The notes under the pieces were generated by a model. It had not been told where the DNA came from and did not search any database. It was given only the letters and a program-made list of their open reading frames with translations. This document shows, piece by piece, positions 1 through 64,000 of a stretch of DNA of 64,000 nt; position 1 is the first letter of the stretch, and each line of letters starts with the position of its first letter. Origin of the DNA: Bosea sp. AS-1 (lineage in GTDB: Bacteria > Pseudomonadota > Alphaproteobacteria > Rhizobiales > Beijerinckiaceae); the NCBI RefSeq assembly GCF_002220095.1, contig NZ_CP022372.1:3816501-3880500 (forward strand). The letters are read 5' to 3'. The translations under genes were made by a program, and so were the position numbers.

Positions 1-1725
1 CTCGGCATCGACCGGGCCGTGGTCGCACTGAGCAAGACCGATCTCGCCGACGCGGATCGGATCGCGGCGGTACGCCGCGAGATCGAAGCCCTGCTCGCGG
101 ACACGCCCTTCGCCGATGCGCCGATGCTGCCGGTCTCTGCCGTGAGCGGCGATGGCCTCGCGGAACTGGGCGGCCTGCTCGCGACAAAGGCGCGCCAGGC
201 GCAGGACCGGCAGGGCGATGGGGCCTTCCGCCTTGCCGTCGACCGCTGCTTCACATTGCAGGGCACCGGCACCGTCGTGACCGGCACGGTGCTTTCAGGT
301 GCGGTCTCGGTCGGCGACCATGTCGTCGTCTCCCCGTCCGGCTTGCCGGCACGCATCCGCTCGATCCACGCTCAGAACCGCCCGGCCGAGACCGGCCATG
401 CCGGCGACCGCTGCGCGCTCAATCTCGCCGGCCCCGGCATCTCCAAGGATGCGATCCGGCATGGCGACATGGTGCTGGCGCCCGTCCTGCACGCGCCGGC
501 GAGCCGGATCGACGCCGAGATCACGCTGCTCGCCTCGGAGTCGCGGCCGCTCGCCATGTGGCAACCCGTGCGGTTGCATCACGCAGCAGCCGAGGTCGGC
601 GCACGCGTCGTGCTGCTGGGCGACGAGCTCGCTCCAGGCACAACAGGACCGATCCAGCTCGTGCTCGACAGCCCGCTCGCGGCCGCGGCGCTCGACCGTT
701 TCGTGCTGCGCGACGTCTCGGCGTCACGCACCATCGGAGGCGGCCGCTTCCTCGATCTGCGCGCACCGGAGCGGCGGCGGCGCAGCCCCGAGCGACTGGC
801 GCAGCTTTCGGCACGCGGCCTTGCCGATCCCGCTGCGGCCCTCAACACCCTGCTCGCGGTGCCGCCGCACCATGTCGAGATCGACAGCTTCGCCCGCGAC
901 CGTGCCCTCGGCCTCGAGGCGGCCGATGAACTGACGCAGCGCCTCGGCCTCGTCAGGATCGGCGCCCTCGCGATGCCGTCCACGCACTGGCAGGCGCTGG
1001 CGCGGGCCGTCGGCACTACGCTCGATGCCTACCATGTCGAGCATCCCGACCTTCCCGGCATGGGGCTGGAGCGGCTGAGGCTTGCCGTCGCGCCGCGTCA
1101 ACCGGCCCCTTTGTTCCGCCAGGCTCTGGCGCGGCTGGTGGAGGACGGCACCGTAGCGACCGCCGGCTCCTGGATCAGGAGGCCGGGGCATGAGGTCAGG
1201 CTCTCTCCGGACGACGAGGCGCTCTGGACACGGATCGCGCCATTGATCGGCGGCGAGGAACGCTTCCGCCCGCCGCGCGTGCGTGACATCGGCCAGGCGC
1301 TGGACCGGCGCGAGGAGGATATCCGCCGGCTGCTCCGGCTTGTGGGCCGGCGCGGCGATGTGCTTGAGGTCGCGCTCGATCACTTCTTCCTGCGCGGGAC
1401 GTTGACCGAGATGGTCGGCATTGCAAGCGCGCTCGCCGGGCTCGCCCCGGCCGGCTTCAACGCCGCCCAGTTCCGCGACAGGCTCGACAACGGCCGAAAG
1501 GTCGCTATCCAGATTCTCGAGTTCTTCGATCGTCATGGCGTCACCATCCGCCGCGGCGATCTGAGGCGCATCAACCGGCAGCGGCTCGACCTGTTCGGGC
1601 CGCTGCCGATGATGCCCGATGGAGGAGAAGCGTCCCCGGTGGGGCGTCCGGACTTCAAATCCGGGAGGGGCCGTCAGACGGTCTCTGGTGGGTTCGACTC
1701 CCATTCTCTTCCGCCACTTCCCTGA
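1..1725 (+). CDS. selB: SelB, selenocysteine-specific translation elongation factor (5'-truncated by the window edge)
   Basis: SelB is the EF-Tu-like GTPase that brings Sec-tRNA to UGA codons marked by a SECIS element. The frame is open from base 1, so the G1-G3 GTPase motifs lie outside the window. Visible are a G4 motif of SKTD type and a G5-like SAVSGDGL, then translation-factor beta-barrel domains, then a long C-terminal region consistent with the winged-helix repeats that bind SECIS RNA. The frame has no stop before 1723-1725, so the last ~35 codons are read through the tRNA-Sec gene at 1621-1716, giving a C-terminal tail including PDFKSGRGRQ. Identification rests on family resemblance plus the linked selC and selD. 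Confidence 0.93.
   Translation, partial: LGIDRAVVALSKTDLADADRIAAVRREIEALLADTPFADAPMLPVSAVSGDGLAELGGLLATKARQAQDRQGDGAFRLAVDRCFTLQGTGTVVTGTVLSGAVSVGDHVVVSPSGLPARIRSIHAQNRPAETGHAGDRCALNLAGPGISKDAIRHGDMVLAPVLHAPASRIDAEITLLASESRPLAMWQPVRLHHAAAEVGARVVLLGDELAPGTTGPIQLVLDSPLAAAALDRFVLRDVSASRTIGGGRFLDLRAPERRRRSPERLAQLSARGLADPAAALNTLLAVPPHHVEIDSFARDRALGLEAADELTQRLGLVRIGALAMPSTHWQALARAVGTTLDAYHVEHPDLPGMGLERLRLAVAPRQPAPLFRQALARLVEDGTVATAGSWIRRPGHEVRLSPDDEALWTRIAPLIGGEERFRPPRVRDIGQALDRREEDIRRLLRLVGRRGDVLEVALDHFFLRGTLTEMVGIASALAGLAPAGFNAAQFRDRLDNGRKVAIQILEFFDRHGVTIRRGDLRRINRQRLDLFGPLPMMPDGGEASPVGRPDFKSGRGRQTVSGGFDSHSLPPLP
1621..1716 (+). tRNA. selC: tRNA-Sec (anticodon TCA)
   Basis: The 96-nt cloverleaf has the hallmarks of bacterial tRNA-Sec: an 8-bp acceptor stem (GGAGGAGA with TCTCTTCC, one G-T wobble), a long variable arm, discriminator G at 1713 and an encoded CCA at 1714-1716. 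The anticodon loop is CTTCAAA at 1653-1659, with anticodon TCA at 1655-1657 reading UGA. The T arm carries GGTTCGACTCC. The whole gene lies inside the 3' end of the selB reading frame on the same strand. Its product is charged with serine by SerRS and converted to Sec by SelA, which is not in this window. Confidence 0.97.
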
Positions 1726-1747
1726 GGAGCCATGATCGAGAGGCCGC

Positions 1748-2137
1748 GTGTCGACATCTAGAGGCAAGGCACGCGGACTCGGTACCGATTTCGACCGCTG
1801 GCTCGGCAAGCTCTTCCGCAAGGGGCCGTTCACGGCGCTGATCGTGCTGGTGAAGATCGCCGAACCGAAGGTGGAGCCGTTGCGCTCGACCTTCGTTCAT
1901 GTCATCGGCGACGAGATCGACTGGGGCGACATCGTGCTGATGCTGCGCGGCGCAGGCGTCAACTGGGACGGCGCGGCCTTCTTCCCCACCCGCGAGGGTG
2001 GTGGGCTCGTGCCGGACGAAACCGCCCGCGCTCGCCTGAGAGAACTGGAAGGCGCCCTCCGCGAAAATCGGCTGGTGCTGAACGACGGCGCCTTCTTCGA
2101 TGTCTGGGGCCGGACCCTGAAGGTCGAGGAGGCCTGA
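1748..2137 (+). CDS. Small protein of unknown function downstream of selBC
   Basis: A 129-residue protein I do not recognise. It starts with GTG at 1748, 22 nt after the selB stop, preceded by a GAGAGG-like ribosome site. An earlier ATG at 1732 closes after nine codons. It is soluble, without a signal peptide or membrane segment. The N-terminal third is basic (residues 1-27) and the middle holds an acidic/aromatic stretch (DEIDWGDIVLMLRGAGVNWD, about 54-73). Co-directional placement after selB-selC suggests co-transcription and a possible accessory role in Sec metabolism, but nothing in the sequence proves that. Confidence 0.75.
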   Translation: MSTSRGKARGLGTDFDRWLGKLFRKGPFTALIVLVKIAEPKVEPLRSTFVHVIGDEIDWGDIVLMLRGAGVNWDGAAFFPTREGGGLVPDETARARLRELEGALRENRLVLNDGAFFDVWGRTLKVEEA

Positions 2138-2149
2138 AGCGCCACCGCG

Positions 2150-3226
2150 CTAGATGACCATGACCCGCCCCGCCCCCGCCTCCACGGAGCCGATGATCCC
2201 TGCGGCCGGATAGCCCGCGGCCTTGACCTGCGCCAACAGATCCCCGGCCCGCTCTGCCTTGCAGGAGACCAGAAGGCCCCCGGAGGTCTGCGGATCGGTG
2301 AGCAGGTGGCGGCGCCAGTCGGGGAACCCGGCCGGCAGCGCGACGCCTTCGCCATAGCTCGCCCAGTTGCGGTGTGAAGCTCCGGTCACCCGGCCGGCCT
2401 CGGCAAGCCGCTGCGCCTGCGACAGAAACGGCAGATCGGCCAGATTGAGCCTCAAGGTCACCTCGGAGCCCCGCGCCATTTCCAGCCCATGGCCGAGGAT
2501 GCCGAAACCGGTGACGTCGGTGATGGCGTGGACGTCCGCATCCTTCGCGAGCTCGGCACCGATCCGGTTGAGCAGCGTCACCGACGCGATCATCTCGCCA
2601 TAGGCTTCCGGCGAAAGCTCGCCCTTCTTGAATGCCGCCGAATAGACGCCGACACCGAGCGCCTTGGTCAGGATCAGCGCATCGCCCGGTCGCGCCCCAT
2701 TGTTGCGCCGCAAGTTCTTCGGATTGAGCAGTCCGATGACGGCAAGTCCGTAGATCGGCTCCGGCGCATCGATCGAATGGCCGCCGGCAACGGGAATGCC
2801 GGCCTCGGTGCAGATCGCGGCACCCCCCTTCAGGATCTCGCGGGTCATCTCGACCGGCAGCTTGTCGAGCGGCATGCCGAGAATGGCGAGCGCCATGATC
2901 GGCTTACCGCCCATGGCGTAGACGTCGGAGATGGCGTTGGTCGCGGCAATGCGGCCGAAATCATGCGGGTCGTCGACCATCGGCATGAAGAAATCGGTCG
3001 TCGCGACCACGCAGGTCTCGTCATCGACCTGCCAGACGGCCGCATCATCGCCTGTCTCGGTGCCGACGAGGAGCTGCTTGTAGGGACCGGCTGCCGGATG
3101 CTCGGCCAGCAATTGCTGCAGCACGGAGGGGGCGAGCTTGCAGCCGCATCCCCCGCCATGGGCGAGGCTCGTCAGCCGAGGTGCCGGAGCCCGCGCGGGA
3201 GCATCGCGTTCGATCGTATCGCTCAT
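2150..3226 (-). CDS. selD: SelD, selenide, water dikinase (selenophosphate synthetase), Cys form
   Basis: SelD makes monoselenophosphate from selenide and ATP, the selenium donor for Sec-tRNA synthesis. The 358-residue product carries the N-terminal catalytic loop GGGCGCK with Cys27 and Lys30, matching Cys17/Lys20 of E. coli SelD. The first Cys codon is TGC, so this is not a selenoprotein SelD. It continues with AIRS-type ATP-binding segments such as [20 protein letters not shown] and a Gly-rich [12 protein letters not shown] chose ATG 3226 over the in-frame ATG 45 nt upstream because GGAGATGAG lies just before it. It is convergent with the small gene ending at 2137. Confidence 0.95.
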
Positions 3227-3248
3227 CGTCTCATCTCCGGAAAGCGAT

Positions 3249-3269
3249 GGCCGGGCGCCCCGCCCGGCC
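3249..3269 (-). terminator. GC-rich hairpin between the transglutaminase gene and selD
   Basis: Perfect 9-bp arms GGCCGGGCG / CGCCCGGCC flank a 3-nt loop. On the minus strand it follows the transglutaminase-like stop (3278) and precedes the selD start (3226). There is no strong U-tract, so it may be a terminator or an mRNA-stabilising hairpin. Confidence 0.5.
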
Positions 3270-3277
3270 ACTCAGTA

Positions 3278-4372
3278 TCAAGCCGTGATCTCGGTCGATT
3301 TGATCGTGTACCTGAAGGTATCCGGATCAAGGCAGTCGAGCAGCGCGCCTGCGACCTCGGCCTGCGGGTACATCAGGAAACCGACCTTGTGCCGCGAACC
3401 CGGCAACGCGAGGTCATGGGCCATGTTGTAGCCGAGCCAGTTGCCCTCCCAGGTGCCGAACAAGGCCTCGCGTGCCGCGACGACCTTCGGGTTATCGATG
3501 GCGTTGTTGCCAGGCGGCTCCTCCAGCACGACCTTGCGAACATCGGCTGGGTCGGTCGCGACCCAGCCATGGCCTTCGAGCCAGATCTCGGCGCGACAAT
3601 GCTGGGCCTTGGTGATCGTCGCCGAGCCAGCGCCGAGGCTGGCATAGCCGAACCGCGAAGGCGCCACGCGGATGCCGTAGATGTCGCGTGCCGGAATGCC
3701 GATGGAGCGTACCAGCGCGACATAGAGCGCATTCAGATCGGCGCATTTACCGCCGAGATTGCCGGTCCGCAGCATCGAGGCGACATCGCCGGTGCCGCAG
3801 CCGCGCGTCCTGGCATCGCGGAAGGTATTGTCCACGACCCATTGATAGACCGCACGGGCCTTTTCGATCTCGCTCCCCTTGCCGGCCGCAGCCTTTTCGG
3901 CGGTTTCGCGAACGATGCCATCGGTCGGCATCAGCTCGGTCGCTTCGAGATAGAGCCTGCGCTCAGCCTCGCCGAGGACGGGCTTTTCCCCGGCAGCGAA
4001 ATCCTCGGCCCGGTCGCGCAACGAAAAGCGGCTGCGCAGCTCGACCATCGGCGCCGTCTCGCCGTCCGCGAAGACGACATGGAGCATCTGCGCAGCGTAT
4101 TTGGGATCGCGCGCCACCTCGGCCGAAGCCGCATTCGTCGTCCAATCGCTTTTGCCCGGCCGGATCCATTGCTGCTCGTCCACGGACGGCAGCCGAATCC
4201 AGGCCTGACTCGGCCCCTGCCCGGGCAGCTCCAGCCGCGTCACCACCTCGAAATCGCGCCATTTCCCCGGCATCGGCGCAAAAACCGCAGCCTGTGCGAA
4301 GCCCCGGCTCGGCATCAGCAGCGCCGTGCCCGCAACGGCGCCGGCCTTGAGCACATCGCGACGATCGATCAT
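3278..4372 (-). CDS. Tat-exported transglutaminase-like cysteine protease-fold protein
   Basis: A 364-residue protein whose N-terminus (MIDRRDVLKAGAVAGTALL) is a Tat-type signal with an RR pair. The transglutaminase-like core shows Cys210 in GGKCADLN, His258 in AQHCRAE and Asp274 in VATDPAD, the expected Cys-His-Asp triad. In bacteria such domains act as proteases, peptidases or cross-linking enzymes; the substrate is unknown here. Its ATG overlaps the stop of the upstream thioredoxin-like gene by four bases (ATGA), so the two are translationally coupled and both products are predicted to act outside the cytoplasm. Confidence 0.85.
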   Translation of the reverse strand: MIDRRDVLKAGAVAGTALLMPSRGFAQAAVFAPMPGKWRDFEVVTRLELPGQGPSQAWIRLPSVDEQQWIRPGKSDWTTNAASAEVARDPKYAAQMLHVVFADGETAPMVELRSRFSLRDRAEDFAAGEKPVLGEAERRLYLEATELMPTDGIVRETAEKAAAGKGSEIEKARAVYQWVVDNTFRDARTRGCGTGDVASMLRTGNLGGKCADLNALYVALVRSIGIPARDIYGIRVAPSRFGYASLGAGSATITKAQHCRAEIWLEGHGWVATDPADVRKVVLEEPPGNNAIDNPKVVAAREALFGTWEGNWLGYNMAHDLALPGSRHKVGFLMYPQAEVAGALLDCLDPDTFRYTIKSTEITA

Positions 4373-4932
4373 CGGCTAGTTCCTCCCCTCTTGCTGTTGG
4401 TGGTCGTGTCCGGCTGCCTTGCGCCTTGCTCCGCAAGGGCAGAAAGAGCGTCGAGAACGGCCGGGCTCGTCCAGTCGAGCGGCTCCCCGGCCCTGAGAGC
4501 CGGCCGTTGCTCGCTGTCGAGCACGAAGCTCGTCGGCAGACCGAGCACCTGCCAGCGTTTCATCGCGGCACGATCCTCATCGAGCAGGATCGGAAAGCCG
4601 ACGGGCCGGTCCTTGAAGAAGCTGCGCAAACGCGCGGGAACCTCGCCGACATCGACAGCCAGGATCGCGACGGCGAGATCGCCGCGCACCGCCAGCGCGT
4701 TGAGCTTTGCCATCTCCTCGATGCATGGGGCACACCAGGTGGCGAAGAAGTGGACAATGACCGCCTTGCCCCGAAAGCTCGCGAGAGCGAGCGGCGGCGC
4801 GTCGAGGCGCGCAAGCACCAGCTCAGGCGCAACGGGGGGAAGCCAGGGCTCAAGCTCTCCGGATCTCCCGGCCCCAGGCAGGAGACAGGCGCACAGGCCG
4901 AACCCCAGCGTCCAAAGACGGCGCTTCGGCAC
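4369..4932 (-). CDS. TlpA-like periplasmic thioredoxin-fold protein
   Basis: A thiol-disulfide oxidoreductase-like protein with the active site WCAPC (residues 66-70 from this start) in a TlpA/ResA-type thioredoxin fold, ending in a low-complexity tail. The start is uncertain. The frame is open to an ATG at 5025, but GTG 4932 begins a conventional signal peptide (VPKRRLWTLGFGLCACLLPG), so I prefer it. It may keep a substrate cysteine reduced, possibly the catalytic Cys of the coupled transglutaminase-like protein; that link is inference from the four-base overlap. Confidence 0.85.
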   Translation of the reverse strand: MPKRRLWTLGFGLCACLLPGAGRSGELEPWLPPVAPELVLARLDAPPLALASFRGKAVIVHFFATWCAPCIEEMAKLNALAVRGDLAVAILAVDVGEVPARLRSFFKDRPVGFPILLDEDRAAMKRWQVLGLPTSFVLDSEQRPALRAGEPLDWTSPAVLDALSALAEQGARQPDTTTNSKRGGTSR

Positions 4933-5121
4933 CCAGATCGATCCGGACGCGCCCCGAAACTCGGGAGCAGCAAGGGCGAGCACGCCAGCATGCTCACCCG
5001 CCCGCCCCCTTCCGTCAACGGGCATTCCCGAAAGTCACGCCAGGAGGGGCCGGAAACCAAAGATTAGCCGCATCGGCAACCGCTTCTTGCTCGAAATCGC
5101 CGCCCGCGTCAGCATGGCCGC

Positions 5122-5316
5122 ATGAAGCTGCTGCTCGTCCTCGGCATTGCCGTCTGCTGCGGCCTGGCGATCTGGCTCGCGCGAGATGGCAATGCCGTCA
5201 TGGCCCTGCCTCTCGTCATCATCGTCGCGGCGCTGGTCCGGACCCTGGTGCGCTCCGTCAGCGGGAAGCGGTTCCGCCCGGGAGAGACGCCCATCGAACA
5301 GGATACGGAAAACTGA
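5122..5316 (+). CDS. Small two-helix membrane protein
   Basis: A 64-residue protein with two hydrophobic segments (about residues 2-20 and 27-43) separated by a short polar turn and followed by a polar C-terminal tail. No family is recognised. No strong ribosome-binding site precedes the ATG, and the gene is divergent from the TlpA-like gene. Confidence 0.5.
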   Translation: MKLLLVLGIAVCCGLAIWLARDGNAVMALPLVIIVAALVRTLVRSVSGKRFRPGETPIEQDTEN

Positions 5317-5457
5317 CAGCTGCGACGCCACCTCCGCCGGCGCTCGCCCCTTCATAGATACACACGAGTAACCAACAGCTCGTTTTACGCTACATGCGGC
5401 CTCAATTGACGCTATTCTGCGATGGATCAGCGACAAAGCCTCTTTGCGGAGAGACAT

Positions 5458-5808
5458 ATGGCTGCATCCATCGAGAGATTCCTTTCCAGCGAGCTCGAAA
5501 CGCTACGGCATGACGTATTGAAGGCCGGCGTCCTGAATGCCAAGGCGCTTCGGGAAAGCACCGAATGCCATCTGGCGAAATTCGGTAGCGCACTGCCTCC
5601 TTCGCCCGCGCTGGACGATGCCTTGTTCCAGATCGTCACGAGCGTCAGCGCCTTCGCGCGCCTGCTTTACGGCCAAGCCCAGATCGCGGAATCGGAAGCC
5701 GCCCGACACCAGACCCTGGCGACCATCGAACGACTGGCACAGCTCGTCGGCAGCGTGGAACCGACAGGGCCTTCAGCAGCCGGGCCCTCTGGCGAAGTGG
5801 TTTCCTGA
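5458..5808 (+). CDS. Small helical hypothetical protein
   Basis: A 116-residue, mostly alpha-helical soluble protein of unknown function with a Gly/Pro/Ser-rich tail. The ATG at 5458 is preceded by GGAGAGA at ideal spacing, so I prefer it to the in-frame ATG at 5422. A phasin-like or coiled-coil helical bundle is possible, but no family motif is visible. The tRNA-Phe gene follows on the same strand. Confidence 0.6.
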   Translation: MAASIERFLSSELETLRHDVLKAGVLNAKALRESTECHLAKFGSALPPSPALDDALFQIVTSVSAFARLLYGQAQIAESEAARHQTLATIERLAQLVGSVEPTGPSAAGPSGEVVS

Positions 5809-5927
5809 AGCGTTTTTCAACGGAGCATGGCCGAGCTGTAGAAAGCCGGCTGAAGTGACTGGACAGGCTCTGCGCCAGCCTCTATATCGCCCCCACCAAC
5901 ACGGACGGCCCGCGCCGCTCCCGGTTC

Positions 5928-6003
5928 GCCCAGGTAGCTCAGTTGGTAGAGCATGCGACTGAAAATCGCAGTGTCGGTGGTTCGATTCCGCCCCTGGGCA
6001 CCA
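5928..6003 (+). tRNA. tRNA-Phe (anticodon GAA)
   Basis: A 76-nt cloverleaf with acceptor stem GCCCAGG / CCTGGGC, discriminator A and encoded CCA at 6001-6003. The anticodon stem TGCGA / TCGCA encloses CTGAAAA with anticodon GAA at 5961-5963. The T arm is GGTTCGATTCC. Confidence 0.97.
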
Positions 6004-6440
6004 CTTCTTTTTCAAGAATGTCCGCTGAGTTCTGAAATGCCCGCAAATGCGGCAGATATCGCGCTCGTTGCTTCGGCAGGCTTCGAACGCGAATAGTCGT
6101 ATCTCGGCGGATCCTGCGGCCTGCCGACAGGAATCCATCATTATCTCTCGGCCAATGCCTCCCTCCCCGCATGAATCCGGGACGAGCAAAGCCGAGTGAC
6201 AAGGGCGTAGACAACGCGCGCCTTGCCGCTCAAGCGAGAGGGGCTTCGCTGGTCGAACCGGCGGCGACTCGGATGATCCGAGATGCAAGCGAGCCGCCTG
6301 ATCAGCGTGATCGAGGACTTCGATCCGCCAAAGGCCAGCCCGCCGATTTGGCTTTTCGGCCTGCCCTTTTCGGGCTCACTGCCCGCTCACGGACGACGCC
6401 GCCCGCGAGGGGCAGCGTCGGCTTGCGGGCAATCGGATCA
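6004..6440. other. Intergenic stretch, no gene recognised
   Basis: These 437 bases lie between tRNA-Phe and the 3' end of the repeat-protein gene. Frames crossing it look like shadows: Arg/Pro/Ser-rich, no good ribosome site, no recognisable domain. I see no strong hairpin with a T-tract and no duplicated tRNA 3' end that would mark an attachment site. Confidence 0.5.
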
Positions 6441-6794
6441 TCACCACCGCGTCGGAGGCGGAGGAGCGAAGGTGGGTCGGGTCGACGGCGGTCCCCAGCC
6501 GGGACGTGCCCCATAGCCATATCCCGGCTGCGGGCGCTGCGGCCGGCCATAGCCGTAACCAGGACGACCGTAGCCAGGGCGGCCGTAACCATAACCGGGA
6601 CGGCCGTAGCGCTGACGGCGCTGGGACTCCTCGATCATCATGAGGCGCCGCTGCTTGGCGGCGGTCATGGTGAACTCGACGGGAGCCTTGTCGAGACGCT
6701 GCGCAAGTTGAGGCGCCAGGCTCTCGGATGCAATAGCCGGCGCGCTCAGCGCGGCTCCAACGGCTATGGCGGCGGATAGAATGAGCAAACGCAT
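6441..6794 (-). CDS. Secreted small protein with Tyr-Gly-Arg-Pro-Gly repeats
   Basis: A 117-residue protein with a Sec signal peptide (MRLLILSAAIAVGAALSAPAIA), a short polar helix, then a C-terminal half built of imperfect YGRPGYG units ending in a Pro/Trp-rich tail. The ATG at 6794 is preceded by AAGGAG at good spacing and is preferred to the longer in-frame start. Such low-complexity Gly/Tyr/Arg tails occur in small periplasmic or surface proteins of Hyphomicrobiales; no biochemical role is known to me. Confidence 0.75.
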   Translation of the reverse strand: MRLLILSAAIAVGAALSAPAIASESLAPQLAQRLDKAPVEFTMTAAKQRRLMMIEESQRRQRYGRPGYGYGRPGYGRPGYGYGRPQRPQPGYGYGARPGWGPPSTRPTFAPPPPTRW

Positions 6795-7143
6795 CAGGGA
6801 CTCCTTTGTCGCGATATAGAACGCGCAAGGGGTTAAACGGTTCATGAACTGGGCCGATGGCCGCCATTCATCTTCGCCACGATCATGACGCGGCGCTGCC
6901 GGATCGCAACGAGCTTTCTGCAGATACCCGCCGGGTCTCGGCAGGAAACTGTTTCTGTTTCAGGAAATTCAACTGCGACGCCGACAATGAGCGGAGCGTC
7001 CGTGCGAAGTGGTCCGCTTCTCGGCGACCCCGCCGCACGGGCATTGAAGGCGCGGCCTTATCGACACCGTCCATGAAAGCTTTTGACACGCAAGTCGATG
7101 CACATTAGCGACCAAGTCATCAGATGACTTGGCAAATTTTATC
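6795..7143. other. Divergent intergenic region upstream of a GntR gene
   Basis: These 349 bases separate the secreted repeat protein (minus) from the GntR gene (plus). No coding potential is evident. The notable element is the 21-nt palindrome at 7112-7132, annotated separately. Promoters for both genes should lie here, but I cannot place them with confidence. Confidence 0.5.
7112..7132. promoter_or_regulatory. Perfect palindrome, likely GntR operator
   Basis: Ten-base arms CCAAGTCATC and GATGACTTGG flank a single A, ending 11 nt before the ATG at 7144. FadR/FCD regulators commonly autoregulate through short palindromes of this kind. Its position favours ATG 7144 over the TTG at 7129, which would lie within the palindrome. 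Confidence 0.6.
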
Positions 7144-7821
7144 ATGCGCGCATTGAGCAGACCCAGCCTCGCCGAAACCGCCGTGGAAGCCATTCATGGC
7201 GAAATCCTCGCGCGGCGATGGGGCGTGGGCGAGCGTTTGCCGAATGAGGCCACGCTGTCAGCCGCCCTTTCCGTCAGCCGCGGCACCGTGCGCGAGGCGG
7301 TGCGGGTTCTGGCTTCCCAGGGTATCGTGGAAACGCGACAGGGTTCGGGCACCTATGTGCGGTCGACGACCGGCACGAACCTCTCTCTGACCACGGCCAA
7401 GCGGGCGAGCTTGCGCGAGCAATTCGAGGCACGGCTGGCGCTCGATGTCGAGGCCGCGCGGCTGGCGGCATTGCGCTGCTCCGCGGCCGATATCGACCGG
7501 CTTCGCTCTCTCCTCGCAAAACGCGGCGATTATGTCGGCGTCGACAAGGATGCTTTTGTCGCGCGGGATTTTGCCTTTCATCAGGCCGTGATCGCGACCT
7601 CCCGCAACAACGTGCTGATCAGCCTGTACGAATTTTCGTCGCGCCTGATCGCCGAAACGATCGCCGCGACGCTCGAAGGCGATCTGCCGGAGCCGGACAT
7701 GGCAGCGCACAAGGCGATCGTGGACGCCATCGAATCAGGCAATCCCGACAACGCCGACGCCGCGGTCCGCCATTTCATGGCCCCGGTGCTGGTCGCCCTC
7801 GACAAGGTATTGATGTCATGA
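7144..7821 (+). CDS. GntR-family (FCD domain) transcriptional regulator
   Basis: A 225-residue regulator. The N-terminal winged helix-turn-helix covers roughly residues 10-70 (LPNEATLSAALSVSRGTVRE), and the all-helical FCD effector domain follows, with acid and His residues (ARDFAFHQAVI, PDMAAHKAIVDAI) that usually bind metal and a carboxylate ligand. I use ATG 7144 because an upstream TTG falls inside a palindrome. The stop overlaps the MFS gene start by four bases, so it probably controls that transporter and perhaps the convergent catabolic genes. Confidence 0.9.
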   Translation: MRALSRPSLAETAVEAIHGEILARRWGVGERLPNEATLSAALSVSRGTVREAVRVLASQGIVETRQGSGTYVRSTTGTNLSLTTAKRASLREQFEARLALDVEAARLAALRCSAADIDRLRSLLAKRGDYVGVDKDAFVARDFAFHQAVIATSRNNVLISLYEFSSRLIAETIAATLEGDLPEPDMAAHKAIVDAIESGNPDNADAAVRHFMAPVLVALDKVLMS

Positions 7822-9020
7822 GCCATCCGATCAGCCTCGGCCGAGGCGCAAACGCGAGCGCGATGTCGCGATTTCTCCTCGGCGCCAGCCTGGTGCTCAT
7901 CGCGTTCAATCTGCGCCCGGTTTTCTCCAGCGCCTCGACCCTGCTTCCCGAAATCAGGGATACGCTCGGCCTCTCCGGGCTTGGCGCCAGCATCCTGACG
8001 ACCTTGCCCGTCCTCTGTCTGGGGCTGTTCTCGCCCTTGGCGCCGCGGATGTCGCAGTGGATCGGCACGGAGCGGACCCTGCTCGCCGCCGTGCTGCTGC
8101 TCGCCTGTGGCACCGCGCTGCGCGGGCTTCCGTCGGTTCCGCTCCTGTTCCTGGGAACGGCCTTGGCCGGCGCCTGCATCGCCGTCAGCAATGTGCTTCT
8201 GCCCGGACTCGTGAAGCGCGACTTCTCCGATCGGGCAGCGCTGATGACCGGGTGGTACACGATGGCGCTTTGCGCCGGCGCGGCAGGCGCCGCCGGCCTG
8301 ACGCTGCCGATCAAGCAGTCGCTCGGCCTGCCCCTTGGTGGGGCGCTCGCGGTCTGGGCGCTTCCAGCCTTGCTGGCCGGCCTGCTCTGGCTTCCGCAGG
8401 TGCTCTCGCGCCGTTCCCAAGGCGGGCAGACACGACCGGCCGTTCAAAGCCTGTGGCGGAACAGGCCGGCCTGGCACATCACGCTGTTCATGGGACTGCA
8501 GTCGGCGCTGGCCTATTGCGTCTTCGGCTGGCTGGTGCCGATCCTGCGCGAGCGTGGCCTCGACGGCGTCACGGCAGGCGCGATCGTCTCCATGTCGGTG
8601 ATGATGCAGGCGGGTGCCTGCCTCGTCGCCCCCCATATCGCAGTTCGCGGCCGGGACCAGCGCGCCATCAACGTCGCCTTGAGCGTGCTGGCCGTCGTCG
8701 CGCTGCTTGGCCTGCTGTTCGCGCCGCTCTGGTCGGTCTGGTTCTGGGCGGCCCTGCAGGGCATCGGGCAAGGCGGTCTGATCGCGGTCGCGCTGACAGT
8801 GATCGTGCTGCGCGCCCGCGACTCGCATGTGGCTGCGCAGCTATCCAGCATGGCCCAATGCGTGGGCTATCTGCTCGCCGCCATCGGCCCGCTGATCGTC
8901 GGGCTGATCCATGGCTGGACCGGCAGCTTCGCCTGGAGCGCGGTGCTCTTCATCCTGCTGGGTGCGGGAACGGCCATCAATGGCTGGTTCGCCGGGCGCG
9001 CGCTCCACGTAGAGCCCTAG
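7818..9020 (+). CDS. MFS transporter, CynX/NimT-like
   Basis: A 400-residue, 12-helix major facilitator protein with the pattern of the cyanate/nitroimidazole (CynX/NimT/YeaN) branch: FNLRPVFSSASTLLPEI in the first helix pair, a long central loop near residue 205, and a second six-helix bundle. The real substrate is not predictable from this. It is coupled to the GntR gene by an ATGA overlap and runs convergently into the dehydrogenase gene. Confidence 0.88.
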   Translation: MSHPISLGRGANASAMSRFLLGASLVLIAFNLRPVFSSASTLLPEIRDTLGLSGLGASILTTLPVLCLGLFSPLAPRMSQWIGTERTLLAAVLLLACGTALRGLPSVPLLFLGTALAGACIAVSNVLLPGLVKRDFSDRAALMTGWYTMALCAGAAGAAGLTLPIKQSLGLPLGGALAVWALPALLAGLLWLPQVLSRRSQGGQTRPAVQSLWRNRPAWHITLFMGLQSALAYCVFGWLVPILRERGLDGVTAGAIVSMSVMMQAGACLVAPHIAVRGRDQRAINVALSVLAVVALLGLLFAPLWSVWFWAALQGIGQGGLIAVALTVIVLRARDSHVAAQLSSMAQCVGYLLAAIGPLIVGLIHGWTGSFAWSAVLFILLGAGTAINGWFAGRALHVEP

Positions 9021-9107
9021 TCTCACTCGCTCGAGCAAGCCGCCAGCGCGTGGCCTGCTCGAGCCAGACGTCCAACCGCACCGCCAGGATGCGGCGAACC
9101 AGCGGGC

Positions 9108-10073
9108 TCACACCACCATATCGCGCTCGGGCACGGGTTCGCCGCGCGAGACATGCACCATGTTGGCGAACATGCGCTTCACGGTCGGAGCGAAATTATC
9201 CGCGGCCATGGCGGCGAGATGCGGCGTCACCACGAGGTTGTCGAGGGTCAGCAGGGCGCTGTCCGGCGGCAGCGGCTCGACCGAATAGACATCCATCGCC
9301 GCGCCGGCGATCTCGCGAGCCTTCAGCGCCTCGACCAGATCGGCCTCGTTGACGACGCCACCGCGGGCGACGTTGACCAGAACAGCCGTCCTCTTCATCG
9401 CCTTGAGGGCAGCGGCGTCGATCAGGTTCGTGGTCTCGGGCGTCAGCGGGCAATGCAGCGAGACGACATCGGCCTCGGCCAGGATCTGCGCCATCGATGC
9501 GTGCCGGACGCCGAGAGCCTCCTCCTCCGCCTGAGGGAGCGGGGTACGCTTGCTATAGAGGATGCGGCAACCGAAGCCCTTGAGCAGCTTGGCGACATTC
9601 TGGCCGATGGCGCCGAAGCCCACGATACCGACCGTCTTGCCCGAGAGCATATAGGTGTCGCCGGGCAGCTTGCCGGTCGCCCAATGGCCCTTCTTGAGCT
9701 CCTGATGCCCATAGGCGATGAAGCGCAGCGAGGACAGCATCAGTCCAAGCGCGAATTCGGCCACGGGAACCGCGTTGGAGCCCGTCGTGCGCGCGACCTT
9801 GATGCCGAGTTCCTTCGCCGCAGCGATGTCGATGTTGTCGTAGCCGACGCCCCATTTGTGCAGGAGCTTCAGCTTCTTCGCGGCACGCAGCACATCGGCG
9901 GACACGCCGACCTGCCCCGAGATCGCGTAGTCGGCATCGGCGATGATCTCTTTCATATGCTCGTCGCCGCGCGCCGTCCCGTGGGTCAGGACGAAGCCGG
10001 GCGGCAACAGGGCGCGCAAACGATCGGCGCGCTCCGGCGTCGTCATGTCGAGGAGAACGATGGTCTCGGGCAT
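9108..10073 (-). CDS. D-isomer-specific 2-hydroxyacid dehydrogenase
   Basis: A 321-residue NAD(P)-dependent dehydrogenase. The nucleotide-binding glycine motif is GFGAIG (152-157). The catalytic triad of the family is visible as Arg237 (NVARGGVV), Glu266 (SVEPLP) and His285 (TPHLA). It is expected to interconvert a 2-keto acid and a D-2-hydroxy acid (glyoxylate/hydroxypyruvate reductase or phosphoglycerate dehydrogenase type). It is last in the minus-strand run starting at 18809, after the RraA-like gene and a hairpin, which suggests a catabolic role. Confidence 0.9.
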   Translation of the reverse strand: MPETIVLLDMTTPERADRLRALLPPGFVLTHGTARGDEHMKEIIADADYAISGQVGVSADVLRAAKKLKLLHKWGVGYDNIDIAAAKELGIKVARTTGSNAVPVAEFALGLMLSSLRFIAYGHQELKKGHWATGKLPGDTYMLSGKTVGIVGFGAIGQNVAKLLKGFGCRILYSKRTPLPQAEEEALGVRHASMAQILAEADVVSLHCPLTPETTNLIDAAALKAMKRTAVLVNVARGGVVNEADLVEALKAREIAGAAMDVYSVEPLPPDSALLTLDNLVVTPHLAAMAADNFAPTVKRMFANMVHVSRGEPVPERDMVV

Positions 10074-10121
10074 GGGTTGGTCCAGTTGAAAGCTCGGGTC
10101 GGGTGAGGAAAAGGAGTTGTC

Positions 10122-10143
10122 GCGAGGGCGCCTCCGCCCTCGC
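10122..10143 (-). terminator. Hairpin after the RraA-like gene
   Basis: Arms GCGAGGGCG and CGCCCTCGC (9 bp) enclose a 4-nt loop. On the minus strand it lies 9 nt past the RraA-like stop and is followed by a pyrimidine-rich stretch, so it may end or attenuate transcription before the dehydrogenase. Confidence 0.55.
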
Positions 10144-10152
10144 ATCGGCAGG

Positions 10153-10830
10153 TCAGCCCTTCTGCGCCAATGCGTCGAGCACCATCTTGGTCGCGCCGGA
10201 GATGTCGCCCAGCTTTTCGCCGGCCTTGACGCGGGCCTGCGTCTTCTCTCCGCGCTCCTGCCGGGCGATGGCGGCATCGGCGATCGCCTCGGCCTCGGCG
10301 CGCGGCAGCACCAGCACGCCGGATTCGTCGGCGAGGATGACGTCACCGGCCTTGACCGGGACATTGCCGCAGGAGATCGGCAGGTTGAGCGTGCCGCCGA
10401 GATTGTAGAGCCGGGTGGTGATCGGCGACATGCCACGGCACCACATCGGGAAGTCGGAATCCTCGATCTCCGTGAGATCGGTGCAGGGGCCGTCGACGAT
10501 GCCGCCGACCGCGCCGGCGGCCTTCGCCGCCACGGTGACGCCGCCACCCCAGCAGGCGTGCTTGTCATCGCCGAGCCGATCGACGACGAGGATGTCGCCG
10601 GGGCGCAGCAGACCGAGCGTGTGGTGCAGCAGGGTCGAATCTTGGCCGGGAATCGCCAGCGTCACGGCCGCGGCGGCGATGCGCTTGCCGCGCAGCAGCG
10701 GCTGGATGCCGCGATCCATGAAGCCCCAGTGCTGCGAATGGCCGACCGTCGCGGTCTCGACCTTCTGCAGCTTCTCGACCAGCGCCGCCGGCAGCTGCTC
10801 GGGCATGGCTTCGATGCGGTAATCGGGCAT
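10153..10830 (-). CDS. RraA-family protein (possible aldolase/decarboxylase relative)
   Basis: A 225-residue protein of the RraA / HMG-aldolase / 'demethylmenaquinone methyltransferase-like' family. Visible are GDILVVD (78-84), a Gly-rich turn WGGGVTVAAKAAGAVGG (94-110) and DGPCTD (113-118). Classical 4-hydroxy-4-methyl-2-oxoglutarate aldolases carry an Arg-Asp pair where this protein has Thr117-Asp118, so standard aldolase activity is doubtful. Metal-dependent action on a 2-keto acid derivative is plausible given the neighbouring hydroxyacid dehydrogenase and amidohydrolase. It sits 16 nt downstream of an ABC permease gene. Confidence 0.82.
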   Translation of the reverse strand: MPDYRIEAMPEQLPAALVEKLQKVETATVGHSQHWGFMDRGIQPLLRGKRIAAAAVTLAIPGQDSTLLHHTLGLLRPGDILVVDRLGDDKHACWGGGVTVAAKAAGAVGGIVDGPCTDLTEIEDSDFPMWCRGMSPITTRLYNLGGTLNLPISCGNVPVKAGDVILADESGVLVLPRAEAEAIADAAIARQERGEKTQARVKAGEKLGDISGATKMVLDALAQKG

Positions 10831-10846
10831 GGGCTTCTCCTATTTC

Positions 10847-11635
10847 CTATTTTCCAACGGCGCGGGCGACGCCAACCAGGCGCTCGACCACGAGAATGAC
10901 GGCGAGCGTCGCCACGATGAGGACGACGGACAGCGCCGCGATGAGTGGATCGGTCCGGCCTTCGACATAGCGCACCATCTCGACCGGCAGGGTCGAGGCG
11001 CGCGGGCCGGCGATAAAGAGCGAGATCACCGTCTCGTCGAAGGAAAGCAGGAAGGACAGGCAGGCACAGGCGATCAGACCGGGCGCCGCCAAAGGCAGCG
11101 TCACCCGGCGCACGACACGCCAGGGCGGCGCGCCGAGCGTCGCCGCGGCCGCCTCGATGTCGTCCGGCAAGTTGGCAAGCGCCGTCGTCATCATCCGGAT
11201 GACGAAGGGCACGGTCACCGTCATATGGCCGAGCACGAGGCCGGGCAGCGTCGCCGCCAGCTTGAGCGGCGAGAAGAACAGCAGCAGCGCAAGCCCGGTG
11301 ATCAGCGTCGGCAGCAGCAGCGGCGCCAGGAAGAAGCTGGTCAGCGCCCCCTTCCCTGCAAATCGCCCCTTCGCCAGGGCGAGCGCCGCCGGCACGCCGA
11401 TCGCCAGCGAGCACAGCGTCACCACCGCCGCGATCTGCACGCTGAGCCAGAGTGCCGCGAGCAGTTGACCATTGCCCGCGAGCTGGCGGAACCAGCGCAG
11501 CGAGTAGCCGGAGGGCGGGAACAGGATGAAGTTGTCGGCCGAGAAGGCCAGCATCACCACGACGACGATCGGCGCCAGGATGAGCGCATAGATCACCGCG
11601 ACGAAACTCGAGAGAACGCGGCCTGCCCCGGTCAT
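10847..11635 (-). CDS. ABC transporter permease, PotC-like
   Basis: A 262-residue inner-membrane permease with six predicted helices and an EAA-type loop (EAAAATLGAPPWRVVRRV) contacting the ATPase. It belongs to the spermidine/putrescine-iron permease family. Its ATG overlaps the stop of the preceding permease gene by four bases. With the next three genes upstream it forms a complete importer. Confidence 0.9.
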   Translation of the reverse strand: MTGAGRVLSSFVAVIYALILAPIVVVVMLAFSADNFILFPPSGYSLRWFRQLAGNGQLLAALWLSVQIAAVVTLCSLAIGVPAALALAKGRFAGKGALTSFFLAPLLLPTLITGLALLLFFSPLKLAATLPGLVLGHMTVTVPFVIRMMTTALANLPDDIEAAAATLGAPPWRVVRRVTLPLAAPGLIACACLSFLLSFDETVISLFIAGPRASTLPVEMVRYVEGRTDPLIAALSVVLIVATLAVILVVERLVGVARAVGK

Positions 11636-12474
11636 CGCTGCAGCCTCCGCGCCACGAGGTTGGAAGCGGTGAGCAGGACGAGCAGCAGGGCGAGCGTATA
11701 GATCGCCAGCACCGAGGCGACCGGCCAGTTGGTGTTGGTCGTCGCCTGCTCGAAGATCTCGGTCGCCAGCACGAAGACGCGCCCGCCGCCGAGGAGCTTG
11801 GGCGTGATATAGGCCGACATCGAGAGCACGAAGCCCAGGCCCGCCGCGAGCGCGATCGCCGGCAGGCTGAGCGGCAGCGTGACGCGCCAGAAGGTCCGGA
11901 ACGGCGAGGCGCCGAGTGAACGCGCCGCCTCCTCCAGCGTGCGGTCCAGCCGGCCGAAGCCGGCGAGCAGCGCCAGGATCATGTAAGGCATGATGCTTTC
12001 GGCGAGACCGATGGTGACGCCCGTCCAGTTGAAGACGAGCTTCAGCGGCGTCGAGATCACGCCCAGGGCCTGCAACGTCGAGTTGACCAGGCCGCGATCG
12101 CCCAGAATGGCGAGCCAGCCGAAGACGCGCACCACGCCGGAAACGAGCATCGGCATGATCGCCACCACCGCGAGCAGGCCGCGGAAGCGGGACTCGGTGC
12201 GGAACAGGAAGAGCGAGATAGGATAGGCCAGGCAGAGCGCGATCAGCGTCGAGACCGTCGAGAGCCAGAGCGAGTTCAGCGTGAGCTCGATCGTGAAGCT
12301 GTCATGCAAGGTGGCGCGCCAGGTCTGCAGCGACCAGGCCTCGACCATCGCGCCCGTCGGGCCGACCTCGTTGAAAGCGTTGCGGAACAGGCCCAGCGAC
12401 GGCCAGACATAGATGACCAGCAGGAACAGCGTCGCCGGGATCAGCAACAGCGGCAGGCGGCGCGAGGCAGTCAT
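11632..12474 (-). CDS. ABC transporter permease, PotB-like
   Basis: A 280-residue permease with about six helices and the ATPase-contact loop EEAARSLGASPFRTFWRVTL. It is the first permease of the polyamine-type importer and overlaps both the ATPase gene upstream and the second permease downstream by four bases, which implies tightly coupled synthesis. Confidence 0.9.
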   Translation of the reverse strand: MTASRRLPLLLIPATLFLLVIYVWPSLGLFRNAFNEVGPTGAMVEAWSLQTWRATLHDSFTIELTLNSLWLSTVSTLIALCLAYPISLFLFRTESRFRGLLAVVAIMPMLVSGVVRVFGWLAILGDRGLVNSTLQALGVISTPLKLVFNWTGVTIGLAESIMPYMILALLAGFGRLDRTLEEAARSLGASPFRTFWRVTLPLSLPAIALAAGLGFVLSMSAYITPKLLGGGRVFVLATEIFEQATTNTNWPVASVLAIYTLALLLVLLTASNLVARRLQR

Positions 12475-13520
12475 GGCGCCTCACGCGCGAAGACGCGGCT
12501 CTCGGCGCGAGGCCAGACCACCGCGACCTCGGCCCCCTCAGCCGGGACCGATGTTCCAGAGGGCATTTCGACAGTGAGCTGCCCGCCCTGCCCCTCGACA
12601 AGGACCTCGACATGGTCGCCCACGAAGACGCTGCGCAGCACGCGCCCGGTCAGGCGCGCCACCCCCTCTCCTGCCGGTTCGGAGACTGGCGCGATCCGCA
12701 TACGCTGCGGCCTGACGAAAAGATCGGTCTCGCTGGCGGCCTCGACCGGTAGCGGCTGCCCCCAGACGGTCGCACGGCCTTGTCCGTCGTGCGTGAGCGG
12801 CAGTACATTGGCGCGGCCGACGAATTCCGCGACGAAACGCGTCGCCGGCCGATCATAGATGTCCTCGGCGCCGCCGATCTGGACGATGCGGCCGCGATGC
12901 ATCACCGCGATGCGGTCGCACATCGTCAAGGCCTCGACCTGGTCGTGGGTGACGAAGAGCGTGGTGATGCCGAGCGAACGCTGGATCGAGCGGATCTCGT
13001 GACGCATCGCATCGCGCAGCTTGGCGTCGAGATTGGACAGGGATTCGTCGAGCAGCAGCACCGAAGGCTGGATCACCAGCGCGCGCGCCAGCGCGACGCG
13101 CTGCTGCTGCCCGCCTGAGAGTTCCTTCGGGCGCCGCTGTCCCAGCCCGGCCAATCTCACGAGCGCGAGCGCCTCGTCGACGCGCCTGGCGATCTCCTGC
13201 CTGGCAACACCTCGTTCTTCGAGGCCGAAGGCAATGTTGCGCGCGACGGAGAGATGCGGAAACAGCGCATAGGACTGGAAGACGTAGCCCATGTTGCGCT
13301 TGTGCGGCGGCAGGCGGGTGATCTCGCCGCCGTCGAGCGAGATCGCGCCGCGATCGGGCGTGACGAGGCCCGCGAGCATGCGCAGCGTCGTCGTCTTGCC
13401 GCAGCCGGAAGGGCCGAGCAGCGCGACGGACTCGCCCTGCTCCACCGAGAGCGACACGTCGTCGACCGCGACGGCATTGCCGTAGCGCTTCTGCAGCCCG
13501 GTCAGTTCGAGATAGCTCAT
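12471..13520 (-). CDS. ABC transporter ATP-binding protein, PotA-like
   Basis: A 349-residue ATPase. Walker A is GPSGCGKTT (36-44), the signature LSGGQQQ (134-140), Walker B VLLLDES (154-160) and an H-loop FVTHDQ follows. The C-terminal third is a TOBE-type regulatory domain, as in PotA/FbpC. It energises the two permeases downstream and sits 10 nt after the cognate binding-protein gene. Confidence 0.93.
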   Translation of the reverse strand: MSYLELTGLQKRYGNAVAVDDVSLSVEQGESVALLGPSGCGKTTTLRMLAGLVTPDRGAISLDGGEITRLPPHKRNMGYVFQSYALFPHLSVARNIAFGLEERGVARQEIARRVDEALALVRLAGLGQRRPKELSGGQQQRVALARALVIQPSVLLLDESLSNLDAKLRDAMRHEIRSIQRSLGITTLFVTHDQVEALTMCDRIAVMHRGRIVQIGGAEDIYDRPATRFVAEFVGRANVLPLTHDGQGRATVWGQPLPVEAASETDLFVRPQRMRIAPVSEPAGEGVARLTGRVLRSVFVGDHVEVLVEGQGGQLTVEMPSGTSVPAEGAEVAVVWPRAESRVFAREAP

Positions 13521-13530
13521 CGTCGGCCGA

Positions 13531-14586
13531 TCAGCGCGCCGCCGCGATGATCTCGCGCCGCCAGCGGTTGTTCCACTGGTCGCGCAGCTTCAGGATCTCG
13601 TTCCAGTCGACGCCGATCATCCGGGCCCGGTTCTCGGGCGAGGCGGCGGTACGCGCCAGCGCCTTGGGATCGATCTCGGCCTTGCCATTGGTCGGCGCGT
13701 AGAACATGCGCTCGGTGAACGCCTTCTGCGCGGGTTGCGACAGCGCATGCGCCACGAAGGCCGCGGCGGCCGCCCGGTTCTTCGAACCGGCGGTCAGGTT
13801 GATCGTGTTGACCTGGAAGACCGAGCCCTCCGGTGGGAGCAGCGCGTTGATCTTGCCTCCCGTCTGGTCGGAATAGAGCTGGGCGCGGGCGTTCCAGCCG
13901 GTCGCGACCTTGGCGACGCCGTTGAGGATCAGCGAATAGCCGTCGGGATTGGGTTCGAAGGTGGTGACGCCCGGCGCCAACTCCTTGAGCTTCTTGATCG
14001 CCGCGTCGATCGACTTGCGGTAATCGCCCCCCTCCATCTTCTCGACCATGGCGGTCAGCGCCAGCCCCTGGATGTTCGGCGGCGCGGCGAGTGCGATCCC
14101 ACCTTTGAGGTCGGGCCGCCAGAGATCGGCGAGCTTGGCAAGCTGCGGCTTCAGCGCCGCGTCCTGCACGATGACGAGATGGTCGAAAGTGACCGCCGGG
14201 CCGAACTCGCCGCCGGCGGCGCGGGCCTCCGGCAAAAGTTCGTTCAGCACCGGGAATTCGGCCGGCGCCAGCTTCTCGAACAGGCCTTCGGCATTGCCGA
14301 TGCTGGAGGTGGTGACGTCCATGATCACCACGTCGGTCTGCGGATCGGCCTTCTGCGCCCGCACGGCGCCGACCATCTGGGCGGAGGTGCCGGCGGAAAC
14401 GAAGTTCACCTTCACGCCCGGGTGAGCCTTAAGGAACGGCTCGACCACGGCCTTGGTGTAGTTGTCCTGGAAGATGCCCGTATAGGTCATCAGCGTGACC
14501 GAACCCGAGAGGGTCTGCGCCCGCAGGACGGCGGGCGCAGCGATCGTGGCAAGGCCTGACTGGATGACGAGGCGGCGGGTCAACAT
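13531..14586 (-). CDS. ABC transporter substrate-binding protein, PotD-like
   Basis: A 351-residue periplasmic binding protein with a twin-arginine-like leader (MLTRRLVIQSGLATIAAPAVLRA) and the fold of spermidine/putrescine and iron binding proteins (solute-binding family 1/6). A GGAGG-containing ribosome site precedes the start. The ligand could be a polyamine, an amino-acid derivative or another small cation; the sequence alone does not decide. It is the first gene of the four-gene importer. Confidence 0.9.
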   Translation of the reverse strand: MLTRRLVIQSGLATIAAPAVLRAQTLSGSVTLMTYTGIFQDNYTKAVVEPFLKAHPGVKVNFVSAGTSAQMVGAVRAQKADPQTDVVIMDVTTSSIGNAEGLFEKLAPAEFPVLNELLPEARAAGGEFGPAVTFDHLVIVQDAALKPQLAKLADLWRPDLKGGIALAAPPNIQGLALTAMVEKMEGGDYRKSIDAAIKKLKELAPGVTTFEPNPDGYSLILNGVAKVATGWNARAQLYSDQTGGKINALLPPEGSVFQVNTINLTAGSKNRAAAAAFVAHALSQPAQKAFTERMFYAPTNGKAEIDPKALARTAASPENRARMIGVDWNEILKLRDQWNNRWRREIIAAAR

Positions 14587-14652
14587 CGGAAAACCTCCAG
14601 AAGTGGCGCCGCCCCCCGGCGGCAGGCTCTCAGGACGGCGGAAGGCTCCGGC

Positions 14653-15477
14653 TCAGGCCGGGACCTTGCCAGCGAAATGGGCGACGAAGCGGGAGACGAT
14701 ATCGCTCAGTTTCTCGGCGAGCTTCGCCCCGGTCTCCGGCGAGCACAGCTTCGGATCGCCCTTGCCGACGCCCTGATGATAGACCTCGTCGTATTCATGC
14801 GGCACCCCGACCTCGGCGCCCTCGAAGCTCGCGGTGCCGAGCCCGGTGAAAGGCAGATCGAGGACCGGGTCGCGCTTCAGCGGCTTGCCGGCCGGCACGA
14901 GGTCCGTCCGCATCAGCTCGGGGAAGAGATGCAGGCCGAGGCTGGTCAGGGGATCGGCGCCGTGGCCGGAGACCTTGGCCGAGGTTTCCGCGCCGACGAT
15001 GCCGGGCAGGAGCCCGTAGGCGATGCGCCAGAGATAGAGGCTCGGCAACACGATGCGCTCGCGCAGATAGAGCTCGCGCGCCACTTCGGCAATCGGCCCG
15101 ACATTGCCGCCATGACCGTTGATGACGACGAGCCGCGTCAACCCGTTGCGGTGCAGCGAGTCGACCATCTCGGAAATGACCTGCGTCAGCGTCGCCTGCG
15201 AAATGGCGATGCCGCCGACCATCGGCCCGAACCAGTCGGCGCCGCCATAGGGCAGGACCGGCGCGACGAGCGTGCGGACACCGGCCTTGCTGGCCCGGAT
15301 CGCAGCGAGTTCGGCGATCTTCTCGGCGAGCAGATAATCGCCCATCGGCGCATGCGGACCCTGGTCCTCATGGCTGCCCATCGGCAGCAGGATCACCGGG
15401 TTGGACTTGAGCAGCTCACGCGCTTCTCCGCCCGTGATGGTGCCCATATGGACGAGAGGTTCGGTCTTGGCGGCCAT
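14653..15477 (-). CDS. Creatininase-family amidohydrolase
   Basis: A 274-residue protein of the creatinine amidohydrolase family, metal enzymes that open or cleave amide bonds in small cyclic or acyl compounds. Motifs are MGSHEDQGPHAPMGDY (33-48) and INGHGGN. In creatininase the first motif reads GSTEQHGPHLPLGTD; here the ligand His is replaced by Gln39 and the Asp is shifted, so the substrate is unlikely to be creatinine itself. I chose ATG 15477 because AAAGGAAACG precedes it. It lies between the two transporter gene sets. Confidence 0.85.
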   Translation of the reverse strand: MAAKTEPLVHMGTITGGEARELLKSNPVILLPMGSHEDQGPHAPMGDYLLAEKIAELAAIRASKAGVRTLVAPVLPYGGADWFGPMVGGIAISQATLTQVISEMVDSLHRNGLTRLVVINGHGGNVGPIAEVARELYLRERIVLPSLYLWRIAYGLLPGIVGAETSAKVSGHGADPLTSLGLHLFPELMRTDLVPAGKPLKRDPVLDLPFTGLGTASFEGAEVGVPHEYDEVYHQGVGKGDPKLCSPETGAKLAEKLSDIVSRFVAHFAGKVPA

Positions 15478-15508
15478 GGTCGTTTCCTTTCGAACGAGTC
15501 CGGTTGTT

Positions 15509-16327
15509 TCACCGTTCCGCGGTGCGTGGGTCGAGGATATCTCGGAGTGCATCGCAGAGGAGGTTCATGGCGAGGATGGTGAGGGTGAGGACGGCGCAGG
15601 GCCAGAGCAGGAGGAGCGGGGCCTGCTCCATGGTCGAGCGGGCGCCGCGGATCATCAGCCCCCAGGAGGGGGCGGGGGGCACGACGCCCAGCCCGAGGAA
15701 GGACAGGCCGCTCTCGATCACCACGGCCGCGGCGACGGCGAGCGAGAACTGCACGAGCAGGGGGCCGGCGATGTTGGGCAGCACGGTGCGGAACAGCAGA
15801 TAGGCCGGCCTGGCCCCGAGCGCGCGGGCGGCCTCGACATAGTCGCGCCCCTTGACGGCCAGCACCTCGGCATAGGTGACGCGGGCGAAGCCCGGCAGGT
15901 AGAGCACCGACAGCACCAGGATCAGCGTCGCCGCGCCGGGGCCGAGCAGCGTCACCACCAGCAGCGCCAGCAGCACCGGCGGGAAGCACATGATGATCTC
16001 GACGCTGCGCACGGTCAGGAAGGCGCCCCAGCTCCTTGCCCAACCGCCGATCAGCCCGAGCGTGATGCCGACGAGGCCGGCCACCAGCGCCGAGGCGAAG
16101 GCGACGGAGAGGCTGGTGCGGGCCCCCCAGACCAGCCGCGAGAGCACGTCGCGCCCGAACTCGTCGCGGCCGAGCCAGGAGCCCGCCATCGGCCCGGCGA
16201 GCCGGTGGGCGACATCCTGCCGGATCGGATCGGGCAGCGGCAGCAGCGGCGCGGCGAGCGCGATCAGCACGATCAGCGCGACGCATCCGCCCGGCACGAG
16301 CGCTTTGGTCAGCCTCCTGCGTCTCAT
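15509..16327 (-). CDS. Peptide-type ABC transporter permease, DppC-like
   Basis: A 272-residue permease of the oligopeptide/nickel family: the DppC-type N-terminal segment with GTDxxGRDVxSR-like WLGRDEFGRDVLSRL, about six helices and the EAA loop EAARALGARPAYLLFRTVLP. It overlaps the DppB-like gene by four bases. No matching ATPase genes are adjacent. Confidence 0.92.
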   Translation of the reverse strand: MRRRRLTKALVPGGCVALIVLIALAAPLLPLPDPIRQDVAHRLAGPMAGSWLGRDEFGRDVLSRLVWGARTSLSVAFASALVAGLVGITLGLIGGWARSWGAFLTVRSVEIIMCFPPVLLALLVVTLLGPGAATLILVLSVLYLPGFARVTYAEVLAVKGRDYVEAARALGARPAYLLFRTVLPNIAGPLLVQFSLAVAAAVVIESGLSFLGLGVVPPAPSWGLMIRGARSTMEQAPLLLLWPCAVLTLTILAMNLLCDALRDILDPRTAER

Positions 16328-17280
16328 GCGTGCTGCACCCGCGGGTCGATCGCCGCATGCAGCAGCTCGACGACCAGGTTGATCAGCAGGAACAGCACCG
16401 AGATCGTCAGGATGATGCCGACCACCATCGGGTAGTCGCGGCCCTCGACGGCGCGCAGCAGCGGCGTCGACAGCCCCGGCCAGTTGAAGACGTATTCGAC
16501 CAGCACCGTGCCGCCGAGCAGCGTGCCCATCTGCAGGCCGAGCAGGGTGACGACCGGGTTCAGGGCGTTGCGCAGCACATGCACCGTCAGCACGCGGCGC
16601 GGCGACAGCCCCTTGGCGCGGGCGGTGCGGACATAGTCATGCGCGAGCGCGTCGAGCGTCGCGGCCCGGGTCATCCGGAACAGCACCGCGGCGAGGCCCT
16701 TGGCGATGGCGATGGCCGGCAGGGCGAGCAGCTTGAGATGCTGGCCCGGATCCTGCGCGAAGGGCACATAGCCGCCCGCCGGCATCAGCCTGAGCGTCTG
16801 CGCCAGCAGCAGCACCAGCAGCGTGCCGACGACGAAGACCGGGACGGCCAGCAGCAAGGCCGTGATCCAGGAGGCGATGCGGTCGAAGCCGCCGCCGCGA
16901 TGCAACGCGGCATAGACGCCGGCGGGCACGCCGGTCGCGACCGCGATCACCGTTCCAGCCAGGATCAGCTCCAGGGTGCGCGGCAGCCTGAGCCCGATCT
17001 CCTGCATCACCGGGTAGTCGTCGACCAGCGAGGCGCCGAGGTCGCCGCGCGCCAGCCCCGCGAGGAAATGGCCGTACTGGCTCAGCAGCGGCTGGTCGAG
17101 CCCGAGCTTCTCGCGCAGTTCCGCCACCGAGGACGGATCGGGCACCGTGCCGGCCGTCGAGAGCAGAAGCTCGGCCGGGTCGCCCGGCACCATGTGCAGC
17201 GCCAGGAAGACGATCGTCGCCACGACCCACGCCATCACAAGCGTCAGCAACAACCGACGGCCAATCCAGCCCGCACTCAT
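16324..17280 (-). CDS. Peptide-type ABC transporter permease, DppB-like
   Basis: A 318-residue permease with an N-terminal helix, the family segment LGLDQPLLSQYGHFLAGLARGDLG and the EAA-like RTARAKGLSPRRVLTVHVLRNA. It forms the inner-membrane pore together with the DppC-like protein. Four-base overlaps join it to the binding-protein gene upstream and to dppC-like downstream. Confidence 0.92.
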   Translation of the reverse strand: MSAGWIGRRLLLTLVMAWVVATIVFLALHMVPGDPAELLLSTAGTVPDPSSVAELREKLGLDQPLLSQYGHFLAGLARGDLGASLVDDYPVMQEIGLRLPRTLELILAGTVIAVATGVPAGVYAALHRGGGFDRIASWITALLLAVPVFVVGTLLVLLLAQTLRLMPAGGYVPFAQDPGQHLKLLALPAIAIAKGLAAVLFRMTRAATLDALAHDYVRTARAKGLSPRRVLTVHVLRNALNPVVTLLGLQMGTLLGGTVLVEYVFNWPGLSTPLLRAVEGRDYPMVVGIILTISVLFLLINLVVELLHAAIDPRVQHA

Positions 17281-18809
17281 CCGAAATAGGTCTCTTCGAG
17301 CTGGTTTCCGGACGAGGTGGACAATGCGCCCGGCAGGTTCGCGAAACCCTTCACGCCCTTGTCCATGCCGTACCCCTGCTGGCGCCAGGCGAGGCCGACG
17401 AGCGGCACCTCCTCCAGCGCCGCGCGCTGCATCTCCTTGTAGATCTCGACGCGTTTCGCCTGGTCGAACTCCGCCCGCCCGGCGGCGAGCGCGGCGACCG
17501 TGCGCGGCGCATCGACCTTGAAGGAACGGCCATGCGAGGGCGACAGCGAGGTGTCCATCACGACCGTCAGGCCGTCCGGATCGTTGTTGTCCGAGGCCAC
17601 GCCATGGATCGCCATGTCATACTGCCCGCGCGTGCCACGGCTGACGCGCGTCGACCAGTCGGGAAGCTGGAGCTCGGCCTGGATGCCGATCGCCGCAAGG
17701 TATTGCTGGACGATCTCGGCAGTATCCTTGTGCATACCGAACTGCGCCGTGGCGAGCAGCGTCGTCTGGAAACCGTTGGCGAAGCCGGCCTCGGCCAGCA
17801 AGGCCTTGGCGCGGGCGGGGTCGTAGTTCCAGCCATGCGCGAGCTTGTCGTCGTACCAGGGCGTGCCCTCGACGATCGGCACCCCTTCCAGCGGCTTGCC
17901 GCGCCCGAAGAAGGCGACCTTGACGATATCCTCCCGCTTCACCGCATGGGCAACGGCCCGACGCACGCGCGGGTCGTTGAAAGGCGGCTTCGTGCCGTTG
18001 AACAGCACGTCCATGAAGGGGCCCATCTGCGCGTCGAGCTTCAGCCGGGAATCGGCCTCGACGGTGGCCATCGACTGCCAGGGGACGTACTCGATCATGT
18101 CGACATCCCCTGAGATCAGCGCCGCATTGCGCAGATTCTCGTCGGCATAGACGATGAACTTGATGCCTTTCGCCTTCGGGATGCCCGGCTTGTAGAATTT
18201 GTCGAAGGGCGCGAGCTCGAGCGATGTGCCGCGCTCCTGCCCGACGAGACGGAACGGCCCCGCGCCGATCGGTTCATTGGGGCTCGACCCCCGCCAGACG
18301 ATGAAGGTGTTGTAGTTGGCGAACCAGCTCGGCAGCGTCGCCTGCGGCCCCTTGGTGACCAGGCGGACCGTCTGCGGATCAGGGATCTCGACCCGCTCGA
18401 CCAGCTGGAACTGCGCCCGCATATAAGCCGTCGATTTCTCGCCTGCGATCTGCTCGATCGACCATTTGACGTCGTCGGCCGTGACCGGCTCACCGTTGTG
18501 GAAGACGCAGCCCTTCCGCAGCTTGAAGGTCCAGGCACCCTCGGCATCGCGCGACCAGGATTCGGCCAGCTCGCCGCGCAACTCCCCCTTGGGATCGTAG
18601 GAGACGAGGCTGCGGTGGATCAGCATCTTCACCGTCCCGGCGGAGGCGCCGGTCGAGACCCAAGGCTGCAGATTCGGCGGGAAGGCGGACAGCCCGTAGC
18701 GGATGATACCGGCGGAGCGCTGGGCAAAGGCAGGGCGTGACAGGAAGGGAGAGCCGAGGAGCGGAGCCGCCAGGCCGGCACCAAGAAGAGAACGGCGAGA
18801 AATGGTCAT
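17277..18809 (-). CDS. Peptide-type ABC transporter substrate-binding protein (SBP family 5)
   Basis: A 510-residue periplasmic binding protein with a Tat-like leader (MTISRRSLLGAGLAAPLLG) and the family-5 pattern (ESWSRDAEGAWTFKLRKGCVFHNGEPVTADDVKWS). Family members bind peptides, glutathione, nickel chelates or opines. I chose ATG 18809, with GAGGATC upstream, rather than the longer frame, because the leader starts there. It heads the minus-strand run to 9108 and is divergent from a GntR gene at 19130. Confidence 0.92.
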   Translation of the reverse strand: MTISRRSLLGAGLAAPLLGSPFLSRPAFAQRSAGIIRYGLSAFPPNLQPWVSTGASAGTVKMLIHRSLVSYDPKGELRGELAESWSRDAEGAWTFKLRKGCVFHNGEPVTADDVKWSIEQIAGEKSTAYMRAQFQLVERVEIPDPQTVRLVTKGPQATLPSWFANYNTFIVWRGSSPNEPIGAGPFRLVGQERGTSLELAPFDKFYKPGIPKAKGIKFIVYADENLRNAALISGDVDMIEYVPWQSMATVEADSRLKLDAQMGPFMDVLFNGTKPPFNDPRVRRAVAHAVKREDIVKVAFFGRGKPLEGVPIVEGTPWYDDKLAHGWNYDPARAKALLAEAGFANGFQTTLLATAQFGMHKDTAEIVQQYLAAIGIQAELQLPDWSTRVSRGTRGQYDMAIHGVASDNNDPDGLTVVMDTSLSPSHGRSFKVDAPRTVAALAAGRAEFDQAKRVEIYKEMQRAALEEVPLVGLAWRQQGYGMDKGVKGFANLPGALSTSSGNQLEETYFG

Positions 18810-19129
18810 CGGCTGATCCTCTGCTGCTGGGCTCGGTCGCGCTGGTGGACTATCCCAGGTCACTTCCGGAGATCGGCGGGAACGGCGGGGCGCGATGGGC
18901 TCCGGCAATCCGCATGCCAACGCTCCCGGCACAGCGGATAACCCTGGTGGCCCGGCATGAGACCCGGACCTGCGATGTCGATCGAAGCAGCGCGGTCATG
19001 CAGTTCCCCGGCGAGGCCTCGGCGGTCGATCGCAAGCGGGCCCCGCTCTTGATGCACCATGTATACGTGGCGGATTTTTTGCTGTCTACTATCGACGTGC
19101 CCTGTGAAAAACCGATAGGGGCGGTGGCG
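18810..19129. promoter_or_regulatory. Divergent control region between an ABC binding protein and a GntR gene
   Basis: These 320 bases separate two divergent starts. They hold the near-palindrome at 19057-19070 and a T-run at 19075-19080. Promoters for the long minus-strand transport/catabolic run and for the regulator are expected here. Confidence 0.55.
19057..19070. promoter_or_regulatory. Near-palindrome CCATGTATACGTGG, putative GntR operator
   Basis: The 14-mer is symmetric around GTATAC with a single mismatched pair (T/G position). FCD-type GntR proteins often recognise TTGTATACAA-like sites. It lies about 60 nt upstream of the regulator's ATG. Confidence 0.45.
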
Positions 19130-19798
19130 ATGACGATTGTCGAACGAGACGAGAGTGCTGCCCAGCGCAGCAAGCCAACCCGCGAGCGGGTCTATCTCTA
19201 TGTGCGCGAACAGATTCTGCGGGGACGTTTTCCCGGCGGCTCCTTCGTCGAGGAAGAGGAAATCTCCTCCGCGCTCGGCGTCTCGCGGACACCGGTGCGG
19301 GAAGCTTTCCACCGCCTGGAGGCCGAGCGCTTCATCGACCTGCTACCGCGTCGCGGTGCCCTCGTCCGGCAGGTCAACGCCAAGGAGCTGCTCGATCTCT
19401 ATGAGGCCCGGCGGATGATCGAGGGGCATGCGATCAGTCGCATCTGCCGGGAGGAGATTCCGCTGCCCGCCGAAATGCACACGGTGCTCGAGGCGCTCGA
19501 ACGAATGCCGCATGGCGATTATTTCAACCGGGTCGAGCTGAATCGACAGTTCCACTTCGTCATGGTCGATGCCGTCGGCAATGTCGTGCTCTCGGAGCTC
19601 TATCAATCACTCGGCGCGCGCCAGCAGCGCGTCGCCATGACTGCGATCCACACGGATCCGACGCGCATCGCCCGCATCAGCAGGGAACATCACGCCCTGA
19701 TCGCGGCGCTGACCGAGTGGGACGAGCAGCAGGCGCTCGCCATCCTGGAGCAGCATCTGCGCCCGATCGTCGGCGTGATCTCGCGCCTACCGGATTGA
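19130..19798 (+). CDS. GntR-family (FCD domain) transcriptional regulator
   Basis: A 222-residue regulator with an N-terminal winged helix (FVEEEEISSALGVSRTPVREAFHRLEAE, about residues 38-65) and a C-terminal FCD ligand domain with typical His residues (NRQFHFVMVDAVG, SREHHALIAAL). I chose ATG 19130; the longer open frame upstream overlaps the control region. Divergent from the peptide-type binding protein, it is the best candidate regulator for the 18809-9108 run. Confidence 0.9.
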   Translation: MTIVERDESAAQRSKPTRERVYLYVREQILRGRFPGGSFVEEEEISSALGVSRTPVREAFHRLEAERFIDLLPRRGALVRQVNAKELLDLYEARRMIEGHAISRICREEIPLPAEMHTVLEALERMPHGDYFNRVELNRQFHFVMVDAVGNVVLSELYQSLGARQQRVAMTAIHTDPTRIARISREHHALIAALTEWDEQQALAILEQHLRPIVGVISRLPD

Positions 19799-19830
19799 AG
19801 CCGCTCGTGCTCGGATGCTCCGTGGCGGCG

Positions 19831-20118
19831 TCACGACAGCCTCCGATCCTGGATATCGTCAATCCGGTCCAGGACTGCGCGGTGCTCCGCCAGCAATTCC
19901 TGCAGCGGCCCGATCATTCGGAAAGCGTTGAGATCCTGCTCCTCCTCGCCGGCGCTCTGCCACATCTCGATGGCGTCGTCGGCCGCCGCGACCTGCTCAT
20001 GTGACAGCTCGCCGCGGACCGGAGTGCCATTTTCTTCGGCAATGCGCTCGGCGATCCGCCGGCGCAAGGCCTGCTCAGCGGCGATGACAGCTTCGAGTTC
20101 GTCCGAATAACGGGGCAC
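19831..20118 (-). CDS. Small acidic helical protein, unknown
   Basis: A 95-residue, highly charged helical protein starting at GTG 20118 with GAGG upstream. Nearly half the residues are Glu, Asp, Ala or Arg, with no membrane segment. It lies 8 nt downstream of another small gene on the same strand, so the two are probably co-transcribed. No family recognised. Confidence 0.6.
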   Translation of the reverse strand: MPRYSDELEAVIAAEQALRRRIAERIAEENGTPVRGELSHEQVAAADDAIEMWQSAGEEEQDLNAFRMIGPLQELLAEHRAVLDRIDDIQDRRLS

Positions 20119-20126
20119 GGCGGGCC

Positions 20127-20393
20127 TCAGTGGACCGTCGCGATGTCGTCTTCGTCAGGGTCGATGAGCTTGGCGAGGCCGAGCTGGCGGACTCCGTCCA
20201 TGAATTCGGCGAAGGCCTCGGCATCCGTGGCGAAACTGTCCTGCCAGACCGTCGAGCCGCCTTCCTCATCGATGAGTTCGAGCGTCCAGCCCTCCGTCCC
20301 GTCGAGCCGATAGATCTCGACCCGCACGGTAATGCCGTCATGCGTGATGCTCTGGGACAGAGGCGAGCGAATGATCCCGGGAAAGTCGTCCAT
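20127..20393 (-). CDS. Small protein, unknown
   Basis: An 88-residue soluble protein with an alternating beta pattern (ITVRVEIYRLDGTEGWTLEL) and an acidic C-terminus. The ATG is preceded by TTTGAGGT. Its composition looks like a real gene rather than a shadow. Its role is unknown. Confidence 0.65.
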   Translation of the reverse strand: MDDFPGIIRSPLSQSITHDGITVRVEIYRLDGTEGWTLELIDEEGGSTVWQDSFATDAEAFAEFMDGVRQLGLAKLIDPDEDDIATVH

Positions 20394-20643
20394 ACCTCAA
20401 ACTAGCGCATCATGGCTGCGCGTGGCACCCCCCAAGCCGGCAATCCACGCGATCCGCCACTCTGCCTGCCGCACCCCACATCGACCATGGTCGCATGGCC
20501 GCGCTTCCCGCTGGACGTGGACCGCGAAGCGGCGGAAGAATACGCGCACGGATCGGTGAAAAGATCGGGCGCCGGTGGTCCGGGCACGTCAAGATCGAGC
20601 CGTTCGGAACACGCCTGTTCCGACGCGACAGAGGGAGGCCGCT

Positions 20644-20832
20644 ATGCCCGAGAATGCGACGTTGCAGGATTTGGATGCCCGGATCGCCATCGCCCGGCGC
20701 AACATCGCCGAGCTGACGGAACAGGCGACGGGCGCGGCCGGCGCCGCGGTCGAGGAGACCATCGCCAACCGAATCGCCGAGCAGCAGGACCTGCTCAACG
20801 AACTCCTGAAGCAGCGCGAGGCCCTTGGTTAA
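20644..20832 (+). CDS. Small helical protein, unknown
   Basis: A 62-residue protein predicted to be two helices with coiled-coil character (LDARIAIARRNIAELTEQA; IANRIAEQQDLLNELLKQRE). The ATG at 20644 follows a strong GAGGGAGG. Function not recognised. Confidence 0.65.
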   Translation: MPENATLQDLDARIAIARRNIAELTEQATGAAGAAVEETIANRIAEQQDLLNELLKQREALG

Positions 20833-20864
20833 AGCCTGTCGCTCGACCTTCGGGGCGTCCTGCC

Positions 20865-21068
20865 TCAATCGTCCTTGTCGCGCGAGGGCGGAACCTCCTC
20901 GGCCTCGTCGAGCGGCTCGCCAGGGATCACATAGCCGCCTTTCAGCCAGCGACCGAGATCGATGTCGGCGCAGCGTGCCGAGCAGAAGGGGCGGTAGCGC
21001 TCGGCCGCCGGCTTGCCGCAGATCGGGCATGGCCTTGCGGCGGGCGGGTTCTTCTCGGTTTCAGCCAT
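20865..21068 (-). CDS. yacG: YacG, zinc-binding DNA gyrase inhibitor family
   Basis: A 67-residue zinc protein with four Cys ligands, C14/C17 (CPICGKP) and C29/C33 (FCSARC), followed by the invariant DLGRWL. YacG binds GyrB and inhibits gyrase in E. coli. The start lies 8 bases inside the upstream SDR gene, so the two are translationally linked. In relatives yacG usually follows maf; here an SDR gene separates them. Confidence 0.92.
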
Positions 21069-21882
21069 ATTTGAGCGTGATACCTCCGTCGACCACGAGT
21101 TCGATGCCGGTGACATAGCGCGCCTCGTCACTGGCAAGGAAGAGCGCCGCATTCGCCACGTCCCAGGCCTCGCCCATATGGCCCATCGGCACCTGCGCGG
21201 CCCGGGCGGCCCACATCGCCTCGACGTCGCCGCCGCCATAGGCCTTGGCAAGCCCGGCGGAGTGCTCGACCATCGGCGTCTTCATCAGCCCCGGCAGGAT
21301 GGCGTTCACGCGGATCTTCTGCGGGGCGTACTGTGCCGCCGTCGTACGGGTGAGATGGTTGAGACCGGCCTTGGTGGTGGAATAGCTGGCATAGGGCACG
21401 CCGGTGTGGCGGATCGAGGCGATCGAGGAAATGTTGATGATCGAGCCGCCCTCCCCCGTCTCCTCGAACTGGCGCTGCATCACCGGAATCACATGCTTCA
21501 TCGCCAGGAAGGCGCCGGTGAGGTTGACGCGGAAGACCTTTTCCCAGGTCTCCTCCGAGAGGTCGACCACGCTACCGACCTCGGCAATGCCGACGTTGTT
21601 GTCGAGGATGTCGATGCGGCCGTAGCGGCCAAGCGTGCGGTCGACGAGATCGGCGACCTGTTCGGCCCTGGTGACGTCGGTCCGCACGGCGAAGGCCTCG
21701 CCGCCCTCGTTCTTGATGATGGCGGCGGTTTCCTCGGCCGCATTCAGGTTGACGTCGGCGCAGACGACCTTGGCGCCTTCGCGGGCGAACACCGTCGCCG
21801 TCGCCTTGCCGTTGCCCCAGCCGGGCCCGATCGACCCTGCACCGGCCACGACCGCGACCTTGCCTCTCAGACGTCCCGTCAT
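21061..21882 (-). CDS. Short-chain dehydrogenase/reductase
   Basis: A 273-residue classical SDR. The cofactor-binding turn is [12 protein letters not shown] (a longer Gly loop than TGxxxGxG) and NNVG stands in place of NNAG. The catalytic Ser-Tyr-Lys are in ISSIAS and [10 protein letters not shown], with a C-terminal GGxT-like VVDGGITL. I chose ATG 21882 with GAGGCAGGG upstream. The substrate is unknown; it sits between maf and yacG and overlaps the latter. Confidence 0.9.
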
Positions 21883-22006
21883 CCCTGCCTCCCTCGGCAT
21901 CGACCTCAACAGGCCGATGCCCGATTAGGCGCGCCTCGTCCGGCGCGCTGCGCGCGGGAGGATCAAGGCATTGCCACGAGGAGGCAACCCCGACGATCCG
22001 CAGAAA

Positions 22007-22615
22007 TCAGGCGGCGTTCATCCAGCCGAAGCGGATCGGGAAGCCTTCGCCGCCGAGAAGGTTGACCGTCTCGTAGAGCGGCAGGCCAACCACGCCTGTA
22101 TAGGATCCGACGAGCTTGATCACGAAGGAGCCGGCAATGCCCTGAATGGCATAGCCGCCGGCCTTGCCCCGCCACTCGCCGGAGGCAAGGTAATGCTCGA
22201 TATCCTCGGTCGAGAGGCGCTTGAAGCGCAGCCGAGTCTCGACGATCCGGTCGCGAATCGCGCCGGACGGCGTGACCAGCGCCACACCGGTGTAGACGCG
22301 GTGGGCCCGACCCGAGAGCAAGCGCAGGCAGGCGGCGGCCTCGTCGACGATCTCGGCCTTCGGCAGGATCCGCCGGCCGACAGCGACGACGGTGTCGGCC
22401 GCGACGATGTAGCAGCCCTCGAGGTCAGCGCGGGCCTTTGCGCCCTGGCGTGCAGCCTCCGCCTTCTCGCGGGCGAGGCGACGGGCGAGATCGCGCGGGC
22501 GCTCAGCCTTGCGGGGCGTCTCGTCGAGATCGGCGGGCAGGAGTGCATCCGGCTTCAATCCCGCCTGCTCGAGCAAAGCAAGGCGGCGCGGAGAGGCCGA
22601 AGCGAGGACCAGCAT
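22007..22615 (-). CDS. maf: Maf/YceF-family nucleoside triphosphate pyrophosphatase
   Basis: A 202-residue Maf protein starting with the family signature [14 protein letters not shown] and carrying AADTVVAVG, a Maf metal/active-site segment, and the QGIAGSFV motif. These enzymes hydrolyse non-canonical NTPs or pyrimidine NTPs. I prefer ATG 22615, which puts the signature at the N-terminus, over a TTG 42 nt upstream. Confidence 0.93.
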
Positions 22616-22918
22616 CGGGCGCCAGCCAGGTTGCTTGGGAGACGAAAACAGGCTCAAGGGCGGCTCGGCTGGGTTCCGGCTTGCGGGTTGGTCGGAGTTC
22701 AGGCTTTAGAGCATTTCGACGAATGGATAAATCCGCAAGGCCGCCCAGCGCGGCGGCCTCAGGACCGCTTGTCATTCGGCCATCGTCGAGCGTTGCATAA
22801 AAGACAGGCTGGACAGCTGGTATACCAGCCATTGCCAAGTGCCTCCGGTCACGGCACACTTCCCGCCCTTTTTTGCCGTCCTGCCGTCTGCCCGTTCGAT
22901 TCCCCCGGAGTTCGCCTC
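22616..22918. other. Intergenic region with two hairpins
   Basis: 303 bases between divergent maf and the phasin-like gene. Contents: a stem with arms GGCCGCC / GGCGGCC at 22739-22758, and the 14-nt palindrome at 22816-22829. No coding potential is evident. Confidence 0.5.
22816..22829. promoter_or_regulatory. Perfect palindrome GCTGGTATACCAGC
   Basis: A fully self-complementary 14-mer 90 nt upstream of the ATG at 22919. The length and symmetry suit a dimeric repressor site, but no regulator gene is adjacent. Confidence 0.4.
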
Positions 22919-23296
22919 ATGCCGAGATCGCGCAAGCCATTGCGCCCCGCCGCCACGGGGGCACAGGCGCAGGCGCTCGCAACGCGGATGTTCGCGATGC
23001 AAGCCGAGGCCGGACTCACCATTGCCATGCGGATGCCGCTGCTGCTGAAGGGCGCGCTCGGCGATTCCTCTGGCCAGCGCGAGGCTACCAAGGCCGTCGT
23101 CGAGAAAGTCTCCGCCGTCGTCGAAAGCAGCGTCGCCGCAACCTGCGCAACCACGGCATTCTGGTGGGGTCTCGCGCTCAATCCACTGGCGCAAGTCGAT
23201 CTGGCCGAGGCTGCGGCCAAGGTGGCGAACAGCACGTTGGAGCCCTTCGCCCGCCGCACCCGCGCCAACGCGGCCCGGCTGACGGGCCGGCGGTAG
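22919..23296 (+). CDS. Phasin-like helical protein, unknown
   Basis: A 125-residue basic helical protein. Long amphipathic helices (ATRMFAMQAEAGLTIAMRMP; REATKAVVEKVSAVVESSVA) and a basic tail (ARRTRANAARLTGRR) resemble small phasins, which coat polyhydroxyalkanoate granules. The similarity is by composition only. ATG 22919 follows CCGGAG at good spacing. Confidence 0.7.
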   Translation: MPRSRKPLRPAATGAQAQALATRMFAMQAEAGLTIAMRMPLLLKGALGDSSGQREATKAVVEKVSAVVESSVAATCATTAFWWGLALNPLAQVDLAEAAAKVANSTLEPFARRTRANAARLTGRR

Positions 23297-23329
23297 CGCT
23301 CTCCGTTACCCTTCAGGCATTGTGCGCCG

Positions 23330-24166
23330 TCAGGCAGCGCTTTCCGGCGCGTCTGCGGGCAGCGGAACCTGTGCGGCGTGCTCGCGCTCGAGCTTGCGGT
23401 AGCGGGCGACGCTGAGCGGGATCAGCGCAAGATAGGCGACGACGACCAGCGTCAGCACCTCGAAGGTGTAGGCGAAGAGCAGGCCGGCGATCACCACCAC
23501 CGCGACGAAGATCGGCAGCACCATATCGCGCGGCACGCGCGCACCCAGCGTCTTCCCGGCATAGCAGGGGATGCGCGAAATCGTCAGGAAGGCGATGAAC
23601 AGGATGTAGATCCCGACGAAGGGGGCGCCATATTCCTGCACCGGCAGGCCGATGGCGTGGAGATAGAGCGGCAGCATCGCGGTGATGGCTCCGGCCGGGG
23701 CCGGCATGCCGACGAAGAAGTTCTTCTGCCAGTCGGGCCGGTTCGGGTCATCGATCATGACGTTGAAGCGCGCCAGCCTGAGCGCCATGGCGCAGGCCAG
23801 CGTCAGCACGATGATCCAGCCGAAGGATTTCAGGTCGTGCAGGACGAAGATCCACAACACATAGCCGGTGGCGACGCCGAAATTGACGAAATCCGAGAGC
23901 GAATCGAGCTCGGCCCCGAAGCGTGAGGTGCCCTTCAGCATCCGCGCCAGACGGCCGTCGACACCATCGAGCGCGGCGGCGATCAGGATGCAGATGGTCG
24001 CGGTCTCGAGCTTGCCCTCGACCACGAGCCGCATCGCGGTCAGGCCGAGGCAGAGCGCCAGCAGCGTGACGAGGTTGGGCGCAATGATCCGGAACGGAAT
24101 CGATTTGAAGCGGGCACGCTTCGGCTCGACGCGCTCGGGCTCGAAAGGGGGAAACAGGTCGCTCAT
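23330..24166 (-). CDS. pssA: PssA, CDP-diacylglycerol-serine O-phosphatidyltransferase
   Basis: A 278-residue membrane enzyme making phosphatidylserine. The CDP-alcohol phosphotransferase motif DGx2ARx8Gx3Dx3D is complete, with Asp70, Gly71, Ala74, Arg75, Gly84, Asp88 and Asp92. About seven to eight helices follow. It lies 60 nt downstream of psd on the same strand, so serine transfer and decarboxylation are encoded together. Confidence 0.95.
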   Translation of the reverse strand: MSDLFPPFEPERVEPKRARFKSIPFRIIAPNLVTLLALCLGLTAMRLVVEGKLETATICILIAAALDGVDGRLARMLKGTSRFGAELDSLSDFVNFGVATGYVLWIFVLHDLKSFGWIIVLTLACAMALRLARFNVMIDDPNRPDWQKNFFVGMPAPAGAITAMLPLYLHAIGLPVQEYGAPFVGIYILFIAFLTISRIPCYAGKTLGARVPRDMVLPIFVAVVVIAGLLFAYTFEVLTLVVVAYLALIPLSVARYRKLEREHAAQVPLPADAPESAA

Positions 24167-24226
24167 GCGTGCCGAAATACGCGTTTTCGCGGCGTTGCGC
24201 CAGCGGGCGGCAAACGCCGCCCCGCG

Positions 24227-24928
24227 TCAGATTCCGCGGTAGCTGCGGGGGACCGGCTCGTTGCCGGAGAGGTCGGCCAGCACCGTCTCGCCGGCGATCG
24301 CCGTCTGACCCTCGCCGACCAGCGGCACGACATGGGCCGGGAGATAGACGTCGACGCGCGAGCCGAAACGGATGAGGCCGAAGCGTTCGCCAGTGGCCAG
24401 CGTGTCGCCTTCCTTGACGAAGGGGACGATGCGCCGCGCGATCAATCCGGCGATCTGGACGACACCGATGGGGCCGGACGAAGTCTCGATCGCCAGCGCG
24501 TTACGCTCGTTGTCGTCGCTCGCCTTGTCGAGCTCGGCGTTGAGGAACAGACCCGGCGTATAGGCCATCTTCAGGATGCGACCGGCGACGGGGCTGCGAT
24601 TCACATGGCAGTCGAAGACGTTCATGAAGATCGAGACGCGGGTCATCGGCTCGGCCGGCAGGTCGAGTTCCGGCGGCGGCAGGGACTGGGCGATCTGGCT
24701 GACGCGACCATCGGCCGGCGAGATCACCAGCCCTTCCCGTTGCGGAACGATGCGGACGGGATCGCGGAAGAAATAGCAGATCCAGACGGTGATGATCGCG
24801 CCGATCCAGCCGAAGGGCGACCAGAGATTGGCGAGGATGATGGTCGCCACCAGCCCGATCGCGATGAAGACATAGCCCTCCTTGTGGATGGGCACGATCA
24901 CCTTGCGGACGGAATCGACGAGGGACAT
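24227..24928 (-). CDS. psd: Psd, phosphatidylserine decarboxylase proenzyme
   Basis: A 233-residue pyruvoyl enzyme of the short type. Self-cleavage is expected between Gly189 and Ser190 in [11 protein letters not shown], giving the pyruvoyl alpha chain. Two N-terminal hydrophobic segments anchor it in the membrane. The His in [12 protein letters not shown] matches the conserved catalytic/processing segment. ATG 24928 (MSLVDSVRK) is preferred over a start nine codons upstream. Confidence 0.95.
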
Positions 24929-25134
24929 GGAGAGTTCCGCTGTTCTTGGCGGCACGAGGCGCGCAGGAATGGGTTTGCCGCAGCTTCCGGAACGGGCCGC
25001 CAGCGCAGCGCAGATTTAGGAGGTTCGCGCTGCGAGGGAAAGAGCGGAAGGTGGCGACGACGCGTCGCGCGTGCCGTCATCCCCGGAAAGACGAAGCTCG
25101 GCCATCCGCGGTCACGTCTGCCTGCGCCTGCCGC

Positions 25135-25626
25135 TCAATGCACCGGGTGCCAGACCCGGGTGAAGCGTCGTGCCGCCTGCCAGGTCAGGATCGCGAAAAC
25201 GACCAGCACGATGCCCTGCGCGATGGCGAAGGGCGGCTCCGAACCCGTCGGCGCCAGGGCGTGCAGCGCCGGGACCTTGAGGAAAAGCTGCGCGACCAGC
25301 ACGAAGACGAGAAGGTAGAAGGCGAGCACCGCCGCGATCGCATAGATCCGCCGCCAAACCCCTTCGAGCAACTTCGCATAGAGCGCGAAGCCCGCTGCAA
25401 CGATCAACAACAGCGAGATCGCTCCGACGATGTGGGAAGGCAACAATCCAGGCGCGGGGAGCGCGAAGCCGGTCGCACTGGTGGCGAAGGCCGTCGAGAG
25501 AAAGACGCCGGTCCAGCCCGGCTTCGTATGGCCCTTCAACAGCCCCGTCGTCACCGGAAACCCGGCAACGATGGCGACCAGACTCAGCCAGGTGTGAAAG
25601 CCAACCAGAGTCATCGGATCGAACAT
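25135..25626 (-). CDS. Multi-pass membrane protein, unknown
   Basis: A 163-residue protein with about four to five hydrophobic helices and short loops, ending in a basic tail. No catalytic motif is seen. It is the next gene upstream of psd on the same strand, about 200 nt away, so co-transcription is uncertain. Confidence 0.7.
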   Translation of the reverse strand: MFDPMTLVGFHTWLSLVAIVAGFPVTTGLLKGHTKPGWTGVFLSTAFATSATGFALPAPGLLPSHIVGAISLLLIVAAGFALYAKLLEGVWRRIYAIAAVLAFYLLVFVLVAQLFLKVPALHALAPTGSEPPFAIAQGIVLVVFAILTWQAARRFTRVWHPVH

Positions 25627-25708
25627 GGCGTTTCCCCCTGCCGCTCGCCGTCACCGCGTCATCACGGAGAATGCCGGAAGACGGCCGACCGCGCTATCCG
25701 CAACCGGG

Positions 25709-27619
25709 CTACGACAGCGAGACCCTGACGCTCTCGCCCTCCTCCTGGGTCGCGCGCTGGAGCGTGGCCTTGGCCTCGTCGACTTCGCGCTGGCGGTTCC
25801 ACATCGCGGCGTAGACGCCGTCCGCGGCGAGCAGATCGCGATGGTGACCGCGCTCGACGATGACGCCCTTGTCGAGCACGATGATCTCGTCCGCGTTGAC
25901 CACGGTGGAGAGCCGGTGGGCGATGACGAGCGTCGTGCGTCCCTCGCTCACCCGGTCGAGCGCATCCTGGATCTCCTTCTCGGTGAAGGAATCGAGCGCC
26001 GAGGTCGCCTCGTCGAGCACCAGGATCGGCGGGCCTTTGAGGATGGTGCGGGCGATGGCGACGCGCTGCTTCTCGCCGCCTGAGAGTTTCAAGCCGCGCT
26101 CACCGACCGAGGTGGCGTAGCCTTCCGGCAAGGTGCGGATGAAGCGGTCGATCTGGGCGAGACGAGCCGCCTCCGCGACCTCTTCCGTCGTCGCGTCGGG
26201 GCGGCCGTAGAGGATGTTGTACTCGATCGTGTCGTTGAACAGCACGGTATCCTGCGGGACCATGCCGATCGCAGCGCGCAGGCTCACCTGCTGAACATCG
26301 GCGATGGGCTGGCCATCGATCAGAATGCGCCCCTTCTGCGGTTCGTAGAAGCGGAAGAGCAGGCGCGAGATCGTCGACTTGCCGGCGCCGGAGGGACCGA
26401 CGATGGCGACGGTCTTGCCCGGCTCGACCTTGAACGAAACGCCGCGCAGGATCGGCCGTTCCGGGACATAGGCGAAATGGACGTCGTCGAAGACGACCTC
26501 CCCGGCCGGAACCTGCAAGGGCTTTGCGCCGGGCTTGTCCTGGATTTCGGGATCGCGGCCGATCAGCGAGAACATCTGCGCGATGTCGAGCGTCGCCTGC
26601 TTGATCTCGCGATAGACGGTGCCCATGAAATTCAGCGGCAGATAGAGCTGGATCAGCATCGAGTTGATCAGGATGAGATCGCCGACCGTGTTGGTCCCGG
26701 CCTGGAAGCCGCGCACCGCCATCACCATCGAGAGCGTCAGGCCGGCGGCGAAGATCGCAGCCTGGCCGAAATTCAGCCAGGCGAGCGAGGTGTAGGATTT
26801 GATCGAGTTGCGCTCATAGAGCGCCATGGCGTTGTCATAGCGGGCGGTCTCGCGGGCCTCGGCACCGAAATACTTCACCGTCTCGTAGTTCAGCAGCGAG
26901 TCGATCGCCTTGGAATTGGCATCGGTGTCGGATTCGTTCATCGCCGAGCGGATGGCGATCCGCCACTCCGTCGCCTTGATGGTGTAGGTCATGTAGGTCA
27001 CGACCATCACGACCAGCACCACGACATAGCGCCAGTCGAACAGGCCGAGCAGCACGGCTATGATCAGCACGACCTCGACGATGACCGGCACGAGCTGGTT
27101 GAGGCCGAGCCGAACCATCTCCTCGATGCCGTTGCGGCCGCGCTCAAGCACGCGGGTCAAGCCGCCTGTCTTGCGCTCGAGATGGAAGCGCAGCGAAAGA
27201 TAATGCAGATGTCCGAAGGTCTGCAGCGCCAGCGTGCGGACCGCATGCATGAAGACGGGCGCGAAGATCGCGTCGCGCATCTGCACGAAGGCGGCGGAGC
27301 CCACCCGCGCCAACCCGTAGAACACCGTCAGCGCCAGCGGCGCGCCGACGAGCCAGGGCAGCCAGTTCTCGATGCTGGAATGGGTCTGCGCCAGCGCATC
27401 TGTGATCCATTTGAAGGTGAAAGGCACGCCCATCAGGATCAGGCGGCCAGCGATCATCAGGGCGAAGGCCGCGACGACGCGGGCACGCAGATCGGCCCGC
27501 TCTGCCGGCCAGAGATAGGGCCAGAGCGCGCGGAAGGTGGCGAAGAAGCCGGAGCCCGGCTGGATCGTGACGGAGCGGGCGAGGCTAGGCGCCGGGGACG
27601 GCGCAGCAGGCGCGGACAT
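25709..27619 (-). CDS. Atm1-type ABC exporter (fused TM and ATPase domains)
   Basis: A 636-residue half-transporter that should work as a homodimer. The N-terminal half has six helices; the C-terminal ATPase shows Walker A GPSGAGKST, signature LSGGEKQR, Walker B ILVLDEATSALD and H-loop IAHRLS. The TM segment LRFHLERKTGGLTRVLERG is characteristic of the Atm1/HMT1 (ABCB7) subfamily, which exports glutathione-linked thiols, Fe-S precursors or metal-glutathione adducts. I use ATG 27619. Confidence 0.9.
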   Translation of the reverse strand: MSAPAAPSPAPSLARSVTIQPGSGFFATFRALWPYLWPAERADLRARVVAAFALMIAGRLILMGVPFTFKWITDALAQTHSSIENWLPWLVGAPLALTVFYGLARVGSAAFVQMRDAIFAPVFMHAVRTLALQTFGHLHYLSLRFHLERKTGGLTRVLERGRNGIEEMVRLGLNQLVPVIVEVVLIIAVLLGLFDWRYVVVLVVMVVTYMTYTIKATEWRIAIRSAMNESDTDANSKAIDSLLNYETVKYFGAEARETARYDNAMALYERNSIKSYTSLAWLNFGQAAIFAAGLTLSMVMAVRGFQAGTNTVGDLILINSMLIQLYLPLNFMGTVYREIKQATLDIAQMFSLIGRDPEIQDKPGAKPLQVPAGEVVFDDVHFAYVPERPILRGVSFKVEPGKTVAIVGPSGAGKSTISRLLFRFYEPQKGRILIDGQPIADVQQVSLRAAIGMVPQDTVLFNDTIEYNILYGRPDATTEEVAEAARLAQIDRFIRTLPEGYATSVGERGLKLSGGEKQRVAIARTILKGPPILVLDEATSALDSFTEKEIQDALDRVSEGRTTLVIAHRLSTVVNADEIIVLDKGVIVERGHHRDLLAADGVYAAMWNRQREVDEAKATLQRATQEEGESVRVSLS

Positions 27620-27804
27620 TTTCGAGCGATTCCAGTTTGCGTGGCCCATATAGGCGCAAATCCGCAGCCGCGCATGCGGCTTCTTGCAAGGGGGGCATTG
27701 CGCCCCGGGACGGAAAAGGAGCCCAAGAGCTGCCTTGCTCTCGCCGAAAGCGGCGTGTCTGCTGCTCCGGGAGCGCTCGACGCTCGGCAATGGGAGACAG
27801 GACC

Positions 27805-28143
27805 ATGGCACTCCGCACTCTGACCGCGCTCGGCCTCGGCATCGGGGCCGTTCTCGGCTTCGCCCTGCCGGCGGCGGCACAGGCCTCTCGGCCGCATCCG
27901 CAGATCACGATCAGCAACCAGCGCACCATACCGCTGAGCAGCTTCGAGATCGCCACCTCGGGCGAACAGCCCCGCCTCGTCGCCAGGCTCGCCAAGCCGC
28001 TGGCGCCCGGCAAGAGCGTCGCGCTGAAGCTGAACAAACCGCAGGGCTGCGCCTATACCGTGCAGGCGAAGTTCGACGACGACGCCACGAGCGACGCCGA
28101 CATGGATCTGTGCAAGGACCGCGTCATCCGCCTGACGGAATGA
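27805..28143 (+). CDS. Small secreted protein, unknown
   Basis: A 112-residue protein with a Sec signal peptide (MALRTLTALGLGIGAVLGFA), then a beta-rich domain with a Cys pair (GCAYTV and DLCKDR) that could form a disulfide. ATG 27805 follows GGGAGA. Function unknown. Confidence 0.7.
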   Translation: MALRTLTALGLGIGAVLGFALPAAAQASRPHPQITISNQRTIPLSSFEIATSGEQPRLVARLAKPLAPGKSVALKLNKPQGCAYTVQAKFDDDATSDADMDLCKDRVIRLTE

Positions 28144-28168
28144 GGCCTCAACCGCCTCCAACGCCGCC

Positions 28169-28201
28169 ATCCCGGGTCTGCGCTTCGCTACGCCCGGGAT
28201 G
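28169..28201. repeat. REP-like palindromic element
   Basis: Arms CATCCCGGG and CCCGGGATG flank a 15-nt loop that can itself pair weakly. It lies between the converging small secreted gene and cimA. This 'catcccggg...cccgggatg' form resembles intergenic palindromes common in Hyphomicrobiales. I found no second full copy here; a related half-element lies near 25077-25086. Confidence 0.5.
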
Positions 28202-28225
28202 ACTTCGGCTGAAGTGGCCGGCCGC

Positions 28226-29824
28226 TCACGCTGTCGCGCCGGCCCTGACCAGCTTGTAGGTGATCGAGTCGACCAGCGCCTGGAAGGAGGCGTCGATGAT
28301 GTTGGCGCTGACGCCGACCGTGGTCCAGCGTTCTCCGGTCTCGTCACCGGATTCGATCAGCACGCGGGTGACCGCGTCGGTGCCGCCCTGGAAAATGCGG
28401 ACCTTGTAATCCAGCAGACGCAGTCCCCCGATCAGCGACTGGTAGCGGCCAAGATCCTTGCGCAGCGCGATGTCGAGCGCATTGACCGGGCCGCTGTCGC
28501 CCTCGGCAGCGGAGATCAGCAATTCATCGCCGACCTGCACCTTCACGATCGCCTCGGAGAAGGTGACGAGCTCGCCCAGCGCATTGTAGCGACGCTCGAC
28601 ATTCACCGCGAAGCGCTCGACCGCGAAATATTCCGGCACTTCGCCGAGGATGCGCTTGACCAGCAGGAAGAACGAAGCGTCGGCGCCCTCGAAGGCATAG
28701 CCCTGCGCTTCCTTGTCCTTGACCTCCTGCAGCACCCGGTTGAGGCGCGGATCGTCGCGCCCGAGGGTGACGCCGATGCGCTCCAGCTCCGCCACCAGAT
28801 TCGACTTGCCGCCCTGGTCGGAGATCAGCACCTTGCGGGTGTTGCCCGTCGCCTCGGGCGCGACATGCTCGTAGGTGCGCGGATCCTTGAGCACGGCGGA
28901 GGCGTGGATGCCCGCCTTGGTGGCGAAGGCAGAGGCGCCGACGAAGGGCGCATGACGGTTCGGAGCCCGGTTCAGCATCTCGTCGAGGGCACGCGAGACA
29001 TGGGTCAGCTCCGCGAGCTGATCCCCGTCGATGCCGAGCGAAAAGCGGTCGCGATAGCGCTCCTTGAGCTTCAGCGCGCCGATCAGCGTGACGAGATTGG
29101 CGTTGCCGCAGCGCTCGCCCAAACCGTTGAGCGTGCCCTGGATCTGACGCGCGCCGGCCTCGACCGCAGCGAGCGAATTGGCGACGGCGCAGCCGCAATC
29201 GTCATGGGCGTGAATGCCGAGATGCTCGCCCGGCACGATCTTGGCGACTTCTCGCACGATGGCGCCAACTTCGTCGGGCAAGGTTCCGCCATTGGTGTCG
29301 CAGAGCACGACCCAGCGGGCACCGGCCTCATAGGCCGCGCGGGCGCAGGCGAGCGCATAGTCGGGATTGGCCTTGTAGCCGTCGAAGAAATGCTCGCAGT
29401 CGAGCATTACCTCGCGGCCGGCGGCCTTCGCCGCCTCGACGCTCTCGCGGATGCCGACGAGATTCTCCTCCAGCGAGATCTCGAGCGCGACATGGACATG
29501 GTAATCCCAGCTCTTGGCGACAAAGACGATGGCATCGGCCTTCGCCTCCAGCAGCGCGGCGATACCGGGATCGTTGGCGGCGGAGCGCCCCGCCCGCTTG
29601 GTCATGCCGAAGGCGGCGAACTTCGCCTGCTTTGTCGGCTTCTGCTCGAAAAAGGCGGTGTCGAGCGGGTTGGCGCCAGGATAGCCACCCTCGACATAGT
29701 CGACACCGAGCCGGTCGAGCAGGGCCGCCACGGCACGCTTGTCGTCGAGCGAGAAATCGACGCCGGTGGTCTGCGCGCCGTCGCGCAGCGTGGTGTCGAA
29801 GAGATGGACGCGGGCGGCGCTCAT
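28226..29824 (-). CDS. cimA: CimA, (R)-citramalate synthase
   Basis: A 532-residue enzyme of the HMGL-like family that condenses pyruvate and acetyl-CoA to citramalate, the threonine-independent entry to isoleucine. The N-terminal TIM barrel shows the substrate/metal motif DTTLRDGAQ and the HAHDDCG metal site, with GLGERCGNANL. A LeuA-type C-terminal regulatory domain follows. The ATG overlaps the stop of a 36-codon gene by four bases. Confidence 0.93.
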   Translation of the reverse strand: MSAARVHLFDTTLRDGAQTTGVDFSLDDKRAVAALLDRLGVDYVEGGYPGANPLDTAFFEQKPTKQAKFAAFGMTKRAGRSAANDPGIAALLEAKADAIVFVAKSWDYHVHVALEISLEENLVGIRESVEAAKAAGREVMLDCEHFFDGYKANPDYALACARAAYEAGARWVVLCDTNGGTLPDEVGAIVREVAKIVPGEHLGIHAHDDCGCAVANSLAAVEAGARQIQGTLNGLGERCGNANLVTLIGALKLKERYRDRFSLGIDGDQLAELTHVSRALDEMLNRAPNRHAPFVGASAFATKAGIHASAVLKDPRTYEHVAPEATGNTRKVLISDQGGKSNLVAELERIGVTLGRDDPRLNRVLQEVKDKEAQGYAFEGADASFFLLVKRILGEVPEYFAVERFAVNVERRYNALGELVTFSEAIVKVQVGDELLISAAEGDSGPVNALDIALRKDLGRYQSLIGGLRLLDYKVRIFQGGTDAVTRVLIESGDETGERWTTVGVSANIIDASFQALVDSITYKLVRAGATA

Positions 29825-29927
29825 CGTTCGCGCCTCAGCTTGAAGCGGACGACGCGCGGCACGACCATCGCCAGCATGACGAGCTTGATGGCGAAGGAAA
29901 GCGAGCCGGCAGGGCGGATCTTGGTGT

Positions 29928-29931
<4 letters not shown>
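29821..29931 (-). CDS. 36-residue basic microprotein joined to cysS and cimA by ATGA overlaps
   Basis: An ATG at 29931 opens a 36-codon frame ending with TGA at 29821. The ATG overlaps the cysS stop (ATGA, 29928-29931) and its own TGA overlaps the cimA ATG (ATGA, 29821-29824), so the three genes form a translationally coupled chain with no gaps. The peptide is basic with a short hydrophobic helix (about residues 11-25, [15 protein letters not shown]) and an Arg/Lys-rich tail ([11 protein letters not shown]). It could be a small inner-membrane peptide or a coupling device; no family recognised. Confidence 0.65.
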
Positions 29932-31388
<1,457 letters not shown>

Positions 31389-31735
31389 CGGGGCTAAATC
31401 CTGGAACGAAACGAACGACGAAATACGAAAGGGCGACCTGGCCGCTGGCCGGGGGCGCTTTTGTCGGTTCGTTTTCAGGACGAGGACGTGAGCAGCCGGC
31501 CAGCGAAGGCTAGCGGCAAATAATGCAAATCCGGCTGTTGATGGCGGCTCGCGTCATGGTGAAAACTGATTGCCTTCCCGCGGGCTTTCCGTCAAGAGGG
31601 CGCGCGATTGCTGCAATGCAGCATTGCACCGCCGAACATTGCACCGGCATTGCGCGGTTCATTCAAATTTAACCGGCTGGAACCATGCTCCCGATTCTCG
31701 GGTTCCTCGCCCGACGCCCTCAGGAATCTCGTCAC
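31389..31735. other. Intergenic region with repeated CATTGC motifs
   Basis: 347 bases between divergent cysS and a small secreted protein gene. They hold a 15-nt palindrome and repeated CATTGC elements at 31609-31657. No coding potential is evident. Confidence 0.5.
31609..31657. repeat. Cluster of CATTGC direct and inverted repeats
   Basis: TGCTGCA-A-TGCAGCA at 31609-31623 is followed by CATTGCACCG at 31622-31631 and again at 31637-31646, then CATTGCGCGG at 31648-31657. An inverted GCAATG lies at 31613-31618. The cluster is about 80 nt upstream of the ATG at 31736. Confidence 0.5.
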
Positions 31736-32065
31736 ATGCGCCGCGCCGTGGCTTTCATCGGACTGCTCGGGATCGCCGTCGCCGGCATCTCGCTCTCGAT
31801 CATGCCGATGAGCCGGCCGGCCGCAGCGCCCAGCGAGCAGCGCACCTTCCTGATCCCCGCCAGCGACGGCTACGGCATCGCGGACTGCATCTCGAGCAAG
31901 TCGGAATGCGGCAAGATCGTCGCCAATGCCTGGTGCGAATCGCAAGGCTTCGGCAAGGTAGTCGCCTTCGGCACGGCCGACCGCACCGATTTCACCGGCA
32001 CCGTGACCAAGCCGACCCCGGTGGCGGCCGCCGAGCAGCCGCTCAGCATCACCTGCGGCGAGTGA
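31736..32065 (+). CDS. Small secreted protein with four cysteines, unknown
   Basis: A 109-residue protein with an N-terminal signal/anchor (MRRAVAFIGLLGIAVAGISL), then a compact domain with Cys in IADCISS, SECGK, AWCES and SITCGE, suggesting two disulfides. Similar small periplasmic proteins occur in Hyphomicrobiales without assigned function. ATG 31736 is preferred to one 17 codons upstream because it starts the hydrophobic leader. Confidence 0.65.
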   Translation: MRRAVAFIGLLGIAVAGISLSIMPMSRPAAAPSEQRTFLIPASDGYGIADCISSKSECGKIVANAWCESQGFGKVVAFGTADRTDFTGTVTKPTPVAAAEQPLSITCGE

Positions 32066-32074
32066 TCCTCTCGC

Positions 32075-32590
32075 CTATCTAATCCAGTCGCTGCATTTCG
32101 GCGCCTCGCCCGTATTGCCCCAGGGCATGATCGGAACCGTCGAGGTCGAATTCTGCGGCGAACCGTCGATGAGCTTGTCCGAATAGACGAGATAGACCAG
32201 CACGTTGCGCTTGGCGTCGCAGCCACGCACGATCTGCATCTTCTTCCAGATCAGCGAGCGGCGCTCGCGGAAGACGACATCGCCCTGCTCGGCCTTGTCC
32301 TTGAACTTGATCGGCCCGATCTGCCGGCAGGCCAGCGAAACCTCCGAGACCTCCTCGGCCACGCCGAACATGCCCTTCACGCCGCCCTTCTCCGGGACGG
32401 TGTAATGGCAGGCGACGCCCTCCACCAACGGATCGTCGACACCGTAGACGGCGAGCTTGTCGTCCGGCGTCAGCGCCTTCCAGACGGTGGATTTCTTGAA
32501 GATCAGATCCTCCTGCGCCATGGCAGGTGCCACGAACGCTCCAGAAAGCGTAACGGCCAGCGCAGCCAGGATCCAACGACGAAGCAGCAT
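32075..32590 (-). CDS. creA: CreA-family periplasmic protein
   Basis: A 171-residue protein with a signal peptide (MLLRRWILAALAVTLSGAF) and the CreA-family body: VDDPLVEGVACHYT, a Cys in SLACRQIGP and a conserved basic segment (RRSLIWKKMQIVRGCDAKRN). CreA is a conserved proteobacterial protein of unclear function. I chose ATG 32590 because GGGAGA sits 6 nt upstream; an ATG two codons earlier has almost no spacing. Confidence 0.85.
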   Translation of the reverse strand: MLLRRWILAALAVTLSGAFVAPAMAQEDLIFKKSTVWKALTPDDKLAVYGVDDPLVEGVACHYTVPEKGGVKGMFGVAEEVSEVSLACRQIGPIKFKDKAEQGDVVFRERRSLIWKKMQIVRGCDAKRNVLVYLVYSDKLIDGSPQNSTSTVPIMPWGNTGEAPKCSDWIR

Positions 32591-32699
32591 TCCCATTCTC
32601 CCGGCGCGTTTCGGTTCGGCGCCCGGCACGATATGGGATGCCTCGAGCGGGTGCACCAGAGTTTTGCGACCGCACCCCACATCAAAGCCAAGGCGACAG

Positions 32700-33245
32700 A
32701 TGCTACCCGAGCTGGAAAGCGAGAGATTGTTGCTGAGGCCGCGCCGGCTCGGCGATCTCGACGCCATCGCTCGGCTGAACGCCGACCCGCAGGTGATGCG
32801 CCATATCGCCTCGATCGACGATCCTGCAATGGGGCGGGAGGCCGTCGCCGCGCGCAGCTTCACCCATGTCGCGCGCGGCCTCGGCTATTGGTCTGTCTTC
32901 GCGAAAGTGGCCCCGACCGTCTTCACCGGCTATGTCGGGTTGATCCCCGATGGCGAGGAAGCAGAGGAGGTTCAGCTCAGCTACCGCTTCGGAACGCCCC
33001 ATTGGGGCAAGGGCTATGCCCGGGAAGCGGCCAACTGCCTGCTGCGCCACGGCTTCGAGGCCCTCGCCTTGCAAGAGATCCTCATTACCACCCACCCGGA
33101 GAATGCCGCATCGCTACGGCTTGCAGCCAGGCTCGGTTTCGAGCCGGCACCGGCGCAGCCCGGGCTCCTCATCGGCACTCCACCCGTGGTCGCTGCCCGA
33201 CTGCGCCTCGGGCGCCCCGAACGGCATCAGGGCCCGATCTCATAG
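32700..33245 (+). CDS. GNAT-family N-acetyltransferase (RimJ-like)
   Basis: A 181-residue acetyltransferase of the RimJ/RimL-type subfamily: an ESERLLLR N-terminus, and an acetyl-CoA-binding stretch matching HWGKGYAREA, then NAASLRLAARLGFEP. The substrate is unknown. Its last 19 bases overlap convergently with the 3' end of the next gene. Confidence 0.88.
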   Translation: MLPELESERLLLRPRRLGDLDAIARLNADPQVMRHIASIDDPAMGREAVAARSFTHVARGLGYWSVFAKVAPTVFTGYVGLIPDGEEAEEVQLSYRFGTPHWGKGYAREAANCLLRHGFEALALQEILITTHPENAASLRLAARLGFEPAPAQPGLLIGTPPVVAARLRLGRPERHQGPIS

Positions 33246-33607
33246 CGCTTCAGCGCCTCGGTGCGCCGGGCGATGACCTCCGCGCGGCAGGCCGGGAAAT
33301 GCAGAACCTGCCCTTCCCGCCCGAAATCGCCATTGTCGTAGAACCTGCAGGATTTCTCCTTGAAGGCGTTCCAGGCGCGCTGCTCCTCGAGCAGGTCCTT
33401 CTTCGTGTTGGGCCCGCTCGCCTCGTAGAGGCGCTTCCAGGTCGCGTTGAGTCTGGCGTCTTCGCGCGCGACCCATTCGCCGCCGCAGGCGCCCCAGGCC
33501 GGGTTGGTGCCGTCCGAACCGTCGATGCAGCGCTTGTAGGCATCATCGGCGGCTGCGGGCGACACGAGAACGGCGAGGACCGGCAGGAAGCGCAGCCCGC
33601 GCAGCAT
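33227..33607 (-). CDS. LprI-like secreted protein (DUF1311 type)
   Basis: A 126-residue protein with a signal peptide (MLRGLRFLPVLAVLVSPAAA) and the lysozyme-inhibitor-like LprI pattern: ACGGEWVAREDARLNATWKRLYE, a basic helix and Cys pairs (RCID, ACGG, SCRF, PACR). LprI of mycobacteria inhibits lysozyme; the role here is not proven. It begins 2 nt after the stop of the upstream membrane protein gene. Confidence 0.8.
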   Translation of the reverse strand: MLRGLRFLPVLAVLVSPAAADDAYKRCIDGSDGTNPAWGACGGEWVAREDARLNATWKRLYEASGPNTKKDLLEEQRAWNAFKEKSCRFYDNGDFGREGQVLHFPACRAEVIARRTEALKRYEIGP

Positions 33608-33609
33608 GG

Positions 33610-34143
33610 TCACGCCGCCAGGGGCTTGAACACGAGATAGGCTGCAACCAGGGCGCCGACGACGCCGAGGGAGAAGAAGACCAGCTTCAGCCGCGTCATA
33701 TTGCTGGCGAAGGCGACATCGCCGGCCTCGACGCGCGGATAGCGGTCGAGCAGGCGCGCGACCGCGATGTTCTCCGCGACATCGCAGAGCCCGCCGATCA
33801 GCCAGCCTCCGCCGCAGAGCGCCGCCACCCACCAGGGCTGGCCGCGCATCGTCAGACCCGCGATCAGAATGCCGCCGACGATGGCGTAGGCGAAGGCGCA
33901 GGCGACATCGGCCGGGAGCACCCGGTTGCGGTAGCGCGCCCGCGTCGTCTCGCCATAGAGCGTGAAGAGTTTCTCCACATCGGCGACGGAATAGCCGTCC
34001 CAATCGCTTTCCAGCATGCGCGGCACACCCTGCCGGTTCGACCAGAAGCCGACGAGCCAATAGAGCACCACCACGAAGATCGGCCCCCAGATGAAGAAGG
34101 AGAGCGGGACGGTCGTGGAATAGAGCGGCACGGGGTCGATCAT
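33610..34143 (-). CDS. Membrane protein, unknown
   Basis: A 177-residue protein with about four hydrophobic segments (near 12-32, 85-103, 107-123 and 150-172) and a cytosolic-looking loop of about 50 residues after the first. No known domain. It is tightly coupled to the LprI-like gene (2-nt gap). Confidence 0.75.
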   Translation of the reverse strand: MIDPVPLYSTTVPLSFFIWGPIFVVVLYWLVGFWSNRQGVPRMLESDWDGYSVADVEKLFTLYGETTRARYRNRVLPADVACAFAYAIVGGILIAGLTMRGQPWWVAALCGGGWLIGGLCDVAENIAVARLLDRYPRVEAGDVAFASNMTRLKLVFFSLGVVGALVAAYLVFKPLAA

Positions 34144-34231
34144 GGCTCTCGGCTCTCGCGGCAGGCGGTGTCGTCGCAGTCAGGTTATCCGGCCCCTCGG
34201 CTCCCGCCAAGGAGGGCATGGCGGACGAATT

Positions 34232-34813
34232 TCAGAGCAGTTCCTCAGGCGGCGCGAGATCGAGACGGCGCAGCTCGACGCGCGTCTGCTGCGAATCGTA
34301 GAGCAGGAAATATTCATCGAGCTGCGGCGGCGCGACCGACGTCCCCGCGAGCATGGCATGGGCCTGGCCTCGGTGATGGATCTGGTGCTGGAAAAGATGC
34401 GCCAGCAGATCGTCGACACGCTCCTCGATCTGCCCCTTCTCGCCGCGATCGGTCGCCACCGTCGTCGCCAGCAGATCGTCGCTCGCGCCATCGCAGAACG
34501 CGATGAGCCGACGGTCGGCCGCCGCCTGGGCCGGGACAAGCTGCGCGATCTCCAGGGGCTGGAAGCGCGCGAAGACCTGTCGACCGAGGCCACCGCGCTC
34601 GAGCGCGTCGATATAATAGAGATCGATCATCAGATTGTGGTTGAGCGTTGCGTGCAGCGAGGGGAAGAAGCTCGTCCGCTCGGCCTTGAAATCGGCGTCG
34701 TTCAGCTGGGCGCAAGCCGTCAGCAGCCGCCAGTTCGCCCAGGCGTTGTTATGGGCCATCTTGCGGAAATGCGCGGCGAGCGCCCCGCGTCGGCCGAACC
34801 CGGCGTCAGGCAT
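34232..34813 (-). CDS. DinB-family protein
   Basis: A 193-residue four-helix-bundle protein of the DinB/YfiT type. Expected metal-site His residues lie in LHATLNHNLMIDLY and HQIHHRGQAHAML. Such proteins are thiol-dependent transferases or damage-inducible enzymes. The ATG overlaps the stop of the upstream FAH-family gene by 8 bases, so the pair is coupled. Confidence 0.88.
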   Translation of the reverse strand: MPDAGFGRRGALAAHFRKMAHNNAWANWRLLTACAQLNDADFKAERTSFFPSLHATLNHNLMIDLYYIDALERGGLGRQVFARFQPLEIAQLVPAQAAADRRLIAFCDGASDDLLATTVATDRGEKGQIEERVDDLLAHLFQHQIHHRGQAHAMLAGTSVAPPQLDEYFLLYDSQQTRVELRRLDLAPPEELL

Positions 34814-35816
34814 GGGGCAGAACCTCCTGCTCGATCGCGCCGAAGATCGAATGCCCCGCGGCATCCTTCATCTCGATGCGGACCGTGTCGCCGAAACGCA
34901 GGAAGGGCGTCTTCGGTTCGCCGTGGCGCAGCGTCTCGACCATGCGCTGCTCCGCGATACAGACATAGCCCAGCCCGCCTTCCGCAACCGGCCTGCCCGG
35001 GCCGCCATCCGCATCGCGATTCGAGACCGTGCCGGAGCCGATGATCGTGCCGGCCGAGAGCCGGCGCGTCGCCGCGGCATGGGCGATCAGCGTGCCGAAA
35101 TCGAAAGTCATGTCGGTTCCGGCATCGGGCCGGCCAAAGGGCGCACCGTTGAGCTGGGCGAGCAGCGGCCGCTGCAGCTTGCCGTCACGCCAGGCGTCGC
35201 CGAGTTCGTCGGGTGTGACGGCCACCGGCGAGAAGGCCGAAGACGGCTTTGATTGAACGAAACCAAAGCCTTTCGCCAATTCGCTCGGAATCCGATTCCG
35301 CAAGCTCACGTCATTCGCGAGCATGACGAGGCGAATGGCGGCGAGGCCCTGCTCGCGGGTTGCGCCCATCGGTACGTCGCCCGTCACCACCGCGACCTCG
35401 CCCTCGAAATCGATGCCGTCCTCCTCGCTGCGGGCATGGATCGGCCCGCGCGGCGCGAGCAACGCGTCGCTGCCACCCTGGTACATCAACGGGTCGGTCC
35501 AGAAATTCTCCGGCATGGTCGCTCCGCGCGCCTTCCGGGCGAGCTCGACATGATTCACATAGGCCGAGCCGTCGAGCCACTGGGGAGCGCGGGGCAGCGG
35601 CGCTGCGCAGTCATGCTCGTGGAAGCGGAAGGACGGGACCGAGCCATGCTCCAGCCCCTCGGCAAGGTCAGCGAGGCGCGGCGCGAACCGCTCCCAGTCG
35701 TCCAGTGCCGCCTGGAGCGTGGCAACGACGGGGAAGGCGTCGGTCGCGCGCGTCAGGTCCCTGGAAACCACGACAAGCCGACCATCGCGGCCATGCGAGA
35801 GAGAGGCGAGCTTCAT
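34806..35816 (-). CDS. Fumarylacetoacetate hydrolase-family protein
   Basis: A 336-residue FAH-superfamily protein. The core carries the metal-binding motif DFEGEVAVV (Glu ligands) followed by the catalytic beta-strand region and GTVSNRDADGGPG. Members hydrolyse C-C bonds in aromatic or hydroxy-keto acid breakdown, or act as decarboxylases or isomerases. It is coupled to a DinB gene, whose thiol-transferase family includes maleylpyruvate isomerases; that functional link is inference. It is divergent from a TRAP binding protein gene. Confidence 0.85.
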   Translation of the reverse strand: MKLASLSHGRDGRLVVVSRDLTRATDAFPVVATLQAALDDWERFAPRLADLAEGLEHGSVPSFRFHEHDCAAPLPRAPQWLDGSAYVNHVELARKARGATMPENFWTDPLMYQGGSDALLAPRGPIHARSEEDGIDFEGEVAVVTGDVPMGATREQGLAAIRLVMLANDVSLRNRIPSELAKGFGFVQSKPSSAFSPVAVTPDELGDAWRDGKLQRPLLAQLNGAPFGRPDAGTDMTFDFGTLIAHAAATRRLSAGTIIGSGTVSNRDADGGPGRPVAEGGLGYVCIAEQRMVETLRHGEPKTPFLRFGDTVRIEMKDAAGHSIFGAIEQEVLPHA

Positions 35817-35889
35817 CTCTTTTCATTCCTTCCCGGACGCGCCAATAAGGACGCAACAAGCCTGTGAGTTGGCTCTGGGAGGAGACCAT

Positions 35890-36975
35890 ATGGAACGTCG
35901 GTCGTTTTTGAAAACGGGGGCTCTCGCCGCAGCCGCGACGGCCGTCGCCGCGCCCGCGATCGCGCAGTCGCAACCCGAGGTGAAATGGCGGCTGACTTCG
36001 AGCTTCCCGAAGTCGCTCGACACCATCTTCGGCACGGCGCAGCAGTTCTCGAAATACGTCTCCGACGCCACGGACGGGAAGTTCGAGATCCAGGTCTTCG
36101 CGCCGGGCGAGATCGTTCCCGGACTGCAGGCGCTCGACGCCGTCTCCTCCGGTACGGTCGAATGCGCGCACTCGCCGACCTACTTCTACATCGGCAAGGA
36201 CCCGACGCTGGGCCTGGGTACCGGCATCCCGTTCGGCCTCAACGCACGGCAGCAGCATAGCTGGTGGTACTTCGGCGGCGGCGAGCAGATCGTGAACGGC
36301 GTGCTCGACCGCTTCAATGCGTATTCCATCCCTTGCGGCAATTCCGGCTGCCAGATGGGTGGCTTTTTCCGCAACGAGCTCAAGGGCGTCGACGATCTCA
36401 AGGGGCTGAAGTTCCGCATCGGCGGCATGGGCGGCTCGGTGCTGGCCAAGCTCGGCGTGGTGCCGACCCAGATCGCGCCCGGCGACGTCTACCCCGCCCT
36501 GGAGCGCGGCTCGATCGACGCTGCCGAGTTCGTCGGCCCTTATGACGACGAGAAGCTCGGCTTCATCCGCGTGGCGAAATATTATTATTACCCCGGCTTC
36601 TGGGAAGGCGGCGCGATGCTGCATCTCATCATCGGCAAGGAGGCCTGGGCCAAGCTGCCGAAGCACTACCAGGCGATCGTCCAGCATGCCTGCGAAGCGG
36701 CGAACAACTGGATGCTGGCGAAATACGACTATGTGAATCCGGGCGGCCTGCGCCGGCTCGTGGCGCAGGGGGCGCAGCTGCGCGCCTTCCCGCTGCCGGT
36801 CATGGAAGCGGCGCTGAAGGCGGCCGACGAATACTACGCCGAGACCAGCGCCAAGAGCCCGGACTTCAAGAAGGGCTACGATTCGATGGTCGCCTTCCGC
36901 GGCGAGAACCTTCTCTGGTGGCAGATCGCGGAGCTCTCCTACGACTCGTTCATGAACCGGTTGAAGGCGCGCTGA
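35890..36975 (+). CDS. TRAP transporter substrate-binding protein (DctP/TakP-like)
   Basis: A 361-residue periplasmic protein with a Tat-like leader (MERRSFLKTGALAAAATAVA). The DctP fold is shown by LKGLKFRIGGMGGSVLAKLG, the ligand-cleft segment that carries the conserved binding Arg. The segment FNAYSIPCGNSGCQMGG is like the 2-oxoacid-binding TakP branch. RBS GGGAGGAG precedes ATG 35890. No DctQ or DctM genes are adjacent, so its membrane partners must be elsewhere. Confidence 0.9.
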   Translation: MERRSFLKTGALAAAATAVAAPAIAQSQPEVKWRLTSSFPKSLDTIFGTAQQFSKYVSDATDGKFEIQVFAPGEIVPGLQALDAVSSGTVECAHSPTYFYIGKDPTLGLGTGIPFGLNARQQHSWWYFGGGEQIVNGVLDRFNAYSIPCGNSGCQMGGFFRNELKGVDDLKGLKFRIGGMGGSVLAKLGVVPTQIAPGDVYPALERGSIDAAEFVGPYDDEKLGFIRVAKYYYYPGFWEGGAMLHLIIGKEAWAKLPKHYQAIVQHACEAANNWMLAKYDYVNPGGLRRLVAQGAQLRAFPLPVMEAALKAADEYYAETSAKSPDFKKGYDSMVAFRGENLLWWQIAELSYDSFMNRLKAR

Positions 36976-37009
36976 GCACCCGCCCCTTCCTGACACCGTC
37001 GAGACCGGG

Positions 37010-37891
37010 TCAAGCGAAGCTGACCCGCCTCGGCGAATGGAGCCCCATCGCCTCGCGGAGGCGGGCGCTGACACGCTTCGGGCGGCGGTCGAAAAGGCGC
37101 CGGGCGAGCTTGGCCGCCTTGCGGCGCTGGCGGGCAATCCGGCGTGAGATCTCGTCCGCAAGCCGCTCGCCATCCTCCGTCGGCGGCCTTTCGGCGAGGT
37201 AGGCGCGGGCCATGTCCAGGTCGATTACGTTGCCGAGGCGCGAACGCAGGCGCTCCGCCCTTTCGACCTGCGGGCGGAGGCGCACAGGGTCGGCCGGCTG
37301 GAAGAAGCGAAGCTGATAGCCCAGGTCGACGACCATGGTCCGCCAACCATGCAAGCATTTCAGATTCATCCGGCGCGGATCACGGCGCGTGCGGCGCCGC
37401 GCCCGCCGATAGCTATCCCGGAAGGTTCGCGTCAGGAAACCGCCTGTTTCGTCGCTCAGGGACCAGCGCGCCATCGCATCCGACAATCGCCGCAACTCGG
37501 CCCGTACGGCGTCCCCTTGCTCCCGCAGCAGCGCTTCTGCGGCAGCCTGAGCGTCGTCCCGCGAAGCGTGGTCCGGACCGAGCGTCCCCAGAACCTTGGC
37601 AATGACGACCGCGTCGCGAGCCATGCCGAAACCACGGCGCAGGCGCGCGACACCCCACCGGACAGCCTGCTCCTCCTCGGCCAGCCCCGCGGGAGCCAGC
37701 TTCAGCAAGGCACGCCAGGCTTTCATCAAGCGGCGGAACTCATGAATTCTTCCGGCCGGATCCCGGTCGTCGCGGTCAAGCACCGCCAGTGCCCGGGCGG
37801 GCATCTCGCGGCAGGAACGCAACCAATGCCGGGCCCACCGGCGCATCATGGCCTCGCTCCGCAGAGCAGGAGTTCCGGACGCGTTCGCCAT
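37010..37891 (-). CDS. CHAD-domain protein
   Basis: A 293-residue protein almost entirely composed of a CHAD (conserved histidine alpha-helical) domain: RIHEFRRLMKAWRALLKL is the first conserved His/Arg helix, followed by basic helices and a His near RMNLKCLHGW. CHAD domains bind polyphosphate and localise to polyphosphate granules. No CYTH partner is present here. ATG 37891 is chosen as the start. Confidence 0.88.
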   Translation of the reverse strand: MANASGTPALRSEAMMRRWARHWLRSCREMPARALAVLDRDDRDPAGRIHEFRRLMKAWRALLKLAPAGLAEEEQAVRWGVARLRRGFGMARDAVVIAKVLGTLGPDHASRDDAQAAAEALLREQGDAVRAELRRLSDAMARWSLSDETGGFLTRTFRDSYRRARRRTRRDPRRMNLKCLHGWRTMVVDLGYQLRFFQPADPVRLRPQVERAERLRSRLGNVIDLDMARAYLAERPPTEDGERLADEISRRIARQRRKAAKLARRLFDRRPKRVSARLREAMGLHSPRRVSFA

Positions 37892-38111
37892 GCTGCTTTC
37901 CGCTCCGTTTCGTCCTGTCTCCAGCAGCTTATCCGAGCATGGCCCTGTTATTCTATCATGCTTCCGGGCTAGCCCGGTCGAGACGGAGCGCAATCGCCGC
38001 AGCCCCGTCACGCGACAACCTCTCGTTTCGCCGATATGGTCTCGCGCCTTTCCCGCGGATGGCCGCCGCACCGGCTCGCCGGGCGCTTCGGAACCAGCTA
38101 CAGACCGGTCC

Positions 38112-38609
38112 ATGTCAGAGAAAACGCCCACTGCCCCCGAGGATCAGCTGCTCCGGTTGGAGCGCTTCCTGCCCTATCGCCTCAATGTCGTAGGCACGTT
38201 GGGCGGACGCGCGCTCGGCCGGATCTATACCGAGCATTTCGGCATCGGCATTCCGGAGTGGCGCGTGGTCGCGCAGCTCGGCGAGTTCGGCAAGCTGACC
38301 TCGCGCGACATCGGCGAGCTCGCCCAGATGCACAAGACCAAGGTCTCGCGCGCCGTGACCGAGCTGGAGAAGCGTGGCTTCGTCTCGCGCTCCGAGAATC
38401 GGCAGGATCGGCGCGAATCCTTCGTGACGCTGACGGCGGCCGGCAAGCGCGTCTATGACCAGATCGTGCCGCTGGCGCTCGGCTTCGAGGCGCGCTGGAT
38501 CGAGGGGATCGCAGCCGACGAGATCAAGGTCTTCGAGCGCGTGCTCTCGATCCTGACCGAGCGCGGCCGGCTGCTCGCGGGGAATTATCGCGAGGAGGAC
38601 GGGTCGTAA
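38112..38609 (+). CDS. MarR-family transcriptional regulator
   Basis: A 165-residue winged-helix regulator: IPEWRVVAQLGEFGKLTSRD followed by LAQMHKTKVSRAVTELEKRGFV (recognition helix) and the DRRESFVTLTAAG wing. MarR proteins respond to aromatic or phenolic ligands or oxidants and usually repress neighbours. No promoter palindrome could be fixed. The nearest gene is purC, converging. Confidence 0.9.
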   Translation: MSEKTPTAPEDQLLRLERFLPYRLNVVGTLGGRALGRIYTEHFGIGIPEWRVVAQLGEFGKLTSRDIGELAQMHKTKVSRAVTELEKRGFVSRSENRQDRRESFVTLTAAGKRVYDQIVPLALGFEARWIEGIAADEIKVFERVLSILTERGRLLAGNYREEDGS

Positions 38610-38621
38610 CCCGCCGCGCCC

Positions 38622-39572
38622 TCAGAAATACTTCGCCAGATTGCGCCTGATCCGGTCCTGCGGATTTTCGCCCTTCGGGGGATAGGCGAAAGCCTCGCCC
38701 GTGATGGTCTCATAGGCGCGGACATAGACCGCCGAAGTCTGATCGATCAGCTCCTGCGGGATCGGCGGCAGCTCTTCCTTGTAGGGGTCACAGCGCGCCA
38801 CCACCCAATTGCGCACGAAGTCCTTGTCGAAGGATTCCGGCTTGCCGCCGCTGGCGAAGCGCTCGGGATAGCTCTCGGCGAACCAGTAGCGGCTCGAATC
38901 CGGCGTATGGATCTCGTCAGCGAGCAGGATGTTGCCCTCGGCGTCGGTACCGAACTCGTATTTCGTGTCGGCTAGGATGAGGCCGCGCTCCCGGGCGAGC
39001 TTCTGGCCGCGGGCGAACAGCGCCAGCGCATGGGCCGAGACGGTGTCCCACTGCTTCTGCGTCAGCAGCCCCTGCCCGACGATCTGCGACGCCGAAAGCG
39101 GTTCGTCGTGACCGCCATCGAAGGCCTTGCTGGTCGGGGTGATGAGCGCCTGCGGCAGTTCCTGGTTGTCACGCAGGCCATCCGGCAGACGGATGCCGTA
39201 CATCTCGCGCTGCCCCTGCTTGTAAAGGGTCAGGATCGAGGTGCCGGTCGTGCCCGCCAGATAGCCGCGCACCACCATCTCGACCGGCAGGATCTCGAGC
39301 CGCTTGCCGACGACGACGTTGGGATCTGGGTATTCGAGGACATGGTTCGGGCAGATATCGGCCGTGCGCTCGAACCAGTAGCGCGCCGTCTGGGTCAGCA
39401 CCTGCCCCTTCAGCGGAATCGCGGCGATGGCGCGGTCGAAGGCCGAGAGCCGGTCCGTCGAGATCAGGATGCGCCGGCCGTCGGGCAGATCGTAATTCTC
39501 GCGGACCTTGCCGCGATAATAGTTCGGCAGCTCCGGGATGACGGCTTCGTGAAGCGGCAGGTATGCGGACAT
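38622..39572 (-). CDS. purC: PurC, SAICAR synthetase
   Basis: A 316-residue phosphoribosylaminoimidazole-succinocarboxamide synthase, the ATP-dependent step joining CAIR and aspartate in purine synthesis. Motifs: [11 protein letters not shown] at the N-terminus, STDRLSAFD, and [14 protein letters not shown] near the active site. It is longer than the ~240-residue E. coli form. Confidence 0.95.
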
Positions 39573-39857
39573 GAGCGATGCTGGCCTCGGGACGAACGGG
39601 AACTGGGCGCGAAAATCGCAGGACGGTTCCAGTGCTTCTAGCGAAAGCCGAAGTTTTCCACCACAGGAGCGACGCGGCCCGGCCCGGATTGCTGCGCAGG
39701 CGCGGATGTGGCATGCGGGAGCCGCGCCGTCCCGGCCGAGTCAGCGCCGGGCTTGCGGGCGGGGTTCCATAGTTCCGTCGTGTTTGGCAGGTGTTGTTGG
39801 CAGGAGTTTGCGGCCCGACGGCCTGCTCCGACAGTGGATGACGTGACCCGACTTGCG

Positions 39858-41006
39858 ATGATGCTGCGATTTTCCAGACGCTTCGGCATGGTTCTGCTGG
39901 CGCTGGCGGCCTTGGGCGGACCGGCTGCCGCCCAGTCTGCATCCTGCGAGGCGTGGCGCGCGGAGCTTCAGAGCCTGCAAGGCCGCAGCGGCGGCGACGC
40001 CCGGGCAGCGCAGGCCGCGCAGCGCGTCGGCGCGCAGCTCGCCCGGCTCAGCGACCAATATCGTTCCATGGGCTGCGAGCGCGGCTTCAGCTTCTTCGAC
40101 TCGCCTCCGCCGCAGTGCAATTTCATCCGCCAGCAGCTCGGCCAGTTGCAGTCCCAGTACGGCGCGCTGCAGCAGCAGGCGCAGGGAGGTGGGCTCGAGC
40201 AGCGTCGCGCCCAACTTGCCGCCGCGATCAGCAATAATTGCGGCCCGCGGCCGCGTGGCTTCTTCGACACGATCTTCGGCCGCGATCCCGGGCCGGGCGG
40301 TGTCGATTCGACCGTGCCGGAGCTCGATCCCGAGCAATCGGTGATCGAACCTGAAAAGCCGCGCCTCGGCGGCCCGCAGACGGTCTGCGTCCGCACCTGC
40401 GACGGTTATTTCTTTCCGCTCGCCAACAATACCGGCAATGCCGACGAGATGTGCCAGGCGCTCTGCCCGGGCTCCGAGACCACCGCCTTCGGCATGAGCA
40501 CCGGCGGCGACATCCAGAACGCCGCCTCACGCTCGACCGGGCAACCCTATTCGTCGCTGCCGAATGCCGGCAAATACCAGCGCAGCTTCGATTCGGCCTG
40601 CACCTGCCGCGGCCAGGGCCAAAGCTGGTCGGAGGCGTTGAAGAACGCCGAATACCTGCTCGACAAGCGCAAGGGCGACGTCATCGTCACCGAGCAGCGC
40701 GCCGCCGAGCTCTCGCGGCCGAAGCCGGACCCGAAACGCCGCGGCGCCACGCCGGAGCCGGCTGCGGCGCCGGCGCCAGCCGCCGCGCCGGAGATCCCGG
40801 ACGAGAAGCCGATGCCGTCGGAGAATTCGCCGACTTCCGGCACGGAGTCGGCGGGTGTCGGCCCCGACACGGTCGGCGAGAAGATCCTCGACAAGCGCGA
40901 CGGGTTGAAGAGCGAATCGCGCAGCGTCACCGGCGAGCGGCGCGCCGTGCGTATCGTGGCGCCGAACCTCGCGCCCAATCTGAGCCCGCAGCTGGTCAGG
41001 CCCTGA
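39858..41006 (+). CDS. DUF2865-type secreted protein
   Basis: A 382-residue protein with a signal peptide (RFGMVLLALAALGGPAAA), a coiled N-terminal half, then a Cys-rich core typical of DUF2865: CVRTCDGYFFP, MCQALCPGSET and ACTCRG. A long Pro/Ala-rich disordered region (about 292-330) precedes the basic tail. DUF2865 is known mainly from Hyphomicrobiales; its function is not established. Start ATG 39858 gives the leader. Confidence 0.85.
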   Translation: MMLRFSRRFGMVLLALAALGGPAAAQSASCEAWRAELQSLQGRSGGDARAAQAAQRVGAQLARLSDQYRSMGCERGFSFFDSPPPQCNFIRQQLGQLQSQYGALQQQAQGGGLEQRRAQLAAAISNNCGPRPRGFFDTIFGRDPGPGGVDSTVPELDPEQSVIEPEKPRLGGPQTVCVRTCDGYFFPLANNTGNADEMCQALCPGSETTAFGMSTGGDIQNAASRSTGQPYSSLPNAGKYQRSFDSACTCRGQGQSWSEALKNAEYLLDKRKGDVIVTEQRAAELSRPKPDPKRRGATPEPAAAPAPAAAPEIPDEKPMPSENSPTSGTESAGVGPDTVGEKILDKRDGLKSESRSVTGERRAVRIVAPNLAPNLSPQLVRP

Positions 41007-41201
41007 TCACAAAAAGTTCCATGCGCCTCCCACAGGCCATGCAGCCGGCGAACGCCGGCTTCGGCGCTGGACGCATGCCTGAGACCGTCGCATAAAAAGC
41101 GGACCTTGCCGCCCTTTCGGGAGGCACCAGACCGCATCCGGCCCGCGGCTCCCCCGCGGCGCCTGCCTCTGGCGCTCCCGTCGTCACATGCAGAGGCCGC
41201 C

Positions 41202-42530
41202 ATGTCGGACGTCAGCGCGCAGCAGCCGCACCATCCGCATCCCATCGAACTCGCCGATGCCAGGCGCCGGATCAAGGCGATCTTCATCGGCTCGGTCGGC
41301 AACCTCGTCGAGTGGTACGACTTCTACGCCTACACCGCGTTCGCGCTCTATTTCGCGCCGCATTTCTTCCCCTCGACAGACCCCGTCGTGCAGCAGCTCA
41401 ACGCCGCCACGCTGTTCGCGGCCGGCTTCATCGTCCGCCCCGTCGGCGGCTGGCTGTTCGGCCACCTCGCCGATCGCTATGGCCGGCGTCTCTCGCTGAT
41501 GGTGTCGGTGCTGATGATGTGCTTCGGCTCGCTGATCATCGCCTTCACCCCGACCTACGAGACGATCGGCTTCGCTGCTCCGGCGCTCCTGGCGCTGGCG
41601 CGCATCATCGAAGGCCTGAGCCTCGGTGGCGAATACGGAGCGAGCGCGACCTACCTCACCGAAATCGCCGACCCCGAGCATCGCGGCTTCTATTCGAGCT
41701 TCCAGTACGTGACGCTGATCGGCGGCCAGCTGACCGCCATCCTGGTGCTGCTGCTGCTCCAGAACGTCTTCCTGACCCATGAGCAGCTCGTCGCCTGGGG
41801 CTGGCGCGTGCCCTTCGTGATCGGCGCCCTGCTCGCCATCACCGCGATGTTCATGCGGCGGCACATGCAGGAAACCGAGGCCTTCGAGGCGGCGAAGAGC
41901 ACCATGAAGCGCGAGAGCTCGCTCAGGGGTCTGCTGCGCTATCCGCGCGAGATCGCCATCGTCGTCGGCCTCACCGCTGGCGGCACCGCTGCCTTCTACA
42001 CCTTCACCACCTATATGCAGACTTTCGTGAAGCAGACGGTGGGGCTTTCAGACATCGTCACGACCTATGTCATCGCCGGGTCGCTGATCTTCGCCTCGAT
42101 CCTGCAGCCCATCTACGGGCTGATCTCCGACAAGATCGGTCGCAAGCCCGTCCTGATGTTCTTCGGCATCGCCGGCACATTGCTCACCGTGCCGATTCTG
42201 ACTACCCTCGCCGGTACGAAATCCCCCTGGACGGCGTTCCTGCTGATCTGCGGGGCCTGGATCTTCACCGCCGGCTACACCTCGATCAACGCCGTGGTGA
42301 AAGCCGAGCTGTTCCCGACCGCGGTCAGGGCGACCGGCGTGGCCGTGCCCTATGCGGTGACAGTGTCGATCTTCGGCGGCACGGCGCCGGCCATAGCCCT
42401 GTTCTTCAAGCAGCAGGGCCACGAGCAGTGGTTCTTCTATTATCTCGCCGGCATGATCTTCATCTCGCTCCTGGTCTACGCGCTGATGCGCGACACCAAG
42501 CACGCCTCGGCGATGCACCGGCACGAGTGA
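41202..42530 (+). CDS. MHS-family MFS permease (KgtP/ProP-like)
   Basis: A 442-residue MFS transporter of the metabolite:H+ symporter group. The signatures are LVEWYDFYAYTAFALYFAP, the D-R-x-G-R-R loop ADRYGRRLSLM, ARIIEGLSLGGEYG and PEHRGFYSSF. Known members import 2-oxoglutarate, proline/betaine, shikimate or citrate; no single substrate is indicated. It ends 10 nt from the converging gltX stop. Confidence 0.9.
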   Translation: MSDVSAQQPHHPHPIELADARRRIKAIFIGSVGNLVEWYDFYAYTAFALYFAPHFFPSTDPVVQQLNAATLFAAGFIVRPVGGWLFGHLADRYGRRLSLMVSVLMMCFGSLIIAFTPTYETIGFAAPALLALARIIEGLSLGGEYGASATYLTEIADPEHRGFYSSFQYVTLIGGQLTAILVLLLLQNVFLTHEQLVAWGWRVPFVIGALLAITAMFMRRHMQETEAFEAAKSTMKRESSLRGLLRYPREIAIVVGLTAGGTAAFYTFTTYMQTFVKQTVGLSDIVTTYVIAGSLIFASILQPIYGLISDKIGRKPVLMFFGIAGTLLTVPILTTLAGTKSPWTAFLLICGAWIFTAGYTSINAVVKAELFPTAVRATGVAVPYAVTVSIFGGTAPAIALFFKQQGHEQWFFYYLAGMIFISLLVYALMRDTKHASAMHRHE

Positions 42531-42540
42531 GGGCTGCGCC

Positions 42541-43908
42541 TCAGGCGCTTTCGCCGGCCAGCCGCTTCAACGCCTTCTCCCGCCCGATCAATGGCAGGAG
42601 AGCCGCCAGCTCCGGGCCGTGATCAAGGCCCGTCAGGGCCTGGCGCAGCGGCATGAACAGCGCCTTGCCCTTGCTGCCCGTCGCGGCGGAGACGGCCTGG
42701 GTCCAGCTCTTCCAGCTCGTGCCGTCGAAAGGCTCCGGCGGCAGCAGCTCGGCCGCCTTCGCCGCAAAGCCTGCATCGGCGATGACGGGCGCGACCGGCC
42801 CCTCGACGACCCGCCACCAGAGCTTCGCCTCGTCGAATTTGGCGAGGTTGCCGCGCACCGCCAGCCAGAAGGCCTCGCCGCCGGCGATCCCGGCCGCCGT
42901 TAGCCGGTCCGCGACGGCCGCGAAGGGCATCTGATGCAAGGTGCGGGCGCTCAGCGTGTCCAGCTCGTGCTCGTCGAACTTGGCCGGCGCACGCGAGACA
43001 TGCGCCAGCTCGACGAGACCGGCTAGCTCGTCAAGGCTTTCCACCGGCCTCACCGCATCCGAGGTTCCGACCAGCACGGCCAGGGCCGCGACGGCCAGCG
43101 GCTCAACGCCGGCCTCGCGCAAGCCGCGCAGCGAGAGATGGCCGAGACGCTTCGAGAGCCCTTCCCCGCTCGCGGTGGTCAGCAGGTTGACGTGCCCCAT
43201 GACCGGAGAGCCTGCGCCAAGGGCCTCGAACATCTGGATGTGCATCGCCGTATTGGTGACATGGTCCTCGCCACGGACGATGTGCGTGATCCGGGTCTCG
43301 ATGTCGTCGACCACGGAGGGCAGATGATAGAGGTAGCTGCCATCCTCGCGGACCAGCACCGGATCGGACAGCGAAGCGCAATCGACATGGGAAGGACCGC
43401 GCACGAGGTCGTCCCAGGTGACGATGCGTCCCTCCAGCAGGAAGCGCCAATGCGGCTTGCGGCCTTCCGCCTCGAAGGCCGCCTTCTGTTCGACTGTCAG
43501 CTTCAGCGCGGCACGATCATAGATCGGCGGCAGTCCACGGGCGAGCTGGCGCTTGCGGCGACGGTCCAGTTCGTCGGGGGTCTCGTAGCAGGCATAAAGC
43601 CGCCCCGCCGCCCGCAAGCGATGCGCCGCAGCATCGTAGATCGCGATGCGGTCCGACTGCCGGATCACCTCGTCCGGCACGACGCCGAGCCAGCCGAGAT
43701 CCTCGGCAATGGCGTCGGCATATTCCTGCTTCGAGCGGGCGACGTCGGTGTCGTCGTAGCGCAGCAGGAAGCGGCCGCGATGACGACGGGCGAAGAGCCA
43801 GTTGAACAGCGCCGGCCGGGCGTTGCCGATGTGGAGATAGCCGGTGGGCGACGGCGCGAAGCGCACCAGAGGCGCGGCGTTGGTCGATGGCGTGGCAGAG
43901 GAATTCAT
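42541..43908 (-). CDS. gltX: GltX, glutamyl-tRNA synthetase
   Basis: A 455-residue class I synthetase with HIGN at 26-29 and an atypical KMSKS loop, GLSKR (250-254), seen in one of the two GluRS types of many alphaproteobacteria. The Zn-binding subdomain Cys pattern of E. coli GltX is absent. It aminoacylates tRNA-Glu and perhaps tRNA-Gln. ATG 43908 is preferred to a longer frame. Confidence 0.94.
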
Positions 43909-43986
43909 GACGGGGCTTATGGCGCTTTTGCTCCCGAGCGACAATGCATCTTCCGCGCGAGCCGCCGGTCAAATCCCCGCTGCGGT

Positions 43987-45060
43987 TCAGGTGCGCCAGC
44001 GTAGCCTTTCCGGCGCGATGACATTGCGGAATGCGATGCCCTCGCGCCGTGCCGCCGCATAGTCCCGCTTCAGGCGGAAATACCACTGCGCCAATCGGTC
44101 CGCCTGCCCCATCAGCAGCATGGTCGGCTTGCGGTCGAGCCCCTGTTGGGCGAGCTCGAGAATGCGCTGGTCCTGCCGCAGGAAGGCCCGCGCCGCCCAG
44201 CCGACCGGACGGCGCAGCAAAGCGAGCTGCGGCAGGTCCGAGAGCAGGATGTTGGTGAGCAGCGTATGGCGTGCATCGACCGGAGTGGCGAACGTCGCGT
44301 TGACGATCGAGCGTTCGCCCATGCGGATGCGCTCGATGCGCTGGCCGGGCAGCAGGAAATCGACCTCGGTTTGCGGCCGGCCGAGCAGGCGGTAGCCGCG
44401 CGAATTCGCCGCCGCCCTGTGCGCCTTCATGCGGAAGCCGAAGGGCAGCGGGTCGAAATCCTTGACCTTCTCGCGGGCCGTCGCGGTCGGGCGCCACCAC
44501 CAGGAATTATGGACGTAGCCGACATGGCCCGGATCGATGAGGCTGAGCACGCACAGATCGTAGGAGGCCTCGACAAGCACCGAGACGGCGACGCGGCAAC
44601 GCTGCTTGCCGTTCACCGACAGGCTCGGCACAGGTGGCGCATCCGCCGGGTTCGCGCCCGCATAGACCCAGATATTGCCGTCACTCTCGCTGATCGGGAA
44701 GGAGGCCACCCTCACCGTCGTCGGATCGGTCGGGTCGTCATCGACCAGCGTCGGCATCGCCCGGCAGCGCCCATCCGCGCCGAAGCGCCAGCCATGGAAG
44801 GGGCAGGTGACCGCGGAGCCGTCGAAGCTGCCTTCCGACAAAGGCGCCCCGCGATGCGGGCAGCGGTCGCGCAAGGCAAAAAGGCGCAGATCCCGCCGGC
44901 GTCCGATCACGATCTGCTCGCCGAGGAGCGTCACCGCCTCCATCGCGCCCTGCGGGAGCAGGCCGGCGCTCCTGACACAGTACCAGGCCTCGCGCGGCGG
45001 TACGCGCAGTTCGTTGGTCGTGGGCACCGGCTCGGCCTCGTCGCCTTGCGTGCTCATCAT
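43987..45060 (-). CDS. Rieske non-haem iron oxygenase
   Basis: A 357-residue oxygenase. The Rieske [2Fe-2S] ligands are Cys67-x-His69 (CPHRG) and Cys86-x2-His89 (CPFHG). The mononuclear iron site matches D-x2-H-x4-H at Asp176, His179 and His184 (IDPGHVGYVHNSWW). It hydroxylates or demethylates an aromatic or amine substrate using an unseen ferredoxin/reductase. ATG 45060 follows GGAAGAG by six bases; earlier ATGs are crowded against it. Confidence 0.9.
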   Translation of the reverse strand: MMSTQGDEAEPVPTTNELRVPPREAWYCVRSAGLLPQGAMEAVTLLGEQIVIGRRRDLRLFALRDRCPHRGAPLSEGSFDGSAVTCPFHGWRFGADGRCRAMPTLVDDDPTDPTTVRVASFPISESDGNIWVYAGANPADAPPVPSLSVNGKQRCRVAVSVLVEASYDLCVLSLIDPGHVGYVHNSWWWRPTATAREKVKDFDPLPFGFRMKAHRAAANSRGYRLLGRPQTEVDFLLPGQRIERIRMGERSIVNATFATPVDARHTLLTNILLSDLPQLALLRRPVGWAARAFLRQDQRILELAQQGLDRKPTMLLMGQADRLAQWYFRLKRDYAAARREGIAFRNVIAPERLRWRT

Positions 45061-45252
45061 CGGCATCTCTTCCACCCTGCGGATAGACGACGCCCCCCGG
45101 CGCGGCGCCAACGACACCGCCGGGATTGCGGGTGCATTGCCGTCCGGGAGCCCTTCCGCACCGTTAACCCGACATTAGGGTTACCAAGGCATGAATAGAC
45201 CTTGGGCAGGGCGAAACGAGCGGAAACGGGTCGCTGCCCCGGGGAAAACAGG

Positions 45253-46125
45253 ATGCGTATCCGTTCCATTGCACCCGCATTCGGGTTCGCGGCCCTCGCG
45301 ACCATCGCCGGCTTGCCAGCCTTCGCGGCCGACTACCCAGTGCTGCGCGGCTCCCAGATCGAGGATGCGCCGCCGGCCCCGACGCTCTTTGCCAGCTCGT
45401 TCAACTGGACGGGCTTCTATTTCGGCGGCGGCGCCGGCGTATCGGACACCAAGTTCAAGCCCGGCACCGGCCTGCAGGACCTGGCCAATTTCGCATTCCG
45501 CAACACGACGCTCGGCCAGCAGGTCAATATGGGATCGCTGGTCAACAACCTTCCCGAGAAGAGCGACAGCGGCGCCACCTATTTCGGCTTCCTGGGCTAC
45601 AACTGGGCTTTCGGCGATGCGGTCCTGGGCGTGGAGGCGGATTATACCCGCTCGGGCCACGCCTATCAGATCGACGACTACATCGCCCGCCGCTTCCAGA
45701 CCTCCGATGGAACGGTCAACGATTTCTCGCTGACCACGAACCAGAGCGCCAAGCTCAACGACTATGCCACGGCTCGCCTGCGCATGGGCTGGGCTTTCGG
45801 GAGCTTCATGCCCTTCGCGACGATCGGCGGAGCGGTCGGGCGCTTCAATACGAGCTCGACGGTCACGGCCACCAATTACCTGACCCAGGCCAATCCGCTG
45901 ACCGGCGCGATCTATCAGGGCACGGCGGCCGGGTACCCGCTCACCGTCGGCGCCAGCAAGAAGAACGTCTACGGCTACGGCCTGACGGTCGGCGGCGGTG
46001 TCGACTGGGCGCTGGCCGAGAACATCTTCCTGCGCGGCGAATATCAGCTCATCCGTTTCGCCGATGTCGAAGGTACCACGACGACCGTCAACACGGCGCG
46101 CGCCGCAGTCGGCGTCAAGTTCTGA
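45253..46125 (+). CDS. Outer-membrane beta-barrel protein
   Basis: A 290-residue protein with a signal peptide (MRIRSIAPAFGFAALATIAG) and an OMP beta-barrel domain: the opening NWTGFYFGGGAG, alternating aromatic strands, and a C-terminal strand ending in Phe (ARAAVGVKF), the BAM recognition signature. It resembles the Hyphomicrobiales Omp25/RopB/heme-binding-porin group. A strong bidirectional terminator follows. Confidence 0.9.
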   Translation: MRIRSIAPAFGFAALATIAGLPAFAADYPVLRGSQIEDAPPAPTLFASSFNWTGFYFGGGAGVSDTKFKPGTGLQDLANFAFRNTTLGQQVNMGSLVNNLPEKSDSGATYFGFLGYNWAFGDAVLGVEADYTRSGHAYQIDDYIARRFQTSDGTVNDFSLTTNQSAKLNDYATARLRMGWAFGSFMPFATIGGAVGRFNTSSTVTATNYLTQANPLTGAIYQGTAAGYPLTVGASKKNVYGYGLTVGGGVDWALAENIFLRGEYQLIRFADVEGTTTTVNTARAAVGVKF

Positions 46126-46146
46126 AGCGGCGCCCCTGCCGCAACG

Positions 46147-46177
46147 AAAAAGGCCGGGACGCGCGTCCCGGCCTTTT
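46147..46177. terminator. Bidirectional rho-independent terminator
   Basis: A 22-nt self-complementary core at 46152-46173 (arms GGCCGGGACGC / GCGTCCCGGCC) is flanked by AAAAA at 46147-46151 and TTTT at 46174-46177. It lies between the converging barrel-protein and aroG stops and should end both transcripts. Confidence 0.85.
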
Positions 46178-46203
46178 CTTGTTCGTTCGATCGTCGAAGC
46201 AGC

Positions 46204-47589
46204 TTATTCGGCTGCCTCGACCTCGGGACGCGCCCGCCCTGCCCGCTCGCGCTTGACCAGCTCGGCGACGAGGAAGGCAAGCTCCAGCGCCTGCTCGGCA
46301 TTGAGGCGCGGATCGCAGACCGTGTGGTAGCGGTCGTTGAGATCGGCGTCGGTCATGCCGCGCGCACCGCCGGTGCACTCGGTGACGTTCTTGCCGGTCA
46401 TCTCCAGGTGCAGGCCGCCGGCATGGCTGCCCTCGGCCTGGTGGACGGCGAAGAAGTTCTTCACCTCGGTCATGATCAGGTCGAAGGGTCGGGTCTTGTA
46501 GCCGCTCGCCGCCTTGACCGTGTTGCCGTGCATCGGATCGCAGGACCAGACGACGTTGCGCCCTTCCCGCTTGGTCGCGCGCACCAGCGCCGGCAGATTG
46601 TCGAAGACCTTGTCGGCGCCGAAGCGGCCGATCAGGGTCAGCCGGCCCGGCTGGTTCTGCGGATCGAGCACCTCGATCAGCTTGAGCAGGCCATCGACCG
46701 TGGTCGAAGGGCCGCACTTCAGGCCGATCGGATTCTTGATGCCGCGGAAGAACTCGACATGGGCATGGTCGAGCTGACGCGTGCGATCGCCGATCCAGAC
46801 CATGTGGCCGGAGGTGTCGTACCACTCGCCGGTGGTGGAATCGACGCGCGTCATCGCCTGCTCGTAGCCGAGCAGCAGCGCCTCGTGGCTGGTGTAGAAG
46901 TCGGTCGTGCGCATCTCCGGGTGGGTCTCCGGATCGATGCCGATGGCGCGCATGAACTCGAGCGCCTCGGTGATGCGCTCCGTGACTTCCTGGTAGCGGT
47001 GCGACTGCGGGCTGTCCTTGACGAAGCCGAGCATCCAGCGATGCGCGTTGTCGAGGTTGGCGTAGCCGCCCGATGCGAAGGCGCGCAGCAGGTTCAGCGT
47101 CGCGGCCGACTGGCGATAGGCCTCGAGCTGGCGGCGTGGATCCGGGATGCGGGCCTCGGCCGTGAAGGCGATGTCGTTGACGATGTCGCCCTTGTAGCTC
47201 GGCAGCTCCTCGTCGCCGATCTTCTCCAGCGGCGCCGAGCGCGGCTTGGCGAATTGCCCGGCGATGCGCCCGACCTTCACGACAGGCGAGCCGCCGGCGA
47301 AGGTCAGCACCACGGCCATCTGCAGGAACAGCCGGAAGAAATCGCGAATGTTGTCGGCGGAATGCTCGGCGAAGCTCTCCGCGCAGTCGCCTCCCTGAAG
47401 GAGGAAGGCCTCGCCGGCCGCGACCTTGCCCAACGCCCGTTTGAGCTTGCGCGCCTCGCCTGCAAAAACGAGCGGCGGAAAGCCGGCGAGCTGCTGCTCA
47501 ACCGCCTTCAAGGCTGCCTGGTCCGGATAATCCGGAATCTGCTGGGCGGGCCTGGCCCTCCAGCTCTCTGGCGTCCACCGCTCGGACAT
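46204..47589 (-). CDS. aroG: Class II DAHP synthase (first step of the shikimate pathway)
   Basis: A 461-residue class II 3-deoxy-D-arabino-heptulosonate-7-phosphate synthase, joining PEP and erythrose-4-phosphate. Family motifs include [44 protein letters not shown] and VTECTGG (with metal-ligand Cys, His, Glu and Asp). Its ATG follows a short upstream open frame, and the nearest AGGAG is 13 nt away, so the start is weakly served. Confidence 0.94.
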
Positions 47590-47593
47590 GGGT

Positions 47594-47623
47594 CTACATG
47601 CTCCTGATGTTGAGATCGCGCAT
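47594..47623 (-). CDS. Possible 9-codon leader ORF upstream of aroG
   Basis: ATG 47623 opens the peptide MRDLNIRSM and stops with TAG at 47594, 4 nt before the aroG ATG. It has a better ribosome site (GAGGTG at ideal spacing) than aroG. No Phe, Tyr or Trp codons are present, so classical amino-acid attenuation is not indicated; it may couple or limit aroG translation. Confidence 0.3.
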
Positions 47624-47825
47624 CGTTCACCTCTTCATGGCGCGAAGGGGCGGCTATACACCCATGATGCCGGATTGACCACTGCTCGGCGCGGGAGCGC
47701 GGGCGCAGCTCTCGCACCCGTTCCCGATGGCCGGCACCCAGATCATTCCGCTACGGAAGATCCTGTTGATCCCGGCATAAAATCCATACAGATTCTTCTT
47801 TTTCTTTGATTGACAGTTTTTTCGG

Positions 47826-47842
47826 TAACCGCTAGCCGGTTA
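47826..47842. promoter_or_regulatory. Inverted repeat at the methyltransferase start
   Basis: TAACCG-CTAGC-CGGTTA ends 1 nt before the ATG at 47844. A TTGACA-like hexamer lies just upstream at 47810-47815, but without a matching -10 at normal spacing. Confidence 0.35.
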
Positions 47843-47843
47843 G

Positions 47844-48614
47844 ATGAATCTTATTCAGTTTGCCGGGGGCGACGAACCGAATATCATGAACATCAACATA
47901 TTTCTCCAAGAATATATGCGTGCTTTCATTCGTAAGCCGCGCCAATTTCTACAATCCTATGCCGACCGGCTTTGCACCATATGCGGCCATGAAGGGCGCT
48001 TCCTCGACGTCGGTCCACGACCCGAGGCACGCTGCCCCAACTGTTCGTCGAAAGAGCGTGATCGCATTACCGGGCTTTTTCTGCGCCGAAGCGGCTTAGA
48101 TCTCGGCGACAAGGCGGTATTGCACTTCTCGCCGGAGCGCCCGTTCTTTCGCCTCTGGCGCAATAATCCTCGCTACGTTGCGGGAGACGTCAAGATCAGC
48201 AAGGTCGCCAATGCCGTTGTCGACATCACCGACATCCGGTTCGACGATGGGCATTTCGACTATCTGATCTGCCACCACATCCTCGAGCACGTTCCCGAGG
48301 ATGCCCGAGGCATGCGCGAATGCTTCCGCGTGCTGAAGCCGGGCGGGACGGCACTCTTCTCCGTTCCGCTCGACCAGGAGCGGGCCGAGACCTGGGAACC
48401 GCCAGCGGACATGCCGGCCGCGGAGATCGAACGCATCTGCGGCTGGGACCATGTCCGGCTCTATGGCCGGGACTTCCCGGACAAGCTCGCGGCGGCGGGC
48501 TTCACGGTGTCCGAGATCACCTTCACTGCCGAGGAAGGCGAGCGCCACCGGCTGACGGAGAAGCATAGTCTCGCGCCTCAAGGGCTCGACCGCATCTTCG
48601 TCTGCACGAAATAA
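47844..48614 (+). CDS. SAM-dependent methyltransferase with N-terminal zinc ribbon
   Basis: A 256-residue protein. A zinc-ribbon-like N-terminal part (CTICG and CPNCSSKERDR, about 44-77) precedes a class I methyltransferase core with DGHFDYLICHHILEHV (motif IV-like) and LKPGGTALFSVP. Such proteins often act on glycans or lipids. The gene's first ~120 bases and upstream DNA are visibly AT-richer than the surroundings. It ends 7 nt from the converging gor-like stop. Confidence 0.8.
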   Translation: MNLIQFAGGDEPNIMNINIFLQEYMRAFIRKPRQFLQSYADRLCTICGHEGRFLDVGPRPEARCPNCSSKERDRITGLFLRRSGLDLGDKAVLHFSPERPFFRLWRNNPRYVAGDVKISKVANAVVDITDIRFDDGHFDYLICHHILEHVPEDARGMRECFRVLKPGGTALFSVPLDQERAETWEPPADMPAAEIERICGWDHVRLYGRDFPDKLAAAGFTVSEITFTAEEGERHRLTEKHSLAPQGLDRIFVCTK

Positions 48615-48621
48615 CGCGACC

Positions 48622-49989
48622 TCAGCGGGACGGCGTCCGCATCGTCACCAGTTCCTCGGCGGCGCTGGGATGGAGCGCGACGGTGCGGTCGAAATCCGCC
48701 TTGGTCGCGCCCATCGTCACAGCGATGGCCGTCGCCTGGATGATCTCGCCGGCATCGTGGCCGAGGATGTGGACGCCCAGGACCTTGTCGGTCTTCGTAT
48801 CGACGACGAGCTTCATGTAGATGCGCTCGTGCCGACCGGAAATCGTCGCCTTCATCGGGCGGAAATTCGATTCGAAGATGCGCAGCGTGTGGCCGGCAGC
48901 GATGGCCTGGGCCTCGCTCAGCCCGACGGTACCGACCTCCGGAGTGGTGAAGACGGCCGAGGCGATCGTGCCGTGATCCACCGTCCAGGGCTTGCCGCCG
49001 AAGACGGAGTCGGCAAAGGCGTGGCCCTCGCGGATCGCGACAGGTGTCAGGTTGACCCGGTTGGTGACGTCCCCGACCGCATGGATCGAAGGGACGCTGC
49101 TGGTCGAGGCCGCATCGACGATAACCTCGCCGAGCGGCCCCAGCGCAACCCCGGCCCTCTCCAGCCCGAGCCCCCGCGTGTTGGGACGCCGCCCGGTGGC
49201 GACCAGCACGACATCGGCCTCGACCGGTGCGCCCGAGGCGCAGTAGGCGCGGCGACTGCCGTCCGGCAGCTCCTCGAGGCGCTCGACCGTGCAGCCGAGA
49301 CGGAAGGTGATGCCCGCTTCCTTCAACGCGTCGCGCAGACGGGTACGGATATCCTCATCGAAGCCGCGCAGGATGTTGTCGCCGCGATGCAGCAGCGTCA
49401 CCGCCACGCCCAGCCGGGCGAAGAGGCTGGCGAATTCGAGCGCGATGTAACCACCGCCGACGACGAGCATCCGCTTCGGCAGCGCCGGCAGGTGGAACAC
49501 CTCATTGGAGGAGATCGCGAGATCGCCGCCGGGGATCGGCGGGTCGAAGGAGGGCCAGCCGCCGGTCGCGACCAGGATATGCCGGGCACGGACGAGCTGG
49601 CCGCTCTTCTGCAGACGAACCTCGTGCGGCCCCTCGACAACGGCCCGTTCCTCGCGGATCTCGGCCTTCACGCCTTCGAGACCCTTGCGATAAAGGCCCG
49701 AGAGACGGGTGACTTCGTTGGCCACGGCGTCGCGCAGGGTCGGCCAGTCGAAGGAAGGCTTGCCCGGCAGGGTCCAGCCGAAACCGGCCGCATCCTCGAA
49801 ATCATCGGCAAAGCGGCTGGCATAGACGAAGAGCTTCTTCGGGACGCAGCCGCGGATGACGCAGGTACCGCCGATGCGATCCTCCTCCGCGATCATCACG
49901 CGGGCGCCGTGCCCCGCCGCAATGCGCGCCGCCCGCGTGCCGCCGGAGCCGGCGCCGATGACGAAGAGGTCGACGTCGAATTCAGCCAT
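48622..49989 (-). CDS. gor: Glutathione-disulfide reductase-like flavoprotein
   Basis: A 455-residue FAD/NAD(P)H disulfide oxidoreductase: FAD site GAGSGG, redox-active Cys43/Cys48 in GTCVIRGCVPKK, NADPH-binding GGGYIALEFA and the C-terminal His-Glu active-site motif HPSAAEE. The bacterial GR type is the best fit. Its ATG overlaps the 3' end of the upstream membrane gene by eight bases. Confidence 0.92.
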   Translation of the reverse strand: MAEFDVDLFVIGAGSGGTRAARIAAGHGARVMIAEEDRIGGTCVIRGCVPKKLFVYASRFADDFEDAAGFGWTLPGKPSFDWPTLRDAVANEVTRLSGLYRKGLEGVKAEIREERAVVEGPHEVRLQKSGQLVRARHILVATGGWPSFDPPIPGGDLAISSNEVFHLPALPKRMLVVGGGYIALEFASLFARLGVAVTLLHRGDNILRGFDEDIRTRLRDALKEAGITFRLGCTVERLEELPDGSRRAYCASGAPVEADVVLVATGRRPNTRGLGLERAGVALGPLGEVIVDAASTSSVPSIHAVGDVTNRVNLTPVAIREGHAFADSVFGGKPWTVDHGTIASAVFTTPEVGTVGLSEAQAIAAGHTLRIFESNFRPMKATISGRHERIYMKLVVDTKTDKVLGVHILGHDAGEIIQATAIAVTMGATKADFDRTVALHPSAAEELVTMRTPSR

Positions 49990-51253
49990 GGTCTTCTCCT
50001 TGTCGCGCATCCGCCCCGGAACCGAACCAGAGGATTCCGGCGCCCAGAATGGCGATCCACCAGCCTTGCCAGGCGCCATGCCCGACGACGGAGATCGCGA
50101 AAGCCCCGGCGAAAAGCGCAAGACGCGGCGCCATCTCGCGCGCCGGCATGCGGCGCAGCCGCGCCAGCAGGAGCAGGCCCGCCAGAACGAGGATGCCCGC
50201 CCCGATCGCCCCGGTCTCGGCCCAGGTCTGCAGCGGCATGTCGTGCGGGTGACCTGCCGCCAGGAGCAGGCGGTGCTCGGGCGCGACCTCGGCCGCGACC
50301 GGGTTCTCATGCATGGTGGCCGAAGTCCCGAAGCCGGCGCCGGCGATCGGCCGGGCCCGCGCCACCTCGCCGAAGCTCAGCCAGATATCGATGCGAGCCT
50401 GACCGGTCATCACGGCAAACCGGTTCAGGATCAGCGAAGGCAGCCCGTTCTGGGCAGCGACGCCGAGCACCGGGGCAATCGCCATGGCGAGGACGAAGGC
50501 ACAACCGACGGCCGTCAGGGTCAGGCGCGGCCACAGAGCCGACACCCCCCAGCAGAGGACGCAGACGGCGACGCCAAGACGAGCCGAAGCACTTTCCGAG
50601 CGCAGCGCCAGAGCAGCCACTGCCAGCGCGAGGACCACCGCCAGGACCCGGTCGGAGCGGCGTGCCGCCGGGAGGCTCCACAAGCCGTGGATTGTCGGCA
50701 CCGCCAGCACGAGCGCAGTGATCGCCGGTCGGTTGAAGACGAAGCTCATCAGCTTGCCGATGCCCAGCTCGGCCCGCTGCGACAGCCCAGAGGCCAATTC
50801 GATGATCGCCAGGAGGCAGGAGAGGATGATCGCGAGCGCGAGCGCCCGGAGCCAGGCGGGCTGAGGCCTGAACCGGCCTGAGGCGGCGATGGCGAGCGCA
50901 AAGACGATCGGCAGCACGAGCTCGCCCCAGGCGCGCAAGGAGGCACCCGGCTTATGGCTCCACAGGATGGAGACGAGCCCCCAGGCGAGAAAGGCGGTCA
51001 GAGCCAGCCCGGGCGGTGTCGCGAGCAGCTTGCGCAGGCGCCCGGCGATGCCCCTCGCCTGGCCCGCCGCGATGGCCGCGGCGAGGAGGGGAATGGCGGC
51101 AAGGCCGAGCATCAGCGGGGCCGAACGGTTGGCGAGCCACATCGCCAGTGGCATCAGCACCATCAGCGCCACGCCGATCCCGGTCAGGTGCTGCGGCAGT
51201 CTGCCCAGGTTCGGCGCTGTTTCGTGGCGATCGGCGAGACGCGTCTGGCTCAT
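49982..51253 (-). CDS. O-antigen ligase-like membrane protein (Wzy_C family)
   Basis: A 423-residue integral membrane protein with about ten to twelve helices and a large periplasmic loop (near 280-340) containing GAGFGTSATMHEN and HPHDMPLQTWAETG, the Wzy_C/WaaL ligase type. These enzymes join glycan to lipid A core or extend polysaccharide. It is translationally coupled to gor, an unusual pair of functions. Confidence 0.85.
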   Translation of the reverse strand: MSQTRLADRHETAPNLGRLPQHLTGIGVALMVLMPLAMWLANRSAPLMLGLAAIPLLAAAIAAGQARGIAGRLRKLLATPPGLALTAFLAWGLVSILWSHKPGASLRAWGELVLPIVFALAIAASGRFRPQPAWLRALALAIILSCLLAIIELASGLSQRAELGIGKLMSFVFNRPAITALVLAVPTIHGLWSLPAARRSDRVLAVVLALAVAALALRSESASARLGVAVCVLCWGVSALWPRLTLTAVGCAFVLAMAIAPVLGVAAQNGLPSLILNRFAVMTGQARIDIWLSFGEVARARPIAGAGFGTSATMHENPVAAEVAPEHRLLLAAGHPHDMPLQTWAETGAIGAGILVLAGLLLLARLRRMPAREMAPRLALFAGAFAISVVGHGAWQGWWIAILGAGILWFGSGADARQGEDHG

Positions 51254-51477
51254 GGCTTGCGCTTACGCGATCGGACGGAGCGCCGCCAGCGTGTTATGGA
51301 CGCCGCTCGCCGGAGTCGTAGGAAGAAAGGTGTAGACTCTGCGGCGAAGGCCCGCTTCAGTCGAAAATTATTGACAGGACATTATTCAATCGGGCGCAAT
51401 TGACGCCCGGCGCGGCAGGGTGTCACAGGCGAGCCGCCCCAATAAACACGGCGAAAGGCCGTAACCGGAGGAATTCC

Positions 51478-52443
51478 ATGCTGACATCGATCCTGAAGCG
51501 CGGCGCAATCACAGCCGTGGCTCTTGCTGCGCTTTCGACAGCCGCATTCGCCCAGGTCAACGAACTCAAGATCATGGCGCCCGCGGCCCCCGGCGGCGGC
51601 TGGGACGGCACCGCCCGCTCGATGCAGCAGGCCCTCACCGGCGCCGGCATCGTCAAGAGCGTCCAGGTCAACAACGTCACGGGCGCCGGCGGCACCATCG
51701 GCCTCGCCCAGCTCATCGGCGCGAAGGGCCAGGGCGACCAGCTCATGGTCAACGGCTTCGTGATGGTCGGCGCGATCCTCCTGAACAAGTCCCCGGTCAA
51801 CCTGACCCAGATCACCCCGATCGCGCGGCTCACGGCCGAGGCCGAGGTCATCGTCGTCCCGACCGAGTCCCCGCTCAAGACCGCCAAGGACCTCGCCGAG
51901 CGCCTGAAGGCCGACCCTGCCAAGGTGACCTGGGCCGGCGGCTCGGCCGGCGGCACCGACCACATCCTCGCGGCGCTCTTCGCGCAGGCCGTCGGCGCCG
52001 ACGCCAAGAAGATCAACTACATCCCGTTCTCGGGCGGCGGCGAGGCACTCGCAGCCATGCTCGGCGGGCGCGTCACGGCCGGCGTCTCCGGCTATGGCGA
52101 GTTCGAGGGCCAGATCAAGGCCGGTAAGCTGCGCGTGCTCGCCGTCTCCTCGCCGAAGCGCCTGGAGAACGCTCCCGACGCCCCGACGCTGAAGGAGCAG
52201 GGCATCGAACTCGAGCTGCTGAACTGGCGTTCGGTCGTCGCCCCTCCCGGCCTCTCGGCCGAACAGACCAAGGCGCTGACCGACACCGTCGAGAAGATGG
52301 TGAAGTCGAAGGAATGGCAGGAGATCCTCAAGGCGCGTGGCTGGGACGATTCCTTCCTGGCGGGTGCGGCCTTCGACACCTTCCTGAAGAACGAGATCGA
52401 GCGCGTCTCCAAGGTGATGCACGAAGTCGGCCTGGTGAAGTAA
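51478..52443 (+). CDS. tctC: TctC, TTT-family substrate-binding protein
   Basis: A 321-residue periplasmic binding protein (Bug/TctC family) with a signal peptide ([22 protein letters not shown]) and the family pattern [19 protein letters not shown]. It binds citrate-like di/tricarboxylates or related anions for TctAB. ATG 51478 follows a strong GGAGGAATTCC. It is followed by a hairpin and then tctB. Confidence 0.93.
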
Positions 52444-52463
52444 GCCGACCGCCAGCTCCATCA

Positions 52464-52487
52464 GGGAGGCCGGTCCACCGGCCTCCC
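52464..52487 (+). terminator. Hairpin between tctC and tctB
   Basis: Ten-base arms GGGAGGCCGG and CCGGCCTCCC enclose TCCA, 20 nt after the tctC stop, followed by TTCTTC. Such a hairpin would protect tctC mRNA or partly terminate, raising binding-protein levels above those of the membrane subunits. Confidence 0.7.
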
Positions 52488-52539
52488 TTCTTCACCGTCT
52501 GATGCGCCGCTCCGGCGCCGCACACCGCCCGGAATCGCC

Positions 52540-53019
52540 ATGACGAACGAGACTCGCGCGCAAGGCGCGGACAAGCCGGCCCTGATCGTGGGCGTGCTGC
52601 TGCTGGTCGTCGCCTTCTTCGTCGGTTACGACGCCTCCCAGCAGACGATCACGTCGAATTACGGCATCGGACCGACCGCGATGCCCTATGTCGTAACCTG
52701 CGGGCTCGTCATCCTGGGCCTGTCCCATTTCATCGTGGCCTTCCGCGGCGGACTGCCCAAGCCGGACGCCGCCGACAACAAGGCGCTGCTCTGGATCGTC
52801 GCCGGCCTGGTCTGCCTGATCGGCTGCATCGCGCTCGACGGCGGCTTCATCATCGCCATCGCCCTGCTCTTCGCCTGCACCGCACGCGGCATGGGCCGGC
52901 AGGCTTTTGCCGTCGATCTCGCCATCGGCTTCGTGCTCGGCCTCGCGATCTTCCTCACCTTCGCCAAGCTCCTGACGCTGATCCTGCCGTCGGGCCCGCT
53001 CGAACGCCTGTTCCTCTGA
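52540..53019 (+). CDS. tctB: TctB, small membrane subunit
   Basis: A 159-residue protein with four predicted helices (near 16-29, 49-69, 84-96 and 124-147), the TctB type of a tripartite tricarboxylate transporter. It starts 97 nt after tctC and ends 13 nt before tctA. Confidence 0.9.
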
Positions 53020-53032
53020 GGAGAGCCCGGCC

Positions 53033-54532
53033 ATGGATACCCTGCTCTCCCTGCTCCACGGCTTCACCGTCGCCTTCGAGCCGTCCAAGCTGCTGTTCTG
53101 CCTGATCGGTGTCTTCCTCGGCACCGCTGTCGGCGTGCTGCCGGGCATCGGCCCGGCGCTGACCGTGGCCCTGCTGCTGCCGGTGACCTTCAAGCTCGAC
53201 CCCGGCGGCTCCCTGATCATGTTCGCCGGCATCTATTACGGCGGCATGTATGGCGGCTCGACCACCGCGATCCTGCTCAATGCGCCGGGCGAGAGTGCCT
53301 CGCTCGCGACTGCGCTCGAAGGCTCGAAGATGGCGAAGGCCGGCCGCGGCGGCCCGGCACTGGCGACCTCCGCGATCGGTTCCTTCGTCGCCGGTCTCAT
53401 CGCCACGATCGGCCTCGCCTTCCTGGCGCCGTGGCTGGTCGAGGTCGCGGTGAAATTCGGTCCCTGGGATTATTTCGCGCTGATGATCGTCGCCTTCGTC
53501 ACCGTCTCGGCGACCTTTGGCGACTCGCCACTCAGGGGGCTCACCAGCCTGTTCCTCGGCATCACGCTCGGCCTCATCGGCATCGACAAGCTGACCGGCC
53601 AGGCGCGCCTGACCTTCGGCGTGCCGGAGCTGCTCAACGGTGTCGAGGTGACGACGCTGGCCGTCGGCCTCTTCGCCGTGGGCGAAGCCTTCTACGTCGC
53701 CTCCAAGCGCTTCCGCGACCCGGAAGAGATCATCCCGATCAAGGGCTCGCTGTGGATGACCAAGCAGGACTGGAAGCGCTCCTGGGCGCCCTGGCTGCGC
53801 GGTACCGCTTTCGGCTTCCCGATCGGCGCCCTGCCTGCCGGCGGCGCCGAGGTGCCGACCTTCCTGAGCTACTCGACCGAGAAGAAGCTCTGCAAATATC
53901 CGGATGAGTTCGGCAAGGGCGCGATCGAGGGCGTCGCCGGGCCGGAAGCCGCCAACAACGCCTCGGCGGCCGGCACGCTCGTGCCGCTGCTGACGCTCGG
54001 CCTGCCCACCTCGGCGACGGCCGCGATCATGCTGGCCGGCTTCCAGCAATACGGGCTCAATCCCGGTCCGCTGCTCTTCGCCGAGAAGCCCGACCTGGTC
54101 TGGGGCCTGATCGCCTCGCTGTTCATCGCCAACGTCATGTTGGTGATCCTGAACCTGCCGCTGATCGGGCTCTGGGTCCGGCTGCTCGCGATCCCGCAAC
54201 CCTGGCTCTATGCCGGCATCCTCGTCTTCGCGACGATGGGCACGCTTGCGGTCAACGGTTCGCCGGTCGAGCTGACGATGCTCTTCGCCTTCGGCTTCAT
54301 CGGCTACCTGATGCGCCGCTACGACTATCCCGTGGCGCCGATGGTGGTCGGGCTCATCCTTGGCCCGATGGCGGAAGCCCAGCTTCGGCGCGCGCTGCAG
54401 ATCAGCCTCGGCGACCCGATGATCCTGCTGGAAAATCCGATCTCGGCAACCCTGCTCGGCATCGCCTTCCTCGCCCTGGTGGCGCCGTTCGTGATGAAGG
54501 GTCTCAACCGCTTCAAGGCGTCGGAAGACTAG
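53033..54532 (+). CDS. tctA: TctA, large membrane permease subunit
   Basis: A 499-residue multi-pass permease of the TctA family (about 11-12 helices). The family blocks are [17 protein letters not shown] and [20 protein letters not shown] near the N-terminus, with [23 protein letters not shown] in the middle. It forms the transport channel with TctB. A terminator-like hairpin follows at 54547. Confidence 0.95.
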
Positions 54533-54546
54533 GAGCCGACCTGATC

Positions 54547-54578
54547 AGGCAGATCCTCCGGACCGGAACGATCTGCCT
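54547..54578. terminator. Terminator-like hairpin between tctA and an SDR gene
   Basis: Nine-base arms AGGCAGATC and GATCTGCCT flank a 14-nt loop with its own CCGGACCGG symmetry. It lies between converging genes. There is no T-run, so efficiency is uncertain. Confidence 0.5.
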
Positions 54579-54594
54579 CTCAGGATGACGCGCT

Positions 54595-55626
54595 CTATTT
54601 GACGAGGCCGAGGCGGAACAGGCTCTCGCCGGTCGCCAGCAGCGCCTCCGCTGCCGGCCGCGGCTGCCAGCCGAGCATGGTCTGCGCCTTGGCGCTGGTC
54701 GCATTCTTGCGACGCCCGAGCTCGGGCGTCGCCGCCAGCCGCGCAGTCGCGCTGAAGCGGGCCACGGCATGGACCAGCCAGTTCGGCAGTACCCGCGTGG
54801 GAACCCGGTGCGCGCGCTCCGCAAGACCAGCCTTCAGCGCCAACGCGATCTCCTGCATCGTCATGAAGTCGCCGGCAACCGCGAGAAAGCGCTCGCCCGC
54901 CGCAGCCGGATCGACCATGGCGCGCAGATGGAGGTCGGCCACGTCGCGGACGTCGACGACACCGAACATGAGCTGCGGCAGCGCAGGCGGCCGCCCTTCC
55001 AGCAAGCCCTTCACCAGCATGGTCGAGGGCGAGAGATCGGAGCTCAACAAGGGGCCGAAGATCCCGACCGGATTGACCACGGCCAGTTCCATCCCCTGCC
55101 CCTCGCCGTCGGCGAATTCCCAGGCCGCCCGCTCCGCCAGCGCCTTCGACTTGGGGTAAGCGGCAAGGCCGGGCGCGGCCGGATCCGTCCAATCCCGCTC
55201 GTCATAGGGGCGCCGCAGCGAGCGACCATAGCCGACCGCTGCGAAGGACGAGGTCAGCACCACGCGGCGGACGCCGGCCCGGCACGCGGCACGCAGGACG
55301 CGCAAGGTTCCCTCACGCGCCGGGCGGATCAGGTCTTCCTCGTTCTTCGGCGCTGCCGTGAAGAGCGGCGAAGCGACGTGGAGCACGAAGGAGCATCCGG
55401 CGGCAGCCTGATCCCAGCCGTCATCCGCCAGCAGATCCGCGACAGCGACCTGCAAGCGCTCGCCGATATCGAGCCCCGGCACCGCAAGCGCCGCCCGCAA
55501 CGCGGCCTCGCGCTCCGGGGAACGCAAGCTGGCACGCACGGCATAGCCCGCCTGCAGCAGAGCCAGGATGCAGTGACCGGCCACGAAGCCGGAGCCCCCG
55601 GTCACGAGAACGGTTTCACGTGTCAT
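54595..55626 (-). CDS. NAD-dependent epimerase/aldehyde reductase (extended SDR)
   Basis: A 343-residue extended short-chain dehydrogenase of the dihydroflavonol-reductase/aldehyde-reductase type. The NAD(P)-binding motif is TGGSGFVAGH near the N-terminus. The catalytic Ser appears in VLTSSFAA and Tyr-x3-Lys in YPKSK. It probably reduces an aldehyde or ketone; the substrate is unknown. ATG 55626 follows GGAGAG at good spacing. Confidence 0.88.
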   Translation of the reverse strand: MTRETVLVTGGSGFVAGHCILALLQAGYAVRASLRSPEREAALRAALAVPGLDIGERLQVAVADLLADDGWDQAAAGCSFVLHVASPLFTAAPKNEEDLIRPAREGTLRVLRAACRAGVRRVVLTSSFAAVGYGRSLRRPYDERDWTDPAAPGLAAYPKSKALAERAAWEFADGEGQGMELAVVNPVGIFGPLLSSDLSPSTMLVKGLLEGRPPALPQLMFGVVDVRDVADLHLRAMVDPAAAGERFLAVAGDFMTMQEIALALKAGLAERAHRVPTRVLPNWLVHAVARFSATARLAATPELGRRKNATSAKAQTMLGWQPRPAAEALLATGESLFRLGLVK

Positions 55627-55693
55627 GACGAGACTCTCCGTCGGGTCGGGACGCAATCAGGCCCTGCGCGAAGCATCCCGGGTTCCTGTTGCG

Positions 55694-55726
55694 CGAAGGG
55701 CCGGCGGATGATCCGCCGGCCCTTCG
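55694..55726. repeat. 33-nt perfect inverted repeat, possible terminator
   Basis: Sixteen-base arms CGAAGGGCCGGCGGAT and ATCCGCCGGCCCTTCG flank a single G. On the minus strand it lies about 115 nt past the DUF2059 stop and ~70 nt before the SDR start. It would form a very stable hairpin (the loop must borrow a few bases), but there is no T-tract. Confidence 0.7.
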
Positions 55727-55841
55727 TGGTTTCGATCAGGCCCCGCGCCAACCGGGCGTGGCAGCCACGATCCATGACATCGTCATCGCAGCCGGCACCT
55801 CCGAAACGGCAATTTACCTTTCGGGCCGCGGCGAGCGTGCC

Positions 55842-56339
55842 TCAGAGCGTATGGCCGCGCTTGCGCATCTCCTGCGCGAGGCGGTCGAACAGGTAGTTGC
55901 TGGTCTGGACGCTCCAGGGCTGCAGCACCGGAACGATGTCGTTCATCGCCTCGACGCGCATTTTCGAATAGGTCTGGCCGAGCGGCGACTTGAAGAAATC
56001 GGCGACGCCCTTGAGGTCGGCCTCGGACATCTTCCGGGCGAAGGCCTCTGCCGTCAGCTTCGCCATCTCCTCGGCACGCTTGTCGGCCTCCGGCTTCAGC
56101 TCGGCGACGATCGCGTCCACGTCCTTCTTCAGCTCCGGCCGCGTCGTGATGAGCGACGGCGCGTTGTCCTCGAATTCCTTGTAGATGCCCGTGATGCTCT
56201 GCGTGACGCCGGTCAGGTCCATGACCTCGCGCGCCGCCTGCAGATGGCTCGGAGTCGTTGCCGGAGCCTGCGCGAAAGCGGGAGCGGCGCAGAGCAGCGC
56301 CAGGCCGAGAAACGCGCTGGCGAGAGAATGGCGGACCAT
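55842..56339 (-). CDS. DUF2059 periplasmic protein
   Basis: A 165-residue protein with a signal peptide (MVRHSLASAFLGLALLCAAP) and the helical DUF2059 repeat domain (VMDLTGVTQSITGIYKEFED ... GVADFFKSPLGQTYSKMR). The domain is known from secreted proteobacterial proteins with no defined function. ATG 56339 starts the leader. Confidence 0.85.
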   Translation of the reverse strand: MVRHSLASAFLGLALLCAAPAFAQAPATTPSHLQAAREVMDLTGVTQSITGIYKEFEDNAPSLITTRPELKKDVDAIVAELKPEADKRAEEMAKLTAEAFARKMSEADLKGVADFFKSPLGQTYSKMRVEAMNDIVPVLQPWSVQTSNYLFDRLAQEMRKRGHTL

Positions 56340-56447
56340 CGATTCAAAACCCCTTGTCTTTGAGGAAGCGGCCAGGAGCCCGGCTGCGCCTCCGGCTCCG
56401 CGAGCCGCGTTCATGCGTTCCTTAGCGTGGATCGCACCGGAATGGAA

Positions 56448-57149
56448 TCACTCCACCTGGCCGAGCAGCCGGAGCCCGTCAGCGCCTGCCAAAATGGCCC
56501 CCGAGGCGAGGCCGATGAACAGGCCATGTTCGACCACGCCCGGAACCATGTTCAGAGCCTGAGCCAATAATTCGGGCCGCTCTATGGCACCGAGATGGGC
56601 GTCGAGAATGAAATGCCCGCCATCGGTCACGAGCGTGTCGCCGTCCGGCCGGGTCCGCAAGGTCAGCTTCCCGGCGGCCCCCGACGCTGCGATCGCGGCC
56701 ACAACCGCCCGCCGCGTCGCTTCCAGCCCGAAGGGCACGACCTCGATCGGCAGCGGGAAGCGGCCGAGCGTCGGCACGAGCTTGCCGTCATCGGCGATCA
56801 CGATCATGCGCGCGGAAGCCGCCGCGACGATCTTCTCGCGCAGCAGCGCGGCACCACCGCCCTTGATCAGGCGCAATTGCGGATCGACCTCGTCGGCGCC
56901 GTCGACCGTCAGGTCGAGCGCCGGCGTCTCGTCGAGCGTCGACATCGGGATGTTCAGGGAGAGGGCCTGGGCCTGCGTCGCCTCGGAGGTCGCGACGCAG
57001 ATCACGTCGAGCCCTTCCGCGACGCGACGGCCGAGCAGGTCGACGAAATGCTTGGCGGTCGAGCCCGTTCCGAGGCCGAGCCGCATGCCGGGCCGCACCA
57101 GTTCGAGCGCGCGGGCCGCGGCCTGCCTCTTCAGTTCGTCGGCGTTCAT
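56448..57149 (-). CDS. rpiA: RpiA, ribose-5-phosphate isomerase A
   Basis: A 233-residue type A isomerase converting ribose-5-P and ribulose-5-P. The key blocks are [15 protein letters not shown], the active-site [27 protein letters not shown] (Asp, Lys and Glu residues) and [10 protein letters not shown]. It sits upstream of the DUF2059 gene on the same strand. Confidence 0.96.
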
Positions 57150-57273
57150 GGTTCTACCCGGGCAGTTGGGGGATTGCAGGAGATCAGGCCCATCCGAAGC
57201 GGATAGCGGCGCCGTCCTGCCGTGCCGGAGCCAGAGAGTCCAGCCCTCAGGAGCTGCCCTCCCCGGTCTCGCG

Positions 57274-57660
57274 CTATTTCCCCTGGGGCGTGCACACCGT
57301 CTTGTCGTCGAAGACGTAGCAGATGCTCATCTCGCCGGTGCGCAGATTGACGCGGAAGATGCCGCCTTCCTTCTCGTGGCGGGAGGGCATCAATCCGTAT
57401 TCGCTCGGCGTCTGCGGGCCTGCGCCCTCACCGGCCGGGAAGCAGATGGTGATGCCGACACCACCTTCCTTGAGCTGGAACTGGCAGGCGCCAACCTCGC
57501 CGGTCGCGCGATCGACGCGGTAGACACGGTTGAGGTCGTTCTGCGGCGCCGGCGCGAATTCGAAATTGCCCGCGAGCGCCGGGCCTGCGACGGCGAGCGG
57601 CAGGAAAGACCAGCGCAGGGCGCGCCAGCCGCGCCGCAAACGATCGAGCATCTTCGACAT
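57274..57660 (-). CDS. Small secreted protein, unknown
   Basis: A 128-residue protein with a signal peptide ([18 protein letters not shown]) and a C-terminal domain with Cys in GACQFQ, TICFP, SICYV and VCTPQ, likely disulfide-bonded. ATG 57660 starts the leader. No family recognised. Divergent from gph. Confidence 0.7.
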
Positions 57661-57832
57661 CACAAGGTTCCCTGCCGCAAGACAAGCGACGAATCGCCGG
57701 CAGGATAGCACCAAGCATCCCGGATTTGAGGCCGGTCTGGCCGGGTTGCGCCCGCCACCCTTGCCAAGCCGCGCCGAAGAACCTTTAAGCGGTCGCATAC
57801 CGCGCGCTTCGGCAGCCAAGGATATCGCGACC

Positions 57833-58522
57833 ATGAGCCTCTCCCCCATCGTCGTCTTCGATCTCGACGGCACCCTGGCCGAGACAGCGCCCGACATCAT
57901 GCGCACGCTGAACGTCATCCTCGAGCGGGAAGGCCTCGCCGCCCTGCCGCTGGAGCGGGCGCGCGAACTGGTCGGCGCCGGCGCGAAGGCACTGATCGAG
58001 CGGGGCTTCAAGGTTTCCGGCCGCCCGCTCGATGCGGAGACGCTGGAGCGGCTGTTCCAGGACTTCCTGGCGATCTATGCGCAGGACGTGGCCTCCAACA
58101 GCTATCTGTTCGACGGCATCCTCGGCGCGATGGATCGCCTGACGGGCGAGGGCTATGCACTCGCCGTCTGCACCAACAAGCCGATCCTGCACACCAGGCT
58201 GATCCTCGATCATTTCGGCATCGCCCAGCGCTTCGCCGCAGTGGCGGGGCGCGACACCTTCCCCTATTTCAAGCCCGACCCGCGGCACCTCACCCTGACC
58301 ATCGAGATGGCGAAGGGCGACCCGAAGCGGGCCGTAATGATCGGCGATTCGCGCACGGACATCGCGACCGCGCGTGCCGCCGGCATTCCGTCGATCTGCG
58401 TGCCTTTCGGCTATACCGATGCGCCGATCGAAACGCTGGAGCCGGATTTCGTCATCCAGCACTTCGACGAGCTGCCGTCCGCCGTCGCCCGCGCGCTCGA
58501 TCCGGTGGCCATCGCGTCCTGA
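57833..58522 (+). CDS. gph: Gph, phosphoglycolate phosphatase (HAD family)
   Basis: A 229-residue HAD hydrolase. Motif I is FDLDGTL with nucleophile Asp10 and Asp12; motif II is CTNKP; motif III/IV is YFKPDPRHL ... MIGDSRTDIATARAAG. This matches the Gph branch that removes phosphate from 2-phosphoglycolate. The tRNA-Val gene follows 53 nt later. Confidence 0.92.
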   Translation: MSLSPIVVFDLDGTLAETAPDIMRTLNVILEREGLAALPLERARELVGAGAKALIERGFKVSGRPLDAETLERLFQDFLAIYAQDVASNSYLFDGILGAMDRLTGEGYALAVCTNKPILHTRLILDHFGIAQRFAAVAGRDTFPYFKPDPRHLTLTIEMAKGDPKRAVMIGDSRTDIATARAAGIPSICVPFGYTDAPIETLEPDFVIQHFDELPSAVARALDPVAIAS

Positions 58523-58575
58523 GTGCAGAACCGTTCTTGACGGCACCCGGCGCGCCGACTAGGAGAGGCCCGTCC

Positions 58576-58650
58576 GGGCGATTAGCTCAGCGGTAGAGCA
58601 CTCCCTTCACACGGGAGGGGTCACAGGTTCGATCCCTGTATCGCCCACCA
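58576..58650 (+). tRNA. tRNA-Val (anticodon CAC)
   Basis: A 75-nt cloverleaf: acceptor GGGCGAT / ATCGCCC, discriminator A at 58647 and CCA at 58648-58650. Anticodon stem CTCCC / GGGAG encloses TTCACAC with anticodon CAC at 58608-58610. The T arm reads AGGTTCGATCCCT. Confidence 0.96.
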
Positions 58651-58721
58651 TTTTCTCCGGACTTTCCTGAAATTTGTTGCAGCGTGCGAATGAGCGCGCG
58701 GCACCGGTTCCCGCGCCCCGG

Positions 58722-59810
58722 TCACATCGCCAGCGGCGCCAGCCTCCGGATGAAGTCGGCCTGGGACTGGCAGCCCGTCTTCGCAAGGACGTTCTTGACC
58801 TGGGAGCGAACGGTCTCGCGCGAAACACGGCGCTCCACCGCGATCTCGTTGATGGAACGGCCATCGAGGATCCGAGTGGCCACGGCGGCCTCGCCACGCG
58901 TCAGATCATAGAGCTCGCAGAGCAGCGAAGCTTCGATCCGCAGCGCCCGGTCCGAGACCGTGACGACCAGCATCGCCTGCGCACGTGAAAAGATGTCGAG
59001 CGCCTGCCGGCGGATCGGCAGCACGTGGATGATGAAGGCCGGGCTGTCGTCCTTGCGCGGAATCGGAATCGAGCGGATGTCGCCGAGCCGGTCCAGAGCC
59101 AGTTCGGACAGAGCCTTCTGGAGCAGCGCATTCGCACGCTCGTCATCGAGGGCGATCCGGTCCCAGGCGCGGATCAGAACCTGTTTCAGAAGCGTCTCGA
59201 AGCCGGGGTTGGTGGCCATGACGTTGCCGCGGGCGCCGACCAGCGCGGCGGGCGATCCCGCCCGCTCGAAGGAATCGAGGCTGGCCTGGGCACGCTGCAT
59301 CTGGAGCTTGGAAGCCAGGACCGCCGCCCTGGCCAGATGCGGACGGTTGCTGTCGAGGACCTCAACCTCCCGCCGGGCGACGGGGCCGAGATCGAATTTG
59401 CGTTCCAGCGTGAAGACGATGTTGTCGCCCGACGAGGAACGGACATGCGTCGCCGTTCCCCAGCCATAGCCCTCCGGATAGAGGAAATCTCGATACATGG
59501 CGGTATCGGCGAGAGCTTCGTCCTGGAAGAGATCGTGATCCGTGACGAAGCCGGTGCCTCCATGCGCCAGCAACCCGGCCATGCGGGCATTCCGGTTCAT
59601 CCAGCCCTGTTCCATGAAGCGCTCGAAAACCGGCGCGAACTCCTTGCAAGCCACCCAGTTGGTGCCCTGATTGGAATGGGCGAACAGGAGCCCACCGGTA
59701 CAGCCCGCGATCTGGGCGAGCCGTGCGATCGCCGTCGGCCACACCTCAGGCACCGCCGCAGCCTCGTAGAGCATGGCCACGGCATCGCCGAACTCATTCG
59801 TATCCAACAT
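58722..59810 (-). CDS. LuxR-type transcriptional regulator with unknown N-terminal sensor region
   Basis: A 362-residue protein. The C-terminal ~65 residues are a LuxR/GerE helix-turn-helix (LTRGEAAVATRILDGRSINE then RRVSRETVRSQVKNVLAKTG). The first ~290 residues lack an obvious response-regulator Asp pocket or autoinducer-binding motif and may be a PAS- or GAF-like sensor. It is not beside a LuxI gene. Start ATG 59810. Confidence 0.88.
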   Translation of the reverse strand: MLDTNEFGDAVAMLYEAAAVPEVWPTAIARLAQIAGCTGGLLFAHSNQGTNWVACKEFAPVFERFMEQGWMNRNARMAGLLAHGGTGFVTDHDLFQDEALADTAMYRDFLYPEGYGWGTATHVRSSSGDNIVFTLERKFDLGPVARREVEVLDSNRPHLARAAVLASKLQMQRAQASLDSFERAGSPAALVGARGNVMATNPGFETLLKQVLIRAWDRIALDDERANALLQKALSELALDRLGDIRSIPIPRKDDSPAFIIHVLPIRRQALDIFSRAQAMLVVTVSDRALRIEASLLCELYDLTRGEAAVATRILDGRSINEIAVERRVSRETVRSQVKNVLAKTGCQSQADFIRRLAPLAM

Positions 59811-60009
59811 GAAATCGCCCCAACCCGCTCCTCGCTGATGCGGCACTGCGGAACGTTCGTCAATCGCCGTCGGCCAGGCGGGACATCTGTCGGCCGTCAC
59901 CCTGCCGGGGGATGCGCCGCCACGGCCGGTTTGAGCAGGTGACAACGCAGCCGGCTGGGCCGGGATGCGTCAAGGCCAACCTGATCGCCCGGATCGCCGA
60001 CCACTCGCA

Positions 60010-60735
60010 ATGGATCTTCGTTTTGCCCTGCGCCGCAGCGTCCTGAAACGACGCATGTTGATCGCATTGGCCGCAACTGCGTTGGCTGCTGCCGGCCTCA
60101 TCGCCTATCGAAGCACCGGCAAGGCTCCCTCGGCGAAAGCCATCGCCGCGGCGGCCCTTCCGGCGATGGCCGCGGAGCTGGCGCGGGCTCCGAGCGGTTT
60201 CGTGCTGCTCGCCGGGGATTCGCACGCCGCCGCGCTGCACCTGCCCTGCAATAGCGTGAACGTCGCGGTGAAGGGCCTCAAGGCCCATGACGTCCGATCT
60301 CAGCTGTCGAGACTGCCGATACCGACCGAACCTTCGCGCGTCCTCCTCGTCGTCGGCAGCAACGACATTCTCCGCAAGCACGAGCCGTTGCGACGGGTCG
60401 ACGACTGGGCCGCCGAGATGCAGCGAACGATCGCGCTGTTTCGCCAGGTCGTGGTGACGGCGATCCCGCCGCTCGGCGGCGAAGCGATCGGGCAGTTCGA
60501 TCCGGAGGCCGTCCGCATCTATTCGCAGCGCCTGAAGGCCATGTGCTCGTCCGGTGGCTGCCTCTATGTCGACCCATGGCGGGCGCTCAGGAGCAAGCTC
60601 TTCGGCGAGGCGAGGAGCAGTGTCATGGCCGATGGGCTGCACCCTGCCGACTACAGCGCCCCGGCACACGAACTCGCCGAGATCCTGTGTTCGAAACCCG
60701 CGCCTGAAGGCGTCGAGTCCGTGATGGCCGATTGA
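60010..60735 (+). CDS. SGNH/GDSL-type hydrolase-like protein
   Basis: A 241-residue membrane-anchored protein (hydrophobic segment about 16-33). SGNH blocks are visible: GDSH with Ser71, GSND with Asn118, and DGLH with Asp208/His211, the usual catalytic set. Family members are esterases or O-acyl transferases. It is convergent with another SGNH-like gene, and a LuxR gene is divergent. Confidence 0.75.
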   Translation: MDLRFALRRSVLKRRMLIALAATALAAAGLIAYRSTGKAPSAKAIAAAALPAMAAELARAPSGFVLLAGDSHAAALHLPCNSVNVAVKGLKAHDVRSQLSRLPIPTEPSRVLLVVGSNDILRKHEPLRRVDDWAAEMQRTIALFRQVVVTAIPPLGGEAIGQFDPEAVRIYSQRLKAMCSSGGCLYVDPWRALRSKLFGEARSSVMADGLHPADYSAPAHELAEILCSKPAPEGVESVMAD

Positions 60736-60758
60736 GCTTCGCCCCCAGAGCGACAGGT

Positions 60759-61823
60759 CTATCGCATGACGCGCGCTGCGCCGTCGGGCAGGGCTGCGTC
60801 GCCTTTCGCGACACCGACGAGTTCTTCCTCGACGCGCTGCGCGATCGGCAGGCGGAAGTGGAGATTGTCCCAGTAATTGGCGTCCTGCGTCGTCACCGGC
60901 GAAGCATGGGCATAATCCACCATGGTCGCACCATAACGCCGGGCCGCCGCGGCAATCCCAGCCTTGCAAGCGGCATAGCGCTGGCCGGCAACGCTCCCCT
61001 CGCGCGGGAAGGCGGCAACATGCGAGGGCGGCATGACCAGCATCAGGCGCGTCGATTTCGGGTAGGCGGCGAGCGCCTCGTCGAGCCAGCCCAGGGCCGG
61101 GAAACGCCAGCCCGCTCGCTCGGCCGGCGGCACCGGCATCGGCGGCAAGGGCGACAGGTCCAGCGGTACGCCGCCATTGTTCTCGTAGATGTGGCCGCGA
61201 GCGCGAGCGAGATCGTAGCTCGCCTCGGGCGGAGTGAAGACCTCGTAGCCGTCGCCGCGGATGCGCTCGGGACCGAGTCCCAGGCGATACGCGAACAACC
61301 GGCTGGCGATCTCGAGATTGGTCAGGTTCATCAGCTTCAGCCAGTCGAACCAGCGCACTTCGCGGGAAAACCAGGCCGGCACCGGTCGCGGCGTCAGGCG
61401 CTTGGCCGGGTCGGTGGCGTCGGCCTCGCACCAGTTCGTGTCGAGCCCCCAGATCAGCCAGCGCGGCGCCGGCGTGTGCTCGCGGAAGAGCCGCACGGTC
61501 TGGGTCTGCTCCCAGGGCGTAGCGGCGTTCATGGCGAGGTTGACGAAGCGAGCGCCGAGATCGCGGGACAGCGCCTGGGGATCGATCAAGCGCATGGTGG
61601 ACGAGCCGACCACAGCCGCGTCGAAGGCGCCCGAGCGGACCAGCTGCGGGTACATGTAGCGCTGGTTGATATCCATGATCGGCCGGGCCGACTGCCCAGC
61701 CTGAACGCGCATGCCGAAAGGATCGAGCGCCGCGACGAAGGCGAAGAGCAGCCCGGCGAAGACCAGCGCCGCCAGCAGGAACCATCGCGACCAGGCAATC
61801 CAGGCTTTCGCCATATCGGGCAT
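60759..61823 (-). CDS. Membrane-anchored SGNH-like protein, unknown
   Basis: A 354-residue protein with an N-terminal membrane anchor (about 13-33) and a long extracytoplasmic domain. VVGSSTMRL (71-79) resembles an SGNH block I and DNLHFRLP (325-332) a block V. Related architectures work in O-acetylation or acyl transfer of surface polymers, but no partner MBOAT acyltransferase is nearby. Function is tentative. Confidence 0.7.
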   Translation of the reverse strand: MPDMAKAWIAWSRWFLLAALVFAGLLFAFVAALDPFGMRVQAGQSARPIMDINQRYMYPQLVRSGAFDAAVVGSSTMRLIDPQALSRDLGARFVNLAMNAATPWEQTQTVRLFREHTPAPRWLIWGLDTNWCEADATDPAKRLTPRPVPAWFSREVRWFDWLKLMNLTNLEIASRLFAYRLGLGPERIRGDGYEVFTPPEASYDLARARGHIYENNGGVPLDLSPLPPMPVPPAERAGWRFPALGWLDEALAAYPKSTRLMLVMPPSHVAAFPREGSVAGQRYAACKAGIAAAARRYGATMVDYAHASPVTTQDANYWDNLHFRLPIAQRVEEELVGVAKGDAALPDGAARVMR

Positions 61824-61950
61824 TCTGCTCCTCGCCGGGCGACCGCCGGGCCGGCCGCGTCAGCCGCGTCTTCGCACAGGCAGACCCCGCAGAACAACCG
61901 CATGCGTGTCACGGCTGGCTGCGACAAGCGGGACATGCGAGAAGCCAGCG

Positions 61951-62877
61951 ATGCCTCGGAAGCCTTCCCGCCTGCCCTGCCCGGTCGGACTCCTCGCCGC
62001 GCTGCTGCTCGCGGCAGCGCTGTCCGCTTTCGCGCCGGCCGCTGCCGAGGAGGTCGCCACGCCCTCCTCCGGCATCGAGGATGCGCTCTGCCGGCTGATC
62101 GACGACGCGGCGCGGACGCATTCCGTCCCAGCCGCCTTCCTGACGCGGCTGATCTTCCAGGAATCGAGCTTCCGGCCCGGCGTCACCAGCCCGGCCGGCG
62201 CGCAGGGCGTCGCGCAGTTCATGCCCGGCACGGCCCGCGAGCGCGGGCTCATCGACCCCTTCGACCCCGAGCAGGCCGTCCCGAAGGCCGCCCATTTCCT
62301 GGCGGAGCTGCATGACCGCTTCGGCAATTGGGGGCTGGCGGCCGCCGGCTACAATGGCGGGCCGAACCGGGTCGCGGCCTGGCTCGCCGCCCGGAAGGCG
62401 AAGCAGAGCCGTTTCCTGCCCTTCGAGACCGAGAACTACGTCCTCGCCGTCACCGGCCACTCCGTCGAGGATTGGGCGGAGGATGCGGAGAACACCGCCA
62501 ATGGCGACGGGCGCTCGCCGCCTCCGCTGGCGGTGACGTCCGATCCGCAAGCGACCTGTGCGCCGACCCTCGTCGCGATCCGCCGGGCGCGGCCTGCCCT
62601 TCCCGCCATCGCGGAAGCACCCTTTGCGCCCTGGGGCGTGCAGCTTGCCGGCAATTTCTCGAAGGCGCGGGCGCTCGCTTCCTTCCGGCGCGCCGGCGCG
62701 CGCCATCGCGGCATCATCGGCAACCTGCAGCCGATGGTGATCGGCACGAGGCTGCGAAGCCGCGGCACGCGGGCGTTCTACCGGGTCCGTCTGCCGGCCG
62801 CGACGCGGGCCGAAGCCACCGCGCTGTGCCGCCGCATCCAGGCCGACCGGGGCGCCTGCGTCGTGCTGAGAAGCTGA
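61951..62877 (+). CDS. Soluble lytic transglycosylase with C-terminal SPOR-like domain
   Basis: A 308-residue envelope enzyme. A signal peptide (about 1-32) is followed by an SLT domain with catalytic Glu71 in QESSFRP, GAQGVAQFMPGTA and AAGYNGG. The C-terminal ~75 residues (WGVQLAGNFSKARAL ... YRVRL ... CRRIQADRGACVVL) fit a SPOR domain that binds denuded peptidoglycan at the septum. It should cleave glycan strands during growth or division. Confidence 0.9.
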   Translation: MPRKPSRLPCPVGLLAALLLAAALSAFAPAAAEEVATPSSGIEDALCRLIDDAARTHSVPAAFLTRLIFQESSFRPGVTSPAGAQGVAQFMPGTARERGLIDPFDPEQAVPKAAHFLAELHDRFGNWGLAAAGYNGGPNRVAAWLAARKAKQSRFLPFETENYVLAVTGHSVEDWAEDAENTANGDGRSPPPLAVTSDPQATCAPTLVAIRRARPALPAIAEAPFAPWGVQLAGNFSKARALASFRRAGARHRGIIGNLQPMVIGTRLRSRGTRAFYRVRLPAATRAEATALCRRIQADRGACVVLRS

Positions 62878-63067
62878 GCCGGCACCCCTTGCAACCGGCG
62901 GCAATGTTGCAGGGGCGCAACGGGCCAAAGCAAAGCTCGGCCGCTCTCATCGATGTGATGGCGGCGCAATTGCACGGCCCAAATGAGTCTGACAGGACAT
63001 TGAGGAGACGTTGACTTTTCCATGTCAACTTCGTGCCCAGCGCCACCGATCGTCCGAGGTCCTTCCG

Positions 63068-63646
63068 ATGCTCCGTCCTACCCGTCTGGCCGTGCTTGCC
63101 GGCCTTGGCCTGCTCGCTCTGGGCACTGCCGCCCGCGCCGAAATCGATCCGCTCACGCGCCAGCCGCTGGTCCAGTATGTCGACCCGGCGAAGGCCCAGG
63201 CCACCGCCATCCCGCGCGAAGTCGTCGAGTACCAGACCAGGCAGCGGCCGGGCACCATCGTCATCAACACCACCGAACGGCGCCTCTATTTCGTGCTGCC
63301 GGACGGCAAGGCCGTGCGCTACGGCGTCGGCGTCGGTCGCCCCGGCTTCGACTGGGCCGGCGCCCATTCCATCACCCGCAAGGCCGAATGGCCTGGCTGG
63401 ACGCCGCCGGCTTCGATGCTGAAGCGCCGCCCCGACCTGCCGCGCCACATGGCCGGCGGTCCGGACAACCCGCTCGGGGCGCGGGCCCTCTATCTCGGCT
63501 CGACCCTTTACCGCATCCACGGCTCGAACGAGCCGGAGACGATCGGCCAGGCTGTCTCCTCGGGCTGCATCCGCATGCTGAACGAGGACGTGATCGATCT
63601 CTACGAGCGCGCCAAGGTTGGCACCCGCGTGGTCGTCGCGCGCTGA
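63068..63646 (+). CDS. L,D-transpeptidase (YkuD family)
   Basis: A 192-residue exported enzyme with a signal peptide (MLRPTRLAVLAGLGLLALG) and the YkuD catalytic motif: His151 (HGSNEPETIG) and SSGCIRM with Cys167 and Arg169. It makes 3-3 cross-links in peptidoglycan or anchors proteins. It follows a lytic transglycosylase on the same strand, 190 nt away. Confidence 0.93.
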   Translation: MLRPTRLAVLAGLGLLALGTAARAEIDPLTRQPLVQYVDPAKAQATAIPREVVEYQTRQRPGTIVINTTERRLYFVLPDGKAVRYGVGVGRPGFDWAGAHSITRKAEWPGWTPPASMLKRRPDLPRHMAGGPDNPLGARALYLGSTLYRIHGSNEPETIGQAVSSGCIRMLNEDVIDLYERAKVGTRVVVAR

Positions 63647-64000
63647 GCGGCGCCAACGGCAGAGATTTCAAAGGCCGGCGGCGACGCCGGCCTTTTTCTT
63701 TGGAGGCGTGCGCCTGGCGGCTCGCGCACACAAGCTTTCGGCCGCCCGCGTTGCCGCGTTCGTCCGGGATGAGGGGCAGCGGAGCGCCGCGAGGCGCAGG
63801 TTGTATCGGGCCGCGTCCATTGAGCCAGGACGCGGCGCGGAAGGATTGAGCCACCTTCCGCACGCCCCGTGGCGCTCCGCCTTCGGCGATTTTCAGACTC
63901 CGAGCCGCGCTTATAAGGGCGGGCGGGCCAGCCATGCCGTCCTGCGGCCTCAACGCCCCAAAGGGTGCGCCACACCGCGGTGTCGGACAGGGCCGCTTCC
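63647..64000. other. Intergenic tail with terminator
   Basis: The last 354 bases hold the terminator at 63670-63697 and a stem of CCGCGTCC (63811-63818) with GGACGCGG (63828-63835). Frames here look non-coding. The next gene is beyond the window. Confidence 0.5.
63670..63697 (+). terminator. Rho-independent terminator after the YkuD gene
   Basis: Arms AAAGGCCGGCG and CGCCGGCCTTT (11 bp) flank GCGA and are followed by further T residues. It should end the L,D-transpeptidase transcript. Confidence 0.85.

Follow-up and report, generated by a model that had tools for sequence, protein, structure and literature searches.

The locus at the start of the window (the whole stretch of 64,000 nucleotides of Bosea sp. 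AS-1 that was analysed, to which all positions refer) raises the question of what it means for a gene encoding a translation factor to be read straight through the gene of the tRNA which that factor serves. The original prediction placed the complete tRNA-Sec gene, selC, inside the selB reading frame, and this nesting is real. selC is an intact gene of 96 nt with an encoded CCA. The Rfam model for tRNA-Sec (RF01852) matches positions 1621–1712 with 79.3 bits (gathering score 47) and is followed directly 3' by GCCA, while ARAGORN places a tRNA-Sec with anticodon TCA at 1620–1716; the gene thus combines the marks by which a bacterial tRNA-Sec is recognised, namely an RF01852 score above the gathering score, a TCA anticodon and a 3' G followed by CCA. 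The selB frame contains no stop from the first base of the window to the TGA that follows selC, and the first base of selC is also the first base of a selB codon (frame 0). The 32 codons of selC and two more before the stop encode a 34-residue SelB tail, GGEASPVGRPDFKSGRGRQTVSGGFDSHSLPPLP (GGEASP...SLPP), so that the roughly 35 codons originally predicted from selC onward correspond to 34 residues and the stop.

The identity of SelB itself was established on the full protein of 675 aa (L243:12198-14225), whose gene begins 303 bases ahead of the window's first base. TIGR00475 (selB) covers residues 1–625 with 426 bits (cut-off 242.25), the Pfam models Beta-barrel_SelB, SelB-wing_2 and SelB-wing_3 score above their cut-offs, SelB_WH_2nd_bact scores below its own (23.7, cut-off 27), and a comparison with the PDB entry 5lzb gives an E-value of 3.8e-86. 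The alignment with E. coli SelB ends at residue 521 and the last winged-helix model at residue 523 (window numbering), which places the end of the SelB fold just before the tail encoded by selC. The features of the locus are listed in the table.

Table. Features of the selB/selC locus and its downstream neighbours, in window coordinates.
Feature	Position	Strand	Remarks
selB, 3' part	1..1725	+	574 codons in window and stop; open frame, TIGR00475
Linker from last conserved SelB motif (DLF) to selC	1597..1620	+	8 codons
selC, tRNA-Sec, in frame 0 of selB	1621..1716	+	Rfam, ARAGORN
SelB tail, 34 codons (selC and two further codons)	1621..1722	+	Reading frame; predicted disordered (AlphaFold2)
Expected RNase P cut before the first base of tRNA-Sec, between two selB codons	1620..1621	+	Expected from selC start
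selB stop, TGA	1723..1725	+	Overlaps Shine-Dalgarno-like GAGGAG (1724–1729)
ORF1 remnant	1732..1761	+	9 codons; compared with relative L022, start and end kept, middle deleted
ORF2, 129 aa, uncharacterised	1748..2137	+	GTG start overlaps end of ORF1 remnant
selD, convergent	2150..3271	-	NF002098, 503 bits

The arrangement was followed through related genomes by searching whole genomes for tRNA-Sec in overlapping samples from the genus (26 of 61 genomes with a match), order (23 of 297), class (55 of 385) and phylum (52 of 398), with a further sample from the genus of G289 (19 of 119). Two of the 26 genus matches (L032 and L033) are tRNA-Ser according to ARAGORN and were left out, as were the other matches in the window's own genome (L002–L008, of which L002 is a tRNA-Ser), the loci with no selC in the stretch (L177, L191, L192 and L199, and the plasmid loci L222, L225, L229, L231, L232 and L235) and the phylum match G927, which lies outside the loci counted. 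Together with 47 named loci and plasmid stretches, this gave 216 selC loci, 203 of them distinct after removal of duplicates. The named set is not random, since similarity to the window's SelB guided its choice and one of the six search words spans the selC start. The finder used for positioning selC was compared with 186 known positions and differed at 8, of which 6 were kept from the Rfam match and 2 were corrected by the finder. SelB sequences were placed on a quick tree of 137 rows, in which 41 of the 134 inner branches are poorly supported.

selB enters selC in 76 of the 203 distinct loci, and does so in frame 0 in 75 of them. An open frame by itself was rejected as evidence of translation: in the same 76 genes, frame 0 is open in 73, frame 1 in 69 and frame 2 in 76, and because all three are open in 66 of them, an open frame in one genome proves little. 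The choice of frame is more informative, since the 61 loci in which selB stops within 150 bases before selC are distributed over the three frames as 23, 16 and 22. The one overlapping locus off frame 0, L197, is a natural exception in frame 1, entered from the second base of selC; its SelB sits on a long branch (0.99). Three of the 75 frame-0 loci stop inside selC (L036, L067 and L202). On the tree all overlaps but one, that of L067, fall in a single SelB clade (95 rows, support 100); the overlap is present in 75 of its rows and absent from 20. Within this clade, frame 0 is found in 74 of the 75 overlapping rows versus 7 of the 20 non-overlapping ones, which divide over the frames as 7, 4 and 9. 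The linker between the last conserved SelB motif and selC varies in length, by whole codons in 74 of the 75 overlapping clade rows. At least 16 whole-codon changes of linker length were counted in the clade, against one locus out of frame; assuming that one third of changes keep the frame by chance, P is 2.7e-7, although such values treat rows or changes as independent while the rows are related, and serve only as guides. The length of selC is 96 nt in all 75 overlapping clade rows and in 16 of the 20 non-overlapping ones, while outside the clade a length divisible by three occurs in 27 of the 38 near loci and in 29 of the other 63 (6 loci are not in this count).

Termination follows the same frame. 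In the 72 loci that are read past selC in frame 0, the median distance to the first stop is 4.5 codons, versus 17 and 50 codons in frames 1 and 2 of the same loci. Where selB stops just before selC, the corresponding medians are 27, 37 and 27 codons for frames 0, 1 and 2, and in the remaining loci 22, 19.5 and 24.5. Of the three frames, frame 0 reaches a stop earliest in 23 of the 24 representatives sharing less than 75% identity, versus 45 of 123 control loci. A start codon close by may offer a second possible reason for retaining the stop, as the selB TGA could be conserved as part of the Shine-Dalgarno sequence of the next ORF: in 15 of the 22 rows of the main Bosea clade it forms part of a TGAGG that is closely followed by an ATG. 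When the 73 loci that run past selC are considered (L197 included), the start of an ORF of at least 60 aa overlaps the stop in 17, and 20 others have such a start within 25 nt after it. Of the 8 representatives that have no ORF starting close to the stop, 7 terminate within 10 codons past selC. In the window itself the selB stop is free of any overlapping start codon, and the ATG of the ORF1 remnant lies 6 nt further on. Taken together, the four comparisons of frame, indels, termination and selC length make it very probable that the SelB tail is translated and its frame maintained.

Within the window's genus, selB runs into selC in 23 of the 24 tRNA-Sec loci. The remaining one (L009) has a diverged SelB (55% identity) that ends 4 bases short of selC and clusters on the SelB tree with sequences from other lineages; the divergence and the grouping suggest a horizontal replacement of the operon. 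The tightest non-overlapping form, with the selB stop directly against the first base of selC (distance 0), was observed in L149, in L183 (Brucella pseudintermedia) and in L223 (an Ensifer adhaerens plasmid).

The surroundings of the locus are those of a selenocysteine operon. In the same genome, fdoG, fdoH, fdoI, fdhE, selA, a Sel1/TPR-like ORF, selB/selC and ORF2 follow one another on the plus strand, and their spacing leads us to infer a single operon from fdo to ORF2. The fdoG gene of this run contains one in-frame TGA, so the selenocysteine system looks intact. Apart from selC, a single match in the genome exceeds the tRNA-Sec gathering score (51.9 bits); ARAGORN identifies it as a tRNA-Ser, and a second selC was therefore rejected. 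A strong match to alpha-type tmRNA (305 bits) is present in the genome. A promoter of its own for selC was likewise set aside, as a scan of positions 1200–2200 for sigma-70-like promoters returned no site, which is weak evidence because the scan did not cover other promoter types. The same region holds one terminator-like site (1368–1381), about what shuffled sequences give (mean 0.6). In several Bosea relatives ORF1 lies between selC and ORF2; in L023 and L027 it is 155 aa long and its start overlaps the selB stop, and its remnant in the window may be a candidate coupling mini-ORF. ORF2 gave no match in Pfam or NCBIfam, and a homologue is found downstream of selC in 38 of the 203 loci, the window's own included.

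The simplest reading of this gene order is that the selB mRNA and the pre-tRNA-Sec would be one RNA. This part of the original prediction agrees with the shared strand, the single frame and the operon-like order, with cotranscription itself inferred from them. Ribosomes translating selB would then read on across selC, always in the one frame, and terminate shortly behind it. To finish SelB, a ribosome would have to unfold selC, while RNase P would need it folded. Whenever selC is free of ribosomes it could fold, and RNase P could then cut between positions 1620 and 1621, on a codon boundary. It was correctly predicted that a cut at the 5' end of selC would remove the selB stop, which lies downstream of it. 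Such a cut would free the tRNA-Sec and leave a selB message ending on a sense codon, on which stalled ribosomes could be cleared by tmRNA. Each transcript would thus yield SelB only until its tRNA is released, keeping SelB low relative to its tRNA. A need for balance of this kind is described in E. coli, where according to a passage of PMC3834832 (citing Tormay 1996) the ratio of mRNA, SelB and tRNA has to be maintained. That a shared selB/selC RNA, a translated tail and RNase P cleavage together produce a nonstop message limiting SelB seems to us about equally likely to be right or wrong. The broader proposal, in which selection keeps a self-limiting dual-use RNA in phase and the release of tRNA-Sec, together with ribosome rescue, sets the supply of SelB throughout this clade of alphaproteobacterial selenocysteine operons, is more tentative and would be a rather doubtful generalisation at present.

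What the tail does once translated bears on this reading. One alternative is that the peptide is functional in itself, for instance in binding RNA or the ribosome, with its amino acids under selection. The peptide is very similar across the clade and its frame is kept, as such a function would lead one to expect, but this similarity already follows from the tRNA. Synonymous changes make up a fraction of 0.287 of selC changes in frame 0 of overlapping loci versus 0.276 in other selC genes (only genes of 96 nt, 75 and 74 sequences, respectively); the two being alike, it is the tRNA, and not the amino acids, that seems to determine the sequence of the tail, and selection on the peptide in its own right was rejected on this negative test. 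In addition, 20 of the 95 clade rows have no tail, and the selB tail on Sinorhizobium meliloti pSymA keeps only the first half of the peptide encoded by selC, after which it diverges. An AlphaFold2 model built with 26 aligned SelB sequences also predicts the tail to be disordered: pLDDT is below 50 at residues 537–574, and nowhere else does it stay below that value for three residues or more. A functional peptide therefore appears improbable to us. Still less credible is a decoding of the UGA behind selC as selenocysteine, which would make SelB a longer selenoprotein. The window does have TGA at this place, but among the 72 loci whose frame 0 continues past selC the stop is TGA in 50, TAG in 15 and TAA in 7, and in the window the next in-frame stop comes after only 11 codons; the mixture of stop codons among relatives led to the rejection of this reading of the UGA at 1723.

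The serious rival to regulatory coupling is a harmless inherited overlap, to which we would give somewhat less than an even chance. An ancestor would have lost its selB stop, the tail would be translated but inert and have no regulatory role, and the frame would persist for no other reason than the harm done by the longer tails of the other frames. The lack of amino-acid selection in selC and the modelled disorder fit this explanation, as does the longer run of frames 1 and 2 past selC. So does the history of the overlap, which, if it was ancestral in the clade and never regained, has been lost at least 9 times (plain parsimony on the whole SelB tree gives 11 changes, with gain and loss indistinguishable). 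With at least 9 such losses, and with 20 of the 95 clade SelB stopping before selC, any coupling would be dispensable. Against an inert overlap stands the observation that a stop before selC would relieve any cost, and yet 75 of the 95 rows keep the overlap. The linkers of three loss-free clades, which were chosen afterwards, also contain no nonsense codon where 5.7 would be expected, a shortfall that seemed significant, but a rough scaling to the whole clade predicts 5 to 42 losses under neutrality, a range that includes the nine; given the post hoc choice of clades and the rough scaling, the count proves nothing either way. The comparison of SelB C-termini with selC across relatives thus came out divided, with overlap in most rows of the clade and a stop before selC in the rest. 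A coupling of SelB synthesis to tRNA-Sec maturation, as originally suggested, finds agreement in the common strand and frame, the operon-like order and the presence of tmRNA, while the relatives that lack the overlap speak against its being needed. Judged from these sequence comparisons, regulatory coupling of SelB to tRNA-Sec release remains plausible.

Both the arrangement and the nonstop-mRNA idea have been known since 2021, and the window is a further instance. Mukai described a whole tRNA-Sec nested in the selB ORF in diverse Alphaproteobacteria, in what the author called the first report of a tRNA gene nested in a bacterial protein ORF, together with partial and reversed selB/selC overlaps elsewhere, losses in some lineages and the S. 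meliloti remnant (PMC8124441). It was proposed there, with no wet-lab work, that processing of the tRNA turns the selB mRNA into a nonstop message and represses SelB (PMC8124441). The nesting is repeated in a passage of a 2022 review (PMC9312934), the reference list of a 2026 review includes the 2021 paper (PMC13188914), and no experimental test of the nested selB-selC was found among the open-licence papers listed. The window resembles Mukai's cases in having an entire same-strand tRNA-Sec in the selB frame, an extension that opens with Gly (GGA) and whose tRNA part ends with Pro (CCA), a selC of 96 nt (the tRNA length there is a multiple of three in most cases) and a linked fdoGHI-selABC cluster (PMC8124441). 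It differs in its selB stop, which is clear of the next start; an overlap of the two is seen there "in many cases" and is not strictly defining. Bosea, Microvirga and Mesorhizobium are absent from the main text of PMC8124441, and the window can be taken as a Bosea-type instance. Relative to that text, the frame, stop-distance, loss-count and synonymous tests are new, and on their strength the case for a translated frame appears better here than before. A tRNA-Lys within cox1 of the Armadillidium mitochondrion (per PMC8124441) is likewise enclosed completely by a coding sequence and points the same way, but in a compact animal mitochondrial genome and, in our reading, with products that are not partners.

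SelB of E. coli is reportedly autoregulated through its binding to a SECIS-like element in mRNA. This resembles the model considered here in holding SelB low relative to its partners, and differs from it in relying on a SelB-bound SECIS-like element and involving no excision of a tRNA. The E. coli autoregulation is named in PMC8124441, citing Thanbichler and Bock 2002.

Two RefSeq plasmid records, from Phyllobacterium zundukense (L218, 2501–4258) and Terrarubrum flagellatum (L220, 2501–4246), have an overlapped selB with no listed protein and two locus tags skipped (the gene table used is incomplete by design), and a Roseomonas selB (L222, a stretch with no selC) does have a listed protein. 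The overlap may make annotation pipelines drop selB, and in that sense it may be an annotation trap; the two plasmid records are those examined in which the overlap comes with a full gene table. If the coupling is real, the locus would embody a regulatory principle in which release of an RNA's non-coding product uses up the message it came from, linking an elongation factor to the one tRNA that it serves. With no regulatory role at all, it would still be a rare bacterial case of a full tRNA that is also translated as a frame-constrained coding sequence.
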